A stretch of DNA of 64,000 bases from contig NZ_BMKD01000004.1 of NCBI RefSeq assembly GCF_014643835.1, forward strand, positions 248,001-312,000, given 5' to 3'. The translations under genes and the position numbers were made by a program. Position 1 is the first letter of the stretch. Every line of letters begins with the position of its first letter. Below the pieces are notes generated by a model. That model was not told where the DNA came from, ran no database searches, and was given only the letters and a program-made list of their open reading frames with translations. This DNA comes from Mucilaginibacter rubeus (GTDB taxonomy: Bacteria > Bacteroidota > Bacteroidia > Sphingobacteriales > Sphingobacteriaceae). Positions 1 through 64,000 of the stretch are shown here, in pieces.

Positions 1-1
1 G

Positions 2-334
2 CCTTTTTTAGTTAAAAGCATGAAAACCGTTGGCGCTATTGACGAAAGCCTTTACCGCATAGCTTATAATGAAATTGATACCGAACAAAAACGGCTTGAC
101 ACCTATTATACCCTAAATTTGATCAGGCAGTTAAAGCCTGATGTGCAGAAAGTAGCACAACTAATCAATCAGCATAAAATTAAATGTTTGCTGATATTTG
201 GCAGGCATGATAAGCTTTTCCCTAAATCGGCGGCAATGCCATTTTTAGGAATGCTCCATAATGCCGAAGTGCATGAAATTGAACTTGGGCACTGGTTGGT
301 TACAAAGGCACTTGACGAGTATTTAGTTAAATAA
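2..334 (+). CDS. alpha/beta hydrolase, C-terminal part
   Basis: The frame is open from base 2, so the gene starts outside the window and the ATG at 20 is only internal. The visible ~110 residues look like the C-terminal third of an alpha/beta hydrolase. The segment FGRHDKLFP carries the Asp typical of the charge relay loop, and LGHWLVTKALDEY carries the terminal catalytic His. The stop is 2 bases before the ATG of the first acyltransferase, so it very probably belongs to the carotenoid-linked operon downstream. Substrate unknown; family assignment rests on two motifs. Confidence 0.6.
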   Translation, partial: PFLVKSMKTVGAIDESLYRIAYNEIDTEQKRLDTYYTLNLIRQLKPDVQKVAQLINQHKIKCLLIFGRHDKLFPKSAAMPFLGMLHNAEVHEIELGHWLVTKALDEYLVK

Positions 335-336
335 AC

Positions 337-960
337 ATGGTACCTTCGCGTAAAAAGAAATTTTGGAGTAAACTATTCATCCGTTGCGTAAAATGGTGGA
401 TCGGTCGTAATTTTAAAGAGGTTAATGTACAGCCCTTTGAGCCACGCCCCGGCCATTCAATATTGCTTTTGACCAATCATTTTAGCTGGTGGGATGGTTT
501 CATTGCTAACCGGACAGCTGTTTATGATCTTAAAAAGCAATTCTACATCATGATGCAGCAGGACCAGTTCGATCAGCATCGTTATTTTCGATACATTGGT
601 GCTTACTCTATTCAAAAAGGGTCAAGGGCAATACTCGACTCGCTCAGTTACTCGGCCGGGATATTAAATGATCCTGATAACCTCATCGTGATATTTCCAC
701 AGGGCGAGCTCTATTCAAACCATGAAACGCATATCCGTGTTGAAACCGGTGTTTATAAACTGATGCGACAGATAAAAGGCCCCTGTCAGGTGGTTTATCA
801 TTGTACCCTGATCGATTACTTTGAAAGCCTGAAGCCCCGTGCCTATGTTCATTTGTTTGATTTAGGTGTTGCCGGCGAACTTAGTTTTGAGCAGTTGAAG
901 GAGAACATTAATAACGCGCATCAGCAAGCGTTGAAGAACCAGATCAATATGGAGCACTAA
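337..960 (+). CDS. PlsC-like acyltransferase (1)
   Basis: This 207-residue protein has the acyltransferase signature NHFSWWDG with the HX4D pair at H48 and D53, and a second block FPQGE at about 120-124 in place of the usual FPEGT. PlsC-family enzymes move an acyl group from acyl-CoA or acyl-ACP to a hydroxyl at the membrane. A paralogue follows at 1082 and aligns without gaps at both motifs. Next to a glycosyltransferase, a CruF-like hydratase and a CrtW ketolase, it probably esterifies a carotenoid glycoside rather than glycerol phosphate; that substrate is inferred from context. Confidence 0.8.
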   Translation: MVPSRKKKFWSKLFIRCVKWWIGRNFKEVNVQPFEPRPGHSILLLTNHFSWWDGFIANRTAVYDLKKQFYIMMQQDQFDQHRYFRYIGAYSIQKGSRAILDSLSYSAGILNDPDNLIVIFPQGELYSNHETHIRVETGVYKLMRQIKGPCQVVYHCTLIDYFESLKPRAYVHLFDLGVAGELSFEQLKENINNAHQQALKNQINMEH

Positions 961-1081
961 TTAATTGACACTAATTTCCTGAATTGTTTCGAATTGGTGC
1001 TAATTCCATTTGATAAGCCATCAGCAAATTTCGTGTAATTCGATAAAATTGTAGCCGACATGCAATACATTCGTGTAAAAT

Positions 1082-1708
1082 ATGATCCGCAATAAAGAAA
1101 ACTTTTTCATGAACCGTATTGTCCATTATTATATTAAATGGATAGTTGGCAAAACGTTTCATGAACTATTGTTTAACGATATTGTGATTGATAAAAACAA
1201 ATCGGTGCTGCTGATAGGCAACCATTTTAGTTTTTGGGATGGGTTGATATTATATTGCGTAAACGATAAATTGCTGAAGAAAAAGTTACATGTCATGATC
1301 CTGGAAGAGACTGCCCGTAACGAGCGCTTCCTGAAATATGTAGGTGCTTTTTCGGTAAAAAAAGATTCAAAAAGTATCATCCAATCACTTGACTATGCTG
1401 CCGGATTGCTTACCGATCCGGTAAATTTGGTTTTGATGTTTCCGCAGGGCAAACTGTATGCTAACTTTGTTACCGGCATACACTTTGAAAAGGGGGTTAT
1501 GAGGATCATTGAAAAAGCAAACGGGAATTTCCAGCTCGTTTTTGCTTCAACTTTTATTCAATACTTTAAACATAAAAAGGCAACGGCAACCGTTTATTTA
1601 AAAAACGAACCAGAAAATTACACCGGTAAAAGCATAAGTAAATTACAAGAGGCTTACCAAAGGCATTATGAAGCCTCTAAAGCGCTGCAAACCGAATTTG
1701 ATATATAA
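1082..1708 (+). CDS. PlsC-like acyltransferase (2)
   Basis: This second 208-residue acyltransferase has NHFSFWDG (H48, D53) and FPQGK at 120-124, at exactly the same residue numbers as in the upstream copy, which supports the ATG at 1082 over the ATG at 1109. The pair arose by duplication but is well diverged. The gene ends 3 bases before the GTG of the glycosyltransferase, so translation is tightly linked. The 121-bp gap before it holds no gene. The two copies may differ in acyl donor or in the sugar position used; nothing in the sequence decides this. Confidence 0.8.
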   Translation: MIRNKENFFMNRIVHYYIKWIVGKTFHELLFNDIVIDKNKSVLLIGNHFSFWDGLILYCVNDKLLKKKLHVMILEETARNERFLKYVGAFSVKKDSKSIIQSLDYAAGLLTDPVNLVLMFPQGKLYANFVTGIHFEKGVMRIIEKANGNFQLVFASTFIQYFKHKKATATVYLKNEPENYTGKSISKLQEAYQRHYEASKALQTEFDI

Positions 1709-1711
1709 AAA

Positions 1712-2800
1712 GTGACCATAGCTATATTAATAACCCTCTTTTTTATCATACTCAGGTTTGCGGTAACGCTATTCAATTATATCTCCAACCCTAAGCTGCC
1801 CCATATAGGGCGGTATTATTCGGATAAAGTTTCTATCCTGATCCCTGCACGTAACGAGGCCGAAAACATATTAACCCTGTTAAATTCCATTCATCAGCAA
1901 GATTATAACAACTACGAGGTTATTATTTATGACGATGATTCAAGCGATGATACTTATCAGGTTTGTACTGAATTTGCCGCCGGTCACCCTCATTTCAGGG
2001 TGTTAAAGGGAGGTAAATTACCGGATGGCTGGATGGGAAAAAATTACGCCTGCCATCAAATGGCTAAACAGGCCGATGGTAAATACCTGCTGTTTTTGGA
2101 TGCTGACGAACAAGTTAGTAACCGCCTTATCAACAGCGCGGTACACCGTATGCATTTGCACCAGCTGGGTTTACTAAGCCTGTTCAGCAATCAAACCATG
2201 CTTACCTTTGGCGAGAACCTGGTAGTACCTCTCATGCATTTCATATTGCTAAACCTGCTGCCTTTACGCCTGGTATATATATTAAAAAACGCCTCAGTAG
2301 CAGCCGCCAGCGGGCAGTTTATGTTGTTTGATGCTGCCATTTATCATAAACACCAATGGCACAAAGCGGTAAAAAACAAGGTGGTGGAAGACGTGGAGAT
2401 CATGCGCCTCATAAAAGCAGAGCGTTATAATGGTGAGGCACTGCTGGCCAACGGCATGATCAGCTGCCGCATGTACCGGGGCTATGGCGAAGCTATAAAC
2501 GGGTTCAGTAAAAATTTCCTGGCGGCGTTTAACTACAGCATCATTGGTTTTTTGGTGTACATTACCATCACTATTGCCGGTCCGCTGATTATCCTGACAA
2601 CCCTGAACATGCCGCTGATACTTTTTACCGCAGGCCTTATTTTTCTTACGCGGATCATGATCTCCCTTTCGGCCGGTCAAAAAGCGGAGTATAACATCCT
2701 TTTACATCCTGCTCAAATGTTTAGCCTGCTGATTGTGGCTGTTTTATCCATCCAAAGGTATCTTACCAAAACCACGATGTGGAAAGGGCGAAAAATTTGA
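1712..2800 (+). CDS. family 2 glycosyltransferase, CrtQ-like
   Basis: This 362-residue membrane glycosyltransferase starts at GTG (no ATG is available at the N-terminus). An N-terminal helix precedes a GT-A domain with VSILIPARNEAENI, DDDSSDDT and the metal-binding DADEQ around residue 130. The acid motif VVEDVEIM is followed by three or four C-terminal membrane helices. This architecture matches GT2 enzymes that glycosylate carotenoids (CrtQ type). Its neighbours are acyltransferases and a carotenoid hydratase, so it most likely adds a sugar to a hydroxylated carotenoid end group. Its last codons overlap the next gene. Confidence 0.8.
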   Translation: MTIAILITLFFIILRFAVTLFNYISNPKLPHIGRYYSDKVSILIPARNEAENILTLLNSIHQQDYNNYEVIIYDDDSSDDTYQVCTEFAAGHPHFRVLKGGKLPDGWMGKNYACHQMAKQADGKYLLFLDADEQVSNRLINSAVHRMHLHQLGLLSLFSNQTMLTFGENLVVPLMHFILLNLLPLRLVYILKNASVAAASGQFMLFDAAIYHKHQWHKAVKNKVVEDVEIMRLIKAERYNGEALLANGMISCRMYRGYGEAINGFSKNFLAAFNYSIIGFLVYITITIAGPLIILTTLNMPLILFTAGLIFLTRIMISLSAGQKAEYNILLHPAQMFSLLIVAVLSIQRYLTKTTMWKGRKI

Positions 2801-3456
2801 GACCCATAGCATCCGATAATTCTGTCCGGGCAAAAAACAAGATCTGTATCATAGTTATTTTCCTGTTTCATTTGGTAGGGTTGGCAGGCTTTATTATCCC
2901 CTCATTAACCGTATTATTTATAACCCTGGTACCATGGCATTTACTATTGATGCTTGGGATTATCGTTTATAGTTATGACAATTTTGACAGCAGGTTTCTG
3001 CTGTTTGCATTGACCGCCTTCGGCATCGGCTTCCTGGCCGAATATATCGGTGTACATACCGGTTGGCTCTTCGGGCATTATCAGTATGGCAGCACACTTG
3101 GCATCAAACTATTTGAAATCCCCCTGATGATCGGGGTAAATTGGTTCCTGCTGATCTATGCCGCGGGGGTTATCCTGCAGCGAAGCAGGCTTCAAAATAC
3201 CTGGGTAAGGATATTTACGGGATCTATGGTCCTTACCTTGCTCGATGTACTGATTGAGCCCATTGCCATACATTTTGATTACTGGCACTGGCTGGATGCC
3301 GGCGTTCCGTTTAAAAACTATGTTTGCTGGTTTGCGCTGAGTGCATTGCTGCTTTTTATATTTGAGCAGTTTAAATTTAAGCGGCAAGCTATTGTTGGTC
3401 CGGCATTACTGATTGCACAATTTATATTTTTTGCTGTCTTGAATTTGATGTATTGA
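2779..3456 (+). CDS. cruF: CruF-like carotenoid hydratase (COG2324)
   Basis: A hydrophobic protein with about seven membrane segments that matches the COG2324/DUF422 carotenoid biosynthesis family: AEYIGVHTGWLFGHYQYG near residue 95, PLMIGVNW, then DVLIEP, DYWHW and the NYVCWF region. CruF-type members hydrate the 1',2' double bond of a linear psi end, making the hydroxyl that is later glycosylated. Two starts fit: GTG at 2779, giving 225 residues, or TTG at 2797, which overlaps the previous stop as TTGA and would be translationally coupled. The hydratase role is from family knowledge; the exact substrate is not visible. Confidence 0.75.
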   Translation: MERAKNLRPIASDNSVRAKNKICIIVIFLFHLVGLAGFIIPSLTVLFITLVPWHLLLMLGIIVYSYDNFDSRFLLFALTAFGIGFLAEYIGVHTGWLFGHYQYGSTLGIKLFEIPLMIGVNWFLLIYAAGVILQRSRLQNTWVRIFTGSMVLTLLDVLIEPIAIHFDYWHWLDAGVPFKNYVCWFALSALLLFIFEQFKFKRQAIVGPALLIAQFIFFAVLNLMY

Positions 3457-3523
3457 GCTAAGGGATCAACTATTTAGTGATATAATAATCATCAAAATCA
3501 ACGCAATCATTACAATCAACGGT

Positions 3524-3531
3524 TATTTTTG
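3524..3531 (+). promoter_or_regulatory. -7 box of ispH
   Basis: TATTTTTG is a perfect match to the Bacteroidota -7 consensus TAnnTTTG. It lies 18 bases before the ispH ATG, which would give a very short leader. No clear -33 TTG is seen at the right distance. It suggests that ispH and crtW can be transcribed separately from the upstream carotenoid genes. Confidence 0.55.
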
Positions 3532-3549
3532 CCGTAAATTAGCAGCACC

Positions 3550-4401
3550 ATGGGAGATTATCAGTTAAAGGTTACTATTGACCAGGATTCGGGCTTTTGC
3601 TTTGGGGTGGTTTATGCCATTGATATGGCTGAGGAGATTTTAGAAGAAGATGGCTACCTGTACTGCCTTGGCGATATTGTGCATAATGACGAGGAAGTTG
3701 AACGCCTTAAAGCAAAAGGCCTGCGTATCATTGAACACGGCCAGCTTAAAGATCTCCGTAATGAAAAGGTGCTCATCCGTGCCCATGGTGAAGCTCCCGA
3801 CACCTACCGTACGGCTTTAGAGAATAACATCACCCTTATTGATGCCTCATGTCCGGTAGTGCTTAAACTACAAAACCGCATCAAAACCTCATATGACTCG
3901 AACGAGAAGATCCTGATTTTTGGCAAGCACGGTCACGCAGAAGTGGTTGGCCTGCAGGGACAAACCAATGATGAAGCGATAGTTTTCCAGGATATTGCCG
4001 AGCTTGACAATGTAGAACTGCCGCACAACATTACGTTGTATAGCCAAACCACCAAGAGTATGGATAAATTCTACTCGGTTAAAGATGAGCTTATTTCACG
4101 CGGCTACGCCCTTAAGGCTAATGATACTATTTGCCGCCAGGTAAGTAACCGGGATAAAGACCTGCCCAAATTTGCAACGCGCTTTGATAAGATTGTTTTT
4201 GTATCGGGCAAGAAATCTTCAAACGGTAAGGTATTGTATGAAGTATGCCGCAAGCACAACCGCAATACTTACTTCATATCCTCAACCGACGAACTGGATA
4301 AAAACATGTTTGCGCCAAATGATACCATTGGTATTGCCGGTGCAACGTCAACCCCCATGTGGCTGATGCAGAAAGTAAAAGCCGCTATAGAAAGCTTTTA
4401 A
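3550..4401 (+). CDS. ispH: 4-hydroxy-3-methylbut-2-enyl diphosphate reductase
   Basis: IspH carries out the last step of the MEP isoprenoid pathway, reducing HMBPP to IPP and DMAPP with a 4Fe-4S cluster. The three cluster cysteines are visible: C17 in GFCFGV, C101 in DASCPVV and C195 in NDTICRQ. At 283 residues it has the usual length. It supplies the C5 units for the carotenoids made by its neighbours and for quinones, so its place inside a carotenoid cluster is sensible. A small hairpin with ACAGC/GCTGT arms lies between it and crtW. Confidence 0.95.
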   Translation: MGDYQLKVTIDQDSGFCFGVVYAIDMAEEILEEDGYLYCLGDIVHNDEEVERLKAKGLRIIEHGQLKDLRNEKVLIRAHGEAPDTYRTALENNITLIDASCPVVLKLQNRIKTSYDSNEKILIFGKHGHAEVVGLQGQTNDEAIVFQDIAELDNVELPHNITLYSQTTKSMDKFYSVKDELISRGYALKANDTICRQVSNRDKDLPKFATRFDKIVFVSGKKSSNGKVLYEVCRKHNRNTYFISSTDELDKNMFAPNDTIGIAGATSTPMWLMQKVKAAIESF

Positions 4402-4429
4402 CAGCACGCTTTTTGCTGTAATAGGTAAC

Positions 4430-5119
4430 ATGCAAAAAAGTCCGTCAAATATTGGTTTATTTGTGGCCGCGCTGGTAATTGGCTGCTGGGCAACAAGCAT
4501 TACATTGCTGATGCAATGGCATTTCAGCTTCGGCAATCCTCTTGTTTATGTACTGATGCTGGTGCAAATGCACCTTTATACCGGGCTGTTCATCACCGCA
4601 CATGATGCTATGCATGGTACAGTTTCGCCTGATAAGGGCTTAAATAACTTTGTGGGTTACCTCAGCACGTTCCTATATGCCTCGTTCTGGTACCCGCAAT
4701 TATACACCAAACACCACAGGCACCATAGCCACGTACATACCCATGAAGATCCGGATTATCATCAGGGCAGCTTTTTTGCATGGTATGTACAATTTATCCG
4801 CAATTACCTGTCCATATGGCAAATTGTGGTGATGGCTGTTGTATTTAATATCCTGAAGATCTGGATCCCACAGCCAAACCTCATTATGTTTTGGGTTGTA
4901 CCATCATTGCTGAGCACATTACAGTTATTTTACTTCGGTACATATCAACCCCATAAAGGCGAACACAATAACCGGCACTTTGCCCGGAGCCAGCGCCGTA
5001 ATCATTTGGCTGCATTTTTTAGCTGCTATTTTTTTGGCTATCATTATGAGCACCATGAATCGCCGGGTGTACCGTGGTGGAGGCTGTGGAAAGCTCCGTT
5101 GCCGAAAAACACAGATTAA
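4430..5119 (+). CDS. crtW: beta-carotene ketolase-like desaturase family protein
   Basis: This 229-residue integral membrane di-iron enzyme has all three histidine clusters of the CrtW group: HDAMHG (58-63), HHRHHSHVHTHEDPD (95-109) and YHYEHHESPGVPWW (204-217). CrtW adds a 4-keto group to beta-ionone rings, while related members are hydroxylases. The DPD and PWW features favour a ketolase. Together with the CruF-like and glycosyltransferase genes it suggests a product with one keto ring and one hydroxylated, glycosylated linear end. It follows ispH by 28 bases and is probably in the same transcript. Confidence 0.8.
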   Translation: MQKSPSNIGLFVAALVIGCWATSITLLMQWHFSFGNPLVYVLMLVQMHLYTGLFITAHDAMHGTVSPDKGLNNFVGYLSTFLYASFWYPQLYTKHHRHHSHVHTHEDPDYHQGSFFAWYVQFIRNYLSIWQIVVMAVVFNILKIWIPQPNLIMFWVVPSLLSTLQLFYFGTYQPHKGEHNNRHFARSQRRNHLAAFFSCYFFGYHYEHHESPGVPWWRLWKAPLPKNTD

Positions 5120-5205
5120 CCAATCCATAATCCGCTGCTCGTCATCGTATCCACTATTAAGCTCGGAAAAAATCGTAATGATGTATAAAATATATTTTAG
5201 GGATG

Positions 5206-5319
5206 TTGCGCAGGGCTGCGTTAGGGATTGCAGCGGAAAACCCACAGCCTTGTGCAGGCCTCAGTGCGTACAGGCAAGGCGAGGATTTGCAGCGTAAAGC
5301 CCGGGCCGCAGGCAACGCC
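5206..5319. repeat. dispersed GGCGTTGCCTGCGG repeat, copy 1
   Basis: Read on the minus strand this element starts GGCGTTGCCTGCGGCC and runs to CCCTAACGCAGCCCTGCG. A second, inverted and shorter copy lies at 17459-17546 with the same two ends. It is non-coding. The rest of the 457-base gap between crtW and hemH (5120-5205 and 5320-5557) shows no gene and no clear signal. Confidence 0.7.
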
Positions 5320-5557
5320 GATATCATGAAATCCATTCAAAAAAGCCTTAATAATCAACACATTACAATCACATCATAATAAAAACACGAACAATCCTCT
5401 CAAACAGACAGGTAATCGTGCAAATCTCCCGGCAAAGCTGGGGATTGCTTCGTCCCCTATAATAACGGGAGTATACTGTGACAGGGAATAAATAAACCTT
5501 ACACCTCATTTATTTGTAAATTGTGACCACCGTCATAACTTACGGGGCATTTTTTGC

Positions 5558-5565
5558 TATTTTTG
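5558..5565 (+). promoter_or_regulatory. -7 box of hemH
   Basis: TATTTTTG matches TAnnTTTG perfectly and ends 11 bases before the ATG at 5577. Transcription would start only a few bases upstream of that ATG, which rules against the in-frame upstream GTG at 5523 as the start of hemH. Confidence 0.5.
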
Positions 5566-5576
5566 CGCTTACAGTT

Positions 5577-6596
5577 ATGGCTAAAAAAGGAATTTTACTG
5601 GTTAACCTGGGCACCCCGGATAGCCCCAGCACAGCAGATGTAAAGCGTTATTTGAATGAGTTTTTGATGGATCCGCGGGTTATTGATATCGGGGCCATTT
5701 CACGTACTCTTTTAGTTAAAGGCCTTATCGTTCCGTTCAGAGCACCTAAATCGGCCAAATTGTACCAGGCCATCTGGGACCCTAAAACCGGCTCACCACT
5801 ATTACATTACAGTATTTTACAACAAAAAGCTTTGCAACAGCGCCTTGGCGATGACTATATGGTTGAGCTGGCTATGCGTTACCAAAACCCTTCTATCGAA
5901 TCGGCTTTGGAGAAGTTGAAAGCAGCCCTTGTTGAAAGTATCCAGGTAATCCCTTTGTTTCCGCAGTATGCTTCGGCCAGTACCGGGTCTGTTTATGAAA
6001 AGGTGATGGACATTGTTGGCAAATGGCCAACATCGCCAAATATTACGTTCATCAACTCTTTCCATGATAATGAGCTGATGATTGAAACTTTTGCTGATAA
6101 CGCTCAAAAATATAATCCTGAAACGTACGATCATGTTTTATTTAGCTTTCACGGACTGCCGCAAAGGCAACTGATTAAAGCCGATCATACTCATAATACC
6201 TGCCTTAAATCTGCAGGCTGCTGTGAAACGCTTACTGATGTCAACAGGTTTTGCTATTCGGCACAATCGCACCATACCGCGAAACTGATAGCTGAAAAAA
6301 TGGGCATTCCGAAAGAGAAATATACCATCTGCTTTCAATCGCGCCTGGGCAACGACCCATGGGTGCAGCCTTACACCAGCGAAATTGTAGCCAAACTGGC
6401 CGGCGAAGGTAAAAAACGTCTCCTGGTATTTTGTCCCGCCTTTGTAGCCGACTGCCTTGAAACCGTATATGAAGTAACTACCGAATATGGTGACGAATTT
6501 AAAGCCCTCGGCGGTGAGCATGTGCAACTGGTTGAGAGTTTGAATGATGCACCTAAATTTATTGATGCCTTAGTGCAGATGGTAAAGCCTTTTTAG
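5577..6596 (+). CDS. hemH: ferrochelatase
   Basis: Ferrochelatase inserts iron into the porphyrin ring in the last step of haem synthesis (or into coproporphyrin III in the coproporphyrin route). The N-terminus GILLVNLGTPDSP is diagnostic. The metal-binding His lies in FSFHGLPQR, and the conserved Glu follows in the block CFQSRLGNDPWVQPYTSE. With the ATG at 5577 the protein has 339 residues, the normal bacterial length. An 18-codon in-frame extension to a GTG at 5523 is open but would contain the promoter. It is a single gene closed by a terminator. Confidence 0.95.
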   Translation: MAKKGILLVNLGTPDSPSTADVKRYLNEFLMDPRVIDIGAISRTLLVKGLIVPFRAPKSAKLYQAIWDPKTGSPLLHYSILQQKALQQRLGDDYMVELAMRYQNPSIESALEKLKAALVESIQVIPLFPQYASASTGSVYEKVMDIVGKWPTSPNITFINSFHDNELMIETFADNAQKYNPETYDHVLFSFHGLPQRQLIKADHTHNTCLKSAGCCETLTDVNRFCYSAQSHHTAKLIAEKMGIPKEKYTICFQSRLGNDPWVQPYTSEIVAKLAGEGKKRLLVFCPAFVADCLETVYEVTTEYGDEFKALGGEHVQLVESLNDAPKFIDALVQMVKPF

Positions 6597-6624
6597 GAAA
6601 ACTCCCCTGTTGAATATAATTATT

Positions 6625-6665
6625 GCCTAACGGAGCTGTTTTATAGCATACGTTAGGCTTTTTTT
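6625..6665 (+). terminator. hemH terminator
   Basis: GCCTAACG (6625-6632) pairs perfectly with CGTTAGGC (6651-6658) and is followed by a run of T, a typical intrinsic terminator for hemH. Confidence 0.8.
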
Positions 6666-6671
6666 ATTGTA

Positions 6672-6706
6672 TAAAAAAAGCATCTGCCCATTGCTGAACA
6701 GATGCT
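6672..6706 (-). terminator. cold-shock gene terminator
   Basis: AGCATCTG (6679-6686) and CAGATGCT (6699-6706) form an 8-bp stem. On the minus strand it is followed by a run of T, so it ends the cold-shock gene just upstream. It stands tail to tail with the hemH terminator. Confidence 0.8.
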
Positions 6707-6731
6707 GTACGATTTTTATATAATTGATAGT

Positions 6732-6920
6732 TTAACCTACTTTTACATTTACCGCATTTAAGCCTTTTTTGCCTTGCTCTACATCGTAGGTAACGCTATC
6801 GTTTTCACGGATAGTGTCGATCAGGCCTGATACGTGTACAAAAACTTCGGCACCACCATTAGTTGGCGTAATAAATCCGAAACCTTTGGTTTCATTAAAG
6901 AATTTTACTGTTCCTTGCAT
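6732..6920 (-). CDS. cspA: cold-shock domain protein
   Basis: A 62-residue single cold-shock domain with RNP1 as KGFGFI (12-17) and RNP2 as VFVHVS (26-31). These small OB-fold proteins bind single-stranded RNA and DNA and melt RNA structure. The length is that of Bacteroidota CspA. It is transcribed alone, with a strong promoter and its own terminator. Which of the several Csp paralogues it is cannot be decided from sequence alone. Confidence 0.92.
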   Translation of the reverse strand: MQGTVKFFNETKGFGFITPTNGGAEVFVHVSGLIDTIRENDSVTYDVEQGKKGLNAVNVKVG

Positions 6921-6941
6921 TATATTTTTATTTAATTACTA

Positions 6942-6970
6942 CAAAGGTAACATTAATTATTAACAATCAA
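6942..6970 (-). promoter_or_regulatory. cold-shock gene promoter
   Basis: On the minus strand TACCTTTG (6942-6949) is a perfect -7 box, with a TTG (6968-6970) 18 bases upstream that fits the -33 element. The transcript would begin about 15 bases before the ATG, so there is no long cold-shock leader here. Confidence 0.65.
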
Positions 6971-7091
6971 TTAAAAATAAGGCCATTACACGTTTAAAGT
7001 TTTCGGAAGTGTAATTCCCTGTTGAAAACTACGTCGTAAAAACAGCATTTATCAACTCCCTGAAGCCTTAACACTTAGTGTTTTAACCTCG

Positions 7092-9029
7092 TTATTGCTG
7101 TAAAGGAACACTGCTGTAAACATGATATTCGCCGGGTTTCAGCGTCATGGAATATTGCAATGATGTTACACTTATACTGGTTTTGGTAATGTTATCGTAC
7201 CAGATTCCGGTAGCCGGGAAGCTGATATTGCCGGTTTGCGGCACCACGTCAAAATTACCAACAACCTCAACATTCGCGCTGGCATCTTTTAACTGTATAG
7301 TTTTAATAGGGCCGGCAAGGTCATAAGTAGAATTGGTTGAGGCAAATACAGCGTTCTTTTCCTTCATCTTAATCATTTTAGCGTAAACACCATATAAATG
7401 CCTCCTGTTAGGATCGGTATTATAGTTCCAGTAGATGGGTTTATTGCTGGTACGGCCCCCCTGGTTAATACTTACATCATACCCAAGCTCCCCAAACTGC
7501 CATAGCATCTTAGGCCCCGGAACCGAGAACAGGAACGCGGCTGCCATTTCTTCGCGCGCCAAACCTGTGTTTTTATCTTTTACATTGTAGCTGCCAACCG
7601 CATTGCCATAACTTTCATTTTTAAACTGCAGGCGTTCCTCATCATGGCTTTCAAAATAGCCTACCAGGTTATACGGCTGCGTAAACGTATGCTGATCATA
7701 AAACAAACCCTGAAAATTGGAGTTGGTTAGCCAGCCCATAGTAGCTTCGTTGGCATTATAGTTCAGGTTGTTCCAAAGCATCATGCCTTCGCCGGCCAGT
7801 TCTTTTTCTTCCTGGTTAGCCGCAAAATGTTCCAGTATTACGTAGAAATTATTATTATCGATGCTTTTGATGTAGTTGTTATAATCTTTCCAAATGGCTA
7901 CACGACTGGCATCATATTGGCTCCATGCGTTCACGGCTGCATCAGACGTGCCATAGTTAACCTGGGTAAAACCTTTTGAAAGGTCAAAGCGGAAACCATC
8001 TATCTTATACTCCGTCATCCAGAATTTGAGCACGTTTTTTACAAAATATTTGGTGTCGGCGCTTTCATGGTTAAACTGGTAACCGACATTGTAAGGATGC
8101 GTTGGATCCACATTATACCAGGGATTGTTGGCCGCAGGTTTACCTGCTGTTGTATTAAAATACATCTGTACCATTGGTGATTGGCCAAAGGAATGATTAA
8201 GCACCATATCCTGGATCACCGCTATACCCCGCGAGTGGCACTCATCAATAAAAGCTTTCAAGGCGTTTTTGGTACCGTAGTATTTATCAGGCGCAAAATA
8301 AAAAGACGGATTATACCCCCATGAAAGATTACCTTCAAACTCATTAAAAGGCATCAGTTCAATAGCATTAACTCCCAGGTTTGAGAGATACTTCAAAGTA
8401 TCTGTAAGGGTTTGATAGTTATGGGCATCAATAAAATCTCGTAATAATAATTCATAAATAACCAGGTTCTTTTTATCGGGGCGGGTAAAGCTGGTGTTTT
8501 TCCAGCTATACGCAGGCTGATTGGCCTGAAAAACGCTTACATTACCGGTAGTTTTCCCGGTTGGATACTTTTTTAAGTTGGGATAGGTATCTGAAGAAAT
8601 GTATGAATCGTTATCAGGGTCAAGCACCTTTTCGGTATATGGATCAGCTACCTTCAATGATTTATCAATATAAAACTGATAACCATATTCAGCAGCGGGA
8701 TCGATGTTATCTATTTGTACCCACCAGCGTTTGCCATCGGGTGTGTTGTTCATCACGGCCTTGGTGTCATTTACATCCCAACCGTTAAAATCACCTATTA
8801 CTGATACGGATTTTTTGCCCGGCGCATACAGGTTAAAAATTACCGATTTACCCGAATTGATAAAGGTAACCCCGTCTTTTGCACCCGCCGGCAACGCCTT
8901 TCCGGTGTTTATCACCGTATCACCGGGAACGTTCCCGGAATTACCCGGCAAAACTTCTTTCTTTTTGCATGAAGTAAAACCGGCCAATAAAAGTCCGGCA
9001 AGTAATAAGTAAACATTTTTAATGATCAT
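7092..9029 (-). CDS. GH13 alpha-amylase family lipoprotein
   Basis: A 645-residue lipoprotein with signal peptide and lipobox ending at C21. An N-terminal CBM48-like beta domain (GDFNGW, 79-84) precedes a GH13 barrel. Catalytic residues are visible: D349 in GFRFDL (nucleophile), E400 in ILEHF (acid/base) and the H462-D463 pair in FESHDEER; VLNHS near 278 is region I. The family cleaves or rearranges alpha-1,4/1,6 glucans at the cell surface. It is the last gene of the arabinan block and is the only alpha-glucan enzyme there. Pullulanase, neopullulanase or amylase cannot be told apart here. Confidence 0.85.
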   Translation of the reverse strand: MIIKNVYLLLAGLLLAGFTSCKKKEVLPGNSGNVPGDTVINTGKALPAGAKDGVTFINSGKSVIFNLYAPGKKSVSVIGDFNGWDVNDTKAVMNNTPDGKRWWVQIDNIDPAAEYGYQFYIDKSLKVADPYTEKVLDPDNDSYISSDTYPNLKKYPTGKTTGNVSVFQANQPAYSWKNTSFTRPDKKNLVIYELLLRDFIDAHNYQTLTDTLKYLSNLGVNAIELMPFNEFEGNLSWGYNPSFYFAPDKYYGTKNALKAFIDECHSRGIAVIQDMVLNHSFGQSPMVQMYFNTTAGKPAANNPWYNVDPTHPYNVGYQFNHESADTKYFVKNVLKFWMTEYKIDGFRFDLSKGFTQVNYGTSDAAVNAWSQYDASRVAIWKDYNNYIKSIDNNNFYVILEHFAANQEEKELAGEGMMLWNNLNYNANEATMGWLTNSNFQGLFYDQHTFTQPYNLVGYFESHDEERLQFKNESYGNAVGSYNVKDKNTGLAREEMAAAFLFSVPGPKMLWQFGELGYDVSINQGGRTSNKPIYWNYNTDPNRRHLYGVYAKMIKMKEKNAVFASTNSTYDLAGPIKTIQLKDASANVEVVGNFDVVPQTGNISFPATGIWYDNITKTSISVTSLQYSMTLKPGEYHVYSSVPLQQ

Positions 9030-9239
9030 ATTTTGTTATAATTGGTTTCTTACCAAAGCAATCATAGCCAACTGGTTACAGGCCATATTGCTTCAGCAAC
9101 GCAATATCAGTAAAATAATTGGTAAAATTACTTTTCATTAAATTATGTATTTATCAACCGGAATAATTCGCCCTTTGGACTATCATGTCAGGACAACCTT
9201 AAAGCCCTACCTACCCGGGGAAGGCTTGAGTGGGACTAA

Positions 9240-10217
9240 TTATTTGGCTGGCTTAACCCCTTCGCTGGTCATTATCACCCGCTTTATGCTCCCATCTTTA
9301 TTGTAATACAAATAATCAATGCAAACGGAACGGTGGAAACTGCCAGCGTCAGGCACTAACGCCCCGTTATGATATATAAAATACCATTTGCCTTTAAACT
9401 CAATAATAGCCTGGTGATTGGTATTAGAATTTCCAGCTATTTCGTTAATGATCCCCTTATATCCCCACGGGCCATTGATATTCCGGCTCATAGCATACGC
9501 TGTTTTTTCGGGAAACTCATAAGCATAAGATAAATAATACCAGCCGTTACGCTCGTGGATCCACGGCGCTTCGGTGTAATGCGGCAGGGTGATGGTTTTA
9601 ATCTCGCCGTCAAGTTCGGTCATGTTGCTTTTTAGCTTAGCATAATAGCAAATGCCATTTCCCCAAAACAGGTAGGCCTGCCCGTCTTTATCAATAATAA
9701 CTGTTGGGTCAATATCATCCCAGGAATGCTTAACGGCTTTGGTCATATCATTGGTAACCAAAGCACTGCCGCGCGCATCCTTAAACGGCCCCAACGGACT
9801 GTCAGATACCGCCACGCCAATAGCTTTGCCATGAATAGTGCCATGTTCAACAGCCACATACCAGTAAAACTTGCCGTTCCGTTCAATCACCTGCGAAGCC
9901 CATGCATCATCCTTAGCCCATTTAAACTCCTTAACATTCATAGGCGAAGGATGCTCTGTCCAGTTCACCATATCGGTTGTAGTGAAGCAGGTCCAGTCGT
10001 GCATAGTATAGCCGTTATGACCGGGAGCAGCTTCATCATGGCCGGTGTACAGGTATACCTTATCCTTATAAACCATAGCCGCCGGATCAGCAGTATATTT
10101 ATGTCTAATGATGGGATTACCATCCGAATGGAAAGTGGTATCGCGGGTTGTGGCATTGGCGTATGTCAGGCTGCCAAATGCCAGGCCTAATGCGATCAGG
10201 TATTGTGATATTTTCAT
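9240..10217 (-). CDS. GH43 arabinosidase/xylosidase
   Basis: A secreted 325-residue five-bladed beta-propeller glycosidase. After a signal peptide ending near YANA, the three GH43 acids are visible: D44 in ADPAAM (base), D170 in IDPTVI (pKa modulator) and E216 in TEAPWI (acid). GH43 enzymes remove L-arabinofuranose or D-xylose from plant polymers with inversion. In this arabinose block an exo-acting arabinofuranosidase is the likelier role. It is separated from the next GH43 gene upstream by two palindromic repeats, so it may have its own promoter. Confidence 0.85.
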   Translation of the reverse strand: MKISQYLIALGLAFGSLTYANATTRDTTFHSDGNPIIRHKYTADPAAMVYKDKVYLYTGHDEAAPGHNGYTMHDWTCFTTTDMVNWTEHPSPMNVKEFKWAKDDAWASQVIERNGKFYWYVAVEHGTIHGKAIGVAVSDSPLGPFKDARGSALVTNDMTKAVKHSWDDIDPTVIIDKDGQAYLFWGNGICYYAKLKSNMTELDGEIKTITLPHYTEAPWIHERNGWYYLSYAYEFPEKTAYAMSRNINGPWGYKGIINEIAGNSNTNHQAIIEFKGKWYFIYHNGALVPDAGSFHRSVCIDYLYYNKDGSIKRVIMTSEGVKPAK

Positions 10218-10235
10218 ATTGTAATGTTAACAAAT

Positions 10236-10363
10236 GCAGGTTCAAGCGTTTGAGCTTGAATAATATAAAATGTGAGCGTCAACGCTCACGTTATTAGTCA
10301 TTTCTGGTACGTAAGCGTGGACGCTTACACGAAAATGGTTCAAGCGGAGACGCTTAAACCTGC
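10236..10363. repeat. four-hairpin GCAGGTT element
   Basis: Outer arms GCAGGTT (10236-10242) and AACCTGC (10357-10363) enclose four successive small hairpins: TTCAAGC/GCTTGAA (10241-10260), GTGAGCG/CGCTCAC (10272-10289), GTAAGCG/CGCTTAC (10311-10328) and AAGCG/CGCTT (10342-10355). Three of them have 4-base loops. A one-hairpin relative lies at 61902-61926. Confidence 0.75.
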
Positions 10364-10377
10364 CAAATAAAAACCAT

Positions 10378-10470
10378 GTCATTGCGAGGAGGAACGACGA
10401 AGCAATCTCGTAACTATGCAGATCGGACACACATCAGCTACGAGATTGCCACGCTATCGCTCGCAATGAC
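10378..10470. repeat. GTCATTGCGAG...CTCGCAATGAC palindromic repeat
   Basis: Terminal arms GTCATTGCGAG and CTCGCAATGAC, with inner arms GCAATCTCGTA and TACGAGATTGC-like sequence, form a ~93-bp imperfect palindrome. It closely resembles a dispersed repeat known in many bacterial genomes. It lies in the gap between the two GH43 genes. Confidence 0.75.
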
Positions 10471-10494
10471 ATAGATTTACTCAATCTACTTCAC

Positions 10495-11499
10495 TCATTT
10501 CCTTATCACCGGCCATCCATCAACCCAATCCAATTTCTCAACCCTTAACTTCGAGATTCCCCTATCAGCTGCATCATAACCATGGAAGATGATGTAATCG
10601 ACACCGTCAAAAGTACTTACGCCATTATGGCCCACGCCATACCAGTTAGTGTCACCTGCCAGCAGGATACTGCCGCCGCCCTTGTTCATGGCTATGCCTT
10701 CTTTATCCAGGTATGGCCCTTTCAGTGTTTTTGAACGCCCGATAATCATTTTGTAAGTGCTCTTCGGCCCTTTACAGCAATAATCTATCGAAGCAAATAG
10801 GTAGAAATATTTATCGTGCTTAAATATAAAGGGCGCTTCAATGGCGTTGCCGCCGGCATCAACCGGGTTACCATCAACAGCTGGGAGATTTTCTGACGCT
10901 GTTTTTCGACGTGTAGCAATGGTTGGGATGTTATTAGGGTCCTCTGCCACGCTCAACCTGTCTTTATTCAGTTTCACCAGTTTAAGACCATCCCAAAATG
11001 AGCCAAAAACCAAATATGGCGTGCCGTCTTTGTCCGTAATTAAATTGGGGTCGATGGCATTCCAATTGGTTTTGCCGGGGATAGACTGGATCACCTTACC
11101 ATGGTCGACCCATTTATAGTTGGGATTATTAGTATGAAGCGTGGTATTGGTTGCTACCCCAATAGCCGAAGTATTTTTACCAAATGCCGATACCGAGTAA
11201 AAAAGGAAATATTGTCCGTTGTAAAAAGAAATATCCGGCGCCCAAATATGTCCCTTAAAACCAGCAATAGCGTCAAGAGCCCATTGCGGAGGTGTGGCAA
11301 ATACTGGTTTCTCGGCTTTCCAGTGTATCCTATCTGCCGACGACCACATGGCAATGCCGTTGCCCGTACAAAAGATGTAATACGTACTATCCTGCCGGGT
11401 CATTACCGGATCGTGTACCGATATATCAGTCCTTAGTTCCTGGGCATTGCAGAAAATGCCCGGGAACAATAAGGATATGATCAGAAGGATCTTTTTCAA
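10495..11499 (-). CDS. GH43 endo-arabinanase
   Basis: A 334-residue secreted enzyme with signal peptide ending near CNAQ. Catalytic acids are D30 in VHDPVM, D150 in AIDPNL and E221 in IEAPFI. The features HIWAPDI, FGSFWDGL and GHNGVST are typical of the endo-1,5-alpha-L-arabinanase branch of GH43, which cuts the arabinan backbone into oligosaccharides. It follows the GH51 gene with a 3-base gap and so is in the same operon. Its products would be substrates for GH51 and the other GH43. Confidence 0.87.
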   Translation of the reverse strand: MKKILLIISLLFPGIFCNAQELRTDISVHDPVMTRQDSTYYIFCTGNGIAMWSSADRIHWKAEKPVFATPPQWALDAIAGFKGHIWAPDISFYNGQYFLFYSVSAFGKNTSAIGVATNTTLHTNNPNYKWVDHGKVIQSIPGKTNWNAIDPNLITDKDGTPYLVFGSFWDGLKLVKLNKDRLSVAEDPNNIPTIATRRKTASENLPAVDGNPVDAGGNAIEAPFIFKHDKYFYLFASIDYCCKGPKSTYKMIIGRSKTLKGPYLDKEGIAMNKGGGSILLAGDTNWYGVGHNGVSTFDGVDYIIFHGYDAADRGISKLRVEKLDWVDGWPVIRK

Positions 11500-11502
11500 C
11501 GA

Positions 11503-13473
11503 TTATTTGTTTTTAAGCCTTACTACTTTGAATGAGTACGGCTCAACTGCCAGCTTTAAGGTATTGCCTGAAATGTCAATAGTGCTTTCAACAGGGCTAA
11601 CTGCTGTGGGCGTGGCTAATGAATTTTCGGCATCCTTGTCATCGGCTTTTAGTGTAGTAACCGTGGCCTGTTTTTGATAACCTTTTGAGCCGGTAATCTT
11701 AAAGCTTACATTTTGTGCCGAAGTGCTGGTATTCACAAATTTGATCACCAGTTCATTGGTATTCTTATCTAAACTGGCAGTAGCATAGCTATCATTTTGG
11801 CCGGCTACGGCTTCATTGTTTAAGGTAAGCGGCACTACATCGGTACCTTTGTTAAGCGAAAACAGTTGCTGCACATAATAATTCGGCGTAGCATAACTTT
11901 TCAGGTTATCAAACCAGATTAGGTTCGGTGTCCATTGCCAGCCTTCTACGTGTGCGAAAAGAGGGGCGTATGAAGCCATGTTCACCACATCGGCATTACG
12001 CTCTAAACCGGTCATGAAAGCCGCTTCAGATAATGCGCACTCCCAATTATTTTTGTTATCGGGATTTACGGTTGATTTACTTTGCGCGGCATATTCGCCG
12101 GCGAAGATCTTAGGACCTTTGCGGTCATAGTTATCATAACGGCGGGCATTATCTCTGAACCATTTTGCAGGCGCATAATAATGCTCATCCAAAATATCGG
12201 CACCTAAACTGCGGAATGTTTTATTTAACAGGTCAAACTCTTTACCATCAGGCGATGGGCCTAAAGCCGATACGATCTTAATATCCGGGTATTTAGTTTT
12301 GATAGCTTTAGTGAAAATTTTCCATCGATCGATATATTGCGGGCCCCACTGTTCATTACCCACACCGATCATTTTTAAATTAAACGGTGCCGGGTGACCG
12401 AGATCGGTACGCAGCTTACCCCATTTGGTGCTGGCATCGCCATTGGCAAACTCAATCAGGTCGAGCGCGTCCTGTACGTAAGGATCAAGTTTATCCAAAG
12501 GCACCAGCTCACCGGTGTTGAATTCGCAGGCCATACCGCAATTCAGGATAGGCAGAGGCGAAGCGCCAATATCCTCGGCAGTCATGAAATACTCCATAAA
12601 GCCCAGACCGAAAGTTTGGTAATAATCAGGCGTTGGACGGTGTTTAAACTCGGTATTCCAACGGTTAATGATATTCTCACGTTTATCAACCGCGCCGATA
12701 GTTTTTTTCCACTGATAGCGGTTGCTCAACTCGCGGCCTTCAACAATACATCCACCGGGGAAACGTAAAAAGCCAGGCTTAAGATCAGCCAATCGCTGTA
12801 CGAGGTCGGCACGCAGGCCACCCGGGCGGTTTTTCCAGGTGTGCTCGGGGAATAGGGAGATCATATCCAGGTCGATTACGCCCTTACCGCTCATCCAAAC
12901 ATACAACTGTGCTTTCTGCGTTGTAGCGTCCGATTTAAATTTCACGCTATAACGGTTCCATTCTTTATCAGTTGGTGTAAGCTCTGCCTTACCTATAATG
13001 GCATCATTGTCGCCGTGCAGTTCAATGTTCAGCTTTACGTTGGTATCGCCGTCTTGTTTTGCCATTACCGAAAAGCTGTATTCCTCGCCTTCCTTAACAC
13101 CCATCCCGCGGAAACCCTCGTTAGAGAAACCATAGAAACCCGCATCACTTGTGATGTAGCTTTTTATAAAGTGCGCATTCTCCGGACGTTCAACAGCACG
13201 GTTGATCACTTCAGTGCGGCCATCACCTCCATCCTTTTTTTGCTCTTTCCATCCCATCAAAGGCATGTTAAACTCAAACGAACGGTTTTTTACCAACTCG
13301 GCATAAACACCGCCATCGGCAGCAAGGTTAATATCCTCAAAAAATATCCCATACATGGTAGGCTGAATGTGTGCCTTTACCTTATCAACCGCTATGGTAT
13401 ATTGTGTTTGCGCATGCAGCGCGGTAAAAGTACCGGCAGCACACAGCATTAAAAAAGCTCTTTTTAGCATCAC
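11503..13473 (-). CDS. GH51 alpha-L-arabinofuranosidase
   Basis: A 656-residue secreted enzyme with signal peptide to about residue 22 (HAQ). A carbohydrate-binding-like beta domain occupies about 85-210, before the barrel. Acid/base E374 lies in GVGNEQWG and the nucleophile E460 in FAGEYAAQ. A C-terminal beta domain ends the protein. GH51 enzymes release terminal L-arabinofuranose from arabinan and arabinoxylan with retention. Only 4 bases separate it from galM upstream and 3 from the endo-arabinanase downstream. Confidence 0.9.
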   Translation of the reverse strand: MMLKRAFLMLCAAGTFTALHAQTQYTIAVDKVKAHIQPTMYGIFFEDINLAADGGVYAELVKNRSFEFNMPLMGWKEQKKDGGDGRTEVINRAVERPENAHFIKSYITSDAGFYGFSNEGFRGMGVKEGEEYSFSVMAKQDGDTNVKLNIELHGDNDAIIGKAELTPTDKEWNRYSVKFKSDATTQKAQLYVWMSGKGVIDLDMISLFPEHTWKNRPGGLRADLVQRLADLKPGFLRFPGGCIVEGRELSNRYQWKKTIGAVDKRENIINRWNTEFKHRPTPDYYQTFGLGFMEYFMTAEDIGASPLPILNCGMACEFNTGELVPLDKLDPYVQDALDLIEFANGDASTKWGKLRTDLGHPAPFNLKMIGVGNEQWGPQYIDRWKIFTKAIKTKYPDIKIVSALGPSPDGKEFDLLNKTFRSLGADILDEHYYAPAKWFRDNARRYDNYDRKGPKIFAGEYAAQSKSTVNPDNKNNWECALSEAAFMTGLERNADVVNMASYAPLFAHVEGWQWTPNLIWFDNLKSYATPNYYVQQLFSLNKGTDVVPLTLNNEAVAGQNDSYATASLDKNTNELVIKFVNTSTSAQNVSFKITGSKGYQKQATVTTLKADDKDAENSLATPTAVSPVESTIDISGNTLKLAVEPYSFKVVRLKNK

Positions 13474-13477
13474 TTAT

Positions 13478-14650
13478 TTATTTGGAGAATTTGTAAATGG
13501 TGACCGTATGGTAAGTTTGACCAGGCTTTAACACGGTTGAAGCAAACGCCGGCTGATTTGGCGCATCAGGAAAATGCTGGGTTTCCAAACAAAACGCCGA
13601 ACGGTAAGGATAAGCTTTGTCGCCTTTGCCATCTTTGGTTTCGCCGGTTAAAAAATTGCCTGAGTAAAATTGCAAGCCGGGCTCTTCGGTGAATACCTCC
13701 ATAGTAATGCCGGTAACTGTACTCTTAACAGTAGCGATTGGGGTGCTAAGGTCATGCTTGTTCAACACAAAGTTATGATCATAACCTTTACCGTTTTTCA
13801 GTTGCTCATCGGCAATGCTAATGTCTTTACCAATGGTTTTTGAAGTGGTAAAATCAAATGGGGTACCTTTAACCGGCTGCAGCTTGCCTGTCGGGATCAA
13901 CGTGGTATCTACCGGCAAAAATGCATCAGCATTTATTTGCAACACATTGTCGGTAATAGTTGGGTTACCAGCACCATTAAGGTTAAAGTATGCGTGATTG
14001 GTTAAATTAACGATGGTAGTTTTATCGGTAGTTGCTTTATATTCAATCTTAAGCGCGTTATCATCGCCCAGAGTATAAACCACAGTTGCAGTTAAATTGC
14101 CCGGATAACCGCCTTCGCCATCCTTTGAAACATAGGTAAGTTCCAGTTGTGATGCGCTCAGTTGTTTAGCCGCAAACACCTTTCCGTAAAAGCCGTTGAA
14201 ACCGCCATGCAGGGTGTTTACGCCATCGTTAATATCCAACTGGTAAGCTTTGCCATCAAGGGTGAATTTACCTTTGGCAATACGGTTGCCATAACGACCT
14301 ATAATGGCGCCGAAATACGGCTCCTTTGGTTTTTGATAGCTTTTCAACGAGTCGTAACCTAAAATAACATCGGTAGCTTTACCGTCTTTATCAGGTACCA
14401 GTAAGCTTACCAGCCTGCCACCATAATTGGTAACGGCCACTGTTGCGCCGCTGTTATTTTTCAGGGTAAAGAGTTTTACTTTCTTCCCCTGTACATCCGC
14501 CTCAAAATTGGCCGAATCGGGTATTGACTGGGTAGTTACCGAGGTCGAATCTTTCACGGTTGAATCAGTTGCTTTTGGATTACCGTTGCAAGCCGCAAAA
14601 AGCGCTGCCGAACAGCTTAACATCATTAATAAATTCTTGTTATTCTTCAT
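13478..14650 (-). CDS. galM: aldose 1-epimerase lipoprotein
   Basis: A 390-residue mutarotase with a lipoprotein signal (LFAAC, C21), so it acts outside the inner membrane. The family motifs NHAYFNLNG (catalytic His) and FCLETQHFPDAPN (catalytic Glu) are present, as is the N-terminal GGRLVSL block. It interconverts alpha and beta sugar anomers, and here probably supplies the anomer of arabinose taken up by the symporter. It heads the GH51-GH43 transcript, with the transaldolase terminator just upstream. Confidence 0.9.
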   Translation of the reverse strand: MKNNKNLLMMLSCSAALFAACNGNPKATDSTVKDSTSVTTQSIPDSANFEADVQGKKVKLFTLKNNSGATVAVTNYGGRLVSLLVPDKDGKATDVILGYDSLKSYQKPKEPYFGAIIGRYGNRIAKGKFTLDGKAYQLDINDGVNTLHGGFNGFYGKVFAAKQLSASQLELTYVSKDGEGGYPGNLTATVVYTLGDDNALKIEYKATTDKTTIVNLTNHAYFNLNGAGNPTITDNVLQINADAFLPVDTTLIPTGKLQPVKGTPFDFTTSKTIGKDISIADEQLKNGKGYDHNFVLNKHDLSTPIATVKSTVTGITMEVFTEEPGLQFYSGNFLTGETKDGKGDKAYPYRSAFCLETQHFPDAPNQPAFASTVLKPGQTYHTVTIYKFSK

Positions 14651-14812
14651 AATTTGAGGTTGTTAGCTTGCTTTTTAAAGCATTTGCCGTTTAACTATTA
14701 TAATTTCCGGAACAAATAAATTGGTTTAACTAATGGTTTGGGAATCAGTGAGACCAATGTATAAAAATTAATTTATAATTGTTAAAAAAACACTTAAAAT
14801 ATTTAATTTAAA

Positions 14813-14836
14813 AAAGCCCGCCTCGCGCGGGACTTT
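14813..14836 (-). terminator. transaldolase terminator
   Basis: CCCGC (14817-14821) and GCGGG (14827-14831) with AAAG/CTTT extensions form a GC-rich stem. On the minus strand it is followed by a run of T. It splits the block into an upstream ara-transport-tal unit and a downstream galM-GH51-GH43 unit. Confidence 0.65.
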
Positions 14837-14861
14837 CTTATTCAAAAATCAAATATTTCAA

Positions 14862-15521
14862 CTAAACACCTGCAGCCTTGGCATGGTCGGCCAGGAACTG
14901 CGCAAGTCCGTTATCTGTAAGCGGATGTTTTAGCAAAGCGGTAATAGCACTCAGCGGACCGGTTATCACATCGGCACCCAGCTTAGCGCAGTTAACGATG
15001 TGCATAGCATGGCGTACCGAAGCTGCCAGGATCTGTGTTTCATAACCGTAGTTATCGTAAATCAGCCTGATATCTTCAATCAGTTGTAAACCATCTGTTG
15101 AGATATCATCTAAACGACCAATAAACGGTGATACGTAAGTAGCACCAGCCTTAGCCGCCAAAAGGGCTTGACCTGCCGAAAACACCAGCGTACAATTGGT
15201 TTTAATTCCTTTTTGCTTAAAATACTTTAAAGCTTTTACGCCATCTTTTATCATGGGCAGCTTTACCACAATCCGCTCGTGAAGAGCTGCCAGCGCTTCG
15301 CCTTCGGCAACCATCTCGTCAAAAGTGGTCGATATTACTTCGGCGCTCACATCGCCATCGGTAATTTCGCAAATGGCTTTGTAGTGGTTAATGATATTTT
15401 CATGGCCGGTAATACCTTCTTTAGCCATCAAAGATGGGTTGGTGGTAACGCCGTCTAATACGCCCAGGTCGTGGGCTTCTTTAATTTGTGCCAGGTTGGC
15501 TGTGTCAATAAAAAACTTCAT
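14862..15521 (-). CDS. tal: transaldolase (TalC/Fsa type)
   Basis: A 219-residue short transaldolase. The Schiff-base lysine is K87 in [15 protein letters not shown] (26-33), [12 protein letters not shown] and SPFIGRLDD are family blocks. It moves a dihydroxyacetone unit between sugar phosphates, so it takes xylulose-5-P-derived intermediates from the ara route into glycolysis. The short TalC group also includes fructose-6-phosphate aldolases, which cannot be excluded. It starts 17 bases after the symporter stop and is co-transcribed with it. Confidence 0.9.
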
Positions 15522-15538
15522 TTTATAAATTATTGTAC

Positions 15539-17239
15539 TTACCAGAATTTAGCATAAAGCATGGTAAGCAGGATAAGTGTAACTACAATTAATGCCATGG
15601 TTGATTTCTCAACCTTGAACATACTACGCGGAATTTCAAATGCTTTCGGATTAACTTTCGGTCCGGCAAGGCTTATGGCCACCATCACAATAATGGTAAA
15701 CATGAAAGATAGCCCCATACAAATCAGGAACGGAATCTCATAGCCGCCTTTTCCATTAGGGAAAGCTGTATAAAGCAGGGTTTCGTTACCAAACAATTTT
15801 GGTGCATAGTTATTGAACAATACCGACATGCCAAAGCCTGTCAAAATACCTGCAATAGCGGCTGCGCCTGTGGTACGTTTCCAGAAGAAACCTAAAATAA
15901 AAATGGCGAAGATCCCCGGGCTGATAAAGCCGGTGTATTTCTGGATAAAGGTGAAGCCGCCTTCGCCGCCTATGCCTAAAAGATCTTTCCAGGTAAGCAT
16001 GATAGAGAACACTAATGCAGCCAAAATAGTAAGCCTGCCTACATTAACCATACTTTTTTCACTGGCCTCTTTACTGATGTGTTTTTTGTAAATATCAAGC
16101 GTAAAAATAGTACTGATACTGTTAGCCTTACCCGCAAGCGAAGCCACAATAGCAGCCGTCAAAGCCGCAACAGAAAGACCTTTCAAACCGGTTGGCAAAA
16201 AGCCCAATATAGCCGAGTAAGCATTATCCGAATTAAAGTGACCACCCGATGCCATTTCTTGTTGCAAGCCACCGTTTTTGTACAATACGTAAGCAGCAAT
16301 ACCCGGTAATACCACTATAACAGGCATAGCCAGTTTCATTAAACCTGCAAAAAGGATCCCTGTACGGGCAGTTTTCAGGTTAGCACCCAAAGCCCTTTGT
16401 GTGATGTATTGGTTACAGCCCCAGTAGTTCAGGTTCACTATCCACTGACCGGCAAAATACATAGCAATACCAGGCAGCGCAAGGTATTTGTTGATCTCTG
16501 CCTGCGGAGCGCCCGGTTTAGGTTTAGCCATCATCATTTTAAAGTGATCTGGTGCATCGCTCATCATTTTATTTAGACCCGCCATGGCGTCTTTGCCCAA
16601 ACCAAAATGCTCGCTAACCAAAGTAAGCGCTATATAAGTGGTAGCCAAACCGCCAACAACCAGCACCAATACCTGTATAACATCGGTAAAACCGATCACC
16701 TTCATACCGCCAAGGGTAATGAACAAGGCAAAAATAGACAGCGCGATAATGATCTCGTGCAGGTATCCGCCACCCATTAAGTTGTTAATGGCCAATGCAC
16801 CCAGGTAAAGTATAGAAGTTAGGTTAACTAACACATACAACAATAGCCAGAAAATGGCCATGATAAAACTTACCGTTTCATTATACCGCGTATGCAGAAA
16901 TTGCGGCATGGTGAAAATCTTATTTTTGAGGTATACCGGTATAAACCATACAGCCACAATGATCAGCGCTATGGCAGCAACCCATTCGTAAGCTGCAACG
17001 GCCAAACCCACGGCAAAACCCTGTCCGCTGGTGCCTATAAATTGCTCGGCAGATATATTCGACGCGATTAGCGAAGCACCAATGGCCCACCATGTAAGCG
17101 ACCCCTCGGCCAGGAAAAAGTCGTGACTATCAGATACGCCTTTGATCTTTTTACGGCTGTATACCCAGTACCCGTAGCTCGTAACTACAATAAAATAGAT
17201 TACGAAGATCACGTAATCGATAGTGGAAAATTTGTTCAT
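15539..17239 (-). CDS. sodium/solute symporter, probable arabinose uptake
   Basis: A 566-residue SSS/SGLT-family transporter with about 13-14 membrane helices. It begins [20 protein letters not shown] near residue 66 lies in the first half of the broken helix that binds sodium and sugar, and [17 protein letters not shown] is a further SGLT landmark. It sits between araA and the transaldolase, so L-arabinose is the likely substrate. I start it at the ATG at 17239: the open frame runs up to a TTG at 17269 but only by reading into a repeat. Confidence 0.88.
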
Positions 17240-17260
17240 TATTTGGTTTAAATTAGTTGC

Positions 17261-17301
17261 CCCTCCCAACCCTCCCCTTAAGGGTGAGGGCTTTTTAAAG
17301 C
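17261..17301. repeat. CCTCCCAACCCTCC element, left half (A)
   Basis: This segment ends AAGGGTGAGGGC then TTTTTAAAGC and closely matches 60151-60188. In that copy the second half (B) follows at once, whereas here B is found only at 17628-17669. Confidence 0.65.
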
Positions 17302-17340
17302 ATTGGTTAAGTTTATACTCTTCTCATTTTTTTTGAACCT

Positions 17341-17392
17341 GAATTTGCCGAATTAAAGGATTAACAGAATGCTAATCTAATTCGACAAATTC
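17341..17392. repeat. GAATTTG(C)CGAATTA inverted repeat
   Basis: The 15-base arm at 17341-17355 pairs with 17378-17392 with one mismatch. It is one of several repeats packed into the ~430-base gap between araA and the symporter gene, which has no coding sequence. Confidence 0.6.
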
Positions 17393-17458
17393 TTTAATTC
17401 CAAGAATTCGAGTTCAGACTACTCCGAAATCCCACATCCGAAATCTCAAATTCACATG

Positions 17459-17546
17459 GCGTTGCCTGCGGCCGGGCTATCCGCTCATACTGCACAGGCC
17501 TTAGCCACGTGGCCGGTATCCGCTTCTATCCCTAACGCGAAACAGC
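17459..17546. repeat. dispersed GGCGTTGCCTGCGG repeat, copy 2
   Basis: This starts GGCGTTGCCTGCGGCCGGGCT and ends CCCTAACGC...CAGCGC, matching the inverted copy at 5206-5319 at both ends but shorter in the middle. Confidence 0.7.
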
Positions 17547-17555
17547 GCAGAACTT

Positions 17556-17590
17556 AAGACTTACGAAGTTTTAAAAACTTCGTAAGTCTT
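17556..17590. repeat. AAGACTTACGAAGTTTT perfect palindrome
   Basis: A 17-base arm (17556-17572) pairs perfectly with 17574-17590. A near copy with one mismatch in the stem is at 51855-51887. It could end transcription of araA on the minus strand, but no T run follows on that side. Confidence 0.7.
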
Positions 17591-17627
17591 TAAAAAAAAC
17601 GCCGCCGCTCGGCGACCATCTTATATT

Positions 17628-17669
17628 TTTTTTCAAGTCTCCCCTTCTGGGGGAGATTTAGAGGGGGCT
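17628..17669. repeat. CAAGTCTCCCCTT element, right half (B)
   Basis: CAAGTCTCCCCTTCTGGGGG followed by AGATTTAGAGG is nearly identical to 60189-60228. It abuts the araA stop. Confidence 0.7.
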
Positions 17670-17673
17670 GGGG

Positions 17674-19164
17674 CTATTTATACGCCGCGTCATTCCACCT
17701 GATCTCGTTCCTGAACTGATCAAGCTTGGTGTCTTTGCCTATACGCAAAAACTCAATACCAGCCATATCAGCGAAATCATTGATCAGCTCGGCCGACAGA
17801 TTTTGGCTGTAGGCTGTGTGGTGTGCACCACCGGCGTAGATCCAGGCCGCGCAACCGGTTTTCATATCGGGCAGTGGCTTCCAAAGCACCCTTGCAACTG
17901 GCAATTTCGGCAGGTCTTCAACAGGCTCAATGGCTTCAACCTCGTTAACAATTAAACGGAAACGGTTACCCATATCCACGATAGAAGCGTTCAACGCAGC
18001 ACCGCCAGCCACGTTAAATACCAAACGTGCCGGATCGGCCTTACCGCCAATGCCTAAAGCATGTACTTCTAACGCTGCTTTGCCATTAGCTAAGCTGCTG
18101 TCAACCTCAAGCATGTGTGAGCCTAAAACCAAGGCATTGTTCGGATCAAAGTGGTAAGTATAATCTTCCATGAAAGCGTTACCGCCTGGTAAACCAGCAC
18201 CCATTACTTTGAATGCACGTACCAGGGCAGCAGTTTTCCAGTCGCCTTCACCAGCAAAACCGTAACCATCGGCCATTAAGCGCTGCGAAGCAATACCCGG
18301 TAACTGGATCATGCCGTGCAGGTCTTCAAACGTATCGCTGAAACCTTTGAAGCCGCCATCTTGTAAAAATTTACGTAAGCCAAGTTCAATTTTAGCAGCG
18401 TCATAAACCGACTGATACCTCGCACCGCCTTGCTTAAGGTCATCGGCCATAGTGTAAGTAGCCTCGTACTCATCTGTAAGGGCTTTAACCTCAGCATCGC
18501 TGATGCTGTCAACAACGGCAACCAGATCGCCGATACCATAAGTATTTACCGCGAACCCAAATTTCAATTCGGCCTCAACTTTATCACCATCGGTAACAGC
18601 TACAAAGCGCATGTTATCGCCAAAGCGAACAAATTTAGCGCCTTGCCAGTCGTACCAGCCTGCTGCCGCACGGCTCCAGCTTTCAATGTCTTTCAATACT
18701 TCGCTATCCTGCCAGTGGCCAACAACTACTTTACGGTTCAAGCGCATACGTGATACCATGAAACCGAATTCCCTGTCGCCGTGGGCGCTTTGGTTCAGGT
18801 TCATGAAATCCATATCAATTGAACTCCATGGAATATCGCGGTTATATTGGGTATGCAGGTGCAGCATCGGTTTTTTAAGGATGCTTAACCCACGAATCCA
18901 CATTTTAGCAGGCGAAAAAGTATGCATCCAGGCAATAACACCGATACAGTTTTCAGCAACGTTAGCCTGCTGTAAAGTGTTATAGATTTCTTCGGTTGAT
19001 TTAACAACTGGTTTGTACACTACCCGCACAGGAATATTGGCAGCGCCATCAATACCTTTAGCAATTTCCTGCGAGTGCTCGGCAACTTTTTTCAGTGTTT
19101 CTTCTCCGTATAAATTCTGGCTCCCGGTTATGAACCATACTTCAAATGTTTTCAGATCGATCAT
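17674..19164 (-). CDS. araA: L-arabinose isomerase
   Basis: A full-length 496-residue AraA, which turns L-arabinose into L-ribulose in the cytoplasm. The N-terminus [16 protein letters not shown], the block [12 protein letters not shown], the metal-site region with [12 protein letters not shown] and the C-terminal HHTAYSQ are diagnostic. It stands downstream of the GH27 gene by 46 bases and upstream of the symporter by a repeat-filled gap. With araB and araD it completes the route to D-xylulose 5-phosphate. Confidence 0.97.
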
Positions 19165-19210
19165 TATAATTAATTATTGATTTAGCGAATGAGTGATTTA
19201 GTGAATTGGT

Positions 19211-20572
19211 TTAGTTTTTTGGCGACAGCCTGAATAATGCTGCGCCGTGTTTGTTTATTTTTTGCTGATAGCTTGTTTTGTACTGGCCAACATCCTGTTT
19301 TTTCCACAGGTCGCGTACAGTTACCTTGCCTTTCAGGCCCAGGTCTTTGAAGTTCAGGGATACGGATTTATCATCATCGCCGATATTGAAAAAGGCGGCA
19401 TAAATATCCTTGCTGCCGGGGATCTGCGAATACCAGATCATGGCGCCACCTTTTTTGTATAACTGCTTGGGATTCGATCCTTTTTGGTTTACCGCAATTA
19501 CCTCATCATTGGTAAAAAGCTTCAACTCAAAATCGCGGTTCTCGGGCAGGTTGCCTCCTATCATCAGTGGTGAACGGAAGATACTCCAAAACGTCATATG
19601 GGTATATTCCTCATCTTCAGTAAAACGGCTAAAGCGCTCCTGGCCTACAGGTCCACGTTTACTCAGCTTGCCAATCTGGATCATGTCGCAATCGGGCCAG
19701 TGACCGGGGCCGCTTACGCCTTCCCAGCTTTTAGCATAATCAAACATGTGCAGGATCTCTTTCCAGTTATCCCAAAAATCATCAGCCATGCGCCACATAT
19801 TGGCATATTTGGTAGCATGAGCCGCTTGCGCAACCGGGGTTTCACCGGGCGATAAGCTTAATACAACAGGCCTGCCGCATTGCTGAATGGCTTTCTGATA
19901 ACCTTCAACCTCGGCATTACTATATGGGCGTGAAAGGTCATCTACCTTAATAAAATCAACTCCCCACGAAGCATAAAGCTCCAGCAGCGAGTTCAGGTAT
20001 TCCTGCGCGCCGGGCTTTTTCATATCCAGCCCGTACATGTGGTTCATCCATGGGCATTTTGAGTTGGTGTCAGCCACCATATCGGCAGTAATGCCATTGG
20101 TACCTTTAACCGGCGATTTTGACCAAACAGCTTGTCTCGGGATGCCGCGCATAACGTGGATCCCAAATTTTAAGCCTTTGCTGTGAATATAATCGCCCAG
20201 CGGTTTAAAACCGTTACCGCCAAACGCTGATGGAAATTTAGTGGGTTGCGGAGTTAACCTTCCCCATTTATCCATAGTTAACCATGGAACATATGAACCA
20301 TCCTGTAAACGCAATTGGAAGGGGTTGCCGATATTGCTGCCCGGCGGGTTATCGTACGACCATAAAAAGTCGACTACTACATACTCCCAGCCATGTCGTT
20401 TCAGATGCTCTGCCATGTAATCGGCATTGGCCTTAACTTCATCTTCATGTACTGCCGAACCAAAACAGTTATAACTGTTCCAGCCCATAGGCGGTGTAGC
20501 TGCCACCTGTGCCGATAAACGGGTGCAGGCAAAAAAACAAAGCAGCAGGAAAAACAGGTTTATTTTTTTCAT
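19211..20572 (-). CDS. GH27 family glycosidase
   Basis: A secreted 453-residue GH27 enzyme, with signal peptide to about residue 22 and PPMGWNSYNCFG at the start of the barrel. The nucleophile is the first Asp of FIKVDDLS and the acid/base lies in MADDFWD. The site where alpha-galactosidases have a DD pair reads VDFLW (D68, F69), so one of the sugar-binding aspartates is replaced by Phe. The gene lies between araD and araA with 5- and 46-base gaps. That context plus the changed pocket suggests a beta-L-arabinopyranosidase rather than an alpha-galactosidase; this is inference. Confidence 0.85.
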   Translation of the reverse strand: MKKINLFFLLLCFFACTRLSAQVAATPPMGWNSYNCFGSAVHEDEVKANADYMAEHLKRHGWEYVVVDFLWSYDNPPGSNIGNPFQLRLQDGSYVPWLTMDKWGRLTPQPTKFPSAFGGNGFKPLGDYIHSKGLKFGIHVMRGIPRQAVWSKSPVKGTNGITADMVADTNSKCPWMNHMYGLDMKKPGAQEYLNSLLELYASWGVDFIKVDDLSRPYSNAEVEGYQKAIQQCGRPVVLSLSPGETPVAQAAHATKYANMWRMADDFWDNWKEILHMFDYAKSWEGVSGPGHWPDCDMIQIGKLSKRGPVGQERFSRFTEDEEYTHMTFWSIFRSPLMIGGNLPENRDFELKLFTNDEVIAVNQKGSNPKQLYKKGGAMIWYSQIPGSKDIYAAFFNIGDDDKSVSLNFKDLGLKGKVTVRDLWKKQDVGQYKTSYQQKINKHGAALFRLSPKN

Positions 20573-20577
20573 CAGGC

Positions 20578-21276
20578 TTATTGTCCGTAATATGAATCGG
20601 GTCCGTGTTTACGTTCGTAATGCTTTTTAATTAGTGCATCTTTTAAGCGGGGGGCGCTTTTATCAATTTGCTCGGTAAGGTAAGCCATCTGGGCTACAGC
20701 TTCCAGTACGGCGCTGTTATACACCGCTTTTTCGGCGGTTTTACCCCAGGTAAACGGCGCGTGGTTACCAACCAACACCATTTCAACCTCTTTATAATCC
20801 AGGCCTTTTTCCTCAAAACATTCCATGATCTGGAAACCGGTTTGATACTCGTAGTTACCTTTAATCATTTCGTCATTCATGGGTGGGGCGCAAGGGATAT
20901 CAACCGTTAAATGATCGGCATGGGTAGTACCGAAGATCGGGATATCACGTTGCGACTGTGCCCAGGCTGTTCCGTAGGTGGAGTGTGTATGCACAATACC
21001 ATTGATGCCTTCCCAGTGTTTATAAAGTACGGCATGTGTTTTGGTATCGCTTGATGGGCGCAGATCGCCTTCGATGGTGTTGCCATCAAAATCAACGATT
21101 ACCATTTTTTCCGGTGACAAGTCTTCATAAGGCACGCCGCTTGGTTTTATCGCAAATACACCTAATTCCCTGTCGGCGGCGCTTACGTTACCAAAAGTGA
21201 ACAGCACCAGGCCCAGTTTGGGCAGCTGCATATTGGCATTATAGGCACTAAGCCTTATATGATCATATTTACTCAT
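20578..21276 (-). CDS. araD: L-ribulose-5-phosphate 4-epimerase
   Basis: This 232-residue class II aldolase-fold epimerase makes D-xylulose 5-phosphate from L-ribulose 5-phosphate. The zinc histidines are in GIVHTHSTYGTAWAQ and the third is further along; TTHADHL and SAADRELGVFAIKPSG are also typical. It starts 7 bases after the araB stop and ends 5 bases before GH27, so the four genes form one operon. Confidence 0.95.
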   Translation of the reverse strand: MSKYDHIRLSAYNANMQLPKLGLVLFTFGNVSAADRELGVFAIKPSGVPYEDLSPEKMVIVDFDGNTIEGDLRPSSDTKTHAVLYKHWEGINGIVHTHSTYGTAWAQSQRDIPIFGTTHADHLTVDIPCAPPMNDEMIKGNYEYQTGFQIMECFEEKGLDYKEVEMVLVGNHAPFTWGKTAEKAVYNSAVLEAVAQMAYLTEQIDKSAPRLKDALIKKHYERKHGPDSYYGQ

Positions 21277-21283
21277 GTCTTTA

Positions 21284-22990
21284 TTAAGCGTTTTGCAGTT
21301 CAGGATTATTTTTCAAAGCAACTTCGGCAGCTACAAACTTGCCCAATATGCTGTATTGGTTATAGCGTTGCTGATAAACTTCCTTCAACGCGATGTTTGG
21401 TTCATAAACCACGTCAAAGCCGCGGCCCATGGCTGTCATAGCCTCTTCGATAGTTGGGTAGATACCGGCAACCACCGCAGCAAACATCGCAGCGCCCAAA
21501 GCACAGGTATGTTTAAACTGGTGAATGCGGATAGGCATTCCCAAAACATCAGCCATCATTTGCATCACGAAAGGTGATTTTTTTGCTACGCCGCCGATAC
21601 CGATGATCCCTTTAACCGGGATACCCTCGCTGATAAAGCGGTCAACAATGCTCTTGGCACCAAAGCAGGTGGCCTCGGCCAGCGCACGGAATACCCGTGG
21701 TGCATCGCTGCCTAAACCCAAACCGGTAATAGCTCCTTTTAATTCCTGGTTGGCATCCGGTGTACGCCTGCCGTTAAACCAATCAATAGCCAGCTCATTG
21801 CTTTCTTCGATGGGTAACAATGCTGCCTGCCTGCTCAATTCAGGGATGATCATTTCTGAAATTTCTTCCTTCAACGCTTCGGCAGTGGCCGCGTCAATTA
21901 CCTGCGATTGTGAAAGCAGGTTATTTAATGGCCAGGCCAGGATGTTTTTGAACCAGGCATAAGTATCACCAAAAGCCGATTGACCAGCCTCTAAACCTGC
22001 CATTCCCGGAATAACCGAGCCATTCACCTGTCCGCAGATACCGCGTACCAGTTTGCCTTCCATCTCTGATGTTGGGGCAACCAGGATATCGCAGGTTGAT
22101 GTGCCCATCACCTTGCTCAGGTGGTAAGGCTCAATCTGGCCGCCAACAGCACCCATGTGCGCGTCAAAAGCGCCGGTACCAACAATCACATCGGTTGAGA
22201 GTCCCAATATCTCCGCCCACTCCGCGCTGAGGTTTCCGGCTGCTTCATCGGCCGTGTATGTATCTTCATATAATTTATCCCTGAAACCAGCCAGCACCGG
22301 ATCAAGGGAAACAAAAAATTCTTCGGGGGGCAGGCCATTAAATTCTTCGGCCCAAAGGGCTTTATGCCCTGCAGAGCAACGGCCACGTTTAATAGCTTTA
22401 ACATCATTACCGCCGGTTAATAGAAAAGGGATCCAGTCGCAATGCTCTACCCATGAGGCAGCGGCATCACGTACACTTTTATCAACCCTTAGCACATGCA
22501 GCAGCTTAGCCCAAAACCACTCCGATGAGTAGATACCGCCAACATATTTCAAATAATTGGTATCAAATTTTGCAGCATGTTCATTGATCTGCGCTGCTTC
22601 TTTAACCGAAGTATGATCTTTCCACAATACAAACATGGCATTGGGGTTAGTTTCAAAACCGGGGGTTAAGGCAAGCGGAGTACCGGCAGCATCAACCGCA
22701 ACGGGGGTTGAGCCGGTGGTATCAACAGAAATGCCTTTTATATTTTTTGCGATGGCTTCACCGCCGGCCTGTGCAATACAATCTTTAATAGTGGCTTTAA
22801 GTCCGTCGATATAATCCTGCGGATGCTGGCGGAACTGGTTTTCGGCAGGTACACAATACTTGCCATCGCGCCAACGGGGGTAATTAAATACTGATGATGC
22901 TATTTCTTCTCCGTTGGCCGCGTTTACTATCACGGAGCGCACGGAGTCAGACCCGTAATCAACCCCGATCACTAATTGGTTATTGCTCAT
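21284..22990 (-). CDS. araB: ribulokinase
   Basis: A 568-residue FGGY kinase that phosphorylates L-ribulose. The N-terminal ATPase block is VIGVDYGSDSVRSVIVN, the substrate-side block is SVDTTGSTPVAVD, and the C-terminal GIGGVAKKSPFVMQMMAD fits the ribulokinase group. It is the first gene of the ara operon. No dedicated regulator gene is adjacent. Confidence 0.95.
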   Translation of the reverse strand: MSNNQLVIGVDYGSDSVRSVIVNAANGEEIASSVFNYPRWRDGKYCVPAENQFRQHPQDYIDGLKATIKDCIAQAGGEAIAKNIKGISVDTTGSTPVAVDAAGTPLALTPGFETNPNAMFVLWKDHTSVKEAAQINEHAAKFDTNYLKYVGGIYSSEWFWAKLLHVLRVDKSVRDAAASWVEHCDWIPFLLTGGNDVKAIKRGRCSAGHKALWAEEFNGLPPEEFFVSLDPVLAGFRDKLYEDTYTADEAAGNLSAEWAEILGLSTDVIVGTGAFDAHMGAVGGQIEPYHLSKVMGTSTCDILVAPTSEMEGKLVRGICGQVNGSVIPGMAGLEAGQSAFGDTYAWFKNILAWPLNNLLSQSQVIDAATAEALKEEISEMIIPELSRQAALLPIEESNELAIDWFNGRRTPDANQELKGAITGLGLGSDAPRVFRALAEATCFGAKSIVDRFISEGIPVKGIIGIGGVAKKSPFVMQMMADVLGMPIRIHQFKHTCALGAAMFAAVVAGIYPTIEEAMTAMGRGFDVVYEPNIALKEVYQQRYNQYSILGKFVAAEVALKNNPELQNA

Positions 22991-23356
22991 ATAAAGATTT
23001 ATAATTATTGTCGAAATAACACTTAATTTTTGACAAAGAAAAATTTTATTTAAAATTTTATTCAGATAAAATGCATTATTTACTTAAAGGAACCTTTTGG
23101 CCTGTAAAAAAGTCATTACATAGTTCAAGTACCTGTCGAAAAAATCGCCGGTACGTCTATTCAGCCCGGCAATAATTAGTGTTCTTTTAACAATATAAAA
23201 TAAGCTTTACAAAACGGATTGGCTGTTTTGGGGTGGTAAAACGTTTAATTTACTCATACAGTATATAGCGTTGCCGTTACTAAAAATGAATCCGGCGCAC
23301 TGGGAAAATCAAATAACATCTTTGCCCTTGTGACAACACTTTTCCGGCAAACCAAT
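22991..23356. other. upstream region of araB
   Basis: About 370 bases without a gene. The part next to araB is AT-rich and must hold its promoter, but no perfect TAnnTTTG box is present on the minus strand; TTTCTTTG is the nearest match. TTGTC and GACAA flank 19 bases (about 23009-23035) and could be part of an operator. The distal part shows nothing recognisable. Confidence 0.35.
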
Positions 23357-23393
23357 AAAAAAGCGGAACAGTCAATCACGACCAATTCCGCTT
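23357..23393 (-). terminator. terminator of secreted alpha/beta hydrolase
   Basis: AAGCGGAA (23361-23368) pairs with TTCCGCTT (23386-23393); the minus strand then has a T run. It ends the gene at 23418. Confidence 0.75.
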
Positions 23394-23417
23394 AAAACTG
23401 TAACAAAAACTATCTGA

Positions 23418-24209
23418 TTATTTAACGCCATTTGCCGCGTCGATGATGACTTTGGCAACGGCCTCAGGCTGCGAAATGAAGATCACGTGGCTGCCTTTTA
23501 CCTCTGTTACTTTTGCACCGGCACGTTTGTACATGATACGCTCAACATCGGGCACAATGCTTTTATCTTCGGTGGCCACTATAGCATAGCTTGGTTTGGT
23601 TTTCCATGCCGCTTCGGCAACAGGCGTAACAAAACATTGAACCGAAGTTGGCCCCTGCGATGCAAACATGAAGTCGGCTTCGGCTTTACTTAGGTCGCCG
23701 GCAAAACCGCCATGAAATTTGGCTTTATCATAGTAAACAAAACCTTTATCATCTGGCGGCAAAATACCATTTTCGGGAGCCGGAGGTGCCGACTGTACCC
23801 ATTTAATCGTATTTTCCCCTTTATCGGGCATAAACGCGGCTATATAAACTAACGCTACTACTTTTGAATTATTCCCGGCTTCAGTAATTACCGTACCACC
23901 ATAAGAGTGGCCTACCAATACCGTCGGTCCATCCTGTTTATCCAGAATCCGGTTGGCGGCGTCAACGTCGTCCTTTAAAGAAGTAAGCGGATTTTGCACC
24001 ACGGTAACATTATAACCTTTTTTTGTAAGGATATTGTACACGGCCTTAAAGCCCGAGCCATCGGCAAAGGCGCCGTGCACTAATACAATGTTTTTTACGG
24101 CCTGTGCCTGGGCGGCGGCCTTAAAAGTAAAGGCAAACAAGCTGCCTAATAAAATAACTGCCGCAATTAAATGTGCTTTTAAGCGGCCTTTCATGAATTT
24201 TGTGTTCAT
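23418..24209 (-). CDS. secreted alpha/beta hydrolase
   Basis: The protein has a signal sequence (hydrophobic stretch LIAAVILLGSLFAFTF, cleavage near AAAQA), then an alpha/beta hydrolase fold with IVLVHGAFADGSGF, the nucleophile elbow VGHSYGG and a terminal His in VKGSHVIF. Related proteins are annotated as esterases of the salicylate/methyl-ester type. I use the ATG at 24209; an ATG at 24233 is also possible. Its neighbour upstream on the same strand is an NAD-binding protein, but no pathway is evident. Confidence 0.8.
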   Translation of the reverse strand: MNTKFMKGRLKAHLIAAVILLGSLFAFTFKAAAQAQAVKNIVLVHGAFADGSGFKAVYNILTKKGYNVTVVQNPLTSLKDDVDAANRILDKQDGPTVLVGHSYGGTVITEAGNNSKVVALVYIAAFMPDKGENTIKWVQSAPPAPENGILPPDDKGFVYYDKAKFHGGFAGDLSKAEADFMFASQGPTSVQCFVTPVAEAAWKTKPSYAIVATEDKSIVPDVERIMYKRAGAKVTEVKGSHVIFISQPEAVAKVIIDAANGVK

Positions 24210-24380
24210 TTTTTGCTGGAGTTTAAGTTTCATAAATAATACTGTTGACAGTACCATTTCAAAGCTTGCTCCAAAAACACAAAACACTATTAATCAATAT
24301 ATTAATCAAAATACAACTACCCAACACTTACGATATATCGGGTTTACACGATGGCTTTCTCCATATATCATTACCCGCTG

Positions 24381-25055
24381 TTAGCTATTCGCCATGGCAA
24401 CGATATCTTTTCCATCTAATATCCAGCGGCCGGCGCCGCGGTTCGCGGTATTGATCATGGCTTTGCCAACTTCCTCAAGTGTAATAAAACCTTTTGGGTA
24501 AATAAGGCGGCCTATAGGGTACATCCAGCTGATGTATTTATAAAATGGCAGGGTATTTTTTGCCCCCTTAAAGCTTTTCATAAAGCCGGGCCTGAAGTTA
24601 AATACCTGTTTGAAGGGCAGCTTCATCAAATCATTTTCGGTTTTACCTTTTACCCGGGCCCACATACTGCGGCCCTTTTCAGTACTGTCGGTACCGGCAC
24701 CGGATACATAACAAAAAGTCATATCCGGATTAATTCGGCTCAAAATTTCGGCCACGTGCATGGTTAGCAGGTAAGTTACTTTATAATAAGCTTCTTCGCT
24801 CATCCCTACCGACGAAACGCCTAAACAAAAAAAGCAGGCATTGTAACCTTCTAACTGATCCTGAATGGGTTTGAGGTTAAAAAAATCAGCATGTATAATT
24901 TCCTTCAGTTTAGGATGTGTTACACCACAGGGTTTACGGTTAATAACCAATACTGCTTCAACCTTATCGCTCAATAAACATTGATGCAATACCCCCTCGC
25001 CTACCATACCGGTGGCTCCTGTTATAATAGCCCTTATTTTATTAGTTGTTTCCAG
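24381..25055 (-). CDS. NAD(P)-binding Rossmann protein with non-standard start
   Basis: This is an NmrA/epimerase-like short protein (YVSGAGTDS, FRPGFM near the middle). The first ATG, at 25007, would cut off the start of the fold: codons just upstream in the same frame encode KIRAIITGATG followed by MVGEG, the dinucleotide-binding glycine motif. Between the in-frame stop at 25080-25082 and 25007 there is no ATG, GTG or TTG. CTG at 25055 is a possible start, giving 224 residues; ATA or ATT are other options. Either translation begins at a rare codon or the original start has been lost. Confidence 0.7.
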   Translation of the reverse strand: METTNKIRAIITGATGMVGEGVLHQCLLSDKVEAVLVINRKPCGVTHPKLKEIIHADFFNLKPIQDQLEGYNACFFCLGVSSVGMSEEAYYKVTYLLTMHVAEILSRINPDMTFCYVSGAGTDSTEKGRSMWARVKGKTENDLMKLPFKQVFNFRPGFMKSFKGAKNTLPFYKYISWMYPIGRLIYPKGFITLEEVGKAMINTANRGAGRWILDGKDIVAMANS

Positions 25056-25195
25056 ATACTGATGTAGCCGATTATACCTTTAAAATATTGTATCTTATAG
25101 CAGATTTATTTACCCATTCCTATACCTTGTGTTAATTATATGTTACAATACAAACAATTATATAACCATAACGCTTTAACAATAAATTAGTTGAA

Positions 25196-27706
25196 ATGCC
25201 AAAATGGTTAAAAATAACCTTAAAGGTCGCCGGAGCGCTCGTTGGTTTAATTATAATTATGTTTATTGCCCTTACTGTTTATGTTAATAATAATAAACAA
25301 AGGGTGCTTGCTATGATCACCTCCGAGCTCAATAAAAACCTGAACGGAACGCTAACCATCGGCACTATTGATCCAACGTTATTTAAAGGTTTTCCTGGGG
25401 TATCTGTCGAACTGAAAGATGTAGTACTGAAAGATAACCGCTGGGCGCAGCATCATCATACATTGCTTACCGCCAAAGATTTTGAAGTATCAGTAAACGC
25501 CTCTGCCCTTTTAAAGGGCGAAGTGGTGATCAATAAAATAGATATCAGCAATGCCGATATCGATCTGTTTACCGATAGCACCGGCTACAGCAATACCTCG
25601 ATATTTAAAACAAAACCTAAACTTGAAAAAGACCCGAAAGAAAAACAAACCAGTTCATCAACACAGATCGGGAGGTTTTCGTTAAACAAAGTGAATTTTG
25701 TGGTTGATGACCGTCATGCTTATAAACTATTCAAATTCGCTGTTAATGATATCCGGGGCCGCCTGGATTACCCTGCTAAAGGGTGGAACGCCGATATCGA
25801 CCTGAATACGATAGCAAACAGCTTTTCCTTCAATACCAAAAAGGGAAGCTTTATGAAAAACAGGCTTTTAAAGGGGCATTTTGATATCAGTTATGATTAT
25901 GCATCGCAGGTTATTAACCTTGCCCCCAATACATTAAACATTGGCGATAACCCATTTACCGTGGGTGCACAGTTTAATCTTAAATCGCCCGAAACTGATT
26001 TCACCATTAACCTGAAAGCGGATGAAATTTTATGGAACGATGCTGCTAACCTACTGGCTGCCAACATCACCAAAAGCCTCAAAATGTTTGATCTGAAAAA
26101 GCCAATTGATGTTACCTGCGATTTGAAAGGAAGTTTTGGCGGCGGCGGCGATCCGTTGATTTACGTTACGGCCAAGGTTAAAAACAATGTGTTAACTACC
26201 CGGGGCGGCACTGTTGAAGATTGTAGTTTTAATGGCGTATTCAGTAATAACTACATCAATGGCAAAGGTTTAAATGACGATAACTCGGTTATAAAGCTTT
26301 ATCATTTTAACGGCAGCTATAAGAATATTCCATTTACTATTGATACCGCATTTATCAACAACCTGAATACACCGGTGGCTACCGGGATTTTCAGATCGCG
26401 CTTTCCCGTTACCAAACTTAACCCGGTTATTGGCGATGAAAGCCTGAAATTTACCAAAGGCATTGTTGATTTAAAACTTGCTTATAAAGCCGATATTGTA
26501 AATTTTAAATTCACCAAACCCTTCGTTACCGGTAATGTAGATATTAAAAATGCGGATGTAAATTACCTCCCTCGTGGGCTCGTATTCAAAAACAACTCCA
26601 TTGCCTTAAAATTTACCGATAAAGATCTTTATATAAATAATATCCGCCTGCAAAATGGCAGTAGCGTAGTGTACATGCAGGGTAAGGTGAGCAATTTCCT
26701 CAACCTGTATTATACCGATCCACAAAAGATTTTGATTGTATGGCAGATCACCAGTCCGCAGATACATCTTGGCGAGTTTTTAGGCTTCCTGAACAACCGC
26801 GGATACGAAAGCAGTAAAAGCAGCGGAGGAGCGGGCAAAAGGATGTCTAATGCCAAAATTACCAATCAACTTAATACCGCCTTTGATAAAGGGCAGGCCG
26901 AACTTCACTTGCGCTTAGCCAAAGTATATTATAAAAAGTTTTTGGCGACAAGCGTTAATGCCGATATCCTTTTAGCCGACAACACCATGAAAATGCGCAA
27001 TGTAAGCCTTAAAAGCTCGGGAGGATCATTGAGTTTAAGCGGCCTGGTGCTGCAGGGGCCAACCAATAATTTTGCCATTAGCACAACTATTAACCACGTA
27101 AATACTAATACTTTCTTTGCATCGTTTAACAACTTCGGTCTCAAGGATTTTACCAGCGATAACTTGCGGGGTTTTCTATCGGCAAGGGTTGATATTAAAG
27201 GCGGGATCAAAAACACCGGCGACCTGGTACCGAAATCAATAAAAGGATTTGCACAGGTTAATTTAACAGATGGTGCATTGGTAAACTTTGCGCCCATAAA
27301 AAGCGTAGGCAAATTTGCCTTCCCTTTTCGCGACCTGGATAATATAACTTTTGGTGATTTAAAAGCCCGGTTTGATCTTGATGGTGATAAAATAAAAATT
27401 GCGCCCATGCAAATTAACTCGAGCGTACTCAACATGGATGTGGAAGGTACCTATTCGCTATCGCGGGGTACTAACATAGCCCTTGATGTACCCTTGCGCA
27501 ACCCGAAGAATGACAGCAAAATAGCAGATGAAACCGAACGTAATAAAAAACGTATGAAAGGCATTGTTTTACACATACTTGCCACCGATGGCGATGAAGG
27601 TAAAATAAAAATTAAGTGGAACAAAAACCATAAAAAAACAAAAGCAGATGATGATGAGCAGAAGACAGATGACACCCAACAAGCGCCTGAACCTAAACAA
27701 GATTAG
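25196..27706 (+). CDS. AsmA family protein
   Basis: An 836-residue protein with one N-terminal membrane helix (about 8-30) followed by a long beta-rich periplasmic region. The opening KVAGALVGLIIIMF and the repeated LNGTLTIG / ISNADIDL / LQGPTNNF patterns are those of AsmA-like proteins, which resemble bridge-like lipid transfer proteins between the two membranes. The C-terminus is charged (KKTKADDDEQKTDD). It is monocistronic, divergent from the NAD-binding gene. Confidence 0.85.
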   Translation: MPKWLKITLKVAGALVGLIIIMFIALTVYVNNNKQRVLAMITSELNKNLNGTLTIGTIDPTLFKGFPGVSVELKDVVLKDNRWAQHHHTLLTAKDFEVSVNASALLKGEVVINKIDISNADIDLFTDSTGYSNTSIFKTKPKLEKDPKEKQTSSSTQIGRFSLNKVNFVVDDRHAYKLFKFAVNDIRGRLDYPAKGWNADIDLNTIANSFSFNTKKGSFMKNRLLKGHFDISYDYASQVINLAPNTLNIGDNPFTVGAQFNLKSPETDFTINLKADEILWNDAANLLAANITKSLKMFDLKKPIDVTCDLKGSFGGGGDPLIYVTAKVKNNVLTTRGGTVEDCSFNGVFSNNYINGKGLNDDNSVIKLYHFNGSYKNIPFTIDTAFINNLNTPVATGIFRSRFPVTKLNPVIGDESLKFTKGIVDLKLAYKADIVNFKFTKPFVTGNVDIKNADVNYLPRGLVFKNNSIALKFTDKDLYINNIRLQNGSSVVYMQGKVSNFLNLYYTDPQKILIVWQITSPQIHLGEFLGFLNNRGYESSKSSGGAGKRMSNAKITNQLNTAFDKGQAELHLRLAKVYYKKFLATSVNADILLADNTMKMRNVSLKSSGGSLSLSGLVLQGPTNNFAISTTINHVNTNTFFASFNNFGLKDFTSDNLRGFLSARVDIKGGIKNTGDLVPKSIKGFAQVNLTDGALVNFAPIKSVGKFAFPFRDLDNITFGDLKARFDLDGDKIKIAPMQINSSVLNMDVEGTYSLSRGTNIALDVPLRNPKNDSKIADETERNKKRMKGIVLHILATDGDEGKIKIKWNKNHKKTKADDDEQKTDDTQQAPEPKQD

Positions 27707-28041
27707 CTTAATTGCATACAATCGTTACTTTAACCGTTGTTTCATGGTGTTTAAATGACACTATAATAGCAAATAAATGTTTATCTTTGTGCTGTTCATT
27801 ATAGGGTAATATGTTGATTAAACATTTATTGGTTAGCACATTATTTTAAAACTTTTAAACCGCTCGTTCCTTACAGCAATAATATCAGAAGAAAACCCTC
27901 GTTTTAAATATTAAATACTTATCCCGGGTTCACAAATAAAGAAGGAAGCAAAGTTTAATGTAGTCTGTTTTAACTCCGGTTGTTTAACCCGGCACATGTA
28001 TCTTATTGAACCGTTTTTAGCTTAATAATCTGTATTAAAAA
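27707..28041 (+). promoter_or_regulatory. rpoD leader with promoter
   Basis: A 335-base gap without a gene. TATCTTTG at 27782-27789 is a perfect -7 box, giving a leader of about 245 bases before rpoD. I see no terminator for the AsmA gene and no recognisable riboswitch in the leader. Confidence 0.5.
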
Positions 28042-28902
28042 ATGAGACAACTTAAAATATCCCAATCAATCACTAACCGCGAATCGGCATCGCTCGAAAA
28101 ATACCTGCATGATATTGGCAAGGTAGATTTGATCACAGCTGAGGAGGAAGTGATCCTGGCGCAAAAGATCCGTGAGGGCGACCAGGTAGCGTTAGAACGT
28201 TTGACAAAAACAAACCTTCGCTTTGTGGTATCGGTTGCTAAGCAGTACCAAAACCAGGGCCTTACCCTGGGCGACTTAATAAACGAAGGAAACCTTGGTT
28301 TAATTAAAGCGGCAAAACGCTTTGACGAAACCAAAGGCTTTAAATTTATTTCATATGCCGTATGGTGGATCCGTCAGTCAATCCTGTCGGCCATTGCCGA
28401 GCAATCGCGTATTGTGCGTTTACCACTGAACCAAATTGGTTCATTGAGCAAAATACACAAAGCAGCTTCAAAACTGGAGCAGGAATTTGAAAGACAGCCA
28501 ACACCCGAAGAACTTGCAGACAACCTGGAAATTTCGGTTGATAAAATTGCCGATTCGATGAATAACGCCGGCAGGCAGATTTCAATGGACGCGCCTTTTA
28601 TTCAGGGTGAAGAAAACACCTTACTTGACGTATTGGCCAGCTCTGATGCTGCCACCGATACCGAAGTAATGGCTGATTCTTTATCGCAGGAAATTAAACG
28701 CTCGTTAGGTATCCTTGCCGAACGTGACCGTGAAGTGTTAATGTTATTCTTTGGCCTTGGTGGTCATGCTCCTCATTCGTTAGAGGAAATAGGTGAAAAA
28801 TTTGATTTAACCCGCGAGCGTGTTCGCCAGTTGAAAGACAAGGCTTTGATGCGTTTACGCCACAATTCAAAATCAAACCTGTTACAATCATACTTAAACT
28901 AA
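28042..28902 (+). CDS. rpoD: primary RNA polymerase sigma factor
   Basis: A 286-residue group 1 sigma-70 factor of the short Bacteroidota form, lacking region 1.1. Region 1.2 is [14 protein letters not shown], region 2 has [13 protein letters not shown], region 3 is [17 protein letters not shown], and region 4 has the helix-turn-helix [20 protein letters not shown]. It recognises the TTTG/TAnnTTTG promoters seen across this window. Confidence 0.97.
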
Positions 28903-28936
28903 TCCAGGATATCCGCCTGAGTTTTTATACCAAAAC

Positions 28937-28967
28937 CGCGAATGAGATTTCATTCGCGTTTTTTTTT
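28937..28967 (+). terminator. rpoD terminator
   Basis: CGCGAATGA (28937-28945) pairs perfectly with TCATTCGCG (28950-28958) with a 4-base loop and a long T run. Confidence 0.9.
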
Positions 28968-28983
28968 GTGGGATGATGTTTTT

Positions 28984-29098
28984 AATTCCCTCCCTTGGGA
29001 GGGATGTGTTGGAATGTGTAATGACAGGGAGGGGTTTATACAACATTGCCCAATTGAAGAAACCCCTCCCTACACCCTCCCAAGGGAGGGAATCGCAC
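28984..29098. repeat. CCCTCCCTTGGGAGGG palindromic element, copy 1
   Basis: The left arm TTCCCTCCCTTGGGAGGG with inner CAGGGAGGGGTT pairs with the right part AACCCCTCCCT and CCCTCCCAAGGGAGGGAA. The right 40 bases (29059-29098, ending AATCGCAC) are identical to 57868-57907 and are the near-exact inverse of 57279-57318. It contains no gene, unlike the copy around the DUF559 gene. Confidence 0.85.
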
Positions 29099-29112
29099 AA
29101 TCCCGTACTTTT

Positions 29113-29610
29113 TTATTTACTCCCCGCAAACCCTTTCCCCTTACGATACTGCGGCAACTCGTACCACGCCTTTGCAGGTCGGCTTGCAGGGAAGCCATGC
29201 TCGGCCCGGTAAGCTTTTCGCTCGGCAGTGAAATGCCACCAGCTTTTGCCAGTGTTACCATGTTTAATATAATCTGCCAATAATCGGTATGAATCCTCCA
29301 CGCATGGATCGGCCCAGGCACCCACATGCCGTTCAAATGCATTGAATAGTTCAACCGGGTCTTTTCCTTCCAGTTGTTGTAATGAGTAATACCCTTGCTG
29401 TATCAGTTCAGTTGCAAAATTGATCCCTAATGACGGAATACTTTGGAACTCAATCAACGCGTTGATCTCCCTGGCACGTTCGGTATCCGCATTCAATATC
29501 ATTGCAACTTCATCCGGGGCGAAAGTAGTGAGATCGGCTATTTTTGTTTTTTGAGCCCGGAGAATAGCTTTCTCTTCTGCCGTTAAAAGCAGGTTAATTG
29601 ATTTCTTCAT
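29113..29610 (-). CDS. Cdd1-family helix-hairpin-helix protein
   Basis: A 165-residue protein of the Cdd1 'pathogenicity locus' family. The helix-hairpin-helix is IPSLGINFATELIQQGYYSL (about 58-77), followed by GKDPVELFNAFERHVGAWADPCVEDSYRL and the C-terminal WWHFTAERKAY. The HhH fold suggests DNA or nucleic-acid binding, but the function of the family is not established. It is a single gene between the rpoD repeat and carA. Confidence 0.8.
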   Translation of the reverse strand: MKKSINLLLTAEEKAILRAQKTKIADLTTFAPDEVAMILNADTERAREINALIEFQSIPSLGINFATELIQQGYYSLQQLEGKDPVELFNAFERHVGAWADPCVEDSYRLLADYIKHGNTGKSWWHFTAERKAYRAEHGFPASRPAKAWYELPQYRKGKGFAGSK

Positions 29611-29655
29611 AATTCAGGCAGGTATATAACTAAGTTAAAAAGGAATCCTGAGAAA

Positions 29656-29689
29656 TAAAAAAGCCTTCCAAACTAAATTGAAAGGCTTT
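29656..29689 (-). terminator. carA terminator
   Basis: AAAGCCTT (29660-29667) and AAGGCTTT (29682-29689) form an 8-bp stem; the minus strand then runs into TTTTTTATTT, ending carA. Confidence 0.75.
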
Positions 29690-29732
29690 CGAACATCCGC
29701 ACATTTAAAATCTGTACAGGTGCAATCAAAAT

Positions 29733-30833
29733 TTATTTCATCAATTTGATAAAGTCATCAAACAAATACCTTGAATCATGCGGACCAGGTGAAGACTCAG
29801 GGTGATATTGCACCGAGAAGGCTTTTTTACCTTTTACGCGAATGCCTTCGATAGATTGGTCGTTCAGGTTAACGTGGGTGATCTCTACCTTATCCGAAGC
29901 ACGTACGGCTTCCGGCACTACACCAAACCCATGGTTTTGAGAAGTAACCTCGCAATGGTTAATGATGATATTTTTTACCGGGTGGTTTAAACCACGGTGA
30001 CCGTTAAACATTTTTTGAGTTGGGATATCGTTAGCCAAAGCCAGCAACTGGTGGCCTAAGCAAATACCGAACATCGGCTTATCAGCAGCTAAAATCTCCT
30101 TTACAGTTTCAACCGCATAAGGCATCGCTGATGGATCGCCGGGACCGTTTGAAATGAAATAGCCTGTAGGGGCAAAATCTTTCTCCATTTCGGCATAAGT
30201 AGTTTTTGCAGGGAATACTTTGGCATAAACCTCGCGCGAATCAAAATTGCGAAGGATGTTTTTCTTTACACCAAGGTCAAGCACCGCTACACGATAAGGA
30301 GCATCCTCGCTGCCAAAAGTATAGGTTTCGGTAGTTGATACCTGCGATGAAAGCTCCAGGCCATCCATAGAAGGCACCAGGTCAAGTTTTGCTTTCAGTT
30401 CATCCAGGTCTAATATTTCTGATGAAATGATGGCGTTCATAGCGCCTTTATCACGAATGTGGCGAACAAGCTGACGGGTATCTATATCAGATATACCAAC
30501 TATGTTTTGCTCCTGGAAATAATCCTGTATCGATTCATCGGCCTGTTTACGGCTGTAGGCGATGTTATAGTTTTTGCAAACCAGGCCTGCAATCTGGATC
30601 CTGCCCGATTCAACTTCTTCGTTAGCAATACCGTAGTTACCAATGTGCGCATTGGTGGTTACCATAATTTGCCCAAAGTATGAAGGGTCGGTAAAAATTT
30701 CCTGGTAGCCGGTCATGCCGGTATTAAAACAAATCTCGCCGGTGGTAGTACCCATTTTGCCCGCAGCTTTACCGTAAAAAACGGTACCGTCGGCAAGCAG
30801 CAATATAGCCGGTAATTTGGTGAAATAATTCAT
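29733..30833 (-). CDS. carA: carbamoyl-phosphate synthase small subunit
   Basis: A 366-residue glutaminase subunit that feeds ammonia to CarB for carbamoyl phosphate (pyrimidine and arginine synthesis). The N-terminal domain has GMTGYQEIFTDPSYFGQI. The class I amidotransferase triad is visible as Cys in GICLGHQL and His/Glu in QYHPESSPGPHDS. carB is not adjacent, which is common in Bacteroidota. It is divergent from panB. Confidence 0.97.
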   Translation of the reverse strand: MNYFTKLPAILLLADGTVFYGKAAGKMGTTTGEICFNTGMTGYQEIFTDPSYFGQIMVTTNAHIGNYGIANEEVESGRIQIAGLVCKNYNIAYSRKQADESIQDYFQEQNIVGISDIDTRQLVRHIRDKGAMNAIISSEILDLDELKAKLDLVPSMDGLELSSQVSTTETYTFGSEDAPYRVAVLDLGVKKNILRNFDSREVYAKVFPAKTTYAEMEKDFAPTGYFISNGPGDPSAMPYAVETVKEILAADKPMFGICLGHQLLALANDIPTQKMFNGHRGLNHPVKNIIINHCEVTSQNHGFGVVPEAVRASDKVEITHVNLNDQSIEGIRVKGKKAFSVQYHPESSPGPHDSRYLFDDFIKLMK

Positions 30834-30935
30834 CGCTTAAAAAAATTGAAAGGGTTAAATGATCGGATCGCCTGGTTCAAAGCCCCGTGAAAACTGATAG
30901 AAATATTGAAGTAAGGAACTTCCGGATTCACGGCG

Positions 30936-30943
30936 CAAAAGTA
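30936..30943 (-). promoter_or_regulatory. -7 box of carA
   Basis: On the minus strand TACTTTTG matches TAnnTTTG perfectly; the leader to the ATG at 30833 would be about 100 bases. Confidence 0.6.
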
Positions 30944-30952
30944 GAAAATAAT

Positions 30953-31087
30953 TTCGGATTTCGGGTGTGAGATTTTGGAATTATTTTGATTTCGGATTTA
31001 TTAGGCTTTCTGCCGATAAAATAACAAATCAAAAACAGAAAAATCCGAAATCGAAATTTCGAAATCCGAAATCCAATTAATCCAAAA
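30953..31087. repeat. TTCGGATTTC / GAAATCCGAAAT word palindrome
   Basis: The left side carries TTTCGGATTTCGG and TTTCGGATTT; the right side carries the complements AAATCCGAAATCG and GAAATCCGAAATCC. It lies exactly between the divergent carA and panB promoters. Related words occur at 17423-17446. Confidence 0.6.
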
Positions 31088-31095
31088 TCAAAAAG

Positions 31096-31103
31096 TACCT
31101 TTG
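31096..31103 (+). promoter_or_regulatory. -7 box of panB
   Basis: TACCTTTG matches TAnnTTTG perfectly, 22 bases before the panB ATG. The -33 position falls at the edge of the word palindrome and shows no TTG. Confidence 0.65.
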
Positions 31104-31125
31104 CACTGCGATAACACATTTATCA

Positions 31126-31941
31126 ATGTCTGTAAATAAAGAAATAAAGCGTATCACCACCAATACCATCCAGGAGATGAAGGTTCGTGGCGAAAAGATC
31201 TCTATGCTTACCGCATATGACTATTCGATGGCTACCATAGTCGACGATGCCGGGACTGATATCATCCTTGTTGGTGATTCGGCCTCCAATGTGATGGCGG
31301 GTCACGAAACTACGCTGCCTATAACGCTCGACCAGATGATCTATCATGCATCATCTGTGGTACGTGCGGCTAAACGTGCATTGGTGGTTGTCGATCTGCC
31401 TTTTGGATCATACCAGGGCAACTCAAAGGAAGCGCTGAACTCAGCCATCCGCATTATGAAGGAAGCCGGGGCACACGCCGTTAAAATTGAAGGCGGCGTT
31501 GAAATAGCCGAATCAGTTAGCCGGATCTTAACCGCCGGCATCCCGGTAATGGGGCACCTTGGCCTTACACCGCAATCCATATATAAATTTGGAACGTACA
31601 CCGTACGCGCCAAACATGAAGCCGAGGCACAAAAACTGCGTGATGATGCCCTTAAACTCCAGGAACTTGGCTGCTTTGGTATTGTATTGGAAAAAATCCC
31701 GGCCAAACTGGCGCAGGAAGTATCTGAAAGTCTGCAAATCCCTACAATAGGTATCGGCGCTGGTCAGCATTGCGACGGCCAGGTACTGGTAATCCATGAT
31801 ATGCTGGGGATTAACAAAGGCTTTAAGCCCCGCTTTTTACGCCAATACTCCAACCTGTATGATATCATGCACGATGCGATCAAAAATTACAATACCGACG
31901 TAAAAAGTAACAGTTTCCCTAACGAGAAAGAGCAGTATTAA
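31126..31941 (+). CDS. panB: 3-methyl-2-oxobutanoate hydroxymethyltransferase
   Basis: A 271-residue PanB, which adds a hydroxymethyl group to ketoisovalerate in pantothenate and CoA synthesis. [12 protein letters not shown], the metal site region [26 protein letters not shown] and [10 protein letters not shown] are the family blocks. It is monocistronic or followed by the RluA gene. Confidence 0.97.
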
Positions 31942-31944
31942 TTA

Positions 31945-32021
31945 GCCTATAGTTGATAGTTTATAGATCATAGTAAAGATGATGGCCATGAACTATTAAC
32001 CATGAACCATGAACTAACACA
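31945..32021. repeat. ATGAACYAT word repeat
   Basis: The gap is built of related words (ATAGTTGATAG, CATGAACTATT, CATGAACCATGAACTA). Similar words lie at 43450-43473 and 61036-61110. In-frame ATGs inside this repeat mimic an upstream start for the RluA gene. Confidence 0.5.
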
Positions 32022-32022
32022 A

Positions 32023-32748
32023 ATGGCCCGTCCTGAATTTAATTATAGCAATGCCGATATTACCGATAAGGATGTTCTTTATGAGGACAACCACCTTATT
32101 GCCATAAATAAACGTGCGGGAGATATTGTACAGGTTGACGAAACCGGCGATGAGCCGCTGGACGAAAAGGTAAAAAAATACATCGCCAAAAAATACAGCA
32201 AGCCTAACGGCGCTTTTTTAGGCGTGGTACACCGCCTTGACAGACCGGTAAGCGGCGTGATCCTGTTTGCCAAAACCAGTAAAGCGCTCGACCGGATCAA
32301 CAAAATGTTTAAAGCCCGCGAAATGCATAAAACCTATTATGCAGTAGTGCGCAAAAAACCATTTCCCGAAGAAGGCACCCTGGTACATTGGCTGGTAAAA
32401 AACTCACAGAAAAATGTAACCAAAGCCCATGACCGAGAAGTACAGGGCAGCTTACGCTCGGAGCTAAGCTATAAATTGGTGGGCGAGCTAAACGGATACT
32501 ATTTAATTGAGGTTGACCCGATAACCGGTCGCCCGCACCAGATCAGGGTACAGCTTTCAACCCTCGGCTGCCCCATCGTAGGCGATAATAAATATGGCTA
32601 TCCCCGCGGCAGCCTGCGCAAAAGCATTTGCCTGCATGCACGCAAGCTTACGTTTGTACACCCGGTAAAAAACGAACCGGTTGCTATTATCGCTCCCGTA
32701 CCGCGCGATGGCTTTTGGGAAAAATTTGAGGGAATGATGGTAGGGTAA
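32023..32748 (+). CDS. RluA-family pseudouridine synthase
   Basis: This enzyme isomerises uridine to pseudouridine in rRNA or tRNA. The catalytic Asp is in VVHRLDRPVSGV; RPHQIRVQL and GDNKYGYP are the other RluA blocks. There is no S4 domain. I start at ATG 32023 (241 residues); the ATG at 32002 lies within the word repeat. Which RNA site it modifies is not visible. Confidence 0.9.
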   Translation: MARPEFNYSNADITDKDVLYEDNHLIAINKRAGDIVQVDETGDEPLDEKVKKYIAKKYSKPNGAFLGVVHRLDRPVSGVILFAKTSKALDRINKMFKAREMHKTYYAVVRKKPFPEEGTLVHWLVKNSQKNVTKAHDREVQGSLRSELSYKLVGELNGYYLIEVDPITGRPHQIRVQLSTLGCPIVGDNKYGYPRGSLRKSICLHARKLTFVHPVKNEPVAIIAPVPRDGFWEKFEGMMVG

Positions 32749-32773
32749 ATTTGTCAGTAGTCAATCCATCGGT

Positions 32774-33757
32774 TCACATCGCCAAAACCCTTTCCCAGAT
32801 CTCCTCATTAACAGGTATCCCATCCCGTAAATTCCGCTCTCTTGTTTTGAGCATATTTTCGCCAGGGTATGAAACCTGTTCACCATCAACAGGATTGCTG
32901 CTTTTGGTGTAGCCCAGGATTTCATTTATTAAACGCTCATTTTGCTCAGTGTCTGTTTTCAGGCAGATAAACACTTGCGATACGCCCCACTCCTTTTCGT
33001 GTTCGCTGATTTTTGAGGTAGATTTTCCTCCGCTTAGTAATGTCGCCAGCAGATCAAGCATCAGCGATAAACCCGACCCTTTCCAAAAACCAATAGGCAA
33101 CATCCGTTTTGACTGCAAAATGGCATCGGCATCAGTACTTAAATTCCCTTCATGATCATAGCCACCGGGCAATGGCAAAGGTTTATTTTGCGATTTGCTC
33201 TCCATCAGCTTACCTACCGAGTATTGCGAAATAGCCATGTCCAATAAGACATGTCCGCCTTTACGCGGCACCGCAATAACCAGGGGATTATTACCAAGCC
33301 GCGGGTCGAGCCCGCCCCAGGGCGGCAGGTTAGCAATGGTGTTTGTAAAACAAATGCCTATAAATCCGGCATCAGCCGCCTGTAATCCATAAGTGCCACC
33401 ACGCATCCAGTGGTTGGTATTTTTGATAGCCACACAGCCTATGCCGTACTCTCCGGCCAGTTCAACAGCCCGGCTCATACATGTGCTTGCGTTTAACATG
33501 CCAAGACCAAAATTACCGTTCCATTGCTCAATTGCACCCAGATTGTCTACCATTACAGCTTCAGCATCCGGTTTAAACAAGCCTTCCTTTACAGTTTGTA
33601 CAAAAGCAGGAAACCGGTTAAGGCCATGACTGTAAACACCATCCCTGCTGTTGGCGGCGAAAATGGCGGCGCATTGCCGGGCTTTTGCAAGCGGCAGATC
33701 AATACTTAATAGTACTCTTTCAAATTCGGCTTCAAGTTTTTGGTATGGAACGCGCAT
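32774..33757 (-). CDS. Ldh2-family dehydrogenase, 3-dehydro-L-gulonate 2-dehydrogenase-like
   Basis: A 327-residue member of the malate/L-lactate dehydrogenase (Ldh2/YlbC) family. These NAD(P)-dependent enzymes do not use a Rossmann fold. The catalytic His lies in GVYSHGLNRFP; NTNHWMRGGTYG, GNNPLVIAVPR and DMAISQYSVGKL follow. The NTNHW and LPLPGGYDHEGNLSTD segments resemble YiaK/DlgD, which reduces 2,3-diketo-L-gulonate. It stands alone, so its pathway role is inferred only from family likeness. Confidence 0.82.
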   Translation of the reverse strand: MRVPYQKLEAEFERVLLSIDLPLAKARQCAAIFAANSRDGVYSHGLNRFPAFVQTVKEGLFKPDAEAVMVDNLGAIEQWNGNFGLGMLNASTCMSRAVELAGEYGIGCVAIKNTNHWMRGGTYGLQAADAGFIGICFTNTIANLPPWGGLDPRLGNNPLVIAVPRKGGHVLLDMAISQYSVGKLMESKSQNKPLPLPGGYDHEGNLSTDADAILQSKRMLPIGFWKGSGLSLMLDLLATLLSGGKSTSKISEHEKEWGVSQVFICLKTDTEQNERLINEILGYTKSSNPVDGEQVSYPGENMLKTRERNLRDGIPVNEEIWERVLAM

Positions 33758-33846
33758 TGGTTTTGAAATAAATTTAATTTATAGCGTTTATTACAGTGTA
33801 CTGATGCAAGGTAATCAACCATATTTTATAATTTTGCCTTTAATAA

Positions 33847-34353
33847 ATGAAAAGAACCCCGCTGTTGTTTTTCCTGTTTTTAATAAGTATTGCGCTGATT
33901 GTTAATTCATGCAAGAAAGATAACTTAAGCCACATACCCGGATTATTAGCAGGTAACTGGCAATTGGCTTCTATAACCGTTACCAATTATGTGGGTGATG
34001 CCCAGGTATCTTTAGATACCTTAAACCAAACTTGCCAGGATACCCAACTTTTTACCTTCAATGCCGACAATTCCTGCAGCTACACTAATTTTCAATGCAA
34101 ATCAGATACCGCGAAGGGCCGCTGGTCACTTACTGCAAATAAATTATTTTTAATTTCGGACATGGTTTGTAAAGATACCACCAAAGCATCGGGCGGTACC
34201 TCAAAGCCATTTGAAAACACTAAAATAGTTACCTTGGGTAATTATTCGCTGGTATTAGAAACAGGGGATGTTGAACCAAACTATTCGGCAACAAAAAAAC
34301 GACGCATTATGCGTTACGGGTTTATCAGGCAAAAAGTAACTGCCACCCAATAG
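33847..34353 (+). CDS. small lipocalin-like lipoprotein
   Basis: A 168-residue lipoprotein with lipobox NSC at about residue 22. The mature part begins GLLAGNWQLASITVTNY and includes FTFNADNSCSYT and GRWSLTANKLFLI, a pattern of the lipocalin-like proteins common in Bacteroidota (W at the start of strand one, G-W later). Four further cysteines may pair. No enzyme motif is seen and the ligand is unknown. Confidence 0.65.
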   Translation: MKRTPLLFFLFLISIALIVNSCKKDNLSHIPGLLAGNWQLASITVTNYVGDAQVSLDTLNQTCQDTQLFTFNADNSCSYTNFQCKSDTAKGRWSLTANKLFLISDMVCKDTTKASGGTSKPFENTKIVTLGNYSLVLETGDVEPNYSATKKRRIMRYGFIRQKVTATQ

Positions 34354-34384
34354 TTTTAAATATTTTTAATTGTAAAATGGTTTT

Positions 34385-34428
34385 AATAGTTTCAATGCCA
34401 AGTAAACAGTCAGCCCGATGAAACTATT
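34385..34428. repeat. AATAGTTTCA hairpin
   Basis: AATAGTTTCA (34385-34394) pairs perfectly with TGAAACTATT (34419-34428) over a 24-base loop. It lies between the lipoprotein gene and purN. No T run follows, so a terminator role is doubtful. Confidence 0.5.
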
Positions 34429-34461
34429 GTAGCTTCATCTTCGTTGAAAAATAAATTATCG

Positions 34462-35040
34462 ATGAAAAAAAGAATTGCCATTTTCGCTTCAGGTTCCGGC
34501 TCAAACGCCCAAAAGTTAATGGAGCATTTTAAACGCAATGCCGATGCCGAAGTTGTGCTGATACTTACCAATAATCCTCAAGCTTACGTTTTACAGCGTG
34601 CCGATAACTTTGAGGTACCCTCGCATATTTTCAGTCGCCATGAGTTTTATGAAACAGACGGTGTTATCCGCCTGCTAAAAAACTTACAGGTTGATCTGAT
34701 TGTGCTCGCCGGTTTTTTATGGCTTGTGCCCCAATCATTATTAAAAGCATTCCCCAATAAGATTATTAACCTGCATCCTGCCCTGTTACCCAAATATGGC
34801 GGCAAAGGCATGTACGGCGATAACGTACACCGCAAAATATTAGAAGATAAAGAAGAGGAAAGCGGCATCACCATTCACTTCGTTAACGAAAACTTTGACG
34901 AAGGCGAGATTATCCACCAGTCGAAATTTAAAATTGAACCGGGCGATACGCTTGAGATCGTAAAATTTAAAGGCCAGCAGTTAGAGCATAATCATTTCCC
35001 GAAAGTTGTTGAGGCGCTGTTGAAAAAGATGAAAAGCTGA
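34462..35040 (+). CDS. purN: phosphoribosylglycinamide formyltransferase
   Basis: A 192-residue PurN, which transfers formyl from 10-formyltetrahydrofolate to GAR in purine synthesis. IAIFASGSGSNAQ binds the phosphate, and LVLAGFLW-like and INLHPALLPKYGGKGMYG hold the catalytic His. I start at ATG 34462; an in-frame TTG at 34444 is less likely. purH follows 0.8 kb downstream behind a toxin-antitoxin pair on the other strand. Confidence 0.95.
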   Translation: MKKRIAIFASGSGSNAQKLMEHFKRNADAEVVLILTNNPQAYVLQRADNFEVPSHIFSRHEFYETDGVIRLLKNLQVDLIVLAGFLWLVPQSLLKAFPNKIINLHPALLPKYGGKGMYGDNVHRKILEDKEEESGITIHFVNENFDEGEIIHQSKFKIEPGDTLEIVKFKGQQLEHNHFPKVVEALLKKMKS

Positions 35041-35084
35041 GTTGTTTAGTGATTAGGGGGTTATCTAAGTTCTTTTATGGGTTA

Positions 35085-35369
35085 TTAAAACAACAATGAC
35101 CCATGTATAATTCCGTAAACAGTCAATTCACCATCAACAATTTTAAAGGCTATAACCCAGTCATTGAAATGACTGCAAGAATATTTGAACGCGGCTAAAA
35201 CCTTATGGTTACAAATGGAATGCTGTACTCCAGGTACAGCTAATCTTTTGATAGCTGTCTTGAATTTCAAAGCATATCTTGCACCGCTTCCCGGTGTATT
35301 TTTCGATTCTACAAAATCAACAATCGCATCAATAACCTTTAAGGCCTTAGGCTTAATAGTAACGTTCAA
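35085..35369 (-). CDS. RelE/ParE-family toxin
   Basis: A 94-residue protein beginning NVTIKPKALKVIDAIVDFVES and ending VYGIIHGS, the layout of ParE/RelE toxins. The start is TTG at 35369, as no ATG, GTG or other TTG lies in frame after the antitoxin stop. It follows the antitoxin by 14 bases in one operon. ParE members poison gyrase and RelE members cut mRNA; this sequence does not decide between them. Confidence 0.8.
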   Translation of the reverse strand: MNVTIKPKALKVIDAIVDFVESKNTPGSGARYALKFKTAIKRLAVPGVQHSICNHKVLAAFKYSCSHFNDWVIAFKIVDGELTVYGIIHGSLLF

Positions 35370-35383
35370 AATACAGGATGGGC

Positions 35384-35620
35384 TTATTGAGTATATTTAG
35401 AAAAAGCTTTATCTAACGGAATATCTTCTTCATCAAGATCTTTATTTAAATAATTAATCAGCTCTTCGTCTGTTGCTTTTCTTCCAATCCCCCTCGCGAC
35501 GTCAATTGTATTCAAATCCTTAACTTCTTGTGTTTGCGCAGAAAGACCAAGCTCTTCAGCAAGCTGCATCAACAAGCGGGTCTTTTTTTCCGAATTTGAT
35601 TGAATAATCACCGTAGTCAT
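35384..35620 (-). CDS. antitoxin of type II toxin-antitoxin pair
   Basis: A 78-residue acidic protein preceding the toxin gene, as usual for type II pairs. The N-terminal half (MTTVIIQSNSEKKTRLLMQLAEEL) could form a strand-helix dimer unit, and the C-terminal part, rich in D and E, would wrap the toxin. It is similar in shape to small Bacteroidota antitoxins, but no DNA-binding motif is clear. The pair is inserted between purN and purH. Confidence 0.75.
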   Translation of the reverse strand: MTTVIIQSNSEKKTRLLMQLAEELGLSAQTQEVKDLNTIDVARGIGRKATDEELINYLNKDLDEEDIPLDKAFSKYTQ

Positions 35621-35785
35621 ATACTAAGTTACCAATTATTTATGAATACCTCAACAATTAGCCTATCGAACGCACGGTAATACACATTAAATATCGCCTG
35701 CTATAAAATTTCGATGTGGATAAATATCGATCCTATGCTAATAACTAATCTCTAATTAACTAACCTCCAATTAACTAAATATCAC

Positions 35786-35793
35786 TACCTTTG
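35786..35793 (+). promoter_or_regulatory. -7 box of purH
   Basis: TACCTTTG matches TAnnTTTG perfectly and ends 22 bases before the ATG at 35816. Upstream is a run of AATTAACTAA words. Confidence 0.65.
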
Positions 35794-35815
35794 CGGCTCA
35801 AAAAACAGTGTGTAC

Positions 35816-37342
35816 ATGAGCCAGTCAGTTCAAATAAAAAATGCTTTAATTTCTGTTTATTACAAAGATAACTTAGAGCCCATCATTCATGAGTTAAACC
35901 GCCTTGGTGTAAATATCTATTCAACCGGAGGTACCGAAACTTTCATCCGCAATTTAGGTGTAAATGTGATCCCGGTTGAGGACCTTACTTCATACCCTTC
36001 GATACTGGGTGGCCGTGTTAAAACCCTGCACCCTAAGGTTTTCGGTGGTATTTTGGCCCGCAGGAGCTTTGATGGAGATAAACAACAATTAGAGCAATAT
36101 GAAATTCCTGAAATTGATTTGGTAATTGTTGACCTGTACCCGTTCGAGGAAACTGTACAATCAGGTGCCGGTGCCGAAGATGTGATCGAAAAGATCGATA
36201 TCGGTGGTATTTCTTTGATCCGTGCAGCTGCAAAAAACTTTAAAGATGTAGTGATCGTAGCTTCAAAAGATGACTACGCAGGCCTTGAAAATATCCTGAA
36301 AACGCAGGAAGGTGCTACCACAATTGATCAGCGCCGTTCATTCGCTCAAAAAGCATTCAACATCTCGTCAAACTACGATACACATATTTTCAACTATTTT
36401 AACGAAGCCGAGCCGCTTCCGGTGTTTAAACAAAGTATCCAAACCAGCCAGGTTTTACGTTATGGCGAAAACCCTCACCAAAAAGGAACTTTTTATGGTA
36501 ACCTTGATGCCATGTTCAACAAACTGAACGGCAAAGAGCTTTCATACAATAACCTGGTTGATGTTGATGCTGCCGTTGCTATTATTGATGAGTTTACTGA
36601 GCCTACTATCGCTATCCTTAAGCATACCAATGCCTGCGGTGTAGCTTCGCGTTCATTTATTAAAGAAGCATGGATCGATGCCCTGGCTTGTGACCCTGTA
36701 TCGGCCTTTGGTGGTGTTATTATTGCCAATGCCGAGATCGACGCAGAAACTGCAACTGAGATCGACAAGATATTTTATGAGGTGCTGATCGCTCCGGCAT
36801 TTACAGACGAAGCCGTACGGATCCTATCAGGCAAAAAGAACCGCATCCTGTTGGTTCGCCAGCCGGTTGAACTGCCTGTTAAGCATTTCAAAACTTTATT
36901 GAATGGTGTAATTGAGCAGGATAAAGACGCCGTCATTGAAGGTCCGGCCCAAATGACTACTGTTACTGAAAAAGCACCGACTGAGGCTGAATTGAAAGAC
37001 CTGTTCTTCGCTAATAAAATTGTAAAGCATACCAAATCGAACACCATTGTATTTGCTAAAAATAACCAGCTAATGGCAAGTGGCGTTGGTCAAACCTCAA
37101 GGGTTGATGCACTTAAGCAAGCCATTATTAAAGCTCAAAGCTTTGGTTTCGACCTGAACGGTGCGGTAATGGCGTCCGACGCTTTCTTCCCCTTCCCTGA
37201 TTGTGCCGAACTGGCTGCCGAAGCTGGGATCACCGCCATTTTACAACCGGGCGGATCGATTAATGACAAGCTTTCGGTTGCCATGTGCAATGAAAAAGGT
37301 TTGGCTATGGTTACTACCGGCGTACGTCACTTTAAACACTAA
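35816..37342 (+). CDS. purH: bifunctional AICAR formyltransferase / IMP cyclohydrolase
   Basis: This 508-residue PurH carries out the last two steps of IMP synthesis. The N-terminal cyclohydrolase domain has STGGTETFIRNLG, GRVKTLHPKVFGG and DLYPFEETV. The C-terminal transformylase domain has LRYGENPHQKG and LKHTNACGVAS, and ends QPGGSINDKL and TTGVRHFKH. The ATG at 35816 is preferred over a GTG two codons upstream. Confidence 0.97.
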   Translation: MSQSVQIKNALISVYYKDNLEPIIHELNRLGVNIYSTGGTETFIRNLGVNVIPVEDLTSYPSILGGRVKTLHPKVFGGILARRSFDGDKQQLEQYEIPEIDLVIVDLYPFEETVQSGAGAEDVIEKIDIGGISLIRAAAKNFKDVVIVASKDDYAGLENILKTQEGATTIDQRRSFAQKAFNISSNYDTHIFNYFNEAEPLPVFKQSIQTSQVLRYGENPHQKGTFYGNLDAMFNKLNGKELSYNNLVDVDAAVAIIDEFTEPTIAILKHTNACGVASRSFIKEAWIDALACDPVSAFGGVIIANAEIDAETATEIDKIFYEVLIAPAFTDEAVRILSGKKNRILLVRQPVELPVKHFKTLLNGVIEQDKDAVIEGPAQMTTVTEKAPTEAELKDLFFANKIVKHTKSNTIVFAKNNQLMASGVGQTSRVDALKQAIIKAQSFGFDLNGAVMASDAFFPFPDCAELAAEAGITAILQPGGSINDKLSVAMCNEKGLAMVTTGVRHFKH

Positions 37343-37349
37343 CATTTAA

Positions 37350-37482
37350 GGTTGACCGGGTTGATTTGGTGAGTAGTTTATTAGGTTAAAAACGTTTGAT
37401 TGAAGAGTAGGGATTGATTTGGTGAAAAGGAAAAATGTTTTTAACCTGTTTTAACTTAATTTACCTGTAAATCCGGTCAACC
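37350..37482. repeat. GGTTGACCGG palindrome after purH
   Basis: Outer arms GGTTGACCGG (37350-37359) and CCGGTCAACC (37473-37482) are perfect complements; inner arms GGTTAAAAAC and GTTTTTAACC also pair. The whole 133-base segment can fold into one long imperfect hairpin. Confidence 0.7.
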
Positions 37483-37615
37483 ATCTAATAAATAAGCTCT
37501 ATCAACCCAACCCCAACACAATAAATGTGATTTTTTAACGCTTAAGTTTGCAAATTGCTAATTTATTTAAGCGTATTTTTATAAACTTTGCATAACATAC
37601 TGAAAGAAATACCAG

Positions 37616-38638
37616 ATGGGTTTATTTAACTTTTTTACACAAGAAATTGCTATCGATTTAGGTACAGCAAATACCCTCATTATACATAACGATAAAGTTG
37701 TTGTTGACGAACCCTCGATTGTGGCGTTTGACAGAACAACCAATAAAGTGATTGCCATTGGCAGGCAGGCCATGCAAATGGAAGGTAAAACGCACGATAA
37801 TATCCGTACCGTGCGCCCGCTTAAAGACGGCGTAATTGCCGACTTTAACGCCGCCGAGCACATGATCCGTGGGATGATCAAAATGATTAACCAGGGCAAG
37901 GGATGGTTCTTTCCATCGCTGCGTATGGTGATCTGTATCCCATCGGGTATTACCGAGGTAGAGAAACGTGCCGTGCGCGACTCGGCCGAGATTGCCGGCG
38001 CCAAAGAGGTTTACCTCATCCACGAGCCAATGGCTGCTGCTGTAGGTATCGGCATCGACGTGGAAGAGCCTATGGGCAACATGATCATCGATATTGGTGG
38101 TGGTACAACCGAAATTGCCGTTATCGCTTTATCGGGTATCGTGTGCGACCAGTCGATCCGCGTAGCGGGAGACAACTTCGACTCGGATATCGTTCAATAT
38201 ATCCGTCGTCAGCATAACATCATGATTGGTGACCGTACCGCCGAAAAAATTAAAATTGAGGTTGGCGCTGCCCTTCCTGAACTAAGCGAGCCGCCGGGCG
38301 ACTTTGCCGTACAAGGCCGCGACCTCATGACAGGTGTACCAAAACAAATTATGGTATCATACACCGAAATTGCACATTGCTTGGATAAATCGATCTCAAA
38401 AATTGAGGAAGCGATATTGAAAGCGTTGGAAATTACCCCTCCCGAGCTTTCGGCCGATATTTACCAAACCGGCATCTACCTAACCGGTGGCGGTGCGTTA
38501 TTGCGCGGCCTTGATAAGCGCGTAGCTGCCAAAACCAAACTACCCGTTCACGTTGCCGAAGACCCTCTTCGCGCCGTAGTACGCGGAACCGGCACCGCCC
38601 TTAAAAACATTGGCAATTTTAAATTTTTAATGCAGTAA
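37616..38638 (+). CDS. mreB: rod shape-determining protein MreB
   Basis: A 340-residue actin-like ATPase. IAIDLGTANTLI is phosphate loop 1, IDIGGGTTEIAV is phosphate loop 2, and LTGGGALLRGLD is the adenosine motif. MreB forms membrane-bound filaments that guide lateral wall synthesis. It heads the mreBCD-mrdA-rodA set. Confidence 0.97.
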   Translation: MGLFNFFTQEIAIDLGTANTLIIHNDKVVVDEPSIVAFDRTTNKVIAIGRQAMQMEGKTHDNIRTVRPLKDGVIADFNAAEHMIRGMIKMINQGKGWFFPSLRMVICIPSGITEVEKRAVRDSAEIAGAKEVYLIHEPMAAAVGIGIDVEEPMGNMIIDIGGGTTEIAVIALSGIVCDQSIRVAGDNFDSDIVQYIRRQHNIMIGDRTAEKIKIEVGAALPELSEPPGDFAVQGRDLMTGVPKQIMVSYTEIAHCLDKSISKIEEAILKALEITPPELSADIYQTGIYLTGGGALLRGLDKRVAAKTKLPVHVAEDPLRAVVRGTGTALKNIGNFKFLMQ

Positions 38639-38663
38639 ATTAGAAACAAGAATTTAAGAATTA

Positions 38664-38712
38664 AGAGACAAGAAGGAAATAAGTTGAATGTTGTTCTCCT
38701 TTTCTTGTCTCT
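38664..38712. repeat. AGAGACAAGAAGGA word palindrome
   Basis: AGAGACAAGAAGGA (38664-38677) pairs with TCCTTTTCTTGTCTCT (38697-38712) with two extra bases; AAGAA/TTCTT words continue on both sides. It fills the mreB-mreC gap and could reduce read-through. Confidence 0.6.
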
Positions 38713-38754
38713 TGGTTCTTGTTATCTTGATTCCAATTTCAAATCTGAAAAGCA

Positions 38755-39588
38755 ATGCGTAACCTTTGGATATTTATAACTAAGTATAACGCGTTTTTTT
38801 TATTCCTGATTTTTGAGATTAGCTCACTGCTTATTTATATCAAATACAACTCGTTTCAAAAAGCGTCTTTTATTAACTCAACCAATAAAATAACAGGCTC
38901 CTTGTATAGCCAGGTTGACGCGTTAAAAGAATACCTGTCATTAAAAGAAACCAATGATAGCCTTGCCCGTGAAAACGCGAAACTTCGCGGCCAGCTCAAA
39001 GCTTCTATGTATGTTGATACTGTTGAAAAACACAAGGTTAATGATACCGTTTACAAACAACAATATACTTATATTGTAGCCAAGGTAATCAATAATTCGT
39101 TCAATAAACGCAGCAACTATATTACTATTAACCGGGGTAGCAGGGATGGGATCCAAAAAGATATGGGTGTAATAACAAGTGCAGGCGTTGTGGGCCAGGT
39201 TATTGCAGTAACCGAGCATTTAGCTATTATCCAATCAGTTTTGCATAAAAACACGCGGTTTAGCGCCATGCTTGCAGGTACTAAAGATATAGGCTCGTTT
39301 GTATGGGGCAACGATCTTGATCCGCACAGGGGTGTATTAATAGATATCCAGAATAACGCGCAGCCCAAAATTGGCGATACAGTGGTTACCTCGGGCTATT
39401 CACTTTTCCCTACGGGCATACCGTTTGGCAAAGTCACCAACCTGCATGCCAAAGGCGGCGGTTTACTCATCAATGTTGAGGTAGCCTTAGCTGTTGATTT
39501 TACAAAGCTTCAATACGTTTACGTGGTAAATAACAAATTTGCCGGTGAACAAACGGTACTGGAGGCCGTACAAAACAAAAATGAGTAG
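38755..39588 (+). CDS. mreC: rod shape-determining protein MreC
   Basis: A 277-residue protein with one N-terminal membrane helix (about 14-30), a coiled-coil around residues 50-85 and a two-barrel periplasmic domain (VIASSAGVVGQV-like ITSAGVVGQVIAV, then SGYSLFPTGIPFGKV). MreC links MreB/MreD to the elongation transpeptidase. Its stop overlaps the mreD start in ATGAGTAG. Confidence 0.95.
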   Translation: MRNLWIFITKYNAFFLFLIFEISSLLIYIKYNSFQKASFINSTNKITGSLYSQVDALKEYLSLKETNDSLARENAKLRGQLKASMYVDTVEKHKVNDTVYKQQYTYIVAKVINNSFNKRSNYITINRGSRDGIQKDMGVITSAGVVGQVIAVTEHLAIIQSVLHKNTRFSAMLAGTKDIGSFVWGNDLDPHRGVLIDIQNNAQPKIGDTVVTSGYSLFPTGIPFGKVTNLHAKGGGLLINVEVALAVDFTKLQYVYVVNNKFAGEQTVLEAVQNKNE

Positions 39589-40099
39589 AACTATCCTTGT
39601 TAACCTTGTTAGGTTTATAGTTTTGGTTTTTATGCAGGTTTTCCTGTTAAAAAACATAACGTTTTATAATCTTGCCACCCCTTATTTCTATATCCTTTTC
39701 ATTTTGTTGCTTCCCTTTGAAGTACCTAATCTGCTGCTGTTTGTACTCTCGTTCCTGACAGGCCTCACTATTGATGCTTTTTATGATACACCGGGGCTTC
39801 ATGCTGCGGCCTGCGTTGTGCTGGCATTGGTACGTGTACTTTTCATCAGCATCACGGTACAAAAGGATGGCTTTGATAACGAGCCCGAACCTACTTTGAG
39901 TATCATGGGTTTCAGGTGGTTTTTTACTTATGTGTTGATACTTACTCTATTCCATCACTTTTTCCTGCTTAATTTAGAGGTTTTTAGTTTTTCTGAAATA
40001 CAATACACACTAAGCCGTGTTGTTTTGAGTTCATTGTTTACCGTATTTTTAATACTAATTTCGGGCCTGCTATTTTTCAGAAGGAAAGAACGTAAATGA
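39581..40099 (+). CDS. mreD: rod shape-determining protein MreD
   Basis: A 172-residue membrane protein with about five helices. It starts at ATG 39581, overlapping mreC by 8 bases; the longer in-frame extension to 39539 lies inside mreC and is not needed. Its end overlaps mrdA by ATGA. It is recognised mainly by place and topology (GLTIDAFYDTPGLHAAA is MreD-like). Confidence 0.9.
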   Translation: MSRTILVNLVRFIVLVFMQVFLLKNITFYNLATPYFYILFILLLPFEVPNLLLFVLSFLTGLTIDAFYDTPGLHAAACVVLALVRVLFISITVQKDGFDNEPEPTLSIMGFRWFFTYVLILTLFHHFFLLNLEVFSFSEIQYTLSRVVLSSLFTVFLILISGLLFFRRKERK

Positions 40100-42129
40100 A
40101 TAAGTTTTTTGAACGCCGCTACGTTGTTACCGGTATTTTTATAGCTATCATATTAGCCCTGCTGGGAAGGCTTTACTATATCCAGATAGTTGATGACAAG
40201 TACGAGATCTATGCCAACAGTAACGTAAGACGCACAACCATACTTTACCCTGCCCGCGGGCCTATACTTGACCGTAACGGCAAGATCCTTGTACAAAACG
40301 AACCCATTTATGATGTTACCGTTAACCCCAAGGAAGTAAAACCTTTTGATACCTTGTTGTTTTGCAAAATGATAGGTATTGATAAGGAAGGTTTCGACAA
40401 ACGCTTTGCCAAGGCTAAAAAACAATCGCCCAATACAGCATCCGTATTTGAAAAACAACTTTCTGTTCAGTTGTATGCTTCATTGCAGGAAAAGCTGTTT
40501 GAGTTTCCGGGCTTCGCTATAGTGCCCCGCACCATACGCACTTATCCCGACTCGGTAGCCGCACAGTTTTTAGGTTTTATTGGCGAGGTCACCGACAGGG
40601 ATATCAAACGCTCAAACGGATATTACCGCCTTGGCGATTATATCGGCGTTACCGGCGTTGAAAAGGCATACGAAAATGTATTGCGCGGTCAGCGCGGCGT
40701 ACAGGTACAAATGGTTGATTCGCACGGTGTACCCAAGGGTTCATTTGCCAATGGCGCGCTTGATACCGTACCCCGTTCGGGCGAACGTCTGACCTCGTCG
40801 TTAGACGTTGACCTGCAAAGGCTTGGTGAAAAACTGATGCAAAACAAGCTGGGCAGTATTGTAGCCATAGAGCCATCATCGGGCGAGATCTTATGTTATG
40901 TGAGCAGTCCTACCTATGACCCTAACCTCATGGTAGGCCGTCAGCGAGGCAATAACCTTGCCAAAATGTACAATAACCCGTACAAGCCGTTTTTCATCAG
41001 GCCTATCCAGGCTCAATATCCTCCCGGTTCATCATTTAAACCATTAAGTGCCCTTATCGCGCTGCAGGAGGGCATCGTTAACCCGGGCGAAACCTACTAT
41101 TGCACTGGGCACTACCGGGCGGGCAACAGGTTGGTCCCGTGTAATAAAGGCGAAGCACATGGTTCGGTAAACATGAGCCGGGCCGTGGCCGTGTCATGTA
41201 ACGGTTACTTCTCGATGGTTTTTCAGCGTATTGTTGACCGGTACGGGGTAAAAAATACAGAAGCCAATTTCACCGCATGGCGAAATAATGTAATGAAATT
41301 TGGCCTTGGCGCCCGGCTTGACCTGGATATGCCGGCCGAAAGCCGTGGTAACGTGCCCACGCCGCTGCATTATGATAACGTTTACAAAAAAGGCGGCTGG
41401 CGTTCAAGCACCATCATTTCATTGGCCATTGGCCAGGGCGAGCTTTTGGCAACCCCATTGCAAATGGCTAACCTGGAATGTACTATTGCCAATCGCGGGT
41501 TTTACTATAAGCCTCACCTTATCAAGGCAATCGGTACTAAAAACGTAATTAAAAAAGAATACGTTGAAAAAAACTATGTTGGGATAGATTCCGGATATTT
41601 TGAGCCTGTTATTAACGGAATGCAGGCAGTGGTTGAAAACGGTACAGCCAGACGGTCAAAAATACCTGATATTATTATGTGCGGTAAAACCGGCACCGCG
41701 CAAAATCCGCATGGCGAGGATAACTCGGTATTCGTGGCTTTCGCCCCACGCGATAATCCTAAGATAGCGATTGCTGTTGTAGTTGAAAACTCGGGCGAGG
41801 GTGCGCATTGGGCCGCTCCTATTGCAAGCTTCATAGTTGAAAAATATCTAAAAGGTAAGATCAGCCCGCGCGAATCGGGAATTACAGTTGATTATTATGC
41901 AAATGCCAACCGCCTGCCCGATCTTAGCCTTTATGCTCAAGACCTGCAAAAAGAACGCAGGCGTGACAGTATCAGGGCGGCAAAGGTTGATTCTATCAAA
42001 AAATTCAAAGCTGATTCAATTAAAAAGTTCAAGGCCGATTCAATAAAAAAAGAAAGGCGCGAATCAGCTTATAACAATAAACCGGCGAACTGGATTAAAT
42101 CATTAACTGGCGGGAGGGCAAGATCATGA
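40096..42129 (+). CDS. mrdA: penicillin-binding protein 2
   Basis: A 677-residue class B elongation transpeptidase. It has an N-terminal membrane helix, then the pedestal with ARGPILDRNGKILVQNEP, and a transpeptidase domain with the active Ser in PPGSSFKPL, SxN in VSCNGY and KTG in GKTGTAQ. The C-terminal tail has three tandem copies of an 8-residue unit (DSIKKFKA, DSIKKFKA, DSIKKERR) beyond the domain. Overlaps by ATGA at both ends show strict coupling with mreD and rodA. Confidence 0.96.
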   Translation: MNKFFERRYVVTGIFIAIILALLGRLYYIQIVDDKYEIYANSNVRRTTILYPARGPILDRNGKILVQNEPIYDVTVNPKEVKPFDTLLFCKMIGIDKEGFDKRFAKAKKQSPNTASVFEKQLSVQLYASLQEKLFEFPGFAIVPRTIRTYPDSVAAQFLGFIGEVTDRDIKRSNGYYRLGDYIGVTGVEKAYENVLRGQRGVQVQMVDSHGVPKGSFANGALDTVPRSGERLTSSLDVDLQRLGEKLMQNKLGSIVAIEPSSGEILCYVSSPTYDPNLMVGRQRGNNLAKMYNNPYKPFFIRPIQAQYPPGSSFKPLSALIALQEGIVNPGETYYCTGHYRAGNRLVPCNKGEAHGSVNMSRAVAVSCNGYFSMVFQRIVDRYGVKNTEANFTAWRNNVMKFGLGARLDLDMPAESRGNVPTPLHYDNVYKKGGWRSSTIISLAIGQGELLATPLQMANLECTIANRGFYYKPHLIKAIGTKNVIKKEYVEKNYVGIDSGYFEPVINGMQAVVENGTARRSKIPDIIMCGKTGTAQNPHGEDNSVFVAFAPRDNPKIAIAVVVENSGEGAHWAAPIASFIVEKYLKGKISPRESGITVDYYANANRLPDLSLYAQDLQKERRRDSIRAAKVDSIKKFKADSIKKFKADSIKKERRESAYNNKPANWIKSLTGGRARS

Positions 42130-43391
42130 GCACTCAGCAGCGGAGTTTCTTCTTCAATGTAGATTGGCTTACAGTTTTTTTGTACCTGGTACTTTGCACC
42201 ATTGGTTGGTTCAATATCCATGCTGCAGTTTTTGACACCAATCACCCGAGTATAGTCGATGCCTCAACCAATTACGGTAAGCAGTTCATCTTTATTTGCG
42301 TATCTGTAGTGATTGGTATTGTTATCCTGCTGCTCGAAAGCCGGTTCATTGCTGCCCTGGCCCCAGCATTTTATGTAGTAATAGTTTTGCTGCTGATACT
42401 GGTGTTGGTAATAGGCCGAAACGTAGGCGGTAACCAGGCCTGGATCAACATGGGCGGCGGTTTCCGGCTGCAGCCTTCGGAGTTTGCCAAGTTTGCAACC
42501 TGTTTATTGCTTGCGCGATATTTAAGCGGCACCAACATCCGGGTTACCGAACCCAAATCATTTTTAACGGCCGCCGTGATTATCGGGTTCCCGATGTTGC
42601 TGATCATGCTGCAGCCCGATACCGGTTCCACACTGGTATTTTGCTCTTTGATATTTGTTTTATACCGCGAAGGGCTTTCTCCTTATTTCCTGGTGATAGC
42701 GGGGTTGTTCATCACCCTTTTCGTTACATCGCTATTATACAATCCGCTGTATATTATCCTGATCCTGGCTGTAATAACCGCTTTCATTATCTTTTTATTT
42801 AAGCGTAACAGGCAGCTCATCAAAACCGTGATCATCGGCCTTGCAATCTCTATAGCGTTTATATTCAGTGTAAAGTTTATTTATACCCACGTTTTAAAGA
42901 AACATCAAACAGAGCGTATTAACATACTCCTGGGTATCACTACCGATTTAAAGGGAAAAGGCTATAATGTAAACCAGTCGAAAATAGCTATAGGCTCCGG
43001 AAAAATGTGGGGTAAAGGTTATTTACATGGTACTCAAACCCAATACTCGTTTGTACCCGAGCAAAGTACCGACTTTATTTTCTGCACCGTCGGCGAAGAA
43101 TGGGGCTTTGCAGGTTCATTAACGGTAATAAGCCTTTTCATGTTCCTGATATTGCGGGTAATTCTTATTGCCGAACGGCAGCGATCCCCTTTTACGCGTA
43201 TTTACGGTTACGGTGTAGCTTCAGTGTTGTTTTTTCACGTAGTGATCAATATCGGTATGACCATCGGGGTAGTACCCGTTATCGGGATCCCTTTACCGTT
43301 CATCAGCTATGGAGGCTCGTCATTACTAAGTTTCACCATGCTCCTGTTCACGCTTATCAAACTCGATTCAAACAGGAAATCGAATGTTTGA
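42126..43391 (+). CDS. rodA: SEDS glycosyltransferase RodA
   Basis: A 421-residue SEDS polymerase with about ten membrane helices. It makes glycan strands with PBP2. Landmarks are QAWINMGGGFRLQPSEFAK, LQPDTGSTLVF, the large loop with PEQSTDFIFCTVGEEWGF, and IGVVPVIGIPLPFISYGGSS. It overlaps mrdA by 4 bases and ends the operon. Confidence 0.96.
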   Translation: MSTQQRSFFFNVDWLTVFLYLVLCTIGWFNIHAAVFDTNHPSIVDASTNYGKQFIFICVSVVIGIVILLLESRFIAALAPAFYVVIVLLLILVLVIGRNVGGNQAWINMGGGFRLQPSEFAKFATCLLLARYLSGTNIRVTEPKSFLTAAVIIGFPMLLIMLQPDTGSTLVFCSLIFVLYREGLSPYFLVIAGLFITLFVTSLLYNPLYIILILAVITAFIIFLFKRNRQLIKTVIIGLAISIAFIFSVKFIYTHVLKKHQTERINILLGITTDLKGKGYNVNQSKIAIGSGKMWGKGYLHGTQTQYSFVPEQSTDFIFCTVGEEWGFAGSLTVISLFMFLILRVILIAERQRSPFTRIYGYGVASVLFFHVVINIGMTIGVVPVIGIPLPFISYGGSSLLSFTMLLFTLIKLDSNRKSNV

Positions 43392-43478
43392 TAATTTTAG
43401 TCAGAAGTCCGTAAGTCAGAAAGTTGGGGTACCTCTAAAATCGTCTTCACCATGAACCATCAACTATGAACTAAACCG

Positions 43479-44552
43479 CTACGAAGCAGGATATCTCCGT
43501 CGTAACAAAGCGTAAAACTTATCGGCTGTTGATGCTTTACTTTCCCAGTTATTTTTAACTACGTAGTTTGTTTTCAGGAAACGTTCGGCTTCTTCAAAAG
43601 TGTTAAAGCGGTTTACTATCTCAATAGCTTCACTATAGGCCAGGCTGTAACCATTAAACAGATCTTTTATATAAAGCAGCTTATCATTCAGGTTTATGGC
43701 CGATTTAAGATCGGTAACCGGCAGCTCGGCAGTGGTGCTCGCCGCGTTGTTCGCTTTCTCAGCCTTTTGGGCCATGATCCTTTGATTAAAGGTTAGTACC
43801 TGCTGGCTGCTACCTGTATCTGCCGAAGGGGCTGTAGCCACAACAGGCTCTGCAGCGGGTTTTACGGGCTCAGTTACCGGTACGGGCTTTGGCTGTTCGG
43901 CCATGGGTACTATCTCAACCGGCTTTTCGGGAAGTTCACCAATCAGCTCTTCCTGCTCAAACCTGTCAGCTTCATCATCCCAGGTATCAGCCTCGTTTAA
44001 ATTTAGTTCAAAGCTGCTTCCTTCAGGAATTTCCTGTTGAAATGAATAAGTATCTGCCTCTTTTTCGGCAGCAATATTTATTTGCGGTTCGGGTGTTTCT
44101 TTTATTTCGGGCGCGGGGTTGATCACTTCTATTTTTACCGGGTTAAACGGCACCGGGGCCGGTGGTTCAGCATCGCTGGTAAGTTCTATCTTATCAACCG
44201 GCACAGGGACGTGCTGTTGTACTACCGGTTCAAAAAAGCGCTGCTCATGCAAAGCTTCCTCCTTTACAGGCGGAGGTGTTGCCGGCACCGGAGCGGGAGG
44301 CAACACCAGGGTCACCGGTATATGTTCTTCAGCTGCAGGCTGGTTTTTTTCTGCAAGCAGTGCAGGAGCTGCCGCGCGCTCATTGATGCGTCGCAGTATT
44401 TCGGCATGGTCTTTTAAAAAATGGGCATTGGCTACAAAAAGTTCTAATTCAAGCTCGTTAAGTTCGCTGGGATCAGCTGCAAGGTAGTCGTATTGATCAT
44501 TAAGCTCTTTTAAAATCCCACCTATCTTTTTAAATACATCCATTTGCTTCAT
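43479..44552 (-). CDS. conserved hypothetical protein with Pro/Glu-rich middle
   Basis: A 357-residue soluble protein. An N-terminal helical part (about 1-65: KKIGGILKELNDQYDYLAAD, then AHFLKDHAEILRRI) is followed by some 200 residues rich in Pro, Glu and Val. A compact C-terminal segment of about 75 residues reads NDKLLYIKDLFNGYSLAYSE and continues to RRRYPAS. The two ends are likely folded domains joined by a disordered linker. I do not know its function. It is a lone gene, tail to tail with rodA and divergent from tdk. Start ATG 44552; a second ATG three codons later is possible. Confidence 0.75.
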   Translation of the reverse strand: MKQMDVFKKIGGILKELNDQYDYLAADPSELNELELELFVANAHFLKDHAEILRRINERAAAPALLAEKNQPAAEEHIPVTLVLPPAPVPATPPPVKEEALHEQRFFEPVVQQHVPVPVDKIELTSDAEPPAPVPFNPVKIEVINPAPEIKETPEPQINIAAEKEADTYSFQQEIPEGSSFELNLNEADTWDDEADRFEQEELIGELPEKPVEIVPMAEQPKPVPVTEPVKPAAEPVVATAPSADTGSSQQVLTFNQRIMAQKAEKANNAASTTAELPVTDLKSAINLNDKLLYIKDLFNGYSLAYSEAIEIVNRFNTFEEAERFLKTNYVVKNNWESKASTADKFYALLRRRYPAS

Positions 44553-44625
44553 GGCCTCAATGTTAGGAAAATGCTTACCAAAAATAGGATTAAATTCTGA
44601 TATTTGCCGACTATAAAAGTCATAA

Positions 44626-45207
44626 ATGGTATATCACGAAGAGGTTTTCAGGCGTAAAAGCGAAGTAGGCGGCAGTATTGAGGTTATCTGCGGATCAATG
44701 TTCTCGGGCAAAACCGAAGAGCTGATCAGGAGGCTTAACCGTGCCCGCATTGCCAAGCTTAAGGTTGAGATTTTTAGCCCTAAAGCCGATACCCGTTATG
44801 GCGAGGATGCCATCATTTCGCACAATGCCAGCAAAATAACTTCTACCCCGGTTGATAGCGCTTCGGCTATTTTACTGCTGGCCAGCGATGCCCATGTAAT
44901 AGGTGTTGATGAAGCGCAATTTTTTGACGATGAACTCCCCGAGGTATGTACCGTACTGGCCAACCGCGGCGTACGCGTAATTGTAGCCGGTTTGGATATG
45001 GATTTTAAGGGCCGGCCATTTGGCTCAATGCCCAACATTATGGCCATTGCCGAATCGGTAACCAAGCTGCAGGCCGTTTGCGTAAAGTGCGGCAACCCGG
45101 CCCAATACTCGTACCGCCTGGTACATGATAATTCAAAAATATTATTAGGCGAGAAGGAAAGCTATGAGCCCCGCTGCCGGGCATGCTATAATACCGTTGC
45201 GGGTTAA
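44626..45207 (+). CDS. tdk: thymidine kinase
   Basis: A 193-residue type II thymidine kinase for salvage of thymidine. The P-loop is GSMFSGKTEELIRR, the catalytic Glu lies in GVDEAQFFD, and the zinc site uses CVKCGNP and CRACY near the C-terminus. Monocistronic. Confidence 0.96.
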   Translation: MVYHEEVFRRKSEVGGSIEVICGSMFSGKTEELIRRLNRARIAKLKVEIFSPKADTRYGEDAIISHNASKITSTPVDSASAILLLASDAHVIGVDEAQFFDDELPEVCTVLANRGVRVIVAGLDMDFKGRPFGSMPNIMAIAESVTKLQAVCVKCGNPAQYSYRLVHDNSKILLGEKESYEPRCRACYNTVAG

Positions 45208-45345
45208 CATTTAATTAAATAATATATTTTTTATTTAATACTATAACTAAAACAAATACCGGGTATTTGTTTGTTATGTACTTAAACACAGCAGCTTCAA
45301 AAAGAAGGTGCTTTAATTTTAATAAAGTATAAAGCAATCAAGTTT

Positions 45346-45714
45346 ATGGCCAAAAAGGTTTTAGTTATAGAGGACGATAAAGATATTCGCGATACCGTGG
45401 TGTATGTATTGGAGGAAGAAGGTTACGAAGTAGTACAATCCGACAATGCCCGAATCCTGCGTACCCTGACTACTATTAACCCCGACCTGATTTTGCTTGA
45501 TAACTGGCTCACCGATTGGAGCAGTGACGCAAATGGGCAGCAGCTAAGTAAAAGCATAAAAGACAATCCGGCTACCAGCCACATCCCCGTGATCATTATT
45601 TCGGCCGTGAGCAATATCAAAGAAATTGCCAAAGCCGGTAACGCCGATGGGTACCTTGCCAAGCCATTTGATCTGACATCACTTTCAGAGATCGTAAAAA
45701 AGCATATCAAGTAA
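45346..45714 (+). CDS. single-domain response regulator
   Basis: A 122-residue receiver domain with no output domain. The acidic pair is in VIEDDKD, the phosphoacceptor is D52 in LLDNWL, and the conserved Lys is K106 in LAKPFD. It probably passes phosphate in a relay or binds a partner. No histidine kinase is next to it. A short insert DWSSDANGQ follows the phosphorylation site, as in many Bacteroidota receivers. Confidence 0.88.
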   Translation: MAKKVLVIEDDKDIRDTVVYVLEEEGYEVVQSDNARILRTLTTINPDLILLDNWLTDWSSDANGQQLSKSIKDNPATSHIPVIIISAVSNIKEIAKAGNADGYLAKPFDLTSLSEIVKKHIK

Positions 45715-45735
45715 GCAACCCTTATCAGTATAAAT

Positions 45736-45769
45736 AAAACGGCCCTCCATTAATTTGAAGGGCCGTTTT
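45736..45769 (+). terminator. response regulator terminator
   Basis: AAAACGGCCCT (45736-45746) pairs perfectly with AGGGCCGTTTT (45759-45769), an 11-bp stem ending in T and symmetrical enough to work in both directions. The following 313 bases (45770-46082) are AT-rich and show no gene or clear signal. Confidence 0.85.
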
Positions 45770-46082
45770 GTTAAAAACTACAATCCTCTAAGGAGAAGAT
45801 TTTGAATAAAAATCGTTGATATACAAATACTTAATTAAGCCCCTTCTCTTAAATTCTGAACACATTTTGGAGTTTTCTTTATTTTTATTTGGATTTATTC
45901 TAAATAACATATTTCTTTGTTGCTGTTAATACGCTATGCGCAAAATAGTAAGCCGCAAGCCCATTAACAATTATTTGATTATTAATGCTTAAAATATAAA
46001 GTCCTGTTCTGTAGTTTAATTGTTTATATCAAACATTTAATCAGCAGAGCAGGCACCAATTCATTTTTAATTACCGGAATTT

Positions 46083-46409
46083 ATGTGCGATGCTAAAATA
46101 CTCAGCCAAAAGGGAACATCGGTAGTAAGCCGTTGCTCCGAATGCCAATGCCTATTTATATGGCACCATAACCTGATCCTTAGCTTTACATCCGATCAAT
46201 TTATCCAGTTTAAAAATTTCGCTATCGATCTTGATTTCGGCGACCATTCCTTCCCATTTCCCGACGGACAGGAACGCGTGGTAATGCGTACGCCGGTCAA
46301 TGATATCCAGCTTACCTTTACTGTTGATGAATGGGAAGACTTTCATGTTGCGATGGATGAAGCTATTTACATGCAGGAGATTTATGCACTGGTTGATGGC
46401 GGTAAATAA
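46083..46409 (+). CDS. small conserved hypothetical protein, DUF6686-like
   Basis: A 108-residue protein. Four cysteines near the N-terminus (C2, then SRCSECQCLF) could bind a metal. The rest (FTSDQFIQFKNFAIDLDF, then RVVMRTPVNDIQLTFTVDEW) has the pattern of a small Bacteroidota-only family that I believe is DUF6686. Function unknown; no operon partner is clear. Confidence 0.65.
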   Translation: MCDAKILSQKGTSVVSRCSECQCLFIWHHNLILSFTSDQFIQFKNFAIDLDFGDHSFPFPDGQERVVMRTPVNDIQLTFTVDEWEDFHVAMDEAIYMQEIYALVDGGK

Positions 46410-46523
46410 ATCCCCGAATTATTGTAATTATATAGCTGAAAGCAGAATGCACAAAGCCAAAAGTTAATTTAGCTGAATAAATTAACAGATTCTATATAAA
46501 ATAAATTCCTTAGCCTGGAGAAA

Positions 46524-47426
46524 ATGTACCTCCCGGTTAAAGATCGCGTTACCATAATACAATACCGACCCTGCAAAATGAAAGATATCCCTTTACACCA
46601 ACTACATGAACGAACAAATTCGGGATTTGAGATCAGGCACTTTGAAAGCGGCGAAGATTCAAAAAAAGTACCGATGGGCGCCCATCGCGACGATCACTAC
46701 CTGTTTTTTTTGATTGAAAACGGATCAGCATCGCTGATGATAGATTTTAATGAAGTTCATTTTTGCGAAAACACATTTTATTATATTCTGCCGGGACAGG
46801 TACATCACCGGATAAATAATGCACTTGCCGGTGGCTGGTATGTAGCCATCGATTCACAGCATATTCCGGCCGACTTCCGCAATATTTTTGAAAACCAGCT
46901 TTTTCTGCAACAGCCTTATCAACTCAACGATATTGAATTAAAGCAATACCAGCAGCTCCTTTGCCTGTTGCGTGAAAAAAACAACGAGAATAATAATAGC
47001 GCTTTCTTTTTGCCGGTTTTGCAATCGCTCATACAATCATTTGCCGGCATGGCAGCGGCCACTTTCAGTAACGTTTATACGCCCGAAAAGCAGCTTTCAA
47101 GGCCGGCACAAATTTCACATCAGTTTAAAAAGTTGTTGTTGAGGCATGTGCGCACAATTAAAGGCCCTTCGGCATACGCGGGAATGCTTAATGTTTCCGA
47201 ATCATATCTTAACGAGGTTTTAAAGAAAACCACCGGTTTCCCGGTAAGTTACTGGATAACCCAGGAAGTAATACTGGAAGCAAAAAGATTACTGTATTAC
47301 AGCGGCCTCAACGTAAAGGAGATTGCGCATGCACTGGGCTATGATGACCATACCTATTTTTCCCGGCTGTTTAAAAAAGCGGCGTGCATCACCCCACTTG
47401 AGTTCAGGGACAAACACCGTAAATAA
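46524..47426 (+). CDS. AraC-family transcriptional regulator
   Basis: A 300-residue regulator. An N-terminal cupin-like sensor (about 20-130; DHYLFFLIENGSASLMIDF, PGQVHHRI) precedes two helix-turn-helix motifs (about 215-298; AGMLNVSESYLNEVLKKTTG, then VKEIAHALGYDDHTYFSRLFKK). The siderophore-interacting gene follows 76 bases downstream on the same strand, so iron or siderophore response is a reasonable guess. It is too far from the ara operon to be its obvious regulator. Confidence 0.9.
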   Translation: MYLPVKDRVTIIQYRPCKMKDIPLHQLHERTNSGFEIRHFESGEDSKKVPMGAHRDDHYLFFLIENGSASLMIDFNEVHFCENTFYYILPGQVHHRINNALAGGWYVAIDSQHIPADFRNIFENQLFLQQPYQLNDIELKQYQQLLCLLREKNNENNNSAFFLPVLQSLIQSFAGMAAATFSNVYTPEKQLSRPAQISHQFKKLLLRHVRTIKGPSAYAGMLNVSESYLNEVLKKTTGFPVSYWITQEVILEAKRLLYYSGLNVKEIAHALGYDDHTYFSRLFKKAACITPLEFRDKHRK

Positions 47427-47502
47427 TCCAATATTTACCCCGAAATTACTATTTCAGGAGGCTAAAATTCAATGTTTCTTTGTAGTATCAAAACACTACA
47501 CC

Positions 47503-48216
47503 ATGGAAACATCCACTCTTCATAAATTAAAAAGAAAGGCTGGCAGCTTGTTTGAAAACCAACTTTTACAAAGCGGCAGGGTGCTTGAAGTAAGGCATTG
47601 GGAGCCGTCGACTATGATTGAGATTGACCTGCATTTACCACAGGCCGATATGCAAAACTGGCACGAAATACCCTACATAAAAATAAAAGTTGATAACCTT
47701 ACCTACCGCGATTATACCCCAGCCGGCTGGGATGCCGAAACCAGCACCTGCACCCTGTATATTGATGCAGCCCATAGCGGTCCCGGCAGTAAATGGGCTA
47801 AACAACTTCAAAAAAACGATACCGTACGCTATTTAAAAATCCGTTCTACCCGGCACGCACCGGCCGGCACCCCGGCCATAATAGGCCTTGGCGATGAAAG
47901 CAGCATGGGGCATATGCTGGCCTTACAGCAAATGGTATTACCCGCAACGCGTTTTTCGGGCGCTATAGTTATGGCCGATGAAAATCACAGGGGTTTATTT
48001 AGCGAGTATTTCAAATCGCCATTAAAGCCTATTGAACGTAATGATGTATACGGCCACCACAGCCTTATCCAGTGGGTAATGGAACAACAGTATAACCTGG
48101 AACACTCGGTATTTTACATTGCCGGCAACCATACCATGGTAGGCGAATTACGTAAATTATTAAAACTGCAGGGGTACCCGTCAAGCCAGATTAGGATACA
48201 GGGTTTTTGGTCGTAG
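47503..48216 (+). CDS. siderophore-interacting protein (SIP-type ferric reductase)
   Basis: A 237-residue flavoprotein of the SIP family, which reduces ferric siderophores in the cytoplasm to release iron. The FAD site is KVDNLTYRDYTPAGWDAET; the NAD(P)H part is IIGLGDESSMGHML and VFYIAGNHTMV. The ATG at 47503 is chosen; the open frame extends 60 codons further into the AraC gene but overlaps it out of frame. Confidence 0.87.
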   Translation: METSTLHKLKRKAGSLFENQLLQSGRVLEVRHWEPSTMIEIDLHLPQADMQNWHEIPYIKIKVDNLTYRDYTPAGWDAETSTCTLYIDAAHSGPGSKWAKQLQKNDTVRYLKIRSTRHAPAGTPAIIGLGDESSMGHMLALQQMVLPATRFSGAIVMADENHRGLFSEYFKSPLKPIERNDVYGHHSLIQWVMEQQYNLEHSVFYIAGNHTMVGELRKLLKLQGYPSSQIRIQGFWS

Positions 48217-48234
48217 AAGCTTGTTTAAAAGCGC

Positions 48235-48283
48235 TTCTCCCTTACCTGAAACTCGTTCACCGACATTTTATGCCGTTTCACCT
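48235..48283. promoter_or_regulatory. phased direct-repeat array 1
   Basis: TTCTCCC (48235), TTCACCG (48256) and TTCACCT (48277) start exactly 21 bp apart, two helical turns. A weaker TTCAACA follows at 48294. CTAACGGCA is at 48306-48314 and a near -7 box CATCTTTG at 48315-48322. Arrays 2 and 3 use the same word. This fits a protein that binds tandem sites on one DNA face. Confidence 0.6.
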
Positions 48284-48339
48284 AAAATAACTGTTCAACA
48301 ATGAGCTAACGGCACATCTTTGCGGCAAATAACATTATC

Positions 48340-48435
48340 ATGAAAACATTCTACAATCCACTTATAGCTGTGATGATCTCCCTGCAGGAGCATACGGTAA
48401 CCGTTATCCAGGCGTTGGCTAACCTGATCAGTTAA
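48340..48435 (+). CDS. small hydrophobic peptide 1 (31 residues)
   Basis: An ATG frame of 31 codons plus TAA, starting MKTFYNPLIAV and ending ALANLIS. From residue 7 on it aligns without gaps to the 32-residue peptide at 49221: identical or similar at most positions, with a shared central E-H pair (E17, H18) and a shared LI near each end. It lies 57 bases after array 1 and 25 bases before an intrinsic terminator, so it has its own transcription unit. It could be one membrane helix or an amphipathic exported peptide. Function unknown. Confidence 0.6.
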   Translation: MKTFYNPLIAVMISLQEHTVTVIQALANLIS

Positions 48436-48459
48436 TATATTCATCTGCCTATGAAAAAC

Positions 48460-48493
48460 AAAGCCGCGTTGCGATCTTGCAAAGCGGCTTTTT
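48460..48493 (+). terminator. terminator of peptide 1 gene
   Basis: AAAGCCGC (48460-48467) pairs with GCGGCTTT (48484-48491), followed by T residues. It closes a unit that holds only the 31-codon frame, supporting that frame as a gene. Confidence 0.8.
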
Positions 48494-48521
48494 AATATTG
48501 AAAATTTATTTGAAACCTCAA

Positions 48522-48998
48522 TTAGTCGACTATTTTAATTTTGACGTTTGTTCCATTGGGTAGATCTTTTATTTGCTCACCAATAATGCCGGTTAATTCG
48601 AAATGACCTTTAATATCAACAGGCTTAAGATTGTCAATTGTGTATTCTCCTCCTAAAACCGGCATTTTCTTATAGCTGTAAACCTGGTGATCACCTAAAT
48701 AAATACAGGCATCTTCAAGTTCCTTTAACAATTGAGGCATGAACCAGTTATCCACTTTTTCATCGTCATTTAAAAAACTGTAAAACTCTTGTTTATTATC
48801 AGCAACTTTCGATAAATCACACATATCCGTTGCAAGCCAGTAAATACAATCATCATATCCTATAAAGAACAGATCGCCGAGCTTTGATATCATTAAAATT
48901 TCCTTAAAATCTTTTATCAACCATAACCAGGTATCCATTAAGCCGGCAGTATTTATACCGTTTAAATTTATTACAAGCTCATCTAAATAGTAATCCAT
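48522..48998 (-). CDS. DUF1851/Tdi1-like immunity-type protein
   Basis: A 158-residue protein. KLGDLFFIGYDDCIYWLATD (about 49-68), the segment KKMPVLGGEYTIDNLKPVDI and the ending EQIKDLPNGTNVKIKI resemble DUF1851 proteins, some of which are immunity proteins against secreted (ADP-ribosyl)transferase toxins. No toxin gene is adjacent. The ATG at 48998 is preferred over a TTG at 49028, since the promoter overlaps that TTG. It lies between the two peptide genes and is divergent from array 2. Family call moderate; immunity role is inference. Confidence 0.6.
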   Translation of the reverse strand: MDYYLDELVINLNGINTAGLMDTWLWLIKDFKEILMISKLGDLFFIGYDDCIYWLATDMCDLSKVADNKQEFYSFLNDDEKVDNWFMPQLLKELEDACIYLGDHQVYSYKKMPVLGGEYTIDNLKPVDIKGHFELTGIIGEQIKDLPNGTNVKIKIVD

Positions 48999-49025
48999 AT
49001 AAGTTAGATTGTTAACACCTACTCT

Positions 49026-49033
49026 CAAAGTTA
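49026..49033 (-). promoter_or_regulatory. -7 box of the DUF1851 gene
   Basis: On the minus strand TAACTTTG matches TAnnTTTG perfectly, 27 bases before the ATG at 48998. Array 2 begins 40 bases further upstream, so one array could serve both directions. Confidence 0.55.
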
Positions 49034-49072
49034 ATATCCCTTCTGAGGTTTTTGCTTTTTACTCTCCAAAGT

Positions 49073-49152
49073 TTTACCGACGATATCACTTTTTTACCGG
49101 TATTTCTCCGATGTTTTACTGCCGTTCACCGATAACCGCACTTGCTTCGCCT
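49073..49152. promoter_or_regulatory. phased direct-repeat array 2
   Basis: Six TTYRCCG-like heptamers start at 49073 (TTTACCG), 49093 (TTTACCG), 49104 (TTCTCCG), 49115 (TTTACTG), 49125 (TTCACCG) and 49146 (TTCGCCT). Steps are 20, 11, 11, 10 and 21 bp, so all sit on one side of the helix. CTAACGGCA follows at 49160-49168 as in the peptide 1 promoter. Confidence 0.7.
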
Positions 49153-49220
49153 AATAAACCTAACGGCAGGGTGCCTTTTGTGTGCAATTTTGGATCACTA
49201 AACAACAACAAATAAATGCC

Positions 49221-49319
49221 ATGAAAACTTTACTTGCAATTCAATTGATCCATTTAGTTATGAAAGCCGCGGAACATGCCGTTGTTATCGTTCACTCTAT
49301 CGGTCATTTAATAAAATAA
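49221..49319 (+). CDS. small hydrophobic peptide 2 (32 residues)
   Basis: An ATG frame of 32 codons plus TAA, starting MKTLLAIQLIHLV and ending HSIGHLIK. It is the paralogue of peptide 1, with the same E-H pair (E18, H19). It carries four histidines (11, 19, 25, 29) along a hydrophobic segment and lysines at 2, 15 and 32. It lies 69 bases after array 2. The shared length, N-terminal MKT and gap-free C-terminal alignment argue that both frames are translated. No homologous family is known to me. Confidence 0.6.
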   Translation: MKTLLAIQLIHLVMKAAEHAVVIVHSIGHLIK

Positions 49320-49403
49320 TTTCCCGGCACCCCGAGGGATGGTTATTTCATCTTTGATAATCAATAATTAACCATACATGTTATCCTTTAAAAGGGTGAG
49401 CAT

Positions 49404-49487
49404 ATGAAAAAAGGAGACGAAGTAACCTGGAAATGGGGAAAATCACAAGCTGAAGGCCATATCATTAAAAATACGAAAGGCCGGTAA
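49404..49487 (+). pseudogene. truncated DUF2945 (Tudor-like) gene
   Basis: This 27-codon frame reads KKGDEVTWKWGKSQAEGHI and then stops after NTKGR. It matches the first third of DUF2945 proteins, which are normally about 65-75 residues. No continuation is found in other frames downstream, so it looks like a deletion remnant. Confidence 0.6.
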
Positions 49488-49500
49488 GCAAAACTATAAA

Positions 49501-49590
49501 AAGTGCAAAAGTGAGATAAGGCCCCTAACCCCGATAGGCGAACTTTTGCGGAGAGTATTATAAGCCTGGATGATGATCATCCGGGCTTTT
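49501..49590 (+). ncRNA. candidate structured RNA with terminator
   Basis: GCAAAAGT (49505-49512) pairs perfectly with ACTTTTGC (49542-49549) around an inner CCTA/TAGG hairpin. A terminator follows: AAGCCTGGAT (49562-49571) pairs with ATCCGGGCTT (49579-49588, one G-T pair) and runs into T. No frame in it looks coding. It may be a small RNA or the 3' end of the peptide 2 transcript. No known RNA family was recognised. Confidence 0.4.
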
Positions 49591-49647
49591 CATTTTAAGA
49601 CATCCGGGGAGCCAGCGCAGGGTTTTCGCAGATGATAAATAATATCA

Positions 49648-49697
49648 ATTACCCATCGCAAAATTCACTTTCACCGTAAAAATTGCGCACTTCGCCG
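49648..49697. promoter_or_regulatory. phased direct-repeat array 3
   Basis: ATTACCC (49648), TTCACCG (49670) and TTCGCCG (49691) start 22 and 21 bp apart, the same word and phase as arrays 1 and 2. It ends 43 bases before the ABC ATPase ATG. Confidence 0.6.
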
Positions 49698-49740
49698 AAA
49701 AACTCATGGTTATTTCATGAATGTGATGCATTTTTACCCT

Positions 49741-50505
49741 ATGACAAAACAACCTATCATCACTGTAAACAACCTGGTAAAAAACTATGGCGATTTTGCA
49801 GCCGTTAAAGGCATTAGTTTTGAAGTTTATGAAGGCGAGATCTTCGGCCTGCTTGGCCCCAACGGTGCCGGTAAAACAACTACTCTCGAAATCATTGAAA
49901 CCCTTCGTGATAAAACGTCGGGCAGCATCATTGTTGATGGCTTCGACATTGAAACCGACGCTGATAGCATCAAAAAACGGATAGGCGTACAGTTACAAGC
50001 CGCCGGTTATTACCCCAACCTCAACCTGTCGGAGTTGATCGTATTGTTTTCGGGCCTGTACGGTATCGACAAAACACCGATGGAGATGCTGGAAAAAGTT
50101 GCCCTTACCGATAAAGCAAAGGCTAAATATAAAGACCTTTCCGGGGGGCAAAAACAGCGTTTTTCTATCGCCACTACATTAATCAATAACCCAAGGATCA
50201 TATTTCTGGATGAGCCCACAACCGGCCTCGACCCGCAGGCCCGCCGTAACCTTTGGGATCTGATCCGCGAAATCCGCGACCAGGGAACCACCGTGGTGAT
50301 CACTACCCACTATATGGATGAAGCCGAAGTACTATGCGACCGTGTTGCCTTTGTCGACGGCGGCTACATCATTGGCATTGATACCCCCGACCATTTTATC
50401 GACGAGCTTGTAGCCACAGGCTTTGAACGCAAAAAGCAGGTAAAACTGGCCAATCTGGAGGATGTATTCATTAATTTAACCGGCAAGGAATGGCGGGAAG
50501 GATAG
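49741..50505 (+). CDS. ABC exporter ATP-binding protein
   Basis: A 254-residue ABC-2-type ATPase. Walker A is GPNGAGKTTT, the signature is LSGGQKQR, Walker B is IIFLDEPTTGLD and the switch His is in VVITTHYMDEAE. It works with the permease at 50647. ATG 49741 is preferred; an ATG at 49717 adds eight residues. The shared promoter array links it to the two peptide genes upstream, so the peptides or their targets may be its substrate. Confidence 0.93.
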   Translation: MTKQPIITVNNLVKNYGDFAAVKGISFEVYEGEIFGLLGPNGAGKTTTLEIIETLRDKTSGSIIVDGFDIETDADSIKKRIGVQLQAAGYYPNLNLSELIVLFSGLYGIDKTPMEMLEKVALTDKAKAKYKDLSGGQKQRFSIATTLINNPRIIFLDEPTTGLDPQARRNLWDLIREIRDQGTTVVITTHYMDEAEVLCDRVAFVDGGYIIGIDTPDHFIDELVATGFERKKQVKLANLEDVFINLTGKEWREG

Positions 50506-50507
50506 CC

Positions 50508-50535
50508 CCCAGCCCCCTGAAGGGGGGAGCCAGTA
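50508..50535. repeat. short CCCCCTGAAGGGGGG repeat
   Basis: CCCCCTGAAGGGGGG lies in AGCCCCCAGC...AGCCAG just after the ATPase stop. In reverse its GGGGGCTGGGGGCT end resembles the end of element B at 17655-17669. Confidence 0.5.
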
Positions 50536-50646
50536 TGCAGTTTTGAGTTTGCAGTTAGCAATATAAAAAACTCCCCGACCTATTGATACCCACAGGCAAA
50601 ATGACTCAATGACCTAATGACGCCTAATGGCACATGACATAAAAGG

Positions 50647-51771
50647 ATGAACAATAAATACAGCAATACAAAAGCAACCCTGGCCATTGCCAAAGCCAGT
50701 TTCCGGTCGATATTACGCAGCCCTTCGGCGGTGGTGTTTACACTGGCTTTCCCATTAATATTTATCATTGTTTTTGCCAATATTGGGGGGGGCGGTATGT
50801 CGATAGATGTGGGCGTAGCCAAAGGCAGCGATACATCCGCCAATAACCCGGTTTACACTGCGCTTAAAAAAAACAAGATCATGCACCTTATCCATGATCA
50901 AACAGCTGATGAAATGAGCAAAAACCTGGCAAAAGGTAACCTTGATGCAATACTTGATCTTAAACCTTTTGCTCCACCAGCGTCAATGACCGTTCATGTA
51001 CAGTACAGCCAGGCATCGGGCGATAAAGGAAGTGTATTAAAATCAGCCCTGAACAACATTTTTTATCGTATTCAGTCGGAAGAATTGAAACGCATTCAGT
51101 CGTACACCACAGTTAAAGTCCCCAACCTGATCGACCTTAAAGAAGAAACCATAAGCGGCCGCCCATATAAATACATCGATTTTATTTTACCCGGACAGTT
51201 GGGTTTTTCGTTGCTAAGCAGTGGTGTTTTTGGTACAGCTTTTGTATTTCTGAGCTTACGGTTAACATTGGTTATCAAACGCTTTTTTGCAACCCCGGTT
51301 AAACGTTACAGCATTGTTTTGGGCGAGGCTATTGCGAGGCTGGCCTTTTCCCTGTTAGGTTCGTTATTTATTATACTGGTCGGGCATTACATGTTTGGTT
51401 TTACGCTGATCCACGGTGTAACAACTGTATTAAATATGCTGGTACTTTCGGCCATCGGGTTGATCATTTTCATGGGATTCGGCTTTACTGTATCTGGCAT
51501 CGCCAAAAACGAAAGTTCGGTGCCACCGCTTTCCAATATTATCACGCTGCCGCAGTTCCTGCTTTCGGGTACTTTTTTTTCAATCACCGCCTTCCCCAAC
51601 TGGCTGCAATATATCAGCAAGGTGTTACCGCTAACCCATTTAAACGATGCTATGCGTAAAGTGGCTTTTGAAGGCGCTGGCTTAGGTGACGTTACACACC
51701 AATTACTGATTCTTTTTGCCTGGTTTATCGGAATTTATGCGGTAGCGGTAAAAACGTTTAAGTGGGAATAG
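50647..51771 (+). CDS. ABC-2 type permease
   Basis: A 374-residue permease with one N-terminal membrane helix, an external domain of about 150 residues (VGVAKGSDTS to RPYKYIDFILPGQ), then five helices (LSSGVFGTAFVFLSL through FAWFIGIYAVAVK). ABC-2 permeases of this shape export drugs, lipids or peptides. It follows the ATPase by 141 bases with a small repeat in between. Confidence 0.88.
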   Translation: MNNKYSNTKATLAIAKASFRSILRSPSAVVFTLAFPLIFIIVFANIGGGGMSIDVGVAKGSDTSANNPVYTALKKNKIMHLIHDQTADEMSKNLAKGNLDAILDLKPFAPPASMTVHVQYSQASGDKGSVLKSALNNIFYRIQSEELKRIQSYTTVKVPNLIDLKEETISGRPYKYIDFILPGQLGFSLLSSGVFGTAFVFLSLRLTLVIKRFFATPVKRYSIVLGEAIARLAFSLLGSLFIILVGHYMFGFTLIHGVTTVLNMLVLSAIGLIIFMGFGFTVSGIAKNESSVPPLSNIITLPQFLLSGTFFSITAFPNWLQYISKVLPLTHLNDAMRKVAFEGAGLGDVTHQLLILFAWFIGIYAVAVKTFKWE

Positions 51772-51854
51772 CAGGAAAGATGCAGGAATTTGAGATTTCC
51801 GAATAACCACGCTTGATGCCTTTTTGCTTCGTACTACCCCAAATTTTAAAATCC

Positions 51855-51887
51855 AGACTTACAAAGTTTTAGAAACTTCGTAAGTCT
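51855..51887. repeat. AGACTTACAAAGTTT palindrome
   Basis: The arm 51855-51869 pairs with AAACTTCGTAAGTCT (51873-51887) with one mismatch. It is a near copy of the perfect palindrome at 17556-17590 and follows the permease gene. Confidence 0.65.
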
Positions 51888-51922
51888 CAACCATATTACC
51901 AACAGAATCCAAACTCAAATAC

Positions 51923-51974
51923 TTAACATTATGTTAACATTAACGGTGTTAATATTAACATTAAGATAACATTT
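51923..51974. promoter_or_regulatory. phased TTAACATTA array
   Basis: TTAACATTA starts at 51923, 51934 and 51955, with a variant ATAACATTT at 51966: steps of 11, 21 and 11 bp, all in helical phase. It ends 6 bases before the -7 box of the DUF2490 gene, so a bound protein would touch RNA polymerase. The word differs from arrays 1-3. Confidence 0.65.
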
Positions 51975-51980
51975 AGGAAA

Positions 51981-51988
51981 TATATTTG
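51981..51988 (+). promoter_or_regulatory. -7 box of the DUF2490 gene
   Basis: TATATTTG matches TAnnTTTG perfectly, 17 bases before the ATG. GCAGA (51988-51992) and TCTGC flank the transcript start and could form a small 5' hairpin. Confidence 0.65.
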
Positions 51989-52005
51989 CAGAAATAATCT
52001 CTGCA

Positions 52006-52743
52006 ATGACAATCAAGCCCGTCAATTCCATCGCTTTAGTGCTCTTTTTATTAACTATATGTTCAATTACTGTTAAGGCACAGGATTCAAAAGTAGGCAC
52101 CTGGGGCATAGTAACCGTAGTTTTGCCGGGCGATAGTTCCCACAAATGGGGTGGTTACACCGAGTTTCAAACCCGTACCAATAATGTATTCAGCCAGTTT
52201 CAGTATTACGAGGTAAAGGCTGGTGTAAGTTATGATATAGACAGGAACTTTACCGCGCTTTTAGGTACCGGCCGCTACACTACTTTTGATTATATGGATA
52301 TTGGCAAAGGGCCTACAACTACCGAAACCCGTTTTTGGGAACAGATCACCAGCAACCAGTTCCTGTACCGCTTAAAGCTCGAACACCGCTACCGGGTAGA
52401 GCAGCGCTGGGTTAACGGCGATTACCGTAACCGTTTCCGTTACAGGCTAAATGTGTTTGTGCCATTGAACAAAACCAAAATTGAAGCCAAAACCTGGTTC
52501 ATTTCTGTTTTCGACGAAGTATTTCTTAATAATAAGGTACCTAACTTTGAACGTAATCGGATATCAGCCGCAGTAGGTTATCAGTTTGATAAATCATGGA
52601 TCTTACAGGCTGGCTGGATCAACCAATATAATTATTCGGCTGCCGCTAAAAGCGATAAGGATAATATCATGCTCATCCTGATGTATCGCATCCAGCGCAA
52701 AAATGCCGTGCAGCGTGAGCACGTCCCTACTACGAGCGATTAA
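52006..52743 (+). CDS. DUF2490 outer-membrane protein
   Basis: A 245-residue protein with signal peptide ending near VKAQ and then alternating strands with aromatic ends (GGYTEFQTRTNNVFSQFQYY, LKLEHRYRVEQRW). It matches DUF2490, a predicted outer-membrane beta-barrel. Function unknown; some members are co-expressed with stress and envelope genes. It is monocistronic under a phased-repeat promoter. Confidence 0.8.
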   Translation: MTIKPVNSIALVLFLLTICSITVKAQDSKVGTWGIVTVVLPGDSSHKWGGYTEFQTRTNNVFSQFQYYEVKAGVSYDIDRNFTALLGTGRYTTFDYMDIGKGPTTTETRFWEQITSNQFLYRLKLEHRYRVEQRWVNGDYRNRFRYRLNVFVPLNKTKIEAKTWFISVFDEVFLNNKVPNFERNRISAAVGYQFDKSWILQAGWINQYNYSAAAKSDKDNIMLILMYRIQRKNAVQREHVPTTSD

Positions 52744-52840
52744 TCACCGTTGATGGGGATGATTACGTTGATTTTATTTCTGGGATTACACTGATTCTTT
52801 TTCTGATTACACCGATTTTTTTTAAACTGAATTAAAAAAC

Positions 52841-52917
52841 CTCCCCACGTTGCCGTGTCTCCACGGCAACCAAATTTCAAACCTTACATGTTGCCGTGGA
52901 GACACGGCAACCGGGGA
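52841..52917. repeat. nested GTTGCCGTG palindrome
   Basis: Two 22-base blocks (52849-52870 and 52890-52911) are exact reverse complements, and each is itself a hairpin of GTTGCCGTG and CACGGCAAC around 4 bases. CCCC and GGGG flank the whole. It can fold as two small hairpins or one long one. The rest of the ~400-base gap before eno holds GATTACACYGATT words and the eno promoter, with no gene. Confidence 0.85.
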
Positions 52918-53068
52918 AGCAAGGAAAGAAAAATCCTATAAATCATAAAAATCCACCCAAATCCCGGTTCAGACATCCGTTTTCATGAAAAAACCACTCA
53001 TTCTATATTAATTTCATGTTAAATCGCATCATTAATTGCCTATAATCGTTACAAATACAAAATTTCAA

Positions 53069-53099
53069 TTGCGTTTTCCTTATTTACGCATTAACTTAG
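53069..53099 (+). promoter_or_regulatory. probable eno promoter
   Basis: TTG (53069-53071), 20 bases, then TAACTTAG (53092-53099), one mismatch from TAnnTTTG; about 48 bases before the enolase ATG. Confidence 0.45.
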
Positions 53100-53138
53100 C
53101 CGCCGTTATTAATAGTATTCATTCAAACCACACTCTGA

Positions 53139-54443
<1,305 letters not shown>

Positions 54444-54462
54444 TTTTTTGCCGATGTGAAAG

Positions 54463-54492
54463 GCCATCTGTGTAAAGCAGGTGGCTTTTTTT
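54463..54492 (+). terminator. eno terminator
   Basis: GCCATCTG (54463-54470) pairs with CAGGTGGC (54478-54485, one G-T pair), followed by seven T. Confidence 0.85.
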
Positions 54493-54515
54493 GTTTTAGC
54501 TAAAAAAAGAGGGCC

Positions 54516-54584
54516 GTCACCCTGAGCCCGTCGAAGGGTCGCGCGCAGAGGCCTGCCCACATGCTTCGAGGACCTCAGCATGAC
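54516..54584. repeat. GTCACCCTGAG...CTCAGCATGAC repeat
   Basis: GTCACCCTGAG with GTCGAAGGGTC on the left and ATGCTTCGAGGACCTCAGCATGAC-like sequence on the right form an imperfect palindrome. It closely resembles a dispersed repeat found in many bacterial phyla. It follows the eno terminator. Confidence 0.75.
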
Positions 54585-54638
54585 ACCCTGATAAATGTGC
54601 ATTGTTATAGTTATCTATCTCAATCACCTATTTTTTTA

Positions 54639-54646
54639 TACCTTTG
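54639..54646 (+). promoter_or_regulatory. -7 box of lspA
   Basis: TACCTTTG matches TAnnTTTG perfectly, about 70 bases before the lspA ATG. Confidence 0.6.
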
Positions 54647-54715
54647 CCTCCTGCAACTAAAGCCATATAATTAAACTAAGGCAACCACGTTATAATAACT
54701 TGTTAAAATAAACTA

Positions 54716-55252
54716 ATGAACAAAAAAGGGATTTTGAGGATATTGGGTATAGTGCTGGTATTAGTTTTAAGCATCGGGCTTGACAGGGTTACTAAAATTT
54801 ACGTTAGGGAGCATATTCACATCAGCGATAACATTTTTGTTATCAAAAACTTTTTCACCATTCTGCATGCCGAAAACACGGGAGCTTTTTTAAGTCTTGG
54901 CGATTCGCTGCAAAACCCATGGAAATTCATCCTGCTATCATTGCTGCCCTTACTGGCCCTTGCCTTTGGCGTTTTTTATGTCATGCTAAAACCGTCGATA
55001 GGTAAATTAACCACCACAGGTATCGTTTTGGTTATTGCCGGTGGTGCAGGTAATTTATACGACAGGATGCTATACGGCAGTGTAACAGACTTTATGCACA
55101 TGAACTTCGGGATCTTTCAAACAGGCGTATTTAACGTGGCCGATGTATCTATTATGATAGGTATGGGCTTAATCCTGTTGGAATCATGGCAAAAAGACCG
55201 TAAGGCCAAAAAGGAACAAGGAACTCCTGATACCGAAACGCTGGCAGCCTAA
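54716..55252 (+). CDS. lspA: signal peptidase II
   Basis: A 178-residue membrane aspartyl protease that cleaves lipoprotein signal peptides after lipid attachment. Four membrane helices; conserved blocks HAENTGAFLSLG, AGGAGNLYDRMLYGSVTDF (Asp at about 116 and 125) and NVADVSIMIG (Asp about 143). It would process the lipoproteins seen in this window. The C-terminus is charged. Confidence 0.95.
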   Translation: MNKKGILRILGIVLVLVLSIGLDRVTKIYVREHIHISDNIFVIKNFFTILHAENTGAFLSLGDSLQNPWKFILLSLLPLLALAFGVFYVMLKPSIGKLTTTGIVLVIAGGAGNLYDRMLYGSVTDFMHMNFGIFQTGVFNVADVSIMIGMGLILLESWQKDRKAKKEQGTPDTETLAA

Positions 55253-55298
55253 TCCAGTGCAGTTATTGTTCTTAAAAATTTCTTAACAATAAAAAGCG

Positions 55299-55306
55299 TA
55301 TCTTTG
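55299..55306 (+). promoter_or_regulatory. -7 box of the DEAD-box helicase gene
   Basis: TATCTTTG matches TAnnTTTG perfectly. The leader to the ATG at 55405 is about 95 bases, long for this window, and could hold cold-response control as in other RNA helicase genes; no structure was recognised. Confidence 0.6.
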
Positions 55307-55404
55307 CAGCTAATTACCCGTTCGCTTACGGTTTTGAGCCCAGCAAACTCTTCAGATCCGCTTATGCTTTCGCGTTAGCACATTATATATTACAAACAAT
55401 CAGA

Positions 55405-56772
55405 ATGTCATTCGAAAATTTAAATTTAATTGAGCCCATCCTCAAGGCTTTAAAAACAGAGGGATATACCACACCTACTCCAATACAGGCACAAGCCATT
55501 CCTATCATATTACAACACCGCGACTTATTGGGCTGTGCCCAAACCGGTACAGGCAAAACAGCGGCCTTTGCTATCCCCACCCTGCAATTATTACACCAGG
55601 ACAGGATAGCCCACAAAGAGCAAAAAACCATTAAAGCATTGGTTTTAACCCCAACCCGCGAGCTTGCCCTTCAAATTGGCGAAAGTTTTACCAATTATGG
55701 CAAACATACCGGCCTTAAAAACCTGGTTATATTTGGTGGTGTATCACAAAACCCGCAGGTTGATGCTTTGCGCCGCGGTGTTGATATTTTAGTGGCAACA
55801 CCGGGCCGTTTGCTGGATTTAATGAACCAGCGTTATGTTCACCTGGAGCATGTTAAATTCCTGATACTGGATGAAGCCGACCGTATGTTAGATATGGGCT
55901 TTGTTAACGATGTTAAAAAGATCATAGCTAAAGTACCGGCAAAAAGGCAAACATTGTTCTTTTCGGCCACGATGCCAAAAGAGATCCAAAGCTTGGCAGA
56001 TAGTATTCTGAATAACCCCGAAAAAGTTGAAGTTACCCCGGTTTCATCAACTGCGGATACCATTCAGCAAGCAGTTTATTATGTGGATAAGGGAGATAAG
56101 AAATCGTTGCTGATCCATATCCTGAAAGATAAGGACATTAAAACCGTTTTGGTATTTACCCGTACCAAACACGGTGCAGATAAAGTGGTTAAAGACCTGA
56201 ACCGTGTAGGTATCACTGCCGAAGCCATCCACGGTAATAAATCACAAAATGCAAGGCAGCGTGCTTTAACTAACTTTAAAAACCGCACAACCCGAGTATT
56301 AATAGCTACAGATATCGCGGCCCGTGGTATTGATATTGATGACCTTACCCATGTTATCAACTACGAGTTGCCAAACGTACCCGAAACTTATGTACACCGT
56401 ATTGGCCGTACGGGCCGGGCTGGTGCCAATGGCATAGCATTTTCATTTTGCGATGCTGAAGAGCTGGAATTTTTGAAAGATATCCACAAGCTAATAGCCA
56501 AACAGATTCCGATTGAGGAAGGGCACCCGTATCCGCTTAGTCCGGCGGCTATGGCAGCTAAAATAAACGAAGCGCCTAAAAAAGGAGGTTCGGGCGGCGG
56601 CCAACGCGGTGGCGGTGGTCGCGGCGGTAACCGCAGATCAGGAGGCAGCGGTGGTGGCAATAGCCGTTCGGCAGGCAACAACCGCTCAGGCGGTAACAGA
56701 AAATCTGGCGGCAGCCGTTCAGAGGCAGGTCGCGGTGGGACCAGCGGTATGAGTGGAGCTAAAAGAGGATAA
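55405..56772 (+). CDS. DEAD-box RNA helicase, RhlE-like
   Basis: A 455-residue RNA helicase. Q motif in TPIQAQAIP, motif I AQTGTGKT, Ia PTRELALQI, Ib [50 protein letters not shown]. After residue 395 comes a tail of Gly, Arg and Ser ([20 protein letters not shown] and similar) that would bind RNA and may drive condensates. It probably acts in ribosome assembly or RNA decay, as RhlE/DeaD proteins do. Confidence 0.95.
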
Positions 56773-56779
56773 ATATTAA

Positions 56780-56849
56780 GTTGATTAAGTGAATGGTTGA
56801 TCAAGTGAGTAGTTATAATTTCCGAAAACCAACCACTCACTTAATCAAC
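56780..56849. repeat. GTTGATTAAGTGA word palindrome
   Basis: GTTGATTAAGTGAATGGTTG (56780-56799) pairs with CAACCACTCACTTAATCAAC (56830-56849) with one G-T-type mismatch. Further AATCAACCACTCACT words follow. Confidence 0.65.
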
Positions 56850-56934
56850 CTAATCAACCACTCACTATAAAAATTTCCCTGTTAATAAGTTAATAAGCAT
56901 ATTTGTATCCGTCGAAAAAATTAAATAGCTTTAA

Positions 56935-57258
56935 ATGAAAATCATTCAGCCGGTATCAATGAAACGCCTTATAGATCTTTTCAAGAATAAGTTTTTCCTG
57001 GTTACCATTGCTTTTGTGGTATGGATGATATTTTTTGACAGGAACGATCTTTTTTCGCAATACCAATACCATCAGCAGGTTAAAAAACTAAGGCTCGAGC
57101 GCGATTTCTACAAAGCCCAAACCGACCAGGTAACCAAAGAACTCAAAGAACTGACCACTAACCCCCAGCAAATGGAAAAATTTGCCCGCGAAAAGTACCT
57201 CATGAAAAAAGCCAATGAGGATGTTTATGTGGTGATCCCGGAGACGAAAGAGAAGTAA
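56935..57258 (+). CDS. septum formation initiator, DivIC/FtsB family
   Basis: A 107-residue bitopic protein: short cytosolic part, membrane helix (about 20-38, FFLVTIAFVVWMIFF), then a coiled coil (VKKLRLERDFYKAQTDQVTK) and the FtsB/DivIC end NPQQMEKFAREKYLMKKANEDVYV. It joins FtsL and FtsQ in the divisome. The ATG at 56935 gives 107 residues; an ATG 8 codons later is also possible. Confidence 0.88.
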   Translation: MKIIQPVSMKRLIDLFKNKFFLVTIAFVVWMIFFDRNDLFSQYQYHQQVKKLRLERDFYKAQTDQVTKELKELTTNPQQMEKFAREKYLMKKANEDVYVVIPETKEK

Positions 57259-57278
57259 AGAGTAGTAAAGCTGGGGCC

Positions 57279-57318
57279 GTGCGATTCCCTCCCTTGGGAG
57301 GGTGCAGGGAGGGGTTTC
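57279..57318. repeat. 40-bp inverted arm left of DUF559 gene
   Basis: GTGCGATTCCCTCCC...GGGAGGGGTTTC is the reverse complement of 57868-57907 with one mismatch in 40. It ends 5 bases before the DUF559 stop codon. Confidence 0.85.
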
Positions 57319-57322
57319 TACG

Positions 57323-57745
57323 CTATTCCAACAATGTTCTATCAAAATCTTTCGGCAGTTCAATCGAAGAGTCGTCTTTCACAATCTCAATTATCATCCC
57401 TTCAATAGCCCGTAATACATTAAGCAGATCATCTTTTACATCCGCCTGGGCGAACCTTAAAAATTTAACACCGAAGCTTTCTAATTTCGCTTGCCTGACA
57501 TCATCCTTAATCAAAACATCTTCATAATTATGATATCGCCCATCTACTTCAATTGCCAGCATTAGTTCGTTGCAATAAAAGTCGACTATATAATTATCCA
57601 TACAACGCTGACGATCAAAGTCGAAACCCAGTAGCTTATTTTCTTTTAATTCATTCCACAGGAGAACCTCGCCAAAAGTCATCTCTTTACGAAGTTTTCT
57701 GGCGATTGCTTTTAGTTTGGGGTTGTATGGGATGATTTTAACCAT
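57323..57745 (-). CDS. DUF559 (Vsr-like) endonuclease-domain protein
   Basis: A 140-residue protein of the DUF559 group of the PD-(D/E)XK nuclease superfamily. The N-terminal MTFGEVLLWNELKENKLLGFDFDRQ, IVDFYCNELMLAIEVDGRYH (the Asp and E-V-D catalytic acids) and KFLRF at the end of the core strand are typical. The gene has no housekeeping neighbour and is enclosed by 40-bp inverted repeats that also occur without it. It may be a nuclease that moves with, or maintains, these repeats; this is inference. Confidence 0.85.
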   Translation of the reverse strand: MVKIIPYNPKLKAIARKLRKEMTFGEVLLWNELKENKLLGFDFDRQRCMDNYIVDFYCNELMLAIEVDGRYHNYEDVLIKDDVRQAKLESFGVKFLRFAQADVKDDLLNVLRAIEGMIIEIVKDDSSIELPKDFDRTLLE

Positions 57746-57782
57746 TTTTTTATCGTTTTATGATAATTATTCGAGTCTTTTT

Positions 57783-57907
57783 ATTCCCTCCCTTGGGAGG
57801 GGTGCGGTGGGATTGCGCATTGGCAGGGAGGGGTTATACGCTATTCCAAACGGGTAAGTATATCGATGAAACCCCTCCCTACACCCTCCCAAGGGAGGGA
57901 ATCGCAC
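57783..57907. repeat. CCCTCCCTTGGGAGGG palindromic element, copy 2
   Basis: Full element with the same layout as 28984-29098: left arm TTCCCTCCCTTGGGAGGG with CAGGGAGGGGTT, spacer ATACGCTATTCC..., right arm AACCCCTCCCT and CCCTCCCAAGGGAGGGAA ending AATCGCAC. The spacer word TACGCTATTCCAA recurs at 57319-57331 beside the single arm on the other side of DUF559. Confidence 0.85.
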
Positions 57908-57970
57908 ATTCCCTGCTTTTTTTCTTTTCTCTTCTTGTCTCTTACATCTCATCGTCTTGACTCTACTACC

Positions 57971-60052
57971 CTACACTTCTCCTTCCCGCTTCCTCAAAAA
58001 CCACTCAGTTGATAACAGCAGCAGGATCAATACAAACAGCCATTTCAGATCTATCAAATCGCTGTATTGCTTATCTTCATAAACCACCGTTTTGATATTC
58101 TCATTTTTGCGGATCAGGTCGGCAAGCTGGCTTAGCTGCGATGGTTTGATCATTTGCCCGCCGCTTTGTTTGGCCAGGGTATTAAGCAAGGTATGATTAG
58201 CAGCGCTTTGACGGGTTTCGAGGTTAAGTGGTTTTATGGTGAATTGCCCGGTAGCTTTAAACTCCTGTTTGCCGTTTTGGGTTGATGCGTTGTAGGTGTA
58301 TTCGCCTATGGGGAGGGTACCCGCATCAAGTTGATAGCTTTGTCCGGTACGTGTAAACAGGAAGCTATAGTTTTTTCCGGCCGTGCTTTTCAGCTCTATC
58401 TTTACATCAGGGACGTTAATCAACTCAAGGGCTTCATTATATAACTCGGCATTAAGGATCACGCTTTCCCCTTCATCAAATACATTACGGGCCGGATAAA
58501 CACGAAAACGCTGGCGATTGGCGTTAGCAGTTAGATACTGCACCGTTTGGCTTAGCAGCTCATCGGTAGCGTTGCGGTTTCCATAGTTTTGATATTCGGC
58601 CAGTTGCCAGCGCCACAGGCCTTCACCGGTTAATAGGGCGATACGCCGGCCGGCCTCATCGCCGAAAGCCAATAAGGGATATGTAGTGGCTACAGCCCCA
58701 ATCTTTTGTTTCAATAAAACTGAAGCACCGGTAGCGGTTCCGTAACTGCCGAACGGCGCTACTAATGGCGGAAAGGCGGCAATCTTTTTTTGCGCCGAAT
58801 CGGAGAGGGTGAAAGCCGTAAAATCATTGGTTGGCAGGGGCATCACTTCCTGCGTTTCAGCACGGCCTGCGCTTATGCGTACCGTGTTTTGCTCGCTGTT
58901 AACGGCCTGCAGGTTACTTTGTGAACCAATGATATACCAAACCGGTGTTTTGCTCTTAGCAATAAAACTTTTCACCGGCGGATATTCGCCTGCCGAAAGC
59001 TGGTACAGGACCACCAGGCTATAATCTGCCGGTTTAATGCTTGAAGCATCAGCAAGTGAACTTGCCTTTACCTCAAAGTTCTTATTGGTTTCGATAGCCT
59101 GTTTAATCACCGTTAAATCGGGATGCGGACCGTTGTATAACAGCAGCACCTTTTGCCGGGCATCAAGCACCTCCACATAAATAGTTTCGGTATTGTTTTG
59201 GATGGACAGCTCGTTCTTAACAGGAGCAATGCTGATAGTATATTTTCTGAGGCCTTTTTTAGCAGCGTTCAGCTTTATGGGGACGATCTTTTTAAAATCG
59301 TTCGCGGTTACCGCAATGCTTTGGGCGTACACCTGTTTACCATCTTCGGTAACCGACAGGTTCATGCTTTCGTCCTTGCTTTGGTAAGCCGTGGCAAGCA
59401 CTTCTATCACAAAATCGTTCCCTAAAAAGGCCGTTTTGTTATAATTCACGTTGCCGATGAGCAGGTCGCGCTTGGCTGTGGTATCGCCAAGGGCTATGGT
59501 GTAGATGCTGGTTTTGATATTCCTGGCCTCATACTGCGGATCATTACCCTGGTTGTATAAACCGTCAGTTGCCAATATCAGCGCACCGATGTTTTGATTA
59601 GTGAACCTGTCGTTAAGTTGGTGCAACGCACCAGCTATATCGGTTTGCTTACCATTAATTTTTTTTGAAAGGCCGGAATGCAGGCCTTTATCAAAGTTAA
59701 ATTCCTGCACATCATATTTATCGCCCAACTCTTGTTTTAGTTTAGCCAGCCCATCAACAAAAGCAGATGAGTTAAAGCCTGTAGCTTTAAAAGTATTGAT
59801 GGACGATGAATTATCCTGCGCTATAAGCACTAAAGGTTTTTTCGGTTCATATTTAACCGATTTTACCAGGGGAGAGATGAGCAGCACCGTTATAAAAAAA
59901 ACGGTTATCGCCCGGATAACTGCCAGGATATAGCGTAAATTTTTACTTAGGTCAACCGGCTTGCGGTACATGAGCCAGGCATATGCCAAGCCAAGCAATA
60001 AACCGGCAGGCAACCACCATCCCGAAACAGAACCCCATGTAAGTGAAAACAT
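57971..60052 (-). CDS. von Willebrand A-like membrane protein
   Basis: A 693-residue protein with two N-terminal membrane helices (about 12-28 and 38-60), then a VWA-like domain with the metal motif DNSSS (80-84), beta-sandwich regions and a C-terminal helix (LKWLFVLILLLLSTEWFL) with a short charged end. It is similar to proteins of the BatA/aerotolerance region in Bacteroidota, and may act as a scaffold in the envelope. fabG follows on the same strand upstream. Exact role unknown. Confidence 0.7.
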   Translation of the reverse strand: MFSLTWGSVSGWWLPAGLLLGLAYAWLMYRKPVDLSKNLRYILAVIRAITVFFITVLLISPLVKSVKYEPKKPLVLIAQDNSSSINTFKATGFNSSAFVDGLAKLKQELGDKYDVQEFNFDKGLHSGLSKKINGKQTDIAGALHQLNDRFTNQNIGALILATDGLYNQGNDPQYEARNIKTSIYTIALGDTTAKRDLLIGNVNYNKTAFLGNDFVIEVLATAYQSKDESMNLSVTEDGKQVYAQSIAVTANDFKKIVPIKLNAAKKGLRKYTISIAPVKNELSIQNNTETIYVEVLDARQKVLLLYNGPHPDLTVIKQAIETNKNFEVKASSLADASSIKPADYSLVVLYQLSAGEYPPVKSFIAKSKTPVWYIIGSQSNLQAVNSEQNTVRISAGRAETQEVMPLPTNDFTAFTLSDSAQKKIAAFPPLVAPFGSYGTATGASVLLKQKIGAVATTYPLLAFGDEAGRRIALLTGEGLWRWQLAEYQNYGNRNATDELLSQTVQYLTANANRQRFRVYPARNVFDEGESVILNAELYNEALELINVPDVKIELKSTAGKNYSFLFTRTGQSYQLDAGTLPIGEYTYNASTQNGKQEFKATGQFTIKPLNLETRQSAANHTLLNTLAKQSGGQMIKPSQLSQLADLIRKNENIKTVVYEDKQYSDLIDLKWLFVLILLLLSTEWFLRKREGEV

Positions 60053-60150
60053 TTGTAGCTATAGTATCGTCAGGGCGCAGATCATCCGGCCCAATAAACA
60101 TTACCTGCAAAATGCGAAATTATTGTGAAAGGAGGGGAATAAGTTTTAAA

Positions 60151-60228
60151 CCTCACCCAACCCTCTCCAAAGGAGAGGGCTTAAAAGCTTTTTCAAGTCT
60201 CCCCTTTTGGGGGAGATTTAGAGGAGGT
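60151..60228. repeat. undivided A+B element
   Basis: CCTCACCCAACCCTCTCC/AAAGGAGAGGGC (A) is directly followed by CAAGTCTCCCCTTTTGGGGG and AGATTTAGAGGAGG (B). The same halves lie 326 bases apart at 17261-17301 and 17628-17669. It abuts the 3' end of fabG. Confidence 0.7.
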
Positions 60229-60234
60229 GCATTC

Positions 60235-60978
60235 TTACAACATACCACCATCAACAGGGATAACCTGTCCGGTAATGTAGGCCGCCATATCAGATGCAAG
60301 GAATACACAGGCATTGGCTACGTCCTCAGTTTCACCGGCGCGTTTAAGCGGAATACCTGCTGCCCAGCCTTCAACAACTTTAGGGTCGAGCACTTCGGTC
60401 ATTTCGGTACGGATAAAACCTGGTGCAACCACGTTGGTACGGATGTTACGTGAGCCCAGTTCTTTAGCTACTGATTTAGAGAAACCAATGATCCCTGCTT
60501 TTGAGGCAGCATAGTTGGCCTGGCCGGCATTGCCCTGCACACCAACAACCGAGCTCATGTTAATGAATACACCTTTGCGGTTTTTCATCATGATTTTTGA
60601 GGCAGCCTTGGTAACATTAAATATCGATTTCAGGTTTACGTCAAGCACTTCGTCCCAGTTTTCTTCGGTCATGCGCATCAGCAAACCGTCTTTAGTGATA
60701 CCGGCATTGTTGACAACAATATCAAGCGTACCGAAATCAGCAACAATATCGGTAATCAATTTATCAGCTTCATCAAATTTGGAAGCATCAGAACGGTAAC
60801 CTTTTACTTTAGTGCCGAAACTTTGCAGCTCCTGCTCAAGGGCCTGGCCTTTTTCAACAGACGACAAATAAGTGAAAGCTACATTAGCGCCATGCTCGGC
60901 AAATTTTTCGGCAATCTTGCGGCCTATTCCTTTTGACGCGCCGGTAACCAACGCGGTTTTTCCTTCTAATAATTTCAT
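60235..60978 (-). CDS. fabG: 3-oxoacyl-ACP reductase
   Basis: A 247-residue short-chain dehydrogenase that reduces 3-ketoacyl-ACP with NADPH in fatty acid synthesis. TGASKGIGR binds the cofactor, NNAGITKDGLLMRM, SSVVG and YAASKAG give the Asn-Ser-Tyr-Lys set, and it ends VIPVDGGML. Other SDR roles are possible, but this sequence is very close to typical FabG. Confidence 0.92.
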   Translation of the reverse strand: MKLLEGKTALVTGASKGIGRKIAEKFAEHGANVAFTYLSSVEKGQALEQELQSFGTKVKGYRSDASKFDEADKLITDIVADFGTLDIVVNNAGITKDGLLMRMTEENWDEVLDVNLKSIFNVTKAASKIMMKNRKGVFINMSSVVGVQGNAGQANYAASKAGIIGFSKSVAKELGSRNIRTNVVAPGFIRTEMTEVLDPKVVEGWAAGIPLKRAGETEDVANACVFLASDMAAYITGQVIPVDGGML

Positions 60979-61035
60979 AATTAAAGTATATGATTTCAGG
61001 GCGGTGAAGTTAGGTATTTAGTTGGAAAGTTGAAA

Positions 61036-61110
61036 AAGTCCATGGTCGATGGGCCATAGTCCATGGCACTTAATTTTGGCTATGGTCTATCGACTATGGG
61101 CCATCGACTT
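61036..61110. repeat. CCATGGTCGATGG word palindrome
   Basis: Built from CCATGGTCGATGGGCCATAG and its near complements CTATGGTCTATCGACTATGG and GGCCATCGACTT. It fills the gap between the NTF2-like gene and fabG. Confidence 0.55.
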
Positions 61111-61115
61111 AAAAA

Positions 61116-61643
61116 CTATTTCAAATACTCCGCTGGTATCGGGTTATCCTTGCGCTCGCCGTCATAAAACCATGCCAGGATCCAGAAACGGGTGCCATCG
61201 TTAAATAGTTCAATACTGTTGATGCCGCGTTCGGTTACCGGCCCATCAGCTGTGTTGCGCGATTCGTAGGTGCTCCATACGTGGTAAATACCGCCAAATT
61301 TTTCAACCCGCCGGGCAATCTCCCGCTCATCAAAACCATTTTTTGACAATGATGGGTCGGCCAGTTTGTGGTATTCCTTCAGCGTCATATAGCTAAACTG
61401 CTGTTTGCCTTGCTTATCGGTATAGCCTGCACCAACATGAGCATTGGCAATATGCAGCAGGCTGTCGCGCTCATAGCTTACCTTTTCGCCTTTCTTAACC
61501 GAGACCACATCGTAATAAGCTTTCATGATGCCATCAAGCGTGCTTACGTTATCTCCGTATTTGGTAATAACCTGCGAATGCGCGGGAAAAGTGATAGCAA
61601 TGGTAATTATAGCGATAAGCAGCGGCAGGATATTCTTTTTCAT
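61116..61643 (-). CDS. secreted NTF2-like protein
   Basis: A 175-residue protein with signal peptide (ends near AHSQ). The mature part begins with a helix containing IMKAYYDVVSVKKGE and continues with FGGIYHVWSTYESRN, GINSIELFNDGTRFWILAWFYD, the strand order of SnoaL/NTF2-like proteins. No catalytic set is clear. Function unknown. Confidence 0.65.
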   Translation of the reverse strand: MKKNILPLLIAIITIAITFPAHSQVITKYGDNVSTLDGIMKAYYDVVSVKKGEKVSYERDSLLHIANAHVGAGYTDKQGKQQFSYMTLKEYHKLADPSLSKNGFDEREIARRVEKFGGIYHVWSTYESRNTADGPVTERGINSIELFNDGTRFWILAWFYDGERKDNPIPAEYLK

Positions 61644-61768
61644 GGTGATCGGAGTTTATTAACAGTCAGATTTTGATTGAATTAACGAAAAATATCCGGG
61701 ATATTATAAGGTAAAATAACCTAATGCGTCGACTTACCCGGGCATGGCTTAGAAGAAGCATTTTAAAA

Positions 61769-61876
61769 TCCCCTCTTGAGAGGGGGCGCGATGGGTCGAG
61801 CGGTAGCAGGGGTGTGTTTGTAAGTTTATCAAAGCAGAAACACACCCCTCCACCCCTCTCGAGAGGGGAATCGCAC
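61769..61876. repeat. CCCCTCTTGAGAGGGG palindromic element
   Basis: Left arm TCCCCTCTTGAGAGGGGG with CAGGGGTGTGTTT pairs with AAACACACCCCT and CCCCTCTCGAGAGGGGAA, and ends AATCGCAC like the elements at 29098 and 57907. Same layout, different stem sequence. Confidence 0.75.
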
Positions 61877-61901
61877 ATCCCAATGCTATAAAAAAGCATC
61901 A

Positions 61902-61926
61902 TTCAAACATGGACGTTTGAACCTGC
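61902..61926. repeat. single-hairpin GCAGGTT relative
   Basis: TTCAAAC (61902-61908) pairs with GTTTGAA (61915-61921), followed by CCTGC. On the minus strand it reads GCAGGTTCAAACG, matching GCAGGTTCAAGCG at 10236. It lies 8 bases after the TonB receptor stop and may help end that transcript. Confidence 0.6.
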
Positions 61927-61934
61927 TTTTTCAA

Positions 61935-64000
61935 TTAAAAAGTAGTATTTAGCGACACTCCATAGGTCCGCGGGTTGCCTAAGTGTGTCGCGCCGAAATC
62001 ATAGGCATAATCAATGTATTTTTTGTTGGCGATATTGCTTTCCCAAAAGAACAACCCAAACCTTTTGGTGCTTACACCTACCCTCGCGTTGAACTTGCTG
62101 TAGCCTTTTTGTTCTATCTGGTTAGCGAGGTCAAAATACTGATCGCCAAGATAGCGCCACTCGCCGCGGGCAATCAATTTGGTTTTCAGCGCACCGCCCA
62201 AATCATAGCCATATTGTAAGGCCAGCATACTGGTAATGTTCGGTGTATAAATTTGCTTGTTGCCCTTCAAATTCACCTCTTCGCCATTGTTGCCTACAAC
62301 CAACGTAGTATAACGGGCGTGGGTATAACCAAAGTTGTAATCAAACTCCAGGCCTTTAATTGGGGTAGCGTTAATTTCGGCCTCTATACCTTTGCTGCTT
62401 AACTTGCCTGCGTTTTTGGTAATGGTAATAGCATCAGGCAATACCAGGGTTGGTACCTGGGCATCGGTAACGCGGGTATAAAATGCGGTTACGTTTACAC
62501 GGAGGCGGTTATCTAAAAAGTCGTTTTTTGATCCTACTTCAAAATTATTACTGTACTCGGGCTTGAAAGAATAAAGCGGCGGAGACGAAGGATCAGAACC
62601 CAGTTCGGTAATGCCTCCCGCGCGGAAACCGCGGCTGTACGTAGCAAACAAATTACTGTGTGCCGATACATGGTAAGCCAAACTCACTTTAGGCGTAAAG
62701 GCTTTGTAATGTGCCGTTGACGAAGTATCCGAACGGGTAACCACCGGTTCGCCGCCATTTGGCAGAAACTCGCCCATTACGTTTTCTTTTTTATGCTCGT
62801 AGTCATAACGCAAACCCGCGGTGATGTCAAACTGCTCATTCACGGCATAAGTAGCCTGCCCGTAAACAGCTATGCCATAGTTCCTGTCGGTATTGGTATT
62901 GATACTGGTAAAATCCGTCATCGGCGAGCCAACAGCGCCGGCATCGTCACCAAAGTAAGTGCCCTGCCTGTTTGGCGCATAGTGATAAAAGCCATAAGTC
63001 CCGGCTGCCCATTTCAATTTTGAGGCAGATGAAGCCGGCGAAGTAAAGCGGAACTCCTGGATGGTGGTTTTTACTTTATTCCATTTGCCGCCATAGTTGT
63101 TTACGATAGATACGGCGTCGATAGGGGAAAAATCGCCATCGATAGGTGTGGTATAATAGCGGTTGTTTACCTGGTAAGATGTTTGCGAAGTAAAATTAAA
63201 ATCACTACCGCTGTAATTAGCCGTTAATGATGACTGGAAAGTATTATCAACCATTTTAGTCGTAGCGTTCTGGTTAACCTCAAAAGGACGACTTAGAGCA
63301 TCATCGGGCGAACCGGCTAAAGTGAATGCGCCGTTGTTGCGGTTGTTGTAGTTTTTTACATTCAGGGTGAAAGCGAGCTTTGAAGTAGCCAAAAACTTTA
63401 GGTAATAGTTACCTAAAAAGTAATGTTGTTTATCAAAATGGGTATTATTAAAGGTGTTGGTATAAAAACCATTAAAGCCTGAATAAATTCCAGCTACGCC
63501 TAAATACAATTTACCTTTTACTAATGGGGCCTTGATGCCCAATGTATAGCGCTGTTGATTGTAATTACCCACATCAACACCGGCAAAACCGCTCAGGGTG
63601 TTTGATGGCTGCCTGGTGATCACATTGATAACGCCGCCTGTAGCATTACGGCCGTAAAGCGTTCCCTGCGGGCCGCGAAGCACTTCTATCCTATCCACAT
63701 CCAGCAATTGGGGGATATAGGTATCCAGTCCGTATTGGTTTACACCATCAACGTAAGTAGCCACAGCCGGATCGTATGATGTGGTAACAATCCCGCGGAT
63801 GCCGGTAACGGTACGGCCATCGCCGGGAGCACCTGAGTTTAAGTTAGGTACAATGGCGGTGAGGTCTTTCAGGTCCCAAAGCCTGTAATCCTGTATTTGT
63901 TTGGCCGAGAGCGTTGAAATGCTGAATGGTACACGTTGTGCCTGCTCTTCGGTTTTTTGGGCAGATACCGTAACCTCATCCAACTGGTTGCTGGCATCAT
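61935..64000 (-). CDS. TonB-dependent receptor, N-terminus beyond the window
   Basis: The frame is open at the right edge, so the signal peptide and start are missing. The TonB box-like segment LDEVTVSAQK is followed by the plug (about VPFSISTLSAKQIQDY to RGPQGTLYGRNATGGVINV) and a 22-strand barrel ending with aromatic F (VSLNTTF). The plug type is that of single TonB receptors for siderophores, haem or vitamins, not SusC. No partner SusD gene follows. Substrate unknown. Confidence 0.92.
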   Translation of the reverse strand, partial: DASNQLDEVTVSAQKTEEQAQRVPFSISTLSAKQIQDYRLWDLKDLTAIVPNLNSGAPGDGRTVTGIRGIVTTSYDPAVATYVDGVNQYGLDTYIPQLLDVDRIEVLRGPQGTLYGRNATGGVINVITRQPSNTLSGFAGVDVGNYNQQRYTLGIKAPLVKGKLYLGVAGIYSGFNGFYTNTFNNTHFDKQHYFLGNYYLKFLATSKLAFTLNVKNYNNRNNGAFTLAGSPDDALSRPFEVNQNATTKMVDNTFQSSLTANYSGSDFNFTSQTSYQVNNRYYTTPIDGDFSPIDAVSIVNNYGGKWNKVKTTIQEFRFTSPASSASKLKWAAGTYGFYHYAPNRQGTYFGDDAGAVGSPMTDFTSINTNTDRNYGIAVYGQATYAVNEQFDITAGLRYDYEHKKENVMGEFLPNGGEPVVTRSDTSSTAHYKAFTPKVSLAYHVSAHSNLFATYSRGFRAGGITELGSDPSSPPLYSFKPEYSNNFEVGSKNDFLDNRLRVNVTAFYTRVTDAQVPTLVLPDAITITKNAGKLSSKGIEAEINATPIKGLEFDYNFGYTHARYTTLVVGNNGEEVNLKGNKQIYTPNITSMLALQYGYDLGGALKTKLIARGEWRYLGDQYFDLANQIEQKGYSKFNARVGVSTKRFGLFFWESNIANKKYIDYAYDFGATHLGNPRTYGVSLNTTF

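What the first reader, a model, noticed from the sequence alone, without database searches (positions are those of the whole stretch)
48340..49319. Two paralogous 31/32-residue hydrophobic peptide genes
Frames at 48340-48435 and 49221-49319 are too short for normal gene calling. Both start MKT; their last 25 residues align without a gap and share L-I, E-H, V and L-I at fixed positions, with conservative changes at most others (V/I, L/I, A/G, A/S). Peptide 1 is framed by its own promoter array and an intrinsic terminator. Two independent frames of equal size and related sequence behind related promoters are hard to explain by chance.
Basis: partly seen in the sequence, partly recalled or inferred. 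Interest (0 to 1): 0.8.

Follow-up and report, generated by a model that had tools for sequence, protein, structure and literature searches.

The report
Conserved stress-promoter micropeptides in Mucilaginibacter
Two overlooked genes encode hydrophobic peptides of only 31 and 32 amino acids; relatives occur in most species of the soil bacterium genus Mucilaginibacter that we could search, typically a fixed distance behind the same repeat-built promoter, so they are probably real membrane peptides switched on by one regulator, not chance reading frames.

Summary
Both frames exist as stated. By hand tally 112 of 149 Mucilaginibacter genomes carry a peptide of this kind. They are under purifying selection (dN/dS 0.20 for P2, 0.15 for P1). 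A promoter module precedes them: TTYACCG-N14-TTYRCCTAA (21-bp direct repeat), 33-34 nt, TTTG, about 21 nt, ATG. Of 124 distinct module copies, 95 have a 27-36-aa ORF at the expected spot, against 3.0% of random positions. The window holds three modules, before P1, P2 and the ABC-2 ATPase gene; shuffles expect none. In relatives the module also precedes PspC and, in selected loci of other genera, Pmp3 and DUF4342 genes, which suggests an envelope-stress regulon. The geometry fits LytTR-type activators, but no regulator was identified. P1/P2 paralogy is plausible but weak by sequence. The exporter link is frequent (81 of 90 copies) but not obligatory. Best reading: activator-controlled small membrane-active peptides; no named family matches.

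The parts
48256..48285 (+). Direct-repeat module of the P1 promoter (half-sites at 48256 and 48277, 21 bp apart)
48319..48322 (+). TTTG, -7-like element of P1, 33 nt after the module
   Evidence: sequence; spacing rule
48340..48435 (+). P1, 31-aa peptide gene (MKTFYNPLIAVMISLQEHTVTVIQALANLIS)
48460..48491 (+). Intrinsic-terminator-like hairpin of P1
   Evidence: pair I10
49073..49154 (+). Array of five half-sites of the P2 promoter (49073, 49093, 49104, 49125, 49146); the strict module is 49125-49154
49189..49192 (+). TTTG, -7-like element of P2, 34 nt after the module
   Evidence: sequence; spacing rule
49221..49319 (+). P2, 32-aa peptide gene (MKTLLAIQLIHLVMKAAEHAVVIVHSIGHLIK)
49557..49593 (+). 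Inverted repeat with T-rich sequence, a possible terminator between P2 and the ABC genes
   Evidence: pair I1
49670..49699 (+). Direct-repeat module before the ABC-2 ATPase gene
49741..50505 (+). ABC-2 ATP-binding subunit (PF00005; best NCBIfam model drrA, below its cut-off), recurrent neighbour
50647..51771 (+). ABC-2 permease (PF12698/PF01061), recurrent neighbour

Best explanation
P1 and P2 are translated micropeptide genes, members of an undescribed set of about 27-34-residue hydrophobic or amphipathic, probably helical, peptides of Mucilaginibacter. They are switched on by an activator, most likely of the LytTR type, that binds 21-bp direct repeats a fixed distance upstream of a Bacteroidota-type -7 element. 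The same activator serves envelope-stress genes (PspC, Pmp3, DUF4342 and, in the window's clade, the neighbouring ABC-2 pump). The peptide then inserts into or lies on the inner membrane and helps the cell to withstand envelope stress. Shown: genes, selection, promoter architecture, fixed spacing, same module before PspC in relatives. Inferred: LytTR identity, stress induction, helix, membrane action, one regulon across genera.
For: Module plus short ORF in 95 of 124 distinct module copies against 3.0% of 20,000 random positions (one of the 95, L145, is polar and probably chance); TTTG 33 or 34 nt after the module in 92 of 94 counted; in 16 of 17 loci that the strict pattern had missed, a variant module stands before the peptide (read by eye); mean pairwise identity 0.73 module, 0.51 leader, 0.64 ORF, 0.21 after the stop against 0.18 shuffled, in 31 divergent P2 loci; dN/dS 0.20 (P2), 0.15 (P1), 0.29 (MTTLLT group); in six species the module precedes PspC, with a LiaF-like gene next to it in the neighbourhood scanned, G023, and its homologue in G414; in loci picked from other genera of the family it precedes Pmp3 and DUF4342 genes; 21-bp repeats upstream of the promoter as published for LytTR regulators, and ACCGGAAATCA-type repeats in Bacteroides (passages of PMC6193735); P2 helical moment above shuffles, p 0.029, P1 0.05, 58 of 88 peptides at p<=0.05.
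Against: No LytTR gene with the module near its start was found (30 loci fetched of 44 matches in three genomes, 28 read in the right frame, about 1 kb upstream each; one loose match about 1 kb away in L295), so the regulator is unknown. Outside the genus the strict pattern is less than twofold above its reversed control (56 against 31 hits by hand count), and the 16 loci read there were picked by eye; 15 looked promoter-like. Amphipathicity is not shared by all: the MTTLLT and MTTSLT peptides look like plain transmembrane helices and several P1 peptides are marginal. No expression data.
Confidence: 0.45

Rival explanations
1. The peptides are exported by the neighbouring ABC-2 transporter and act outside the cell, as a signal or as a membrane-active peptide against other bacteria, with the transporter as exporter and self-protection.
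For: The ATPase gene follows on the same strand in 81 of 90 distinct P2-type copies; the ATPase promoter carries the module in the window's clade, 17 of 102 distinct upstream regions; the ATPase is nearest to the DrrA drug-resistance model, below its cut-off; short amphipathic peptides, LytTR control and a dedicated ABC exporter occur together in Gram-positive systems (recalled; one search gave search listings and abstract starts only).
Against: Two peptide genomes (G267, G139) lack the ATPase at E<=1e-90 and others carry the peptide away from it; 13 of 20 ATPase loci from module-negative genomes have no recognisable peptide within about 1.0-1.5 kb upstream; 0 of 33 ATPase loci outside the genus have module and peptide. 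Purifying selection does not suggest diversifying signal types.
Confidence: 0.2
2. The peptides are self-acting membrane toxins, of the kind of small hydrophobic type I toxins or stress-induced depolarising peptides.
For: Size, hydrophobicity, helical moment and possible tandem duplication fit.
Against: No conserved sequence 3' of the stop where an antisense RNA is often encoded (0.21 against 0.18 shuffled); no Rfam match in the window stretch; one match per genome in the profile search. An antisense promoter inside the ORF was not tested.
Confidence: 0.12
3. The transcript works as an RNA or as a leader and the reading frame is incidental.
For: The leader is conserved (0.51); seven module copies precede only 6-11-codon ORFs.
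Against: dN/dS 0.15-0.29, third-position variation 0.45 against 0.22 and 0.10, stops in frame +1 of 49 of 49 P2 sequences; distance from module to ATPase gene varies from 251 to 2319 nt; no Rfam match.
Confidence: 0.04

Closest known systems
Stress-associated small membrane proteins of Escherichia coli (YohP 27 aa, YkgR 33 aa)
   Same: Length, one hydrophobic stretch, link to stress (abstract of PMC7549839)
   Different: No match of P1 or P2 in Pfam or NCBIfam, none of the P2 profile in the PDB; other phylum; direct-repeat promoter; partly amphipathic, His-rich set; stress induction untested
LytTR-type direct-repeat promoters (S. mutans LRS; LRS-like operons of Bacteroides)
   Same: Direct repeats one 21-bp (Bacteroides: 22-bp) period apart just upstream of the promoter, ACCGGAA-type core in Bacteroides (passages of PMC6193735)
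   Different: Regulator not identified here; half-site TTYACCG/TTYRCCTAA; targets are micropeptides; the repeat lies about 10 nt closer to the TTTG than in Bacteroides
PspC / LiaF envelope-stress modules
   Same: Same promoter module precedes PspC in six related species, beside a LiaF-like gene in G023 and G414
   Different: P1 and P2 have no Pfam match, so no PspC or LiaF similarity
ABC-exported amphipathic peptides under LytTR control in Gram-positives (phenol-soluble modulin type; recalled)
   Same: Short amphipathic peptide, neighbouring ABC-2 transporter, direct-repeat promoter
   Different: Transporter not obligatory; secretion and lytic action untested; not compared by sequence

Membership tests
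LytTR-regulated promoter | Direct repeats with 21-bp period upstream of the core promoter | tested here: met
   48256/48277, 49104/49125/49146, 49670/49691; 33-34 nt to TTTG in 92 of 94
LytTR-regulated promoter | Half-site agrees with the published LytTR consensus | tested here: inconclusive
   Compared by eye with Bacteroides repeats; partial agreement (ACCGGAA)
LytTR-regulated promoter | A LytTR regulator that binds it, often autoregulated | tested here: inconclusive
   0 of 28 LytTR loci read had the module near the start; binding not testable
Stress-associated small membrane proteins | Under 50 aa with a hydrophobic stretch | tested here: met
   27-36 aa, mean Eisenberg hydrophobicity 0.31-0.76 for 87 of 88 peptides
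Stress-associated small membrane proteins | Induced by stress and found in the membrane | not testable with these tools
   Needs experiment; only the shared promoter with PspC, Pmp3 and DUF4342 genes points there
ABC-exported amphipathic peptides (phenol-soluble modulin type) | Amphipathic helix | tested here: inconclusive
   58 of 88 peptides at p<=0.05; MTTSLT group not
ABC-exported amphipathic peptides (phenol-soluble modulin type) | Dedicated, co-inherited ABC exporter | tested here: not met
   ATPase missing in 2 of 14 peptide or module genomes tested; no recognisable peptide beside 13 of 20 ATPases of module-negative genomes; it is beside the peptide in 81 of 90 copies
Type I toxin-antitoxin | Conserved antisense RNA at the locus | tested here: inconclusive
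   No conservation 3' of the stop; promoters inside the ORF not tested
Known Pfam, NCBIfam, PHROG or PDB family | Match to a curated profile or chain | tested here: not met
   Pfam 0 for P1 and P2, NCBIfam 0, PDB 0 (P2 profile only), PHROGs only E 0.13 over 14 residues of P2

The most novel reading that the evidence does not exclude
The peptides are secreted messengers of a Bacteroidota cell-to-cell or self-sensing circuit: a LytTR-type activator drives peptide and ABC-2 exporter from matching promoters, and the peptide acts back on the membrane-sensing arm of the same circuit. A peptide-based LytTR circuit would be unexpected in Gram-negative Bacteroidota.
Probability: 0.1. Interest if true: 0.85.

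Novelty: new variant of a known kind. Interest (0 to 1): 0.55.

Why it matters
It gives a genus-wide set of under-35-residue genes, without a match in the Pfam, NCBIfam and PDB searches made here, that can be called from a rigid promoter rule rather than from the ORF. It exposes a compact regulon with envelope-stress character whose regulator is unknown. It makes the function of such micropeptides directly testable in soil bacteria.

Tried and rejected
Rejected as proof of paralogy: the P2-family profile gives P1 3.1 bits, and 504 of 2000 shuffles of P1 score higher. Family profiles align end to end, but only with probability 18.7%; the MTTLLT group, by contrast, is clearly related to P2 (95.8%, E 6.8e-9). 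Rejected as real hits: L015 and L018, the three hits outside the genus (E 0.02-0.03), and nine intragenic-looking or unclear module copies of the 29 without a peptide. Rejected: the idea that exporter and peptide are one obligate unit. Led nowhere: search for the regulator through LytTR genes with the module in front; Rfam; PHROGs; paper searches on Mucilaginibacter or Bacteroidota peptides and LytTR: no report of this family among the rows listed (12 of 12; 10 of 10; 10 of 524; 10 of 40; 0; 8 of 66); 7 of 10 searches used, the seventh being.

Rows dropped: L015 and L018 were left out; loci L233-L277 (more distant ATPases) were not examined, and L208 had only 225 nt upstream; pairs with saturated or near-zero synonymous change were left out of dN/dS (460 of 1176 pairs used for P2, 19 of 21 for P1, 32 of 45 for MTTLLT); one search counts only copies with at least 230 nt of following sequence; one of the 95 was too short for the TTTG count. 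A first dN/dS run stopped with an error and was repeated with a length check. An hmmsearch inside one search gave no scores and was rerun. In one search, L279 was read in a wrong frame and L301 gave no ORF. L157 (G174) was not recognised by the regular expression; it stays in the tally on its profile hit alone (E 0.005). In the tally script G382 was listed under the strict module by mistake; the recount moves it: 92 strict and 20 others, total unchanged at 112.

Full report
The two frames are present at the stated coordinates: P1, 48340-48435, 31 aa, and P2, 49221-49319, 32 aa. Neither matches Pfam or NCBIfam. The neighbours are an AraC-type regulator and a siderophore-interacting protein upstream, a Tdi1_C-domain gene on the minus strand between P1 and P2, and an ABC-2 ATPase and permease downstream.

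P2 is conserved. tblastn over 60 genomes (G001, the nearest held, plus relatives) gave 19 with E<=1, down to 8e-14; two of these (L015, L018) look like chance. A profile of 12 P2 relatives searched over 400 genomes of the order gave 65 at E<=0.05, 62 in the window's genus and three outside at E 0.02-0.03. The genus is Mucilaginibacter: named records with 93% and 90% identical ATPases are Mucilaginibacter sp. RYN_305 and UR6-11, the latter with the contig length of handle G020.

A shared promoter module was the key. The strict pattern TTYACCG-N14-TTYRCCTAA (21-bp repeat) hits 102 of 149 genus genomes, with 1-3 matches in each genome hit; the reversed control pattern has five hits in all 149. 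In the window the slightly wider TTYACCG-N14-TTYRCCKAA hits three times, before P1, P2 and the ATPase gene, with none expected. P2 has further half-sites at 49073, 49093 and 49104.

What follows the module: of 124 distinct copies in the Mucilaginibacter loci held, 95 have an ATG-started ORF of 27-36 aa 80-99 nt after the module start, 75 of them exactly 32 aa. Random positions in the same loci have one in 3.0% of 20,000 trials. One of the 95 (L145) is polar and probably chance. The 29 others are six PspC genes, seven 6-11-codon ORFs, four 29-30-aa peptides with a longer leader, three peptides of 38-52 aa and nine that look intragenic or unclear. TTTG lies 33 nt (78) or 34 nt (14) after the module in 92 of 94 counted. 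The association does not rest on the pattern alone: of 17 loci found by the peptide profile or by the ATPase and missed by the strict pattern, 16 printed a peptide of this kind, each with a variant of the module in front of it (read by eye). By hand tally 112 of 149 genomes carry a peptide, 92 with the strict module and 20 others (recounted).

Coding evidence: dN/dS is 0.20 for 49 P2 sequences (460 of 1176 pairs), 0.15 for seven P1 sequences and 0.29 for ten MTTLLT sequences. In P2 the codon positions vary by 0.22, 0.10 and 0.45, and frame +1 has stops in 49 of 49 (frame +2 in 15 of 49). In 31 divergent P2 loci mean pairwise identity is 0.73 in the module (partly by selection), 0.51 in the leader, 0.64 in the ORF and 0.21 (shuffled 0.18) in the 150 nt after the stop. 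The conserved unit is therefore promoter, leader and ORF.

P1 and P2: P1 is found upstream of P2 in the window and in eight further species (G001, G014, G018, G032, G209, G360, G392, G446), and a diverged relative, MKILSAPIISLIVYLQEHSPLFTQLVANLFT, stands behind a TTCACCG-type element about 240 nt upstream of P2 in G023. L-Q-E-H and N-L near the end are invariant in the eight P1 sequences aligned. P1 and P2 align end to end, but the profile comparison gives probability 18.7% and P 0.0013, and the P2 profile does not prefer P1 over its shuffles, although ungapped shuffling of the tail gave 1e-5. I take tandem duplication and divergence as likely, not shown.

Properties: P2 has a helical moment of 0.45 (p 0.029 against shuffles) and P1 0.37 (p 0.05); 58 of 88 distinct peptides reach p<=0.05. 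The MTTLLT and MTTSLT groups are more hydrophobic and look like transmembrane helices.

The ABC link: of 90 distinct P2-type copies with the strict module, 81 have the ATPase gene downstream on the same strand in the sequence held, 251-2319 nt from the module (median 377). The ATPase gene has its own module in 17 of 102 distinct upstream regions, mostly the window's clade. But of 23 genomes without a strict module, 20 have the ATPase at E<=1e-90; 7 of these show a peptide upstream and 13 show none that I recognise. Of 14 genomes with peptide or module tested, 12 have the ATPase and 2 (G267, G139) do not. Among ATPase loci not named Mucilaginibacter, 0 of 33 have the module and peptide upstream. 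I infer that the transporter is an old neighbour that the peptide gene joined.

The regulon: in six species the module precedes PspC (PF04024 in G023), with a LiaF-like gene next to it in G023 and a homologue of that gene in G414. In other genera the evidence is selective: the strict pattern hits 56 times there against 31 for the reversed control (hand count). I read 16 of those hits, picked by eye; 15 have a TTTG and a gene start at promoter distance, with recurrent targets: DUF4342 (five loci), Pmp3 (two), an MGWF/MGLF protein (three), TonB-type barrels (three) and lumazine-binding-like proteins (two) (one member of each type was scanned by Pfam, and both lumazine-binding-like ones). This suggests, but does not prove, an envelope-stress regulon. 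PMC6193735 (passages read) reports direct repeats with mostly 12-bp spacers for LytTR systems and, for Bacteroides, TCCGGTATTCA-11 bp-ACCGGAAATCA upstream of a TATCTTTG promoter, which resembles the ACCGGAAGTTT repeats found in relatives here. PMC11237479 (passages read) describes LytTR with LiaF-TM and Toastrack operons in Firmicutes. No LytTR gene with the module near its start was found, so the regulator stays open.

Verdict: real, conserved, co-regulated micropeptide genes; function most likely at the inner membrane in the envelope stress response. I found no report of this family in the rows listed.

Noticed in passing
48522-49028 (-): Gene with a T6SS immunity protein Tdi1 C-terminal domain (PF08906) between P1 and P2; among the 18 neighbourhoods clustered it appears only in the window and G001, so it may be a late insertion.
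   Followed up: partly
49404-49487 (+): 27-codon ORF matching the start of Hva1_TUDOR (PF11160, below cut-off) just after P2; in six relatives read the ORF at this place is 68-70 codons, so the window copy is shortened.
   Followed up: partly
L027, L075, L081, L092, L096, L110, L134, about 85-87 nt after the module: In the G023 group of species a module copy away from P2 precedes an ORF of only 6-11 codons (such as MKKIAYIK), perhaps a decayed peptide gene or an RNA.
   Followed up: no
L095, L138, L102; L315, L318, L141: Further peptide types behind the module: 38-52-aa peptides starting MIAKILIL, MATKLLIA or MIVKLLIA, and 27-28-aa peptides such as MKTLLISFIIYYIERAEILLHVFRELFN.
   Followed up: partly
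L187, L188, L193: Module before a 176-180-aa MGWF/MGLF protein without a Pfam match (only L188 scanned) in another genus of the family.
   Followed up: no
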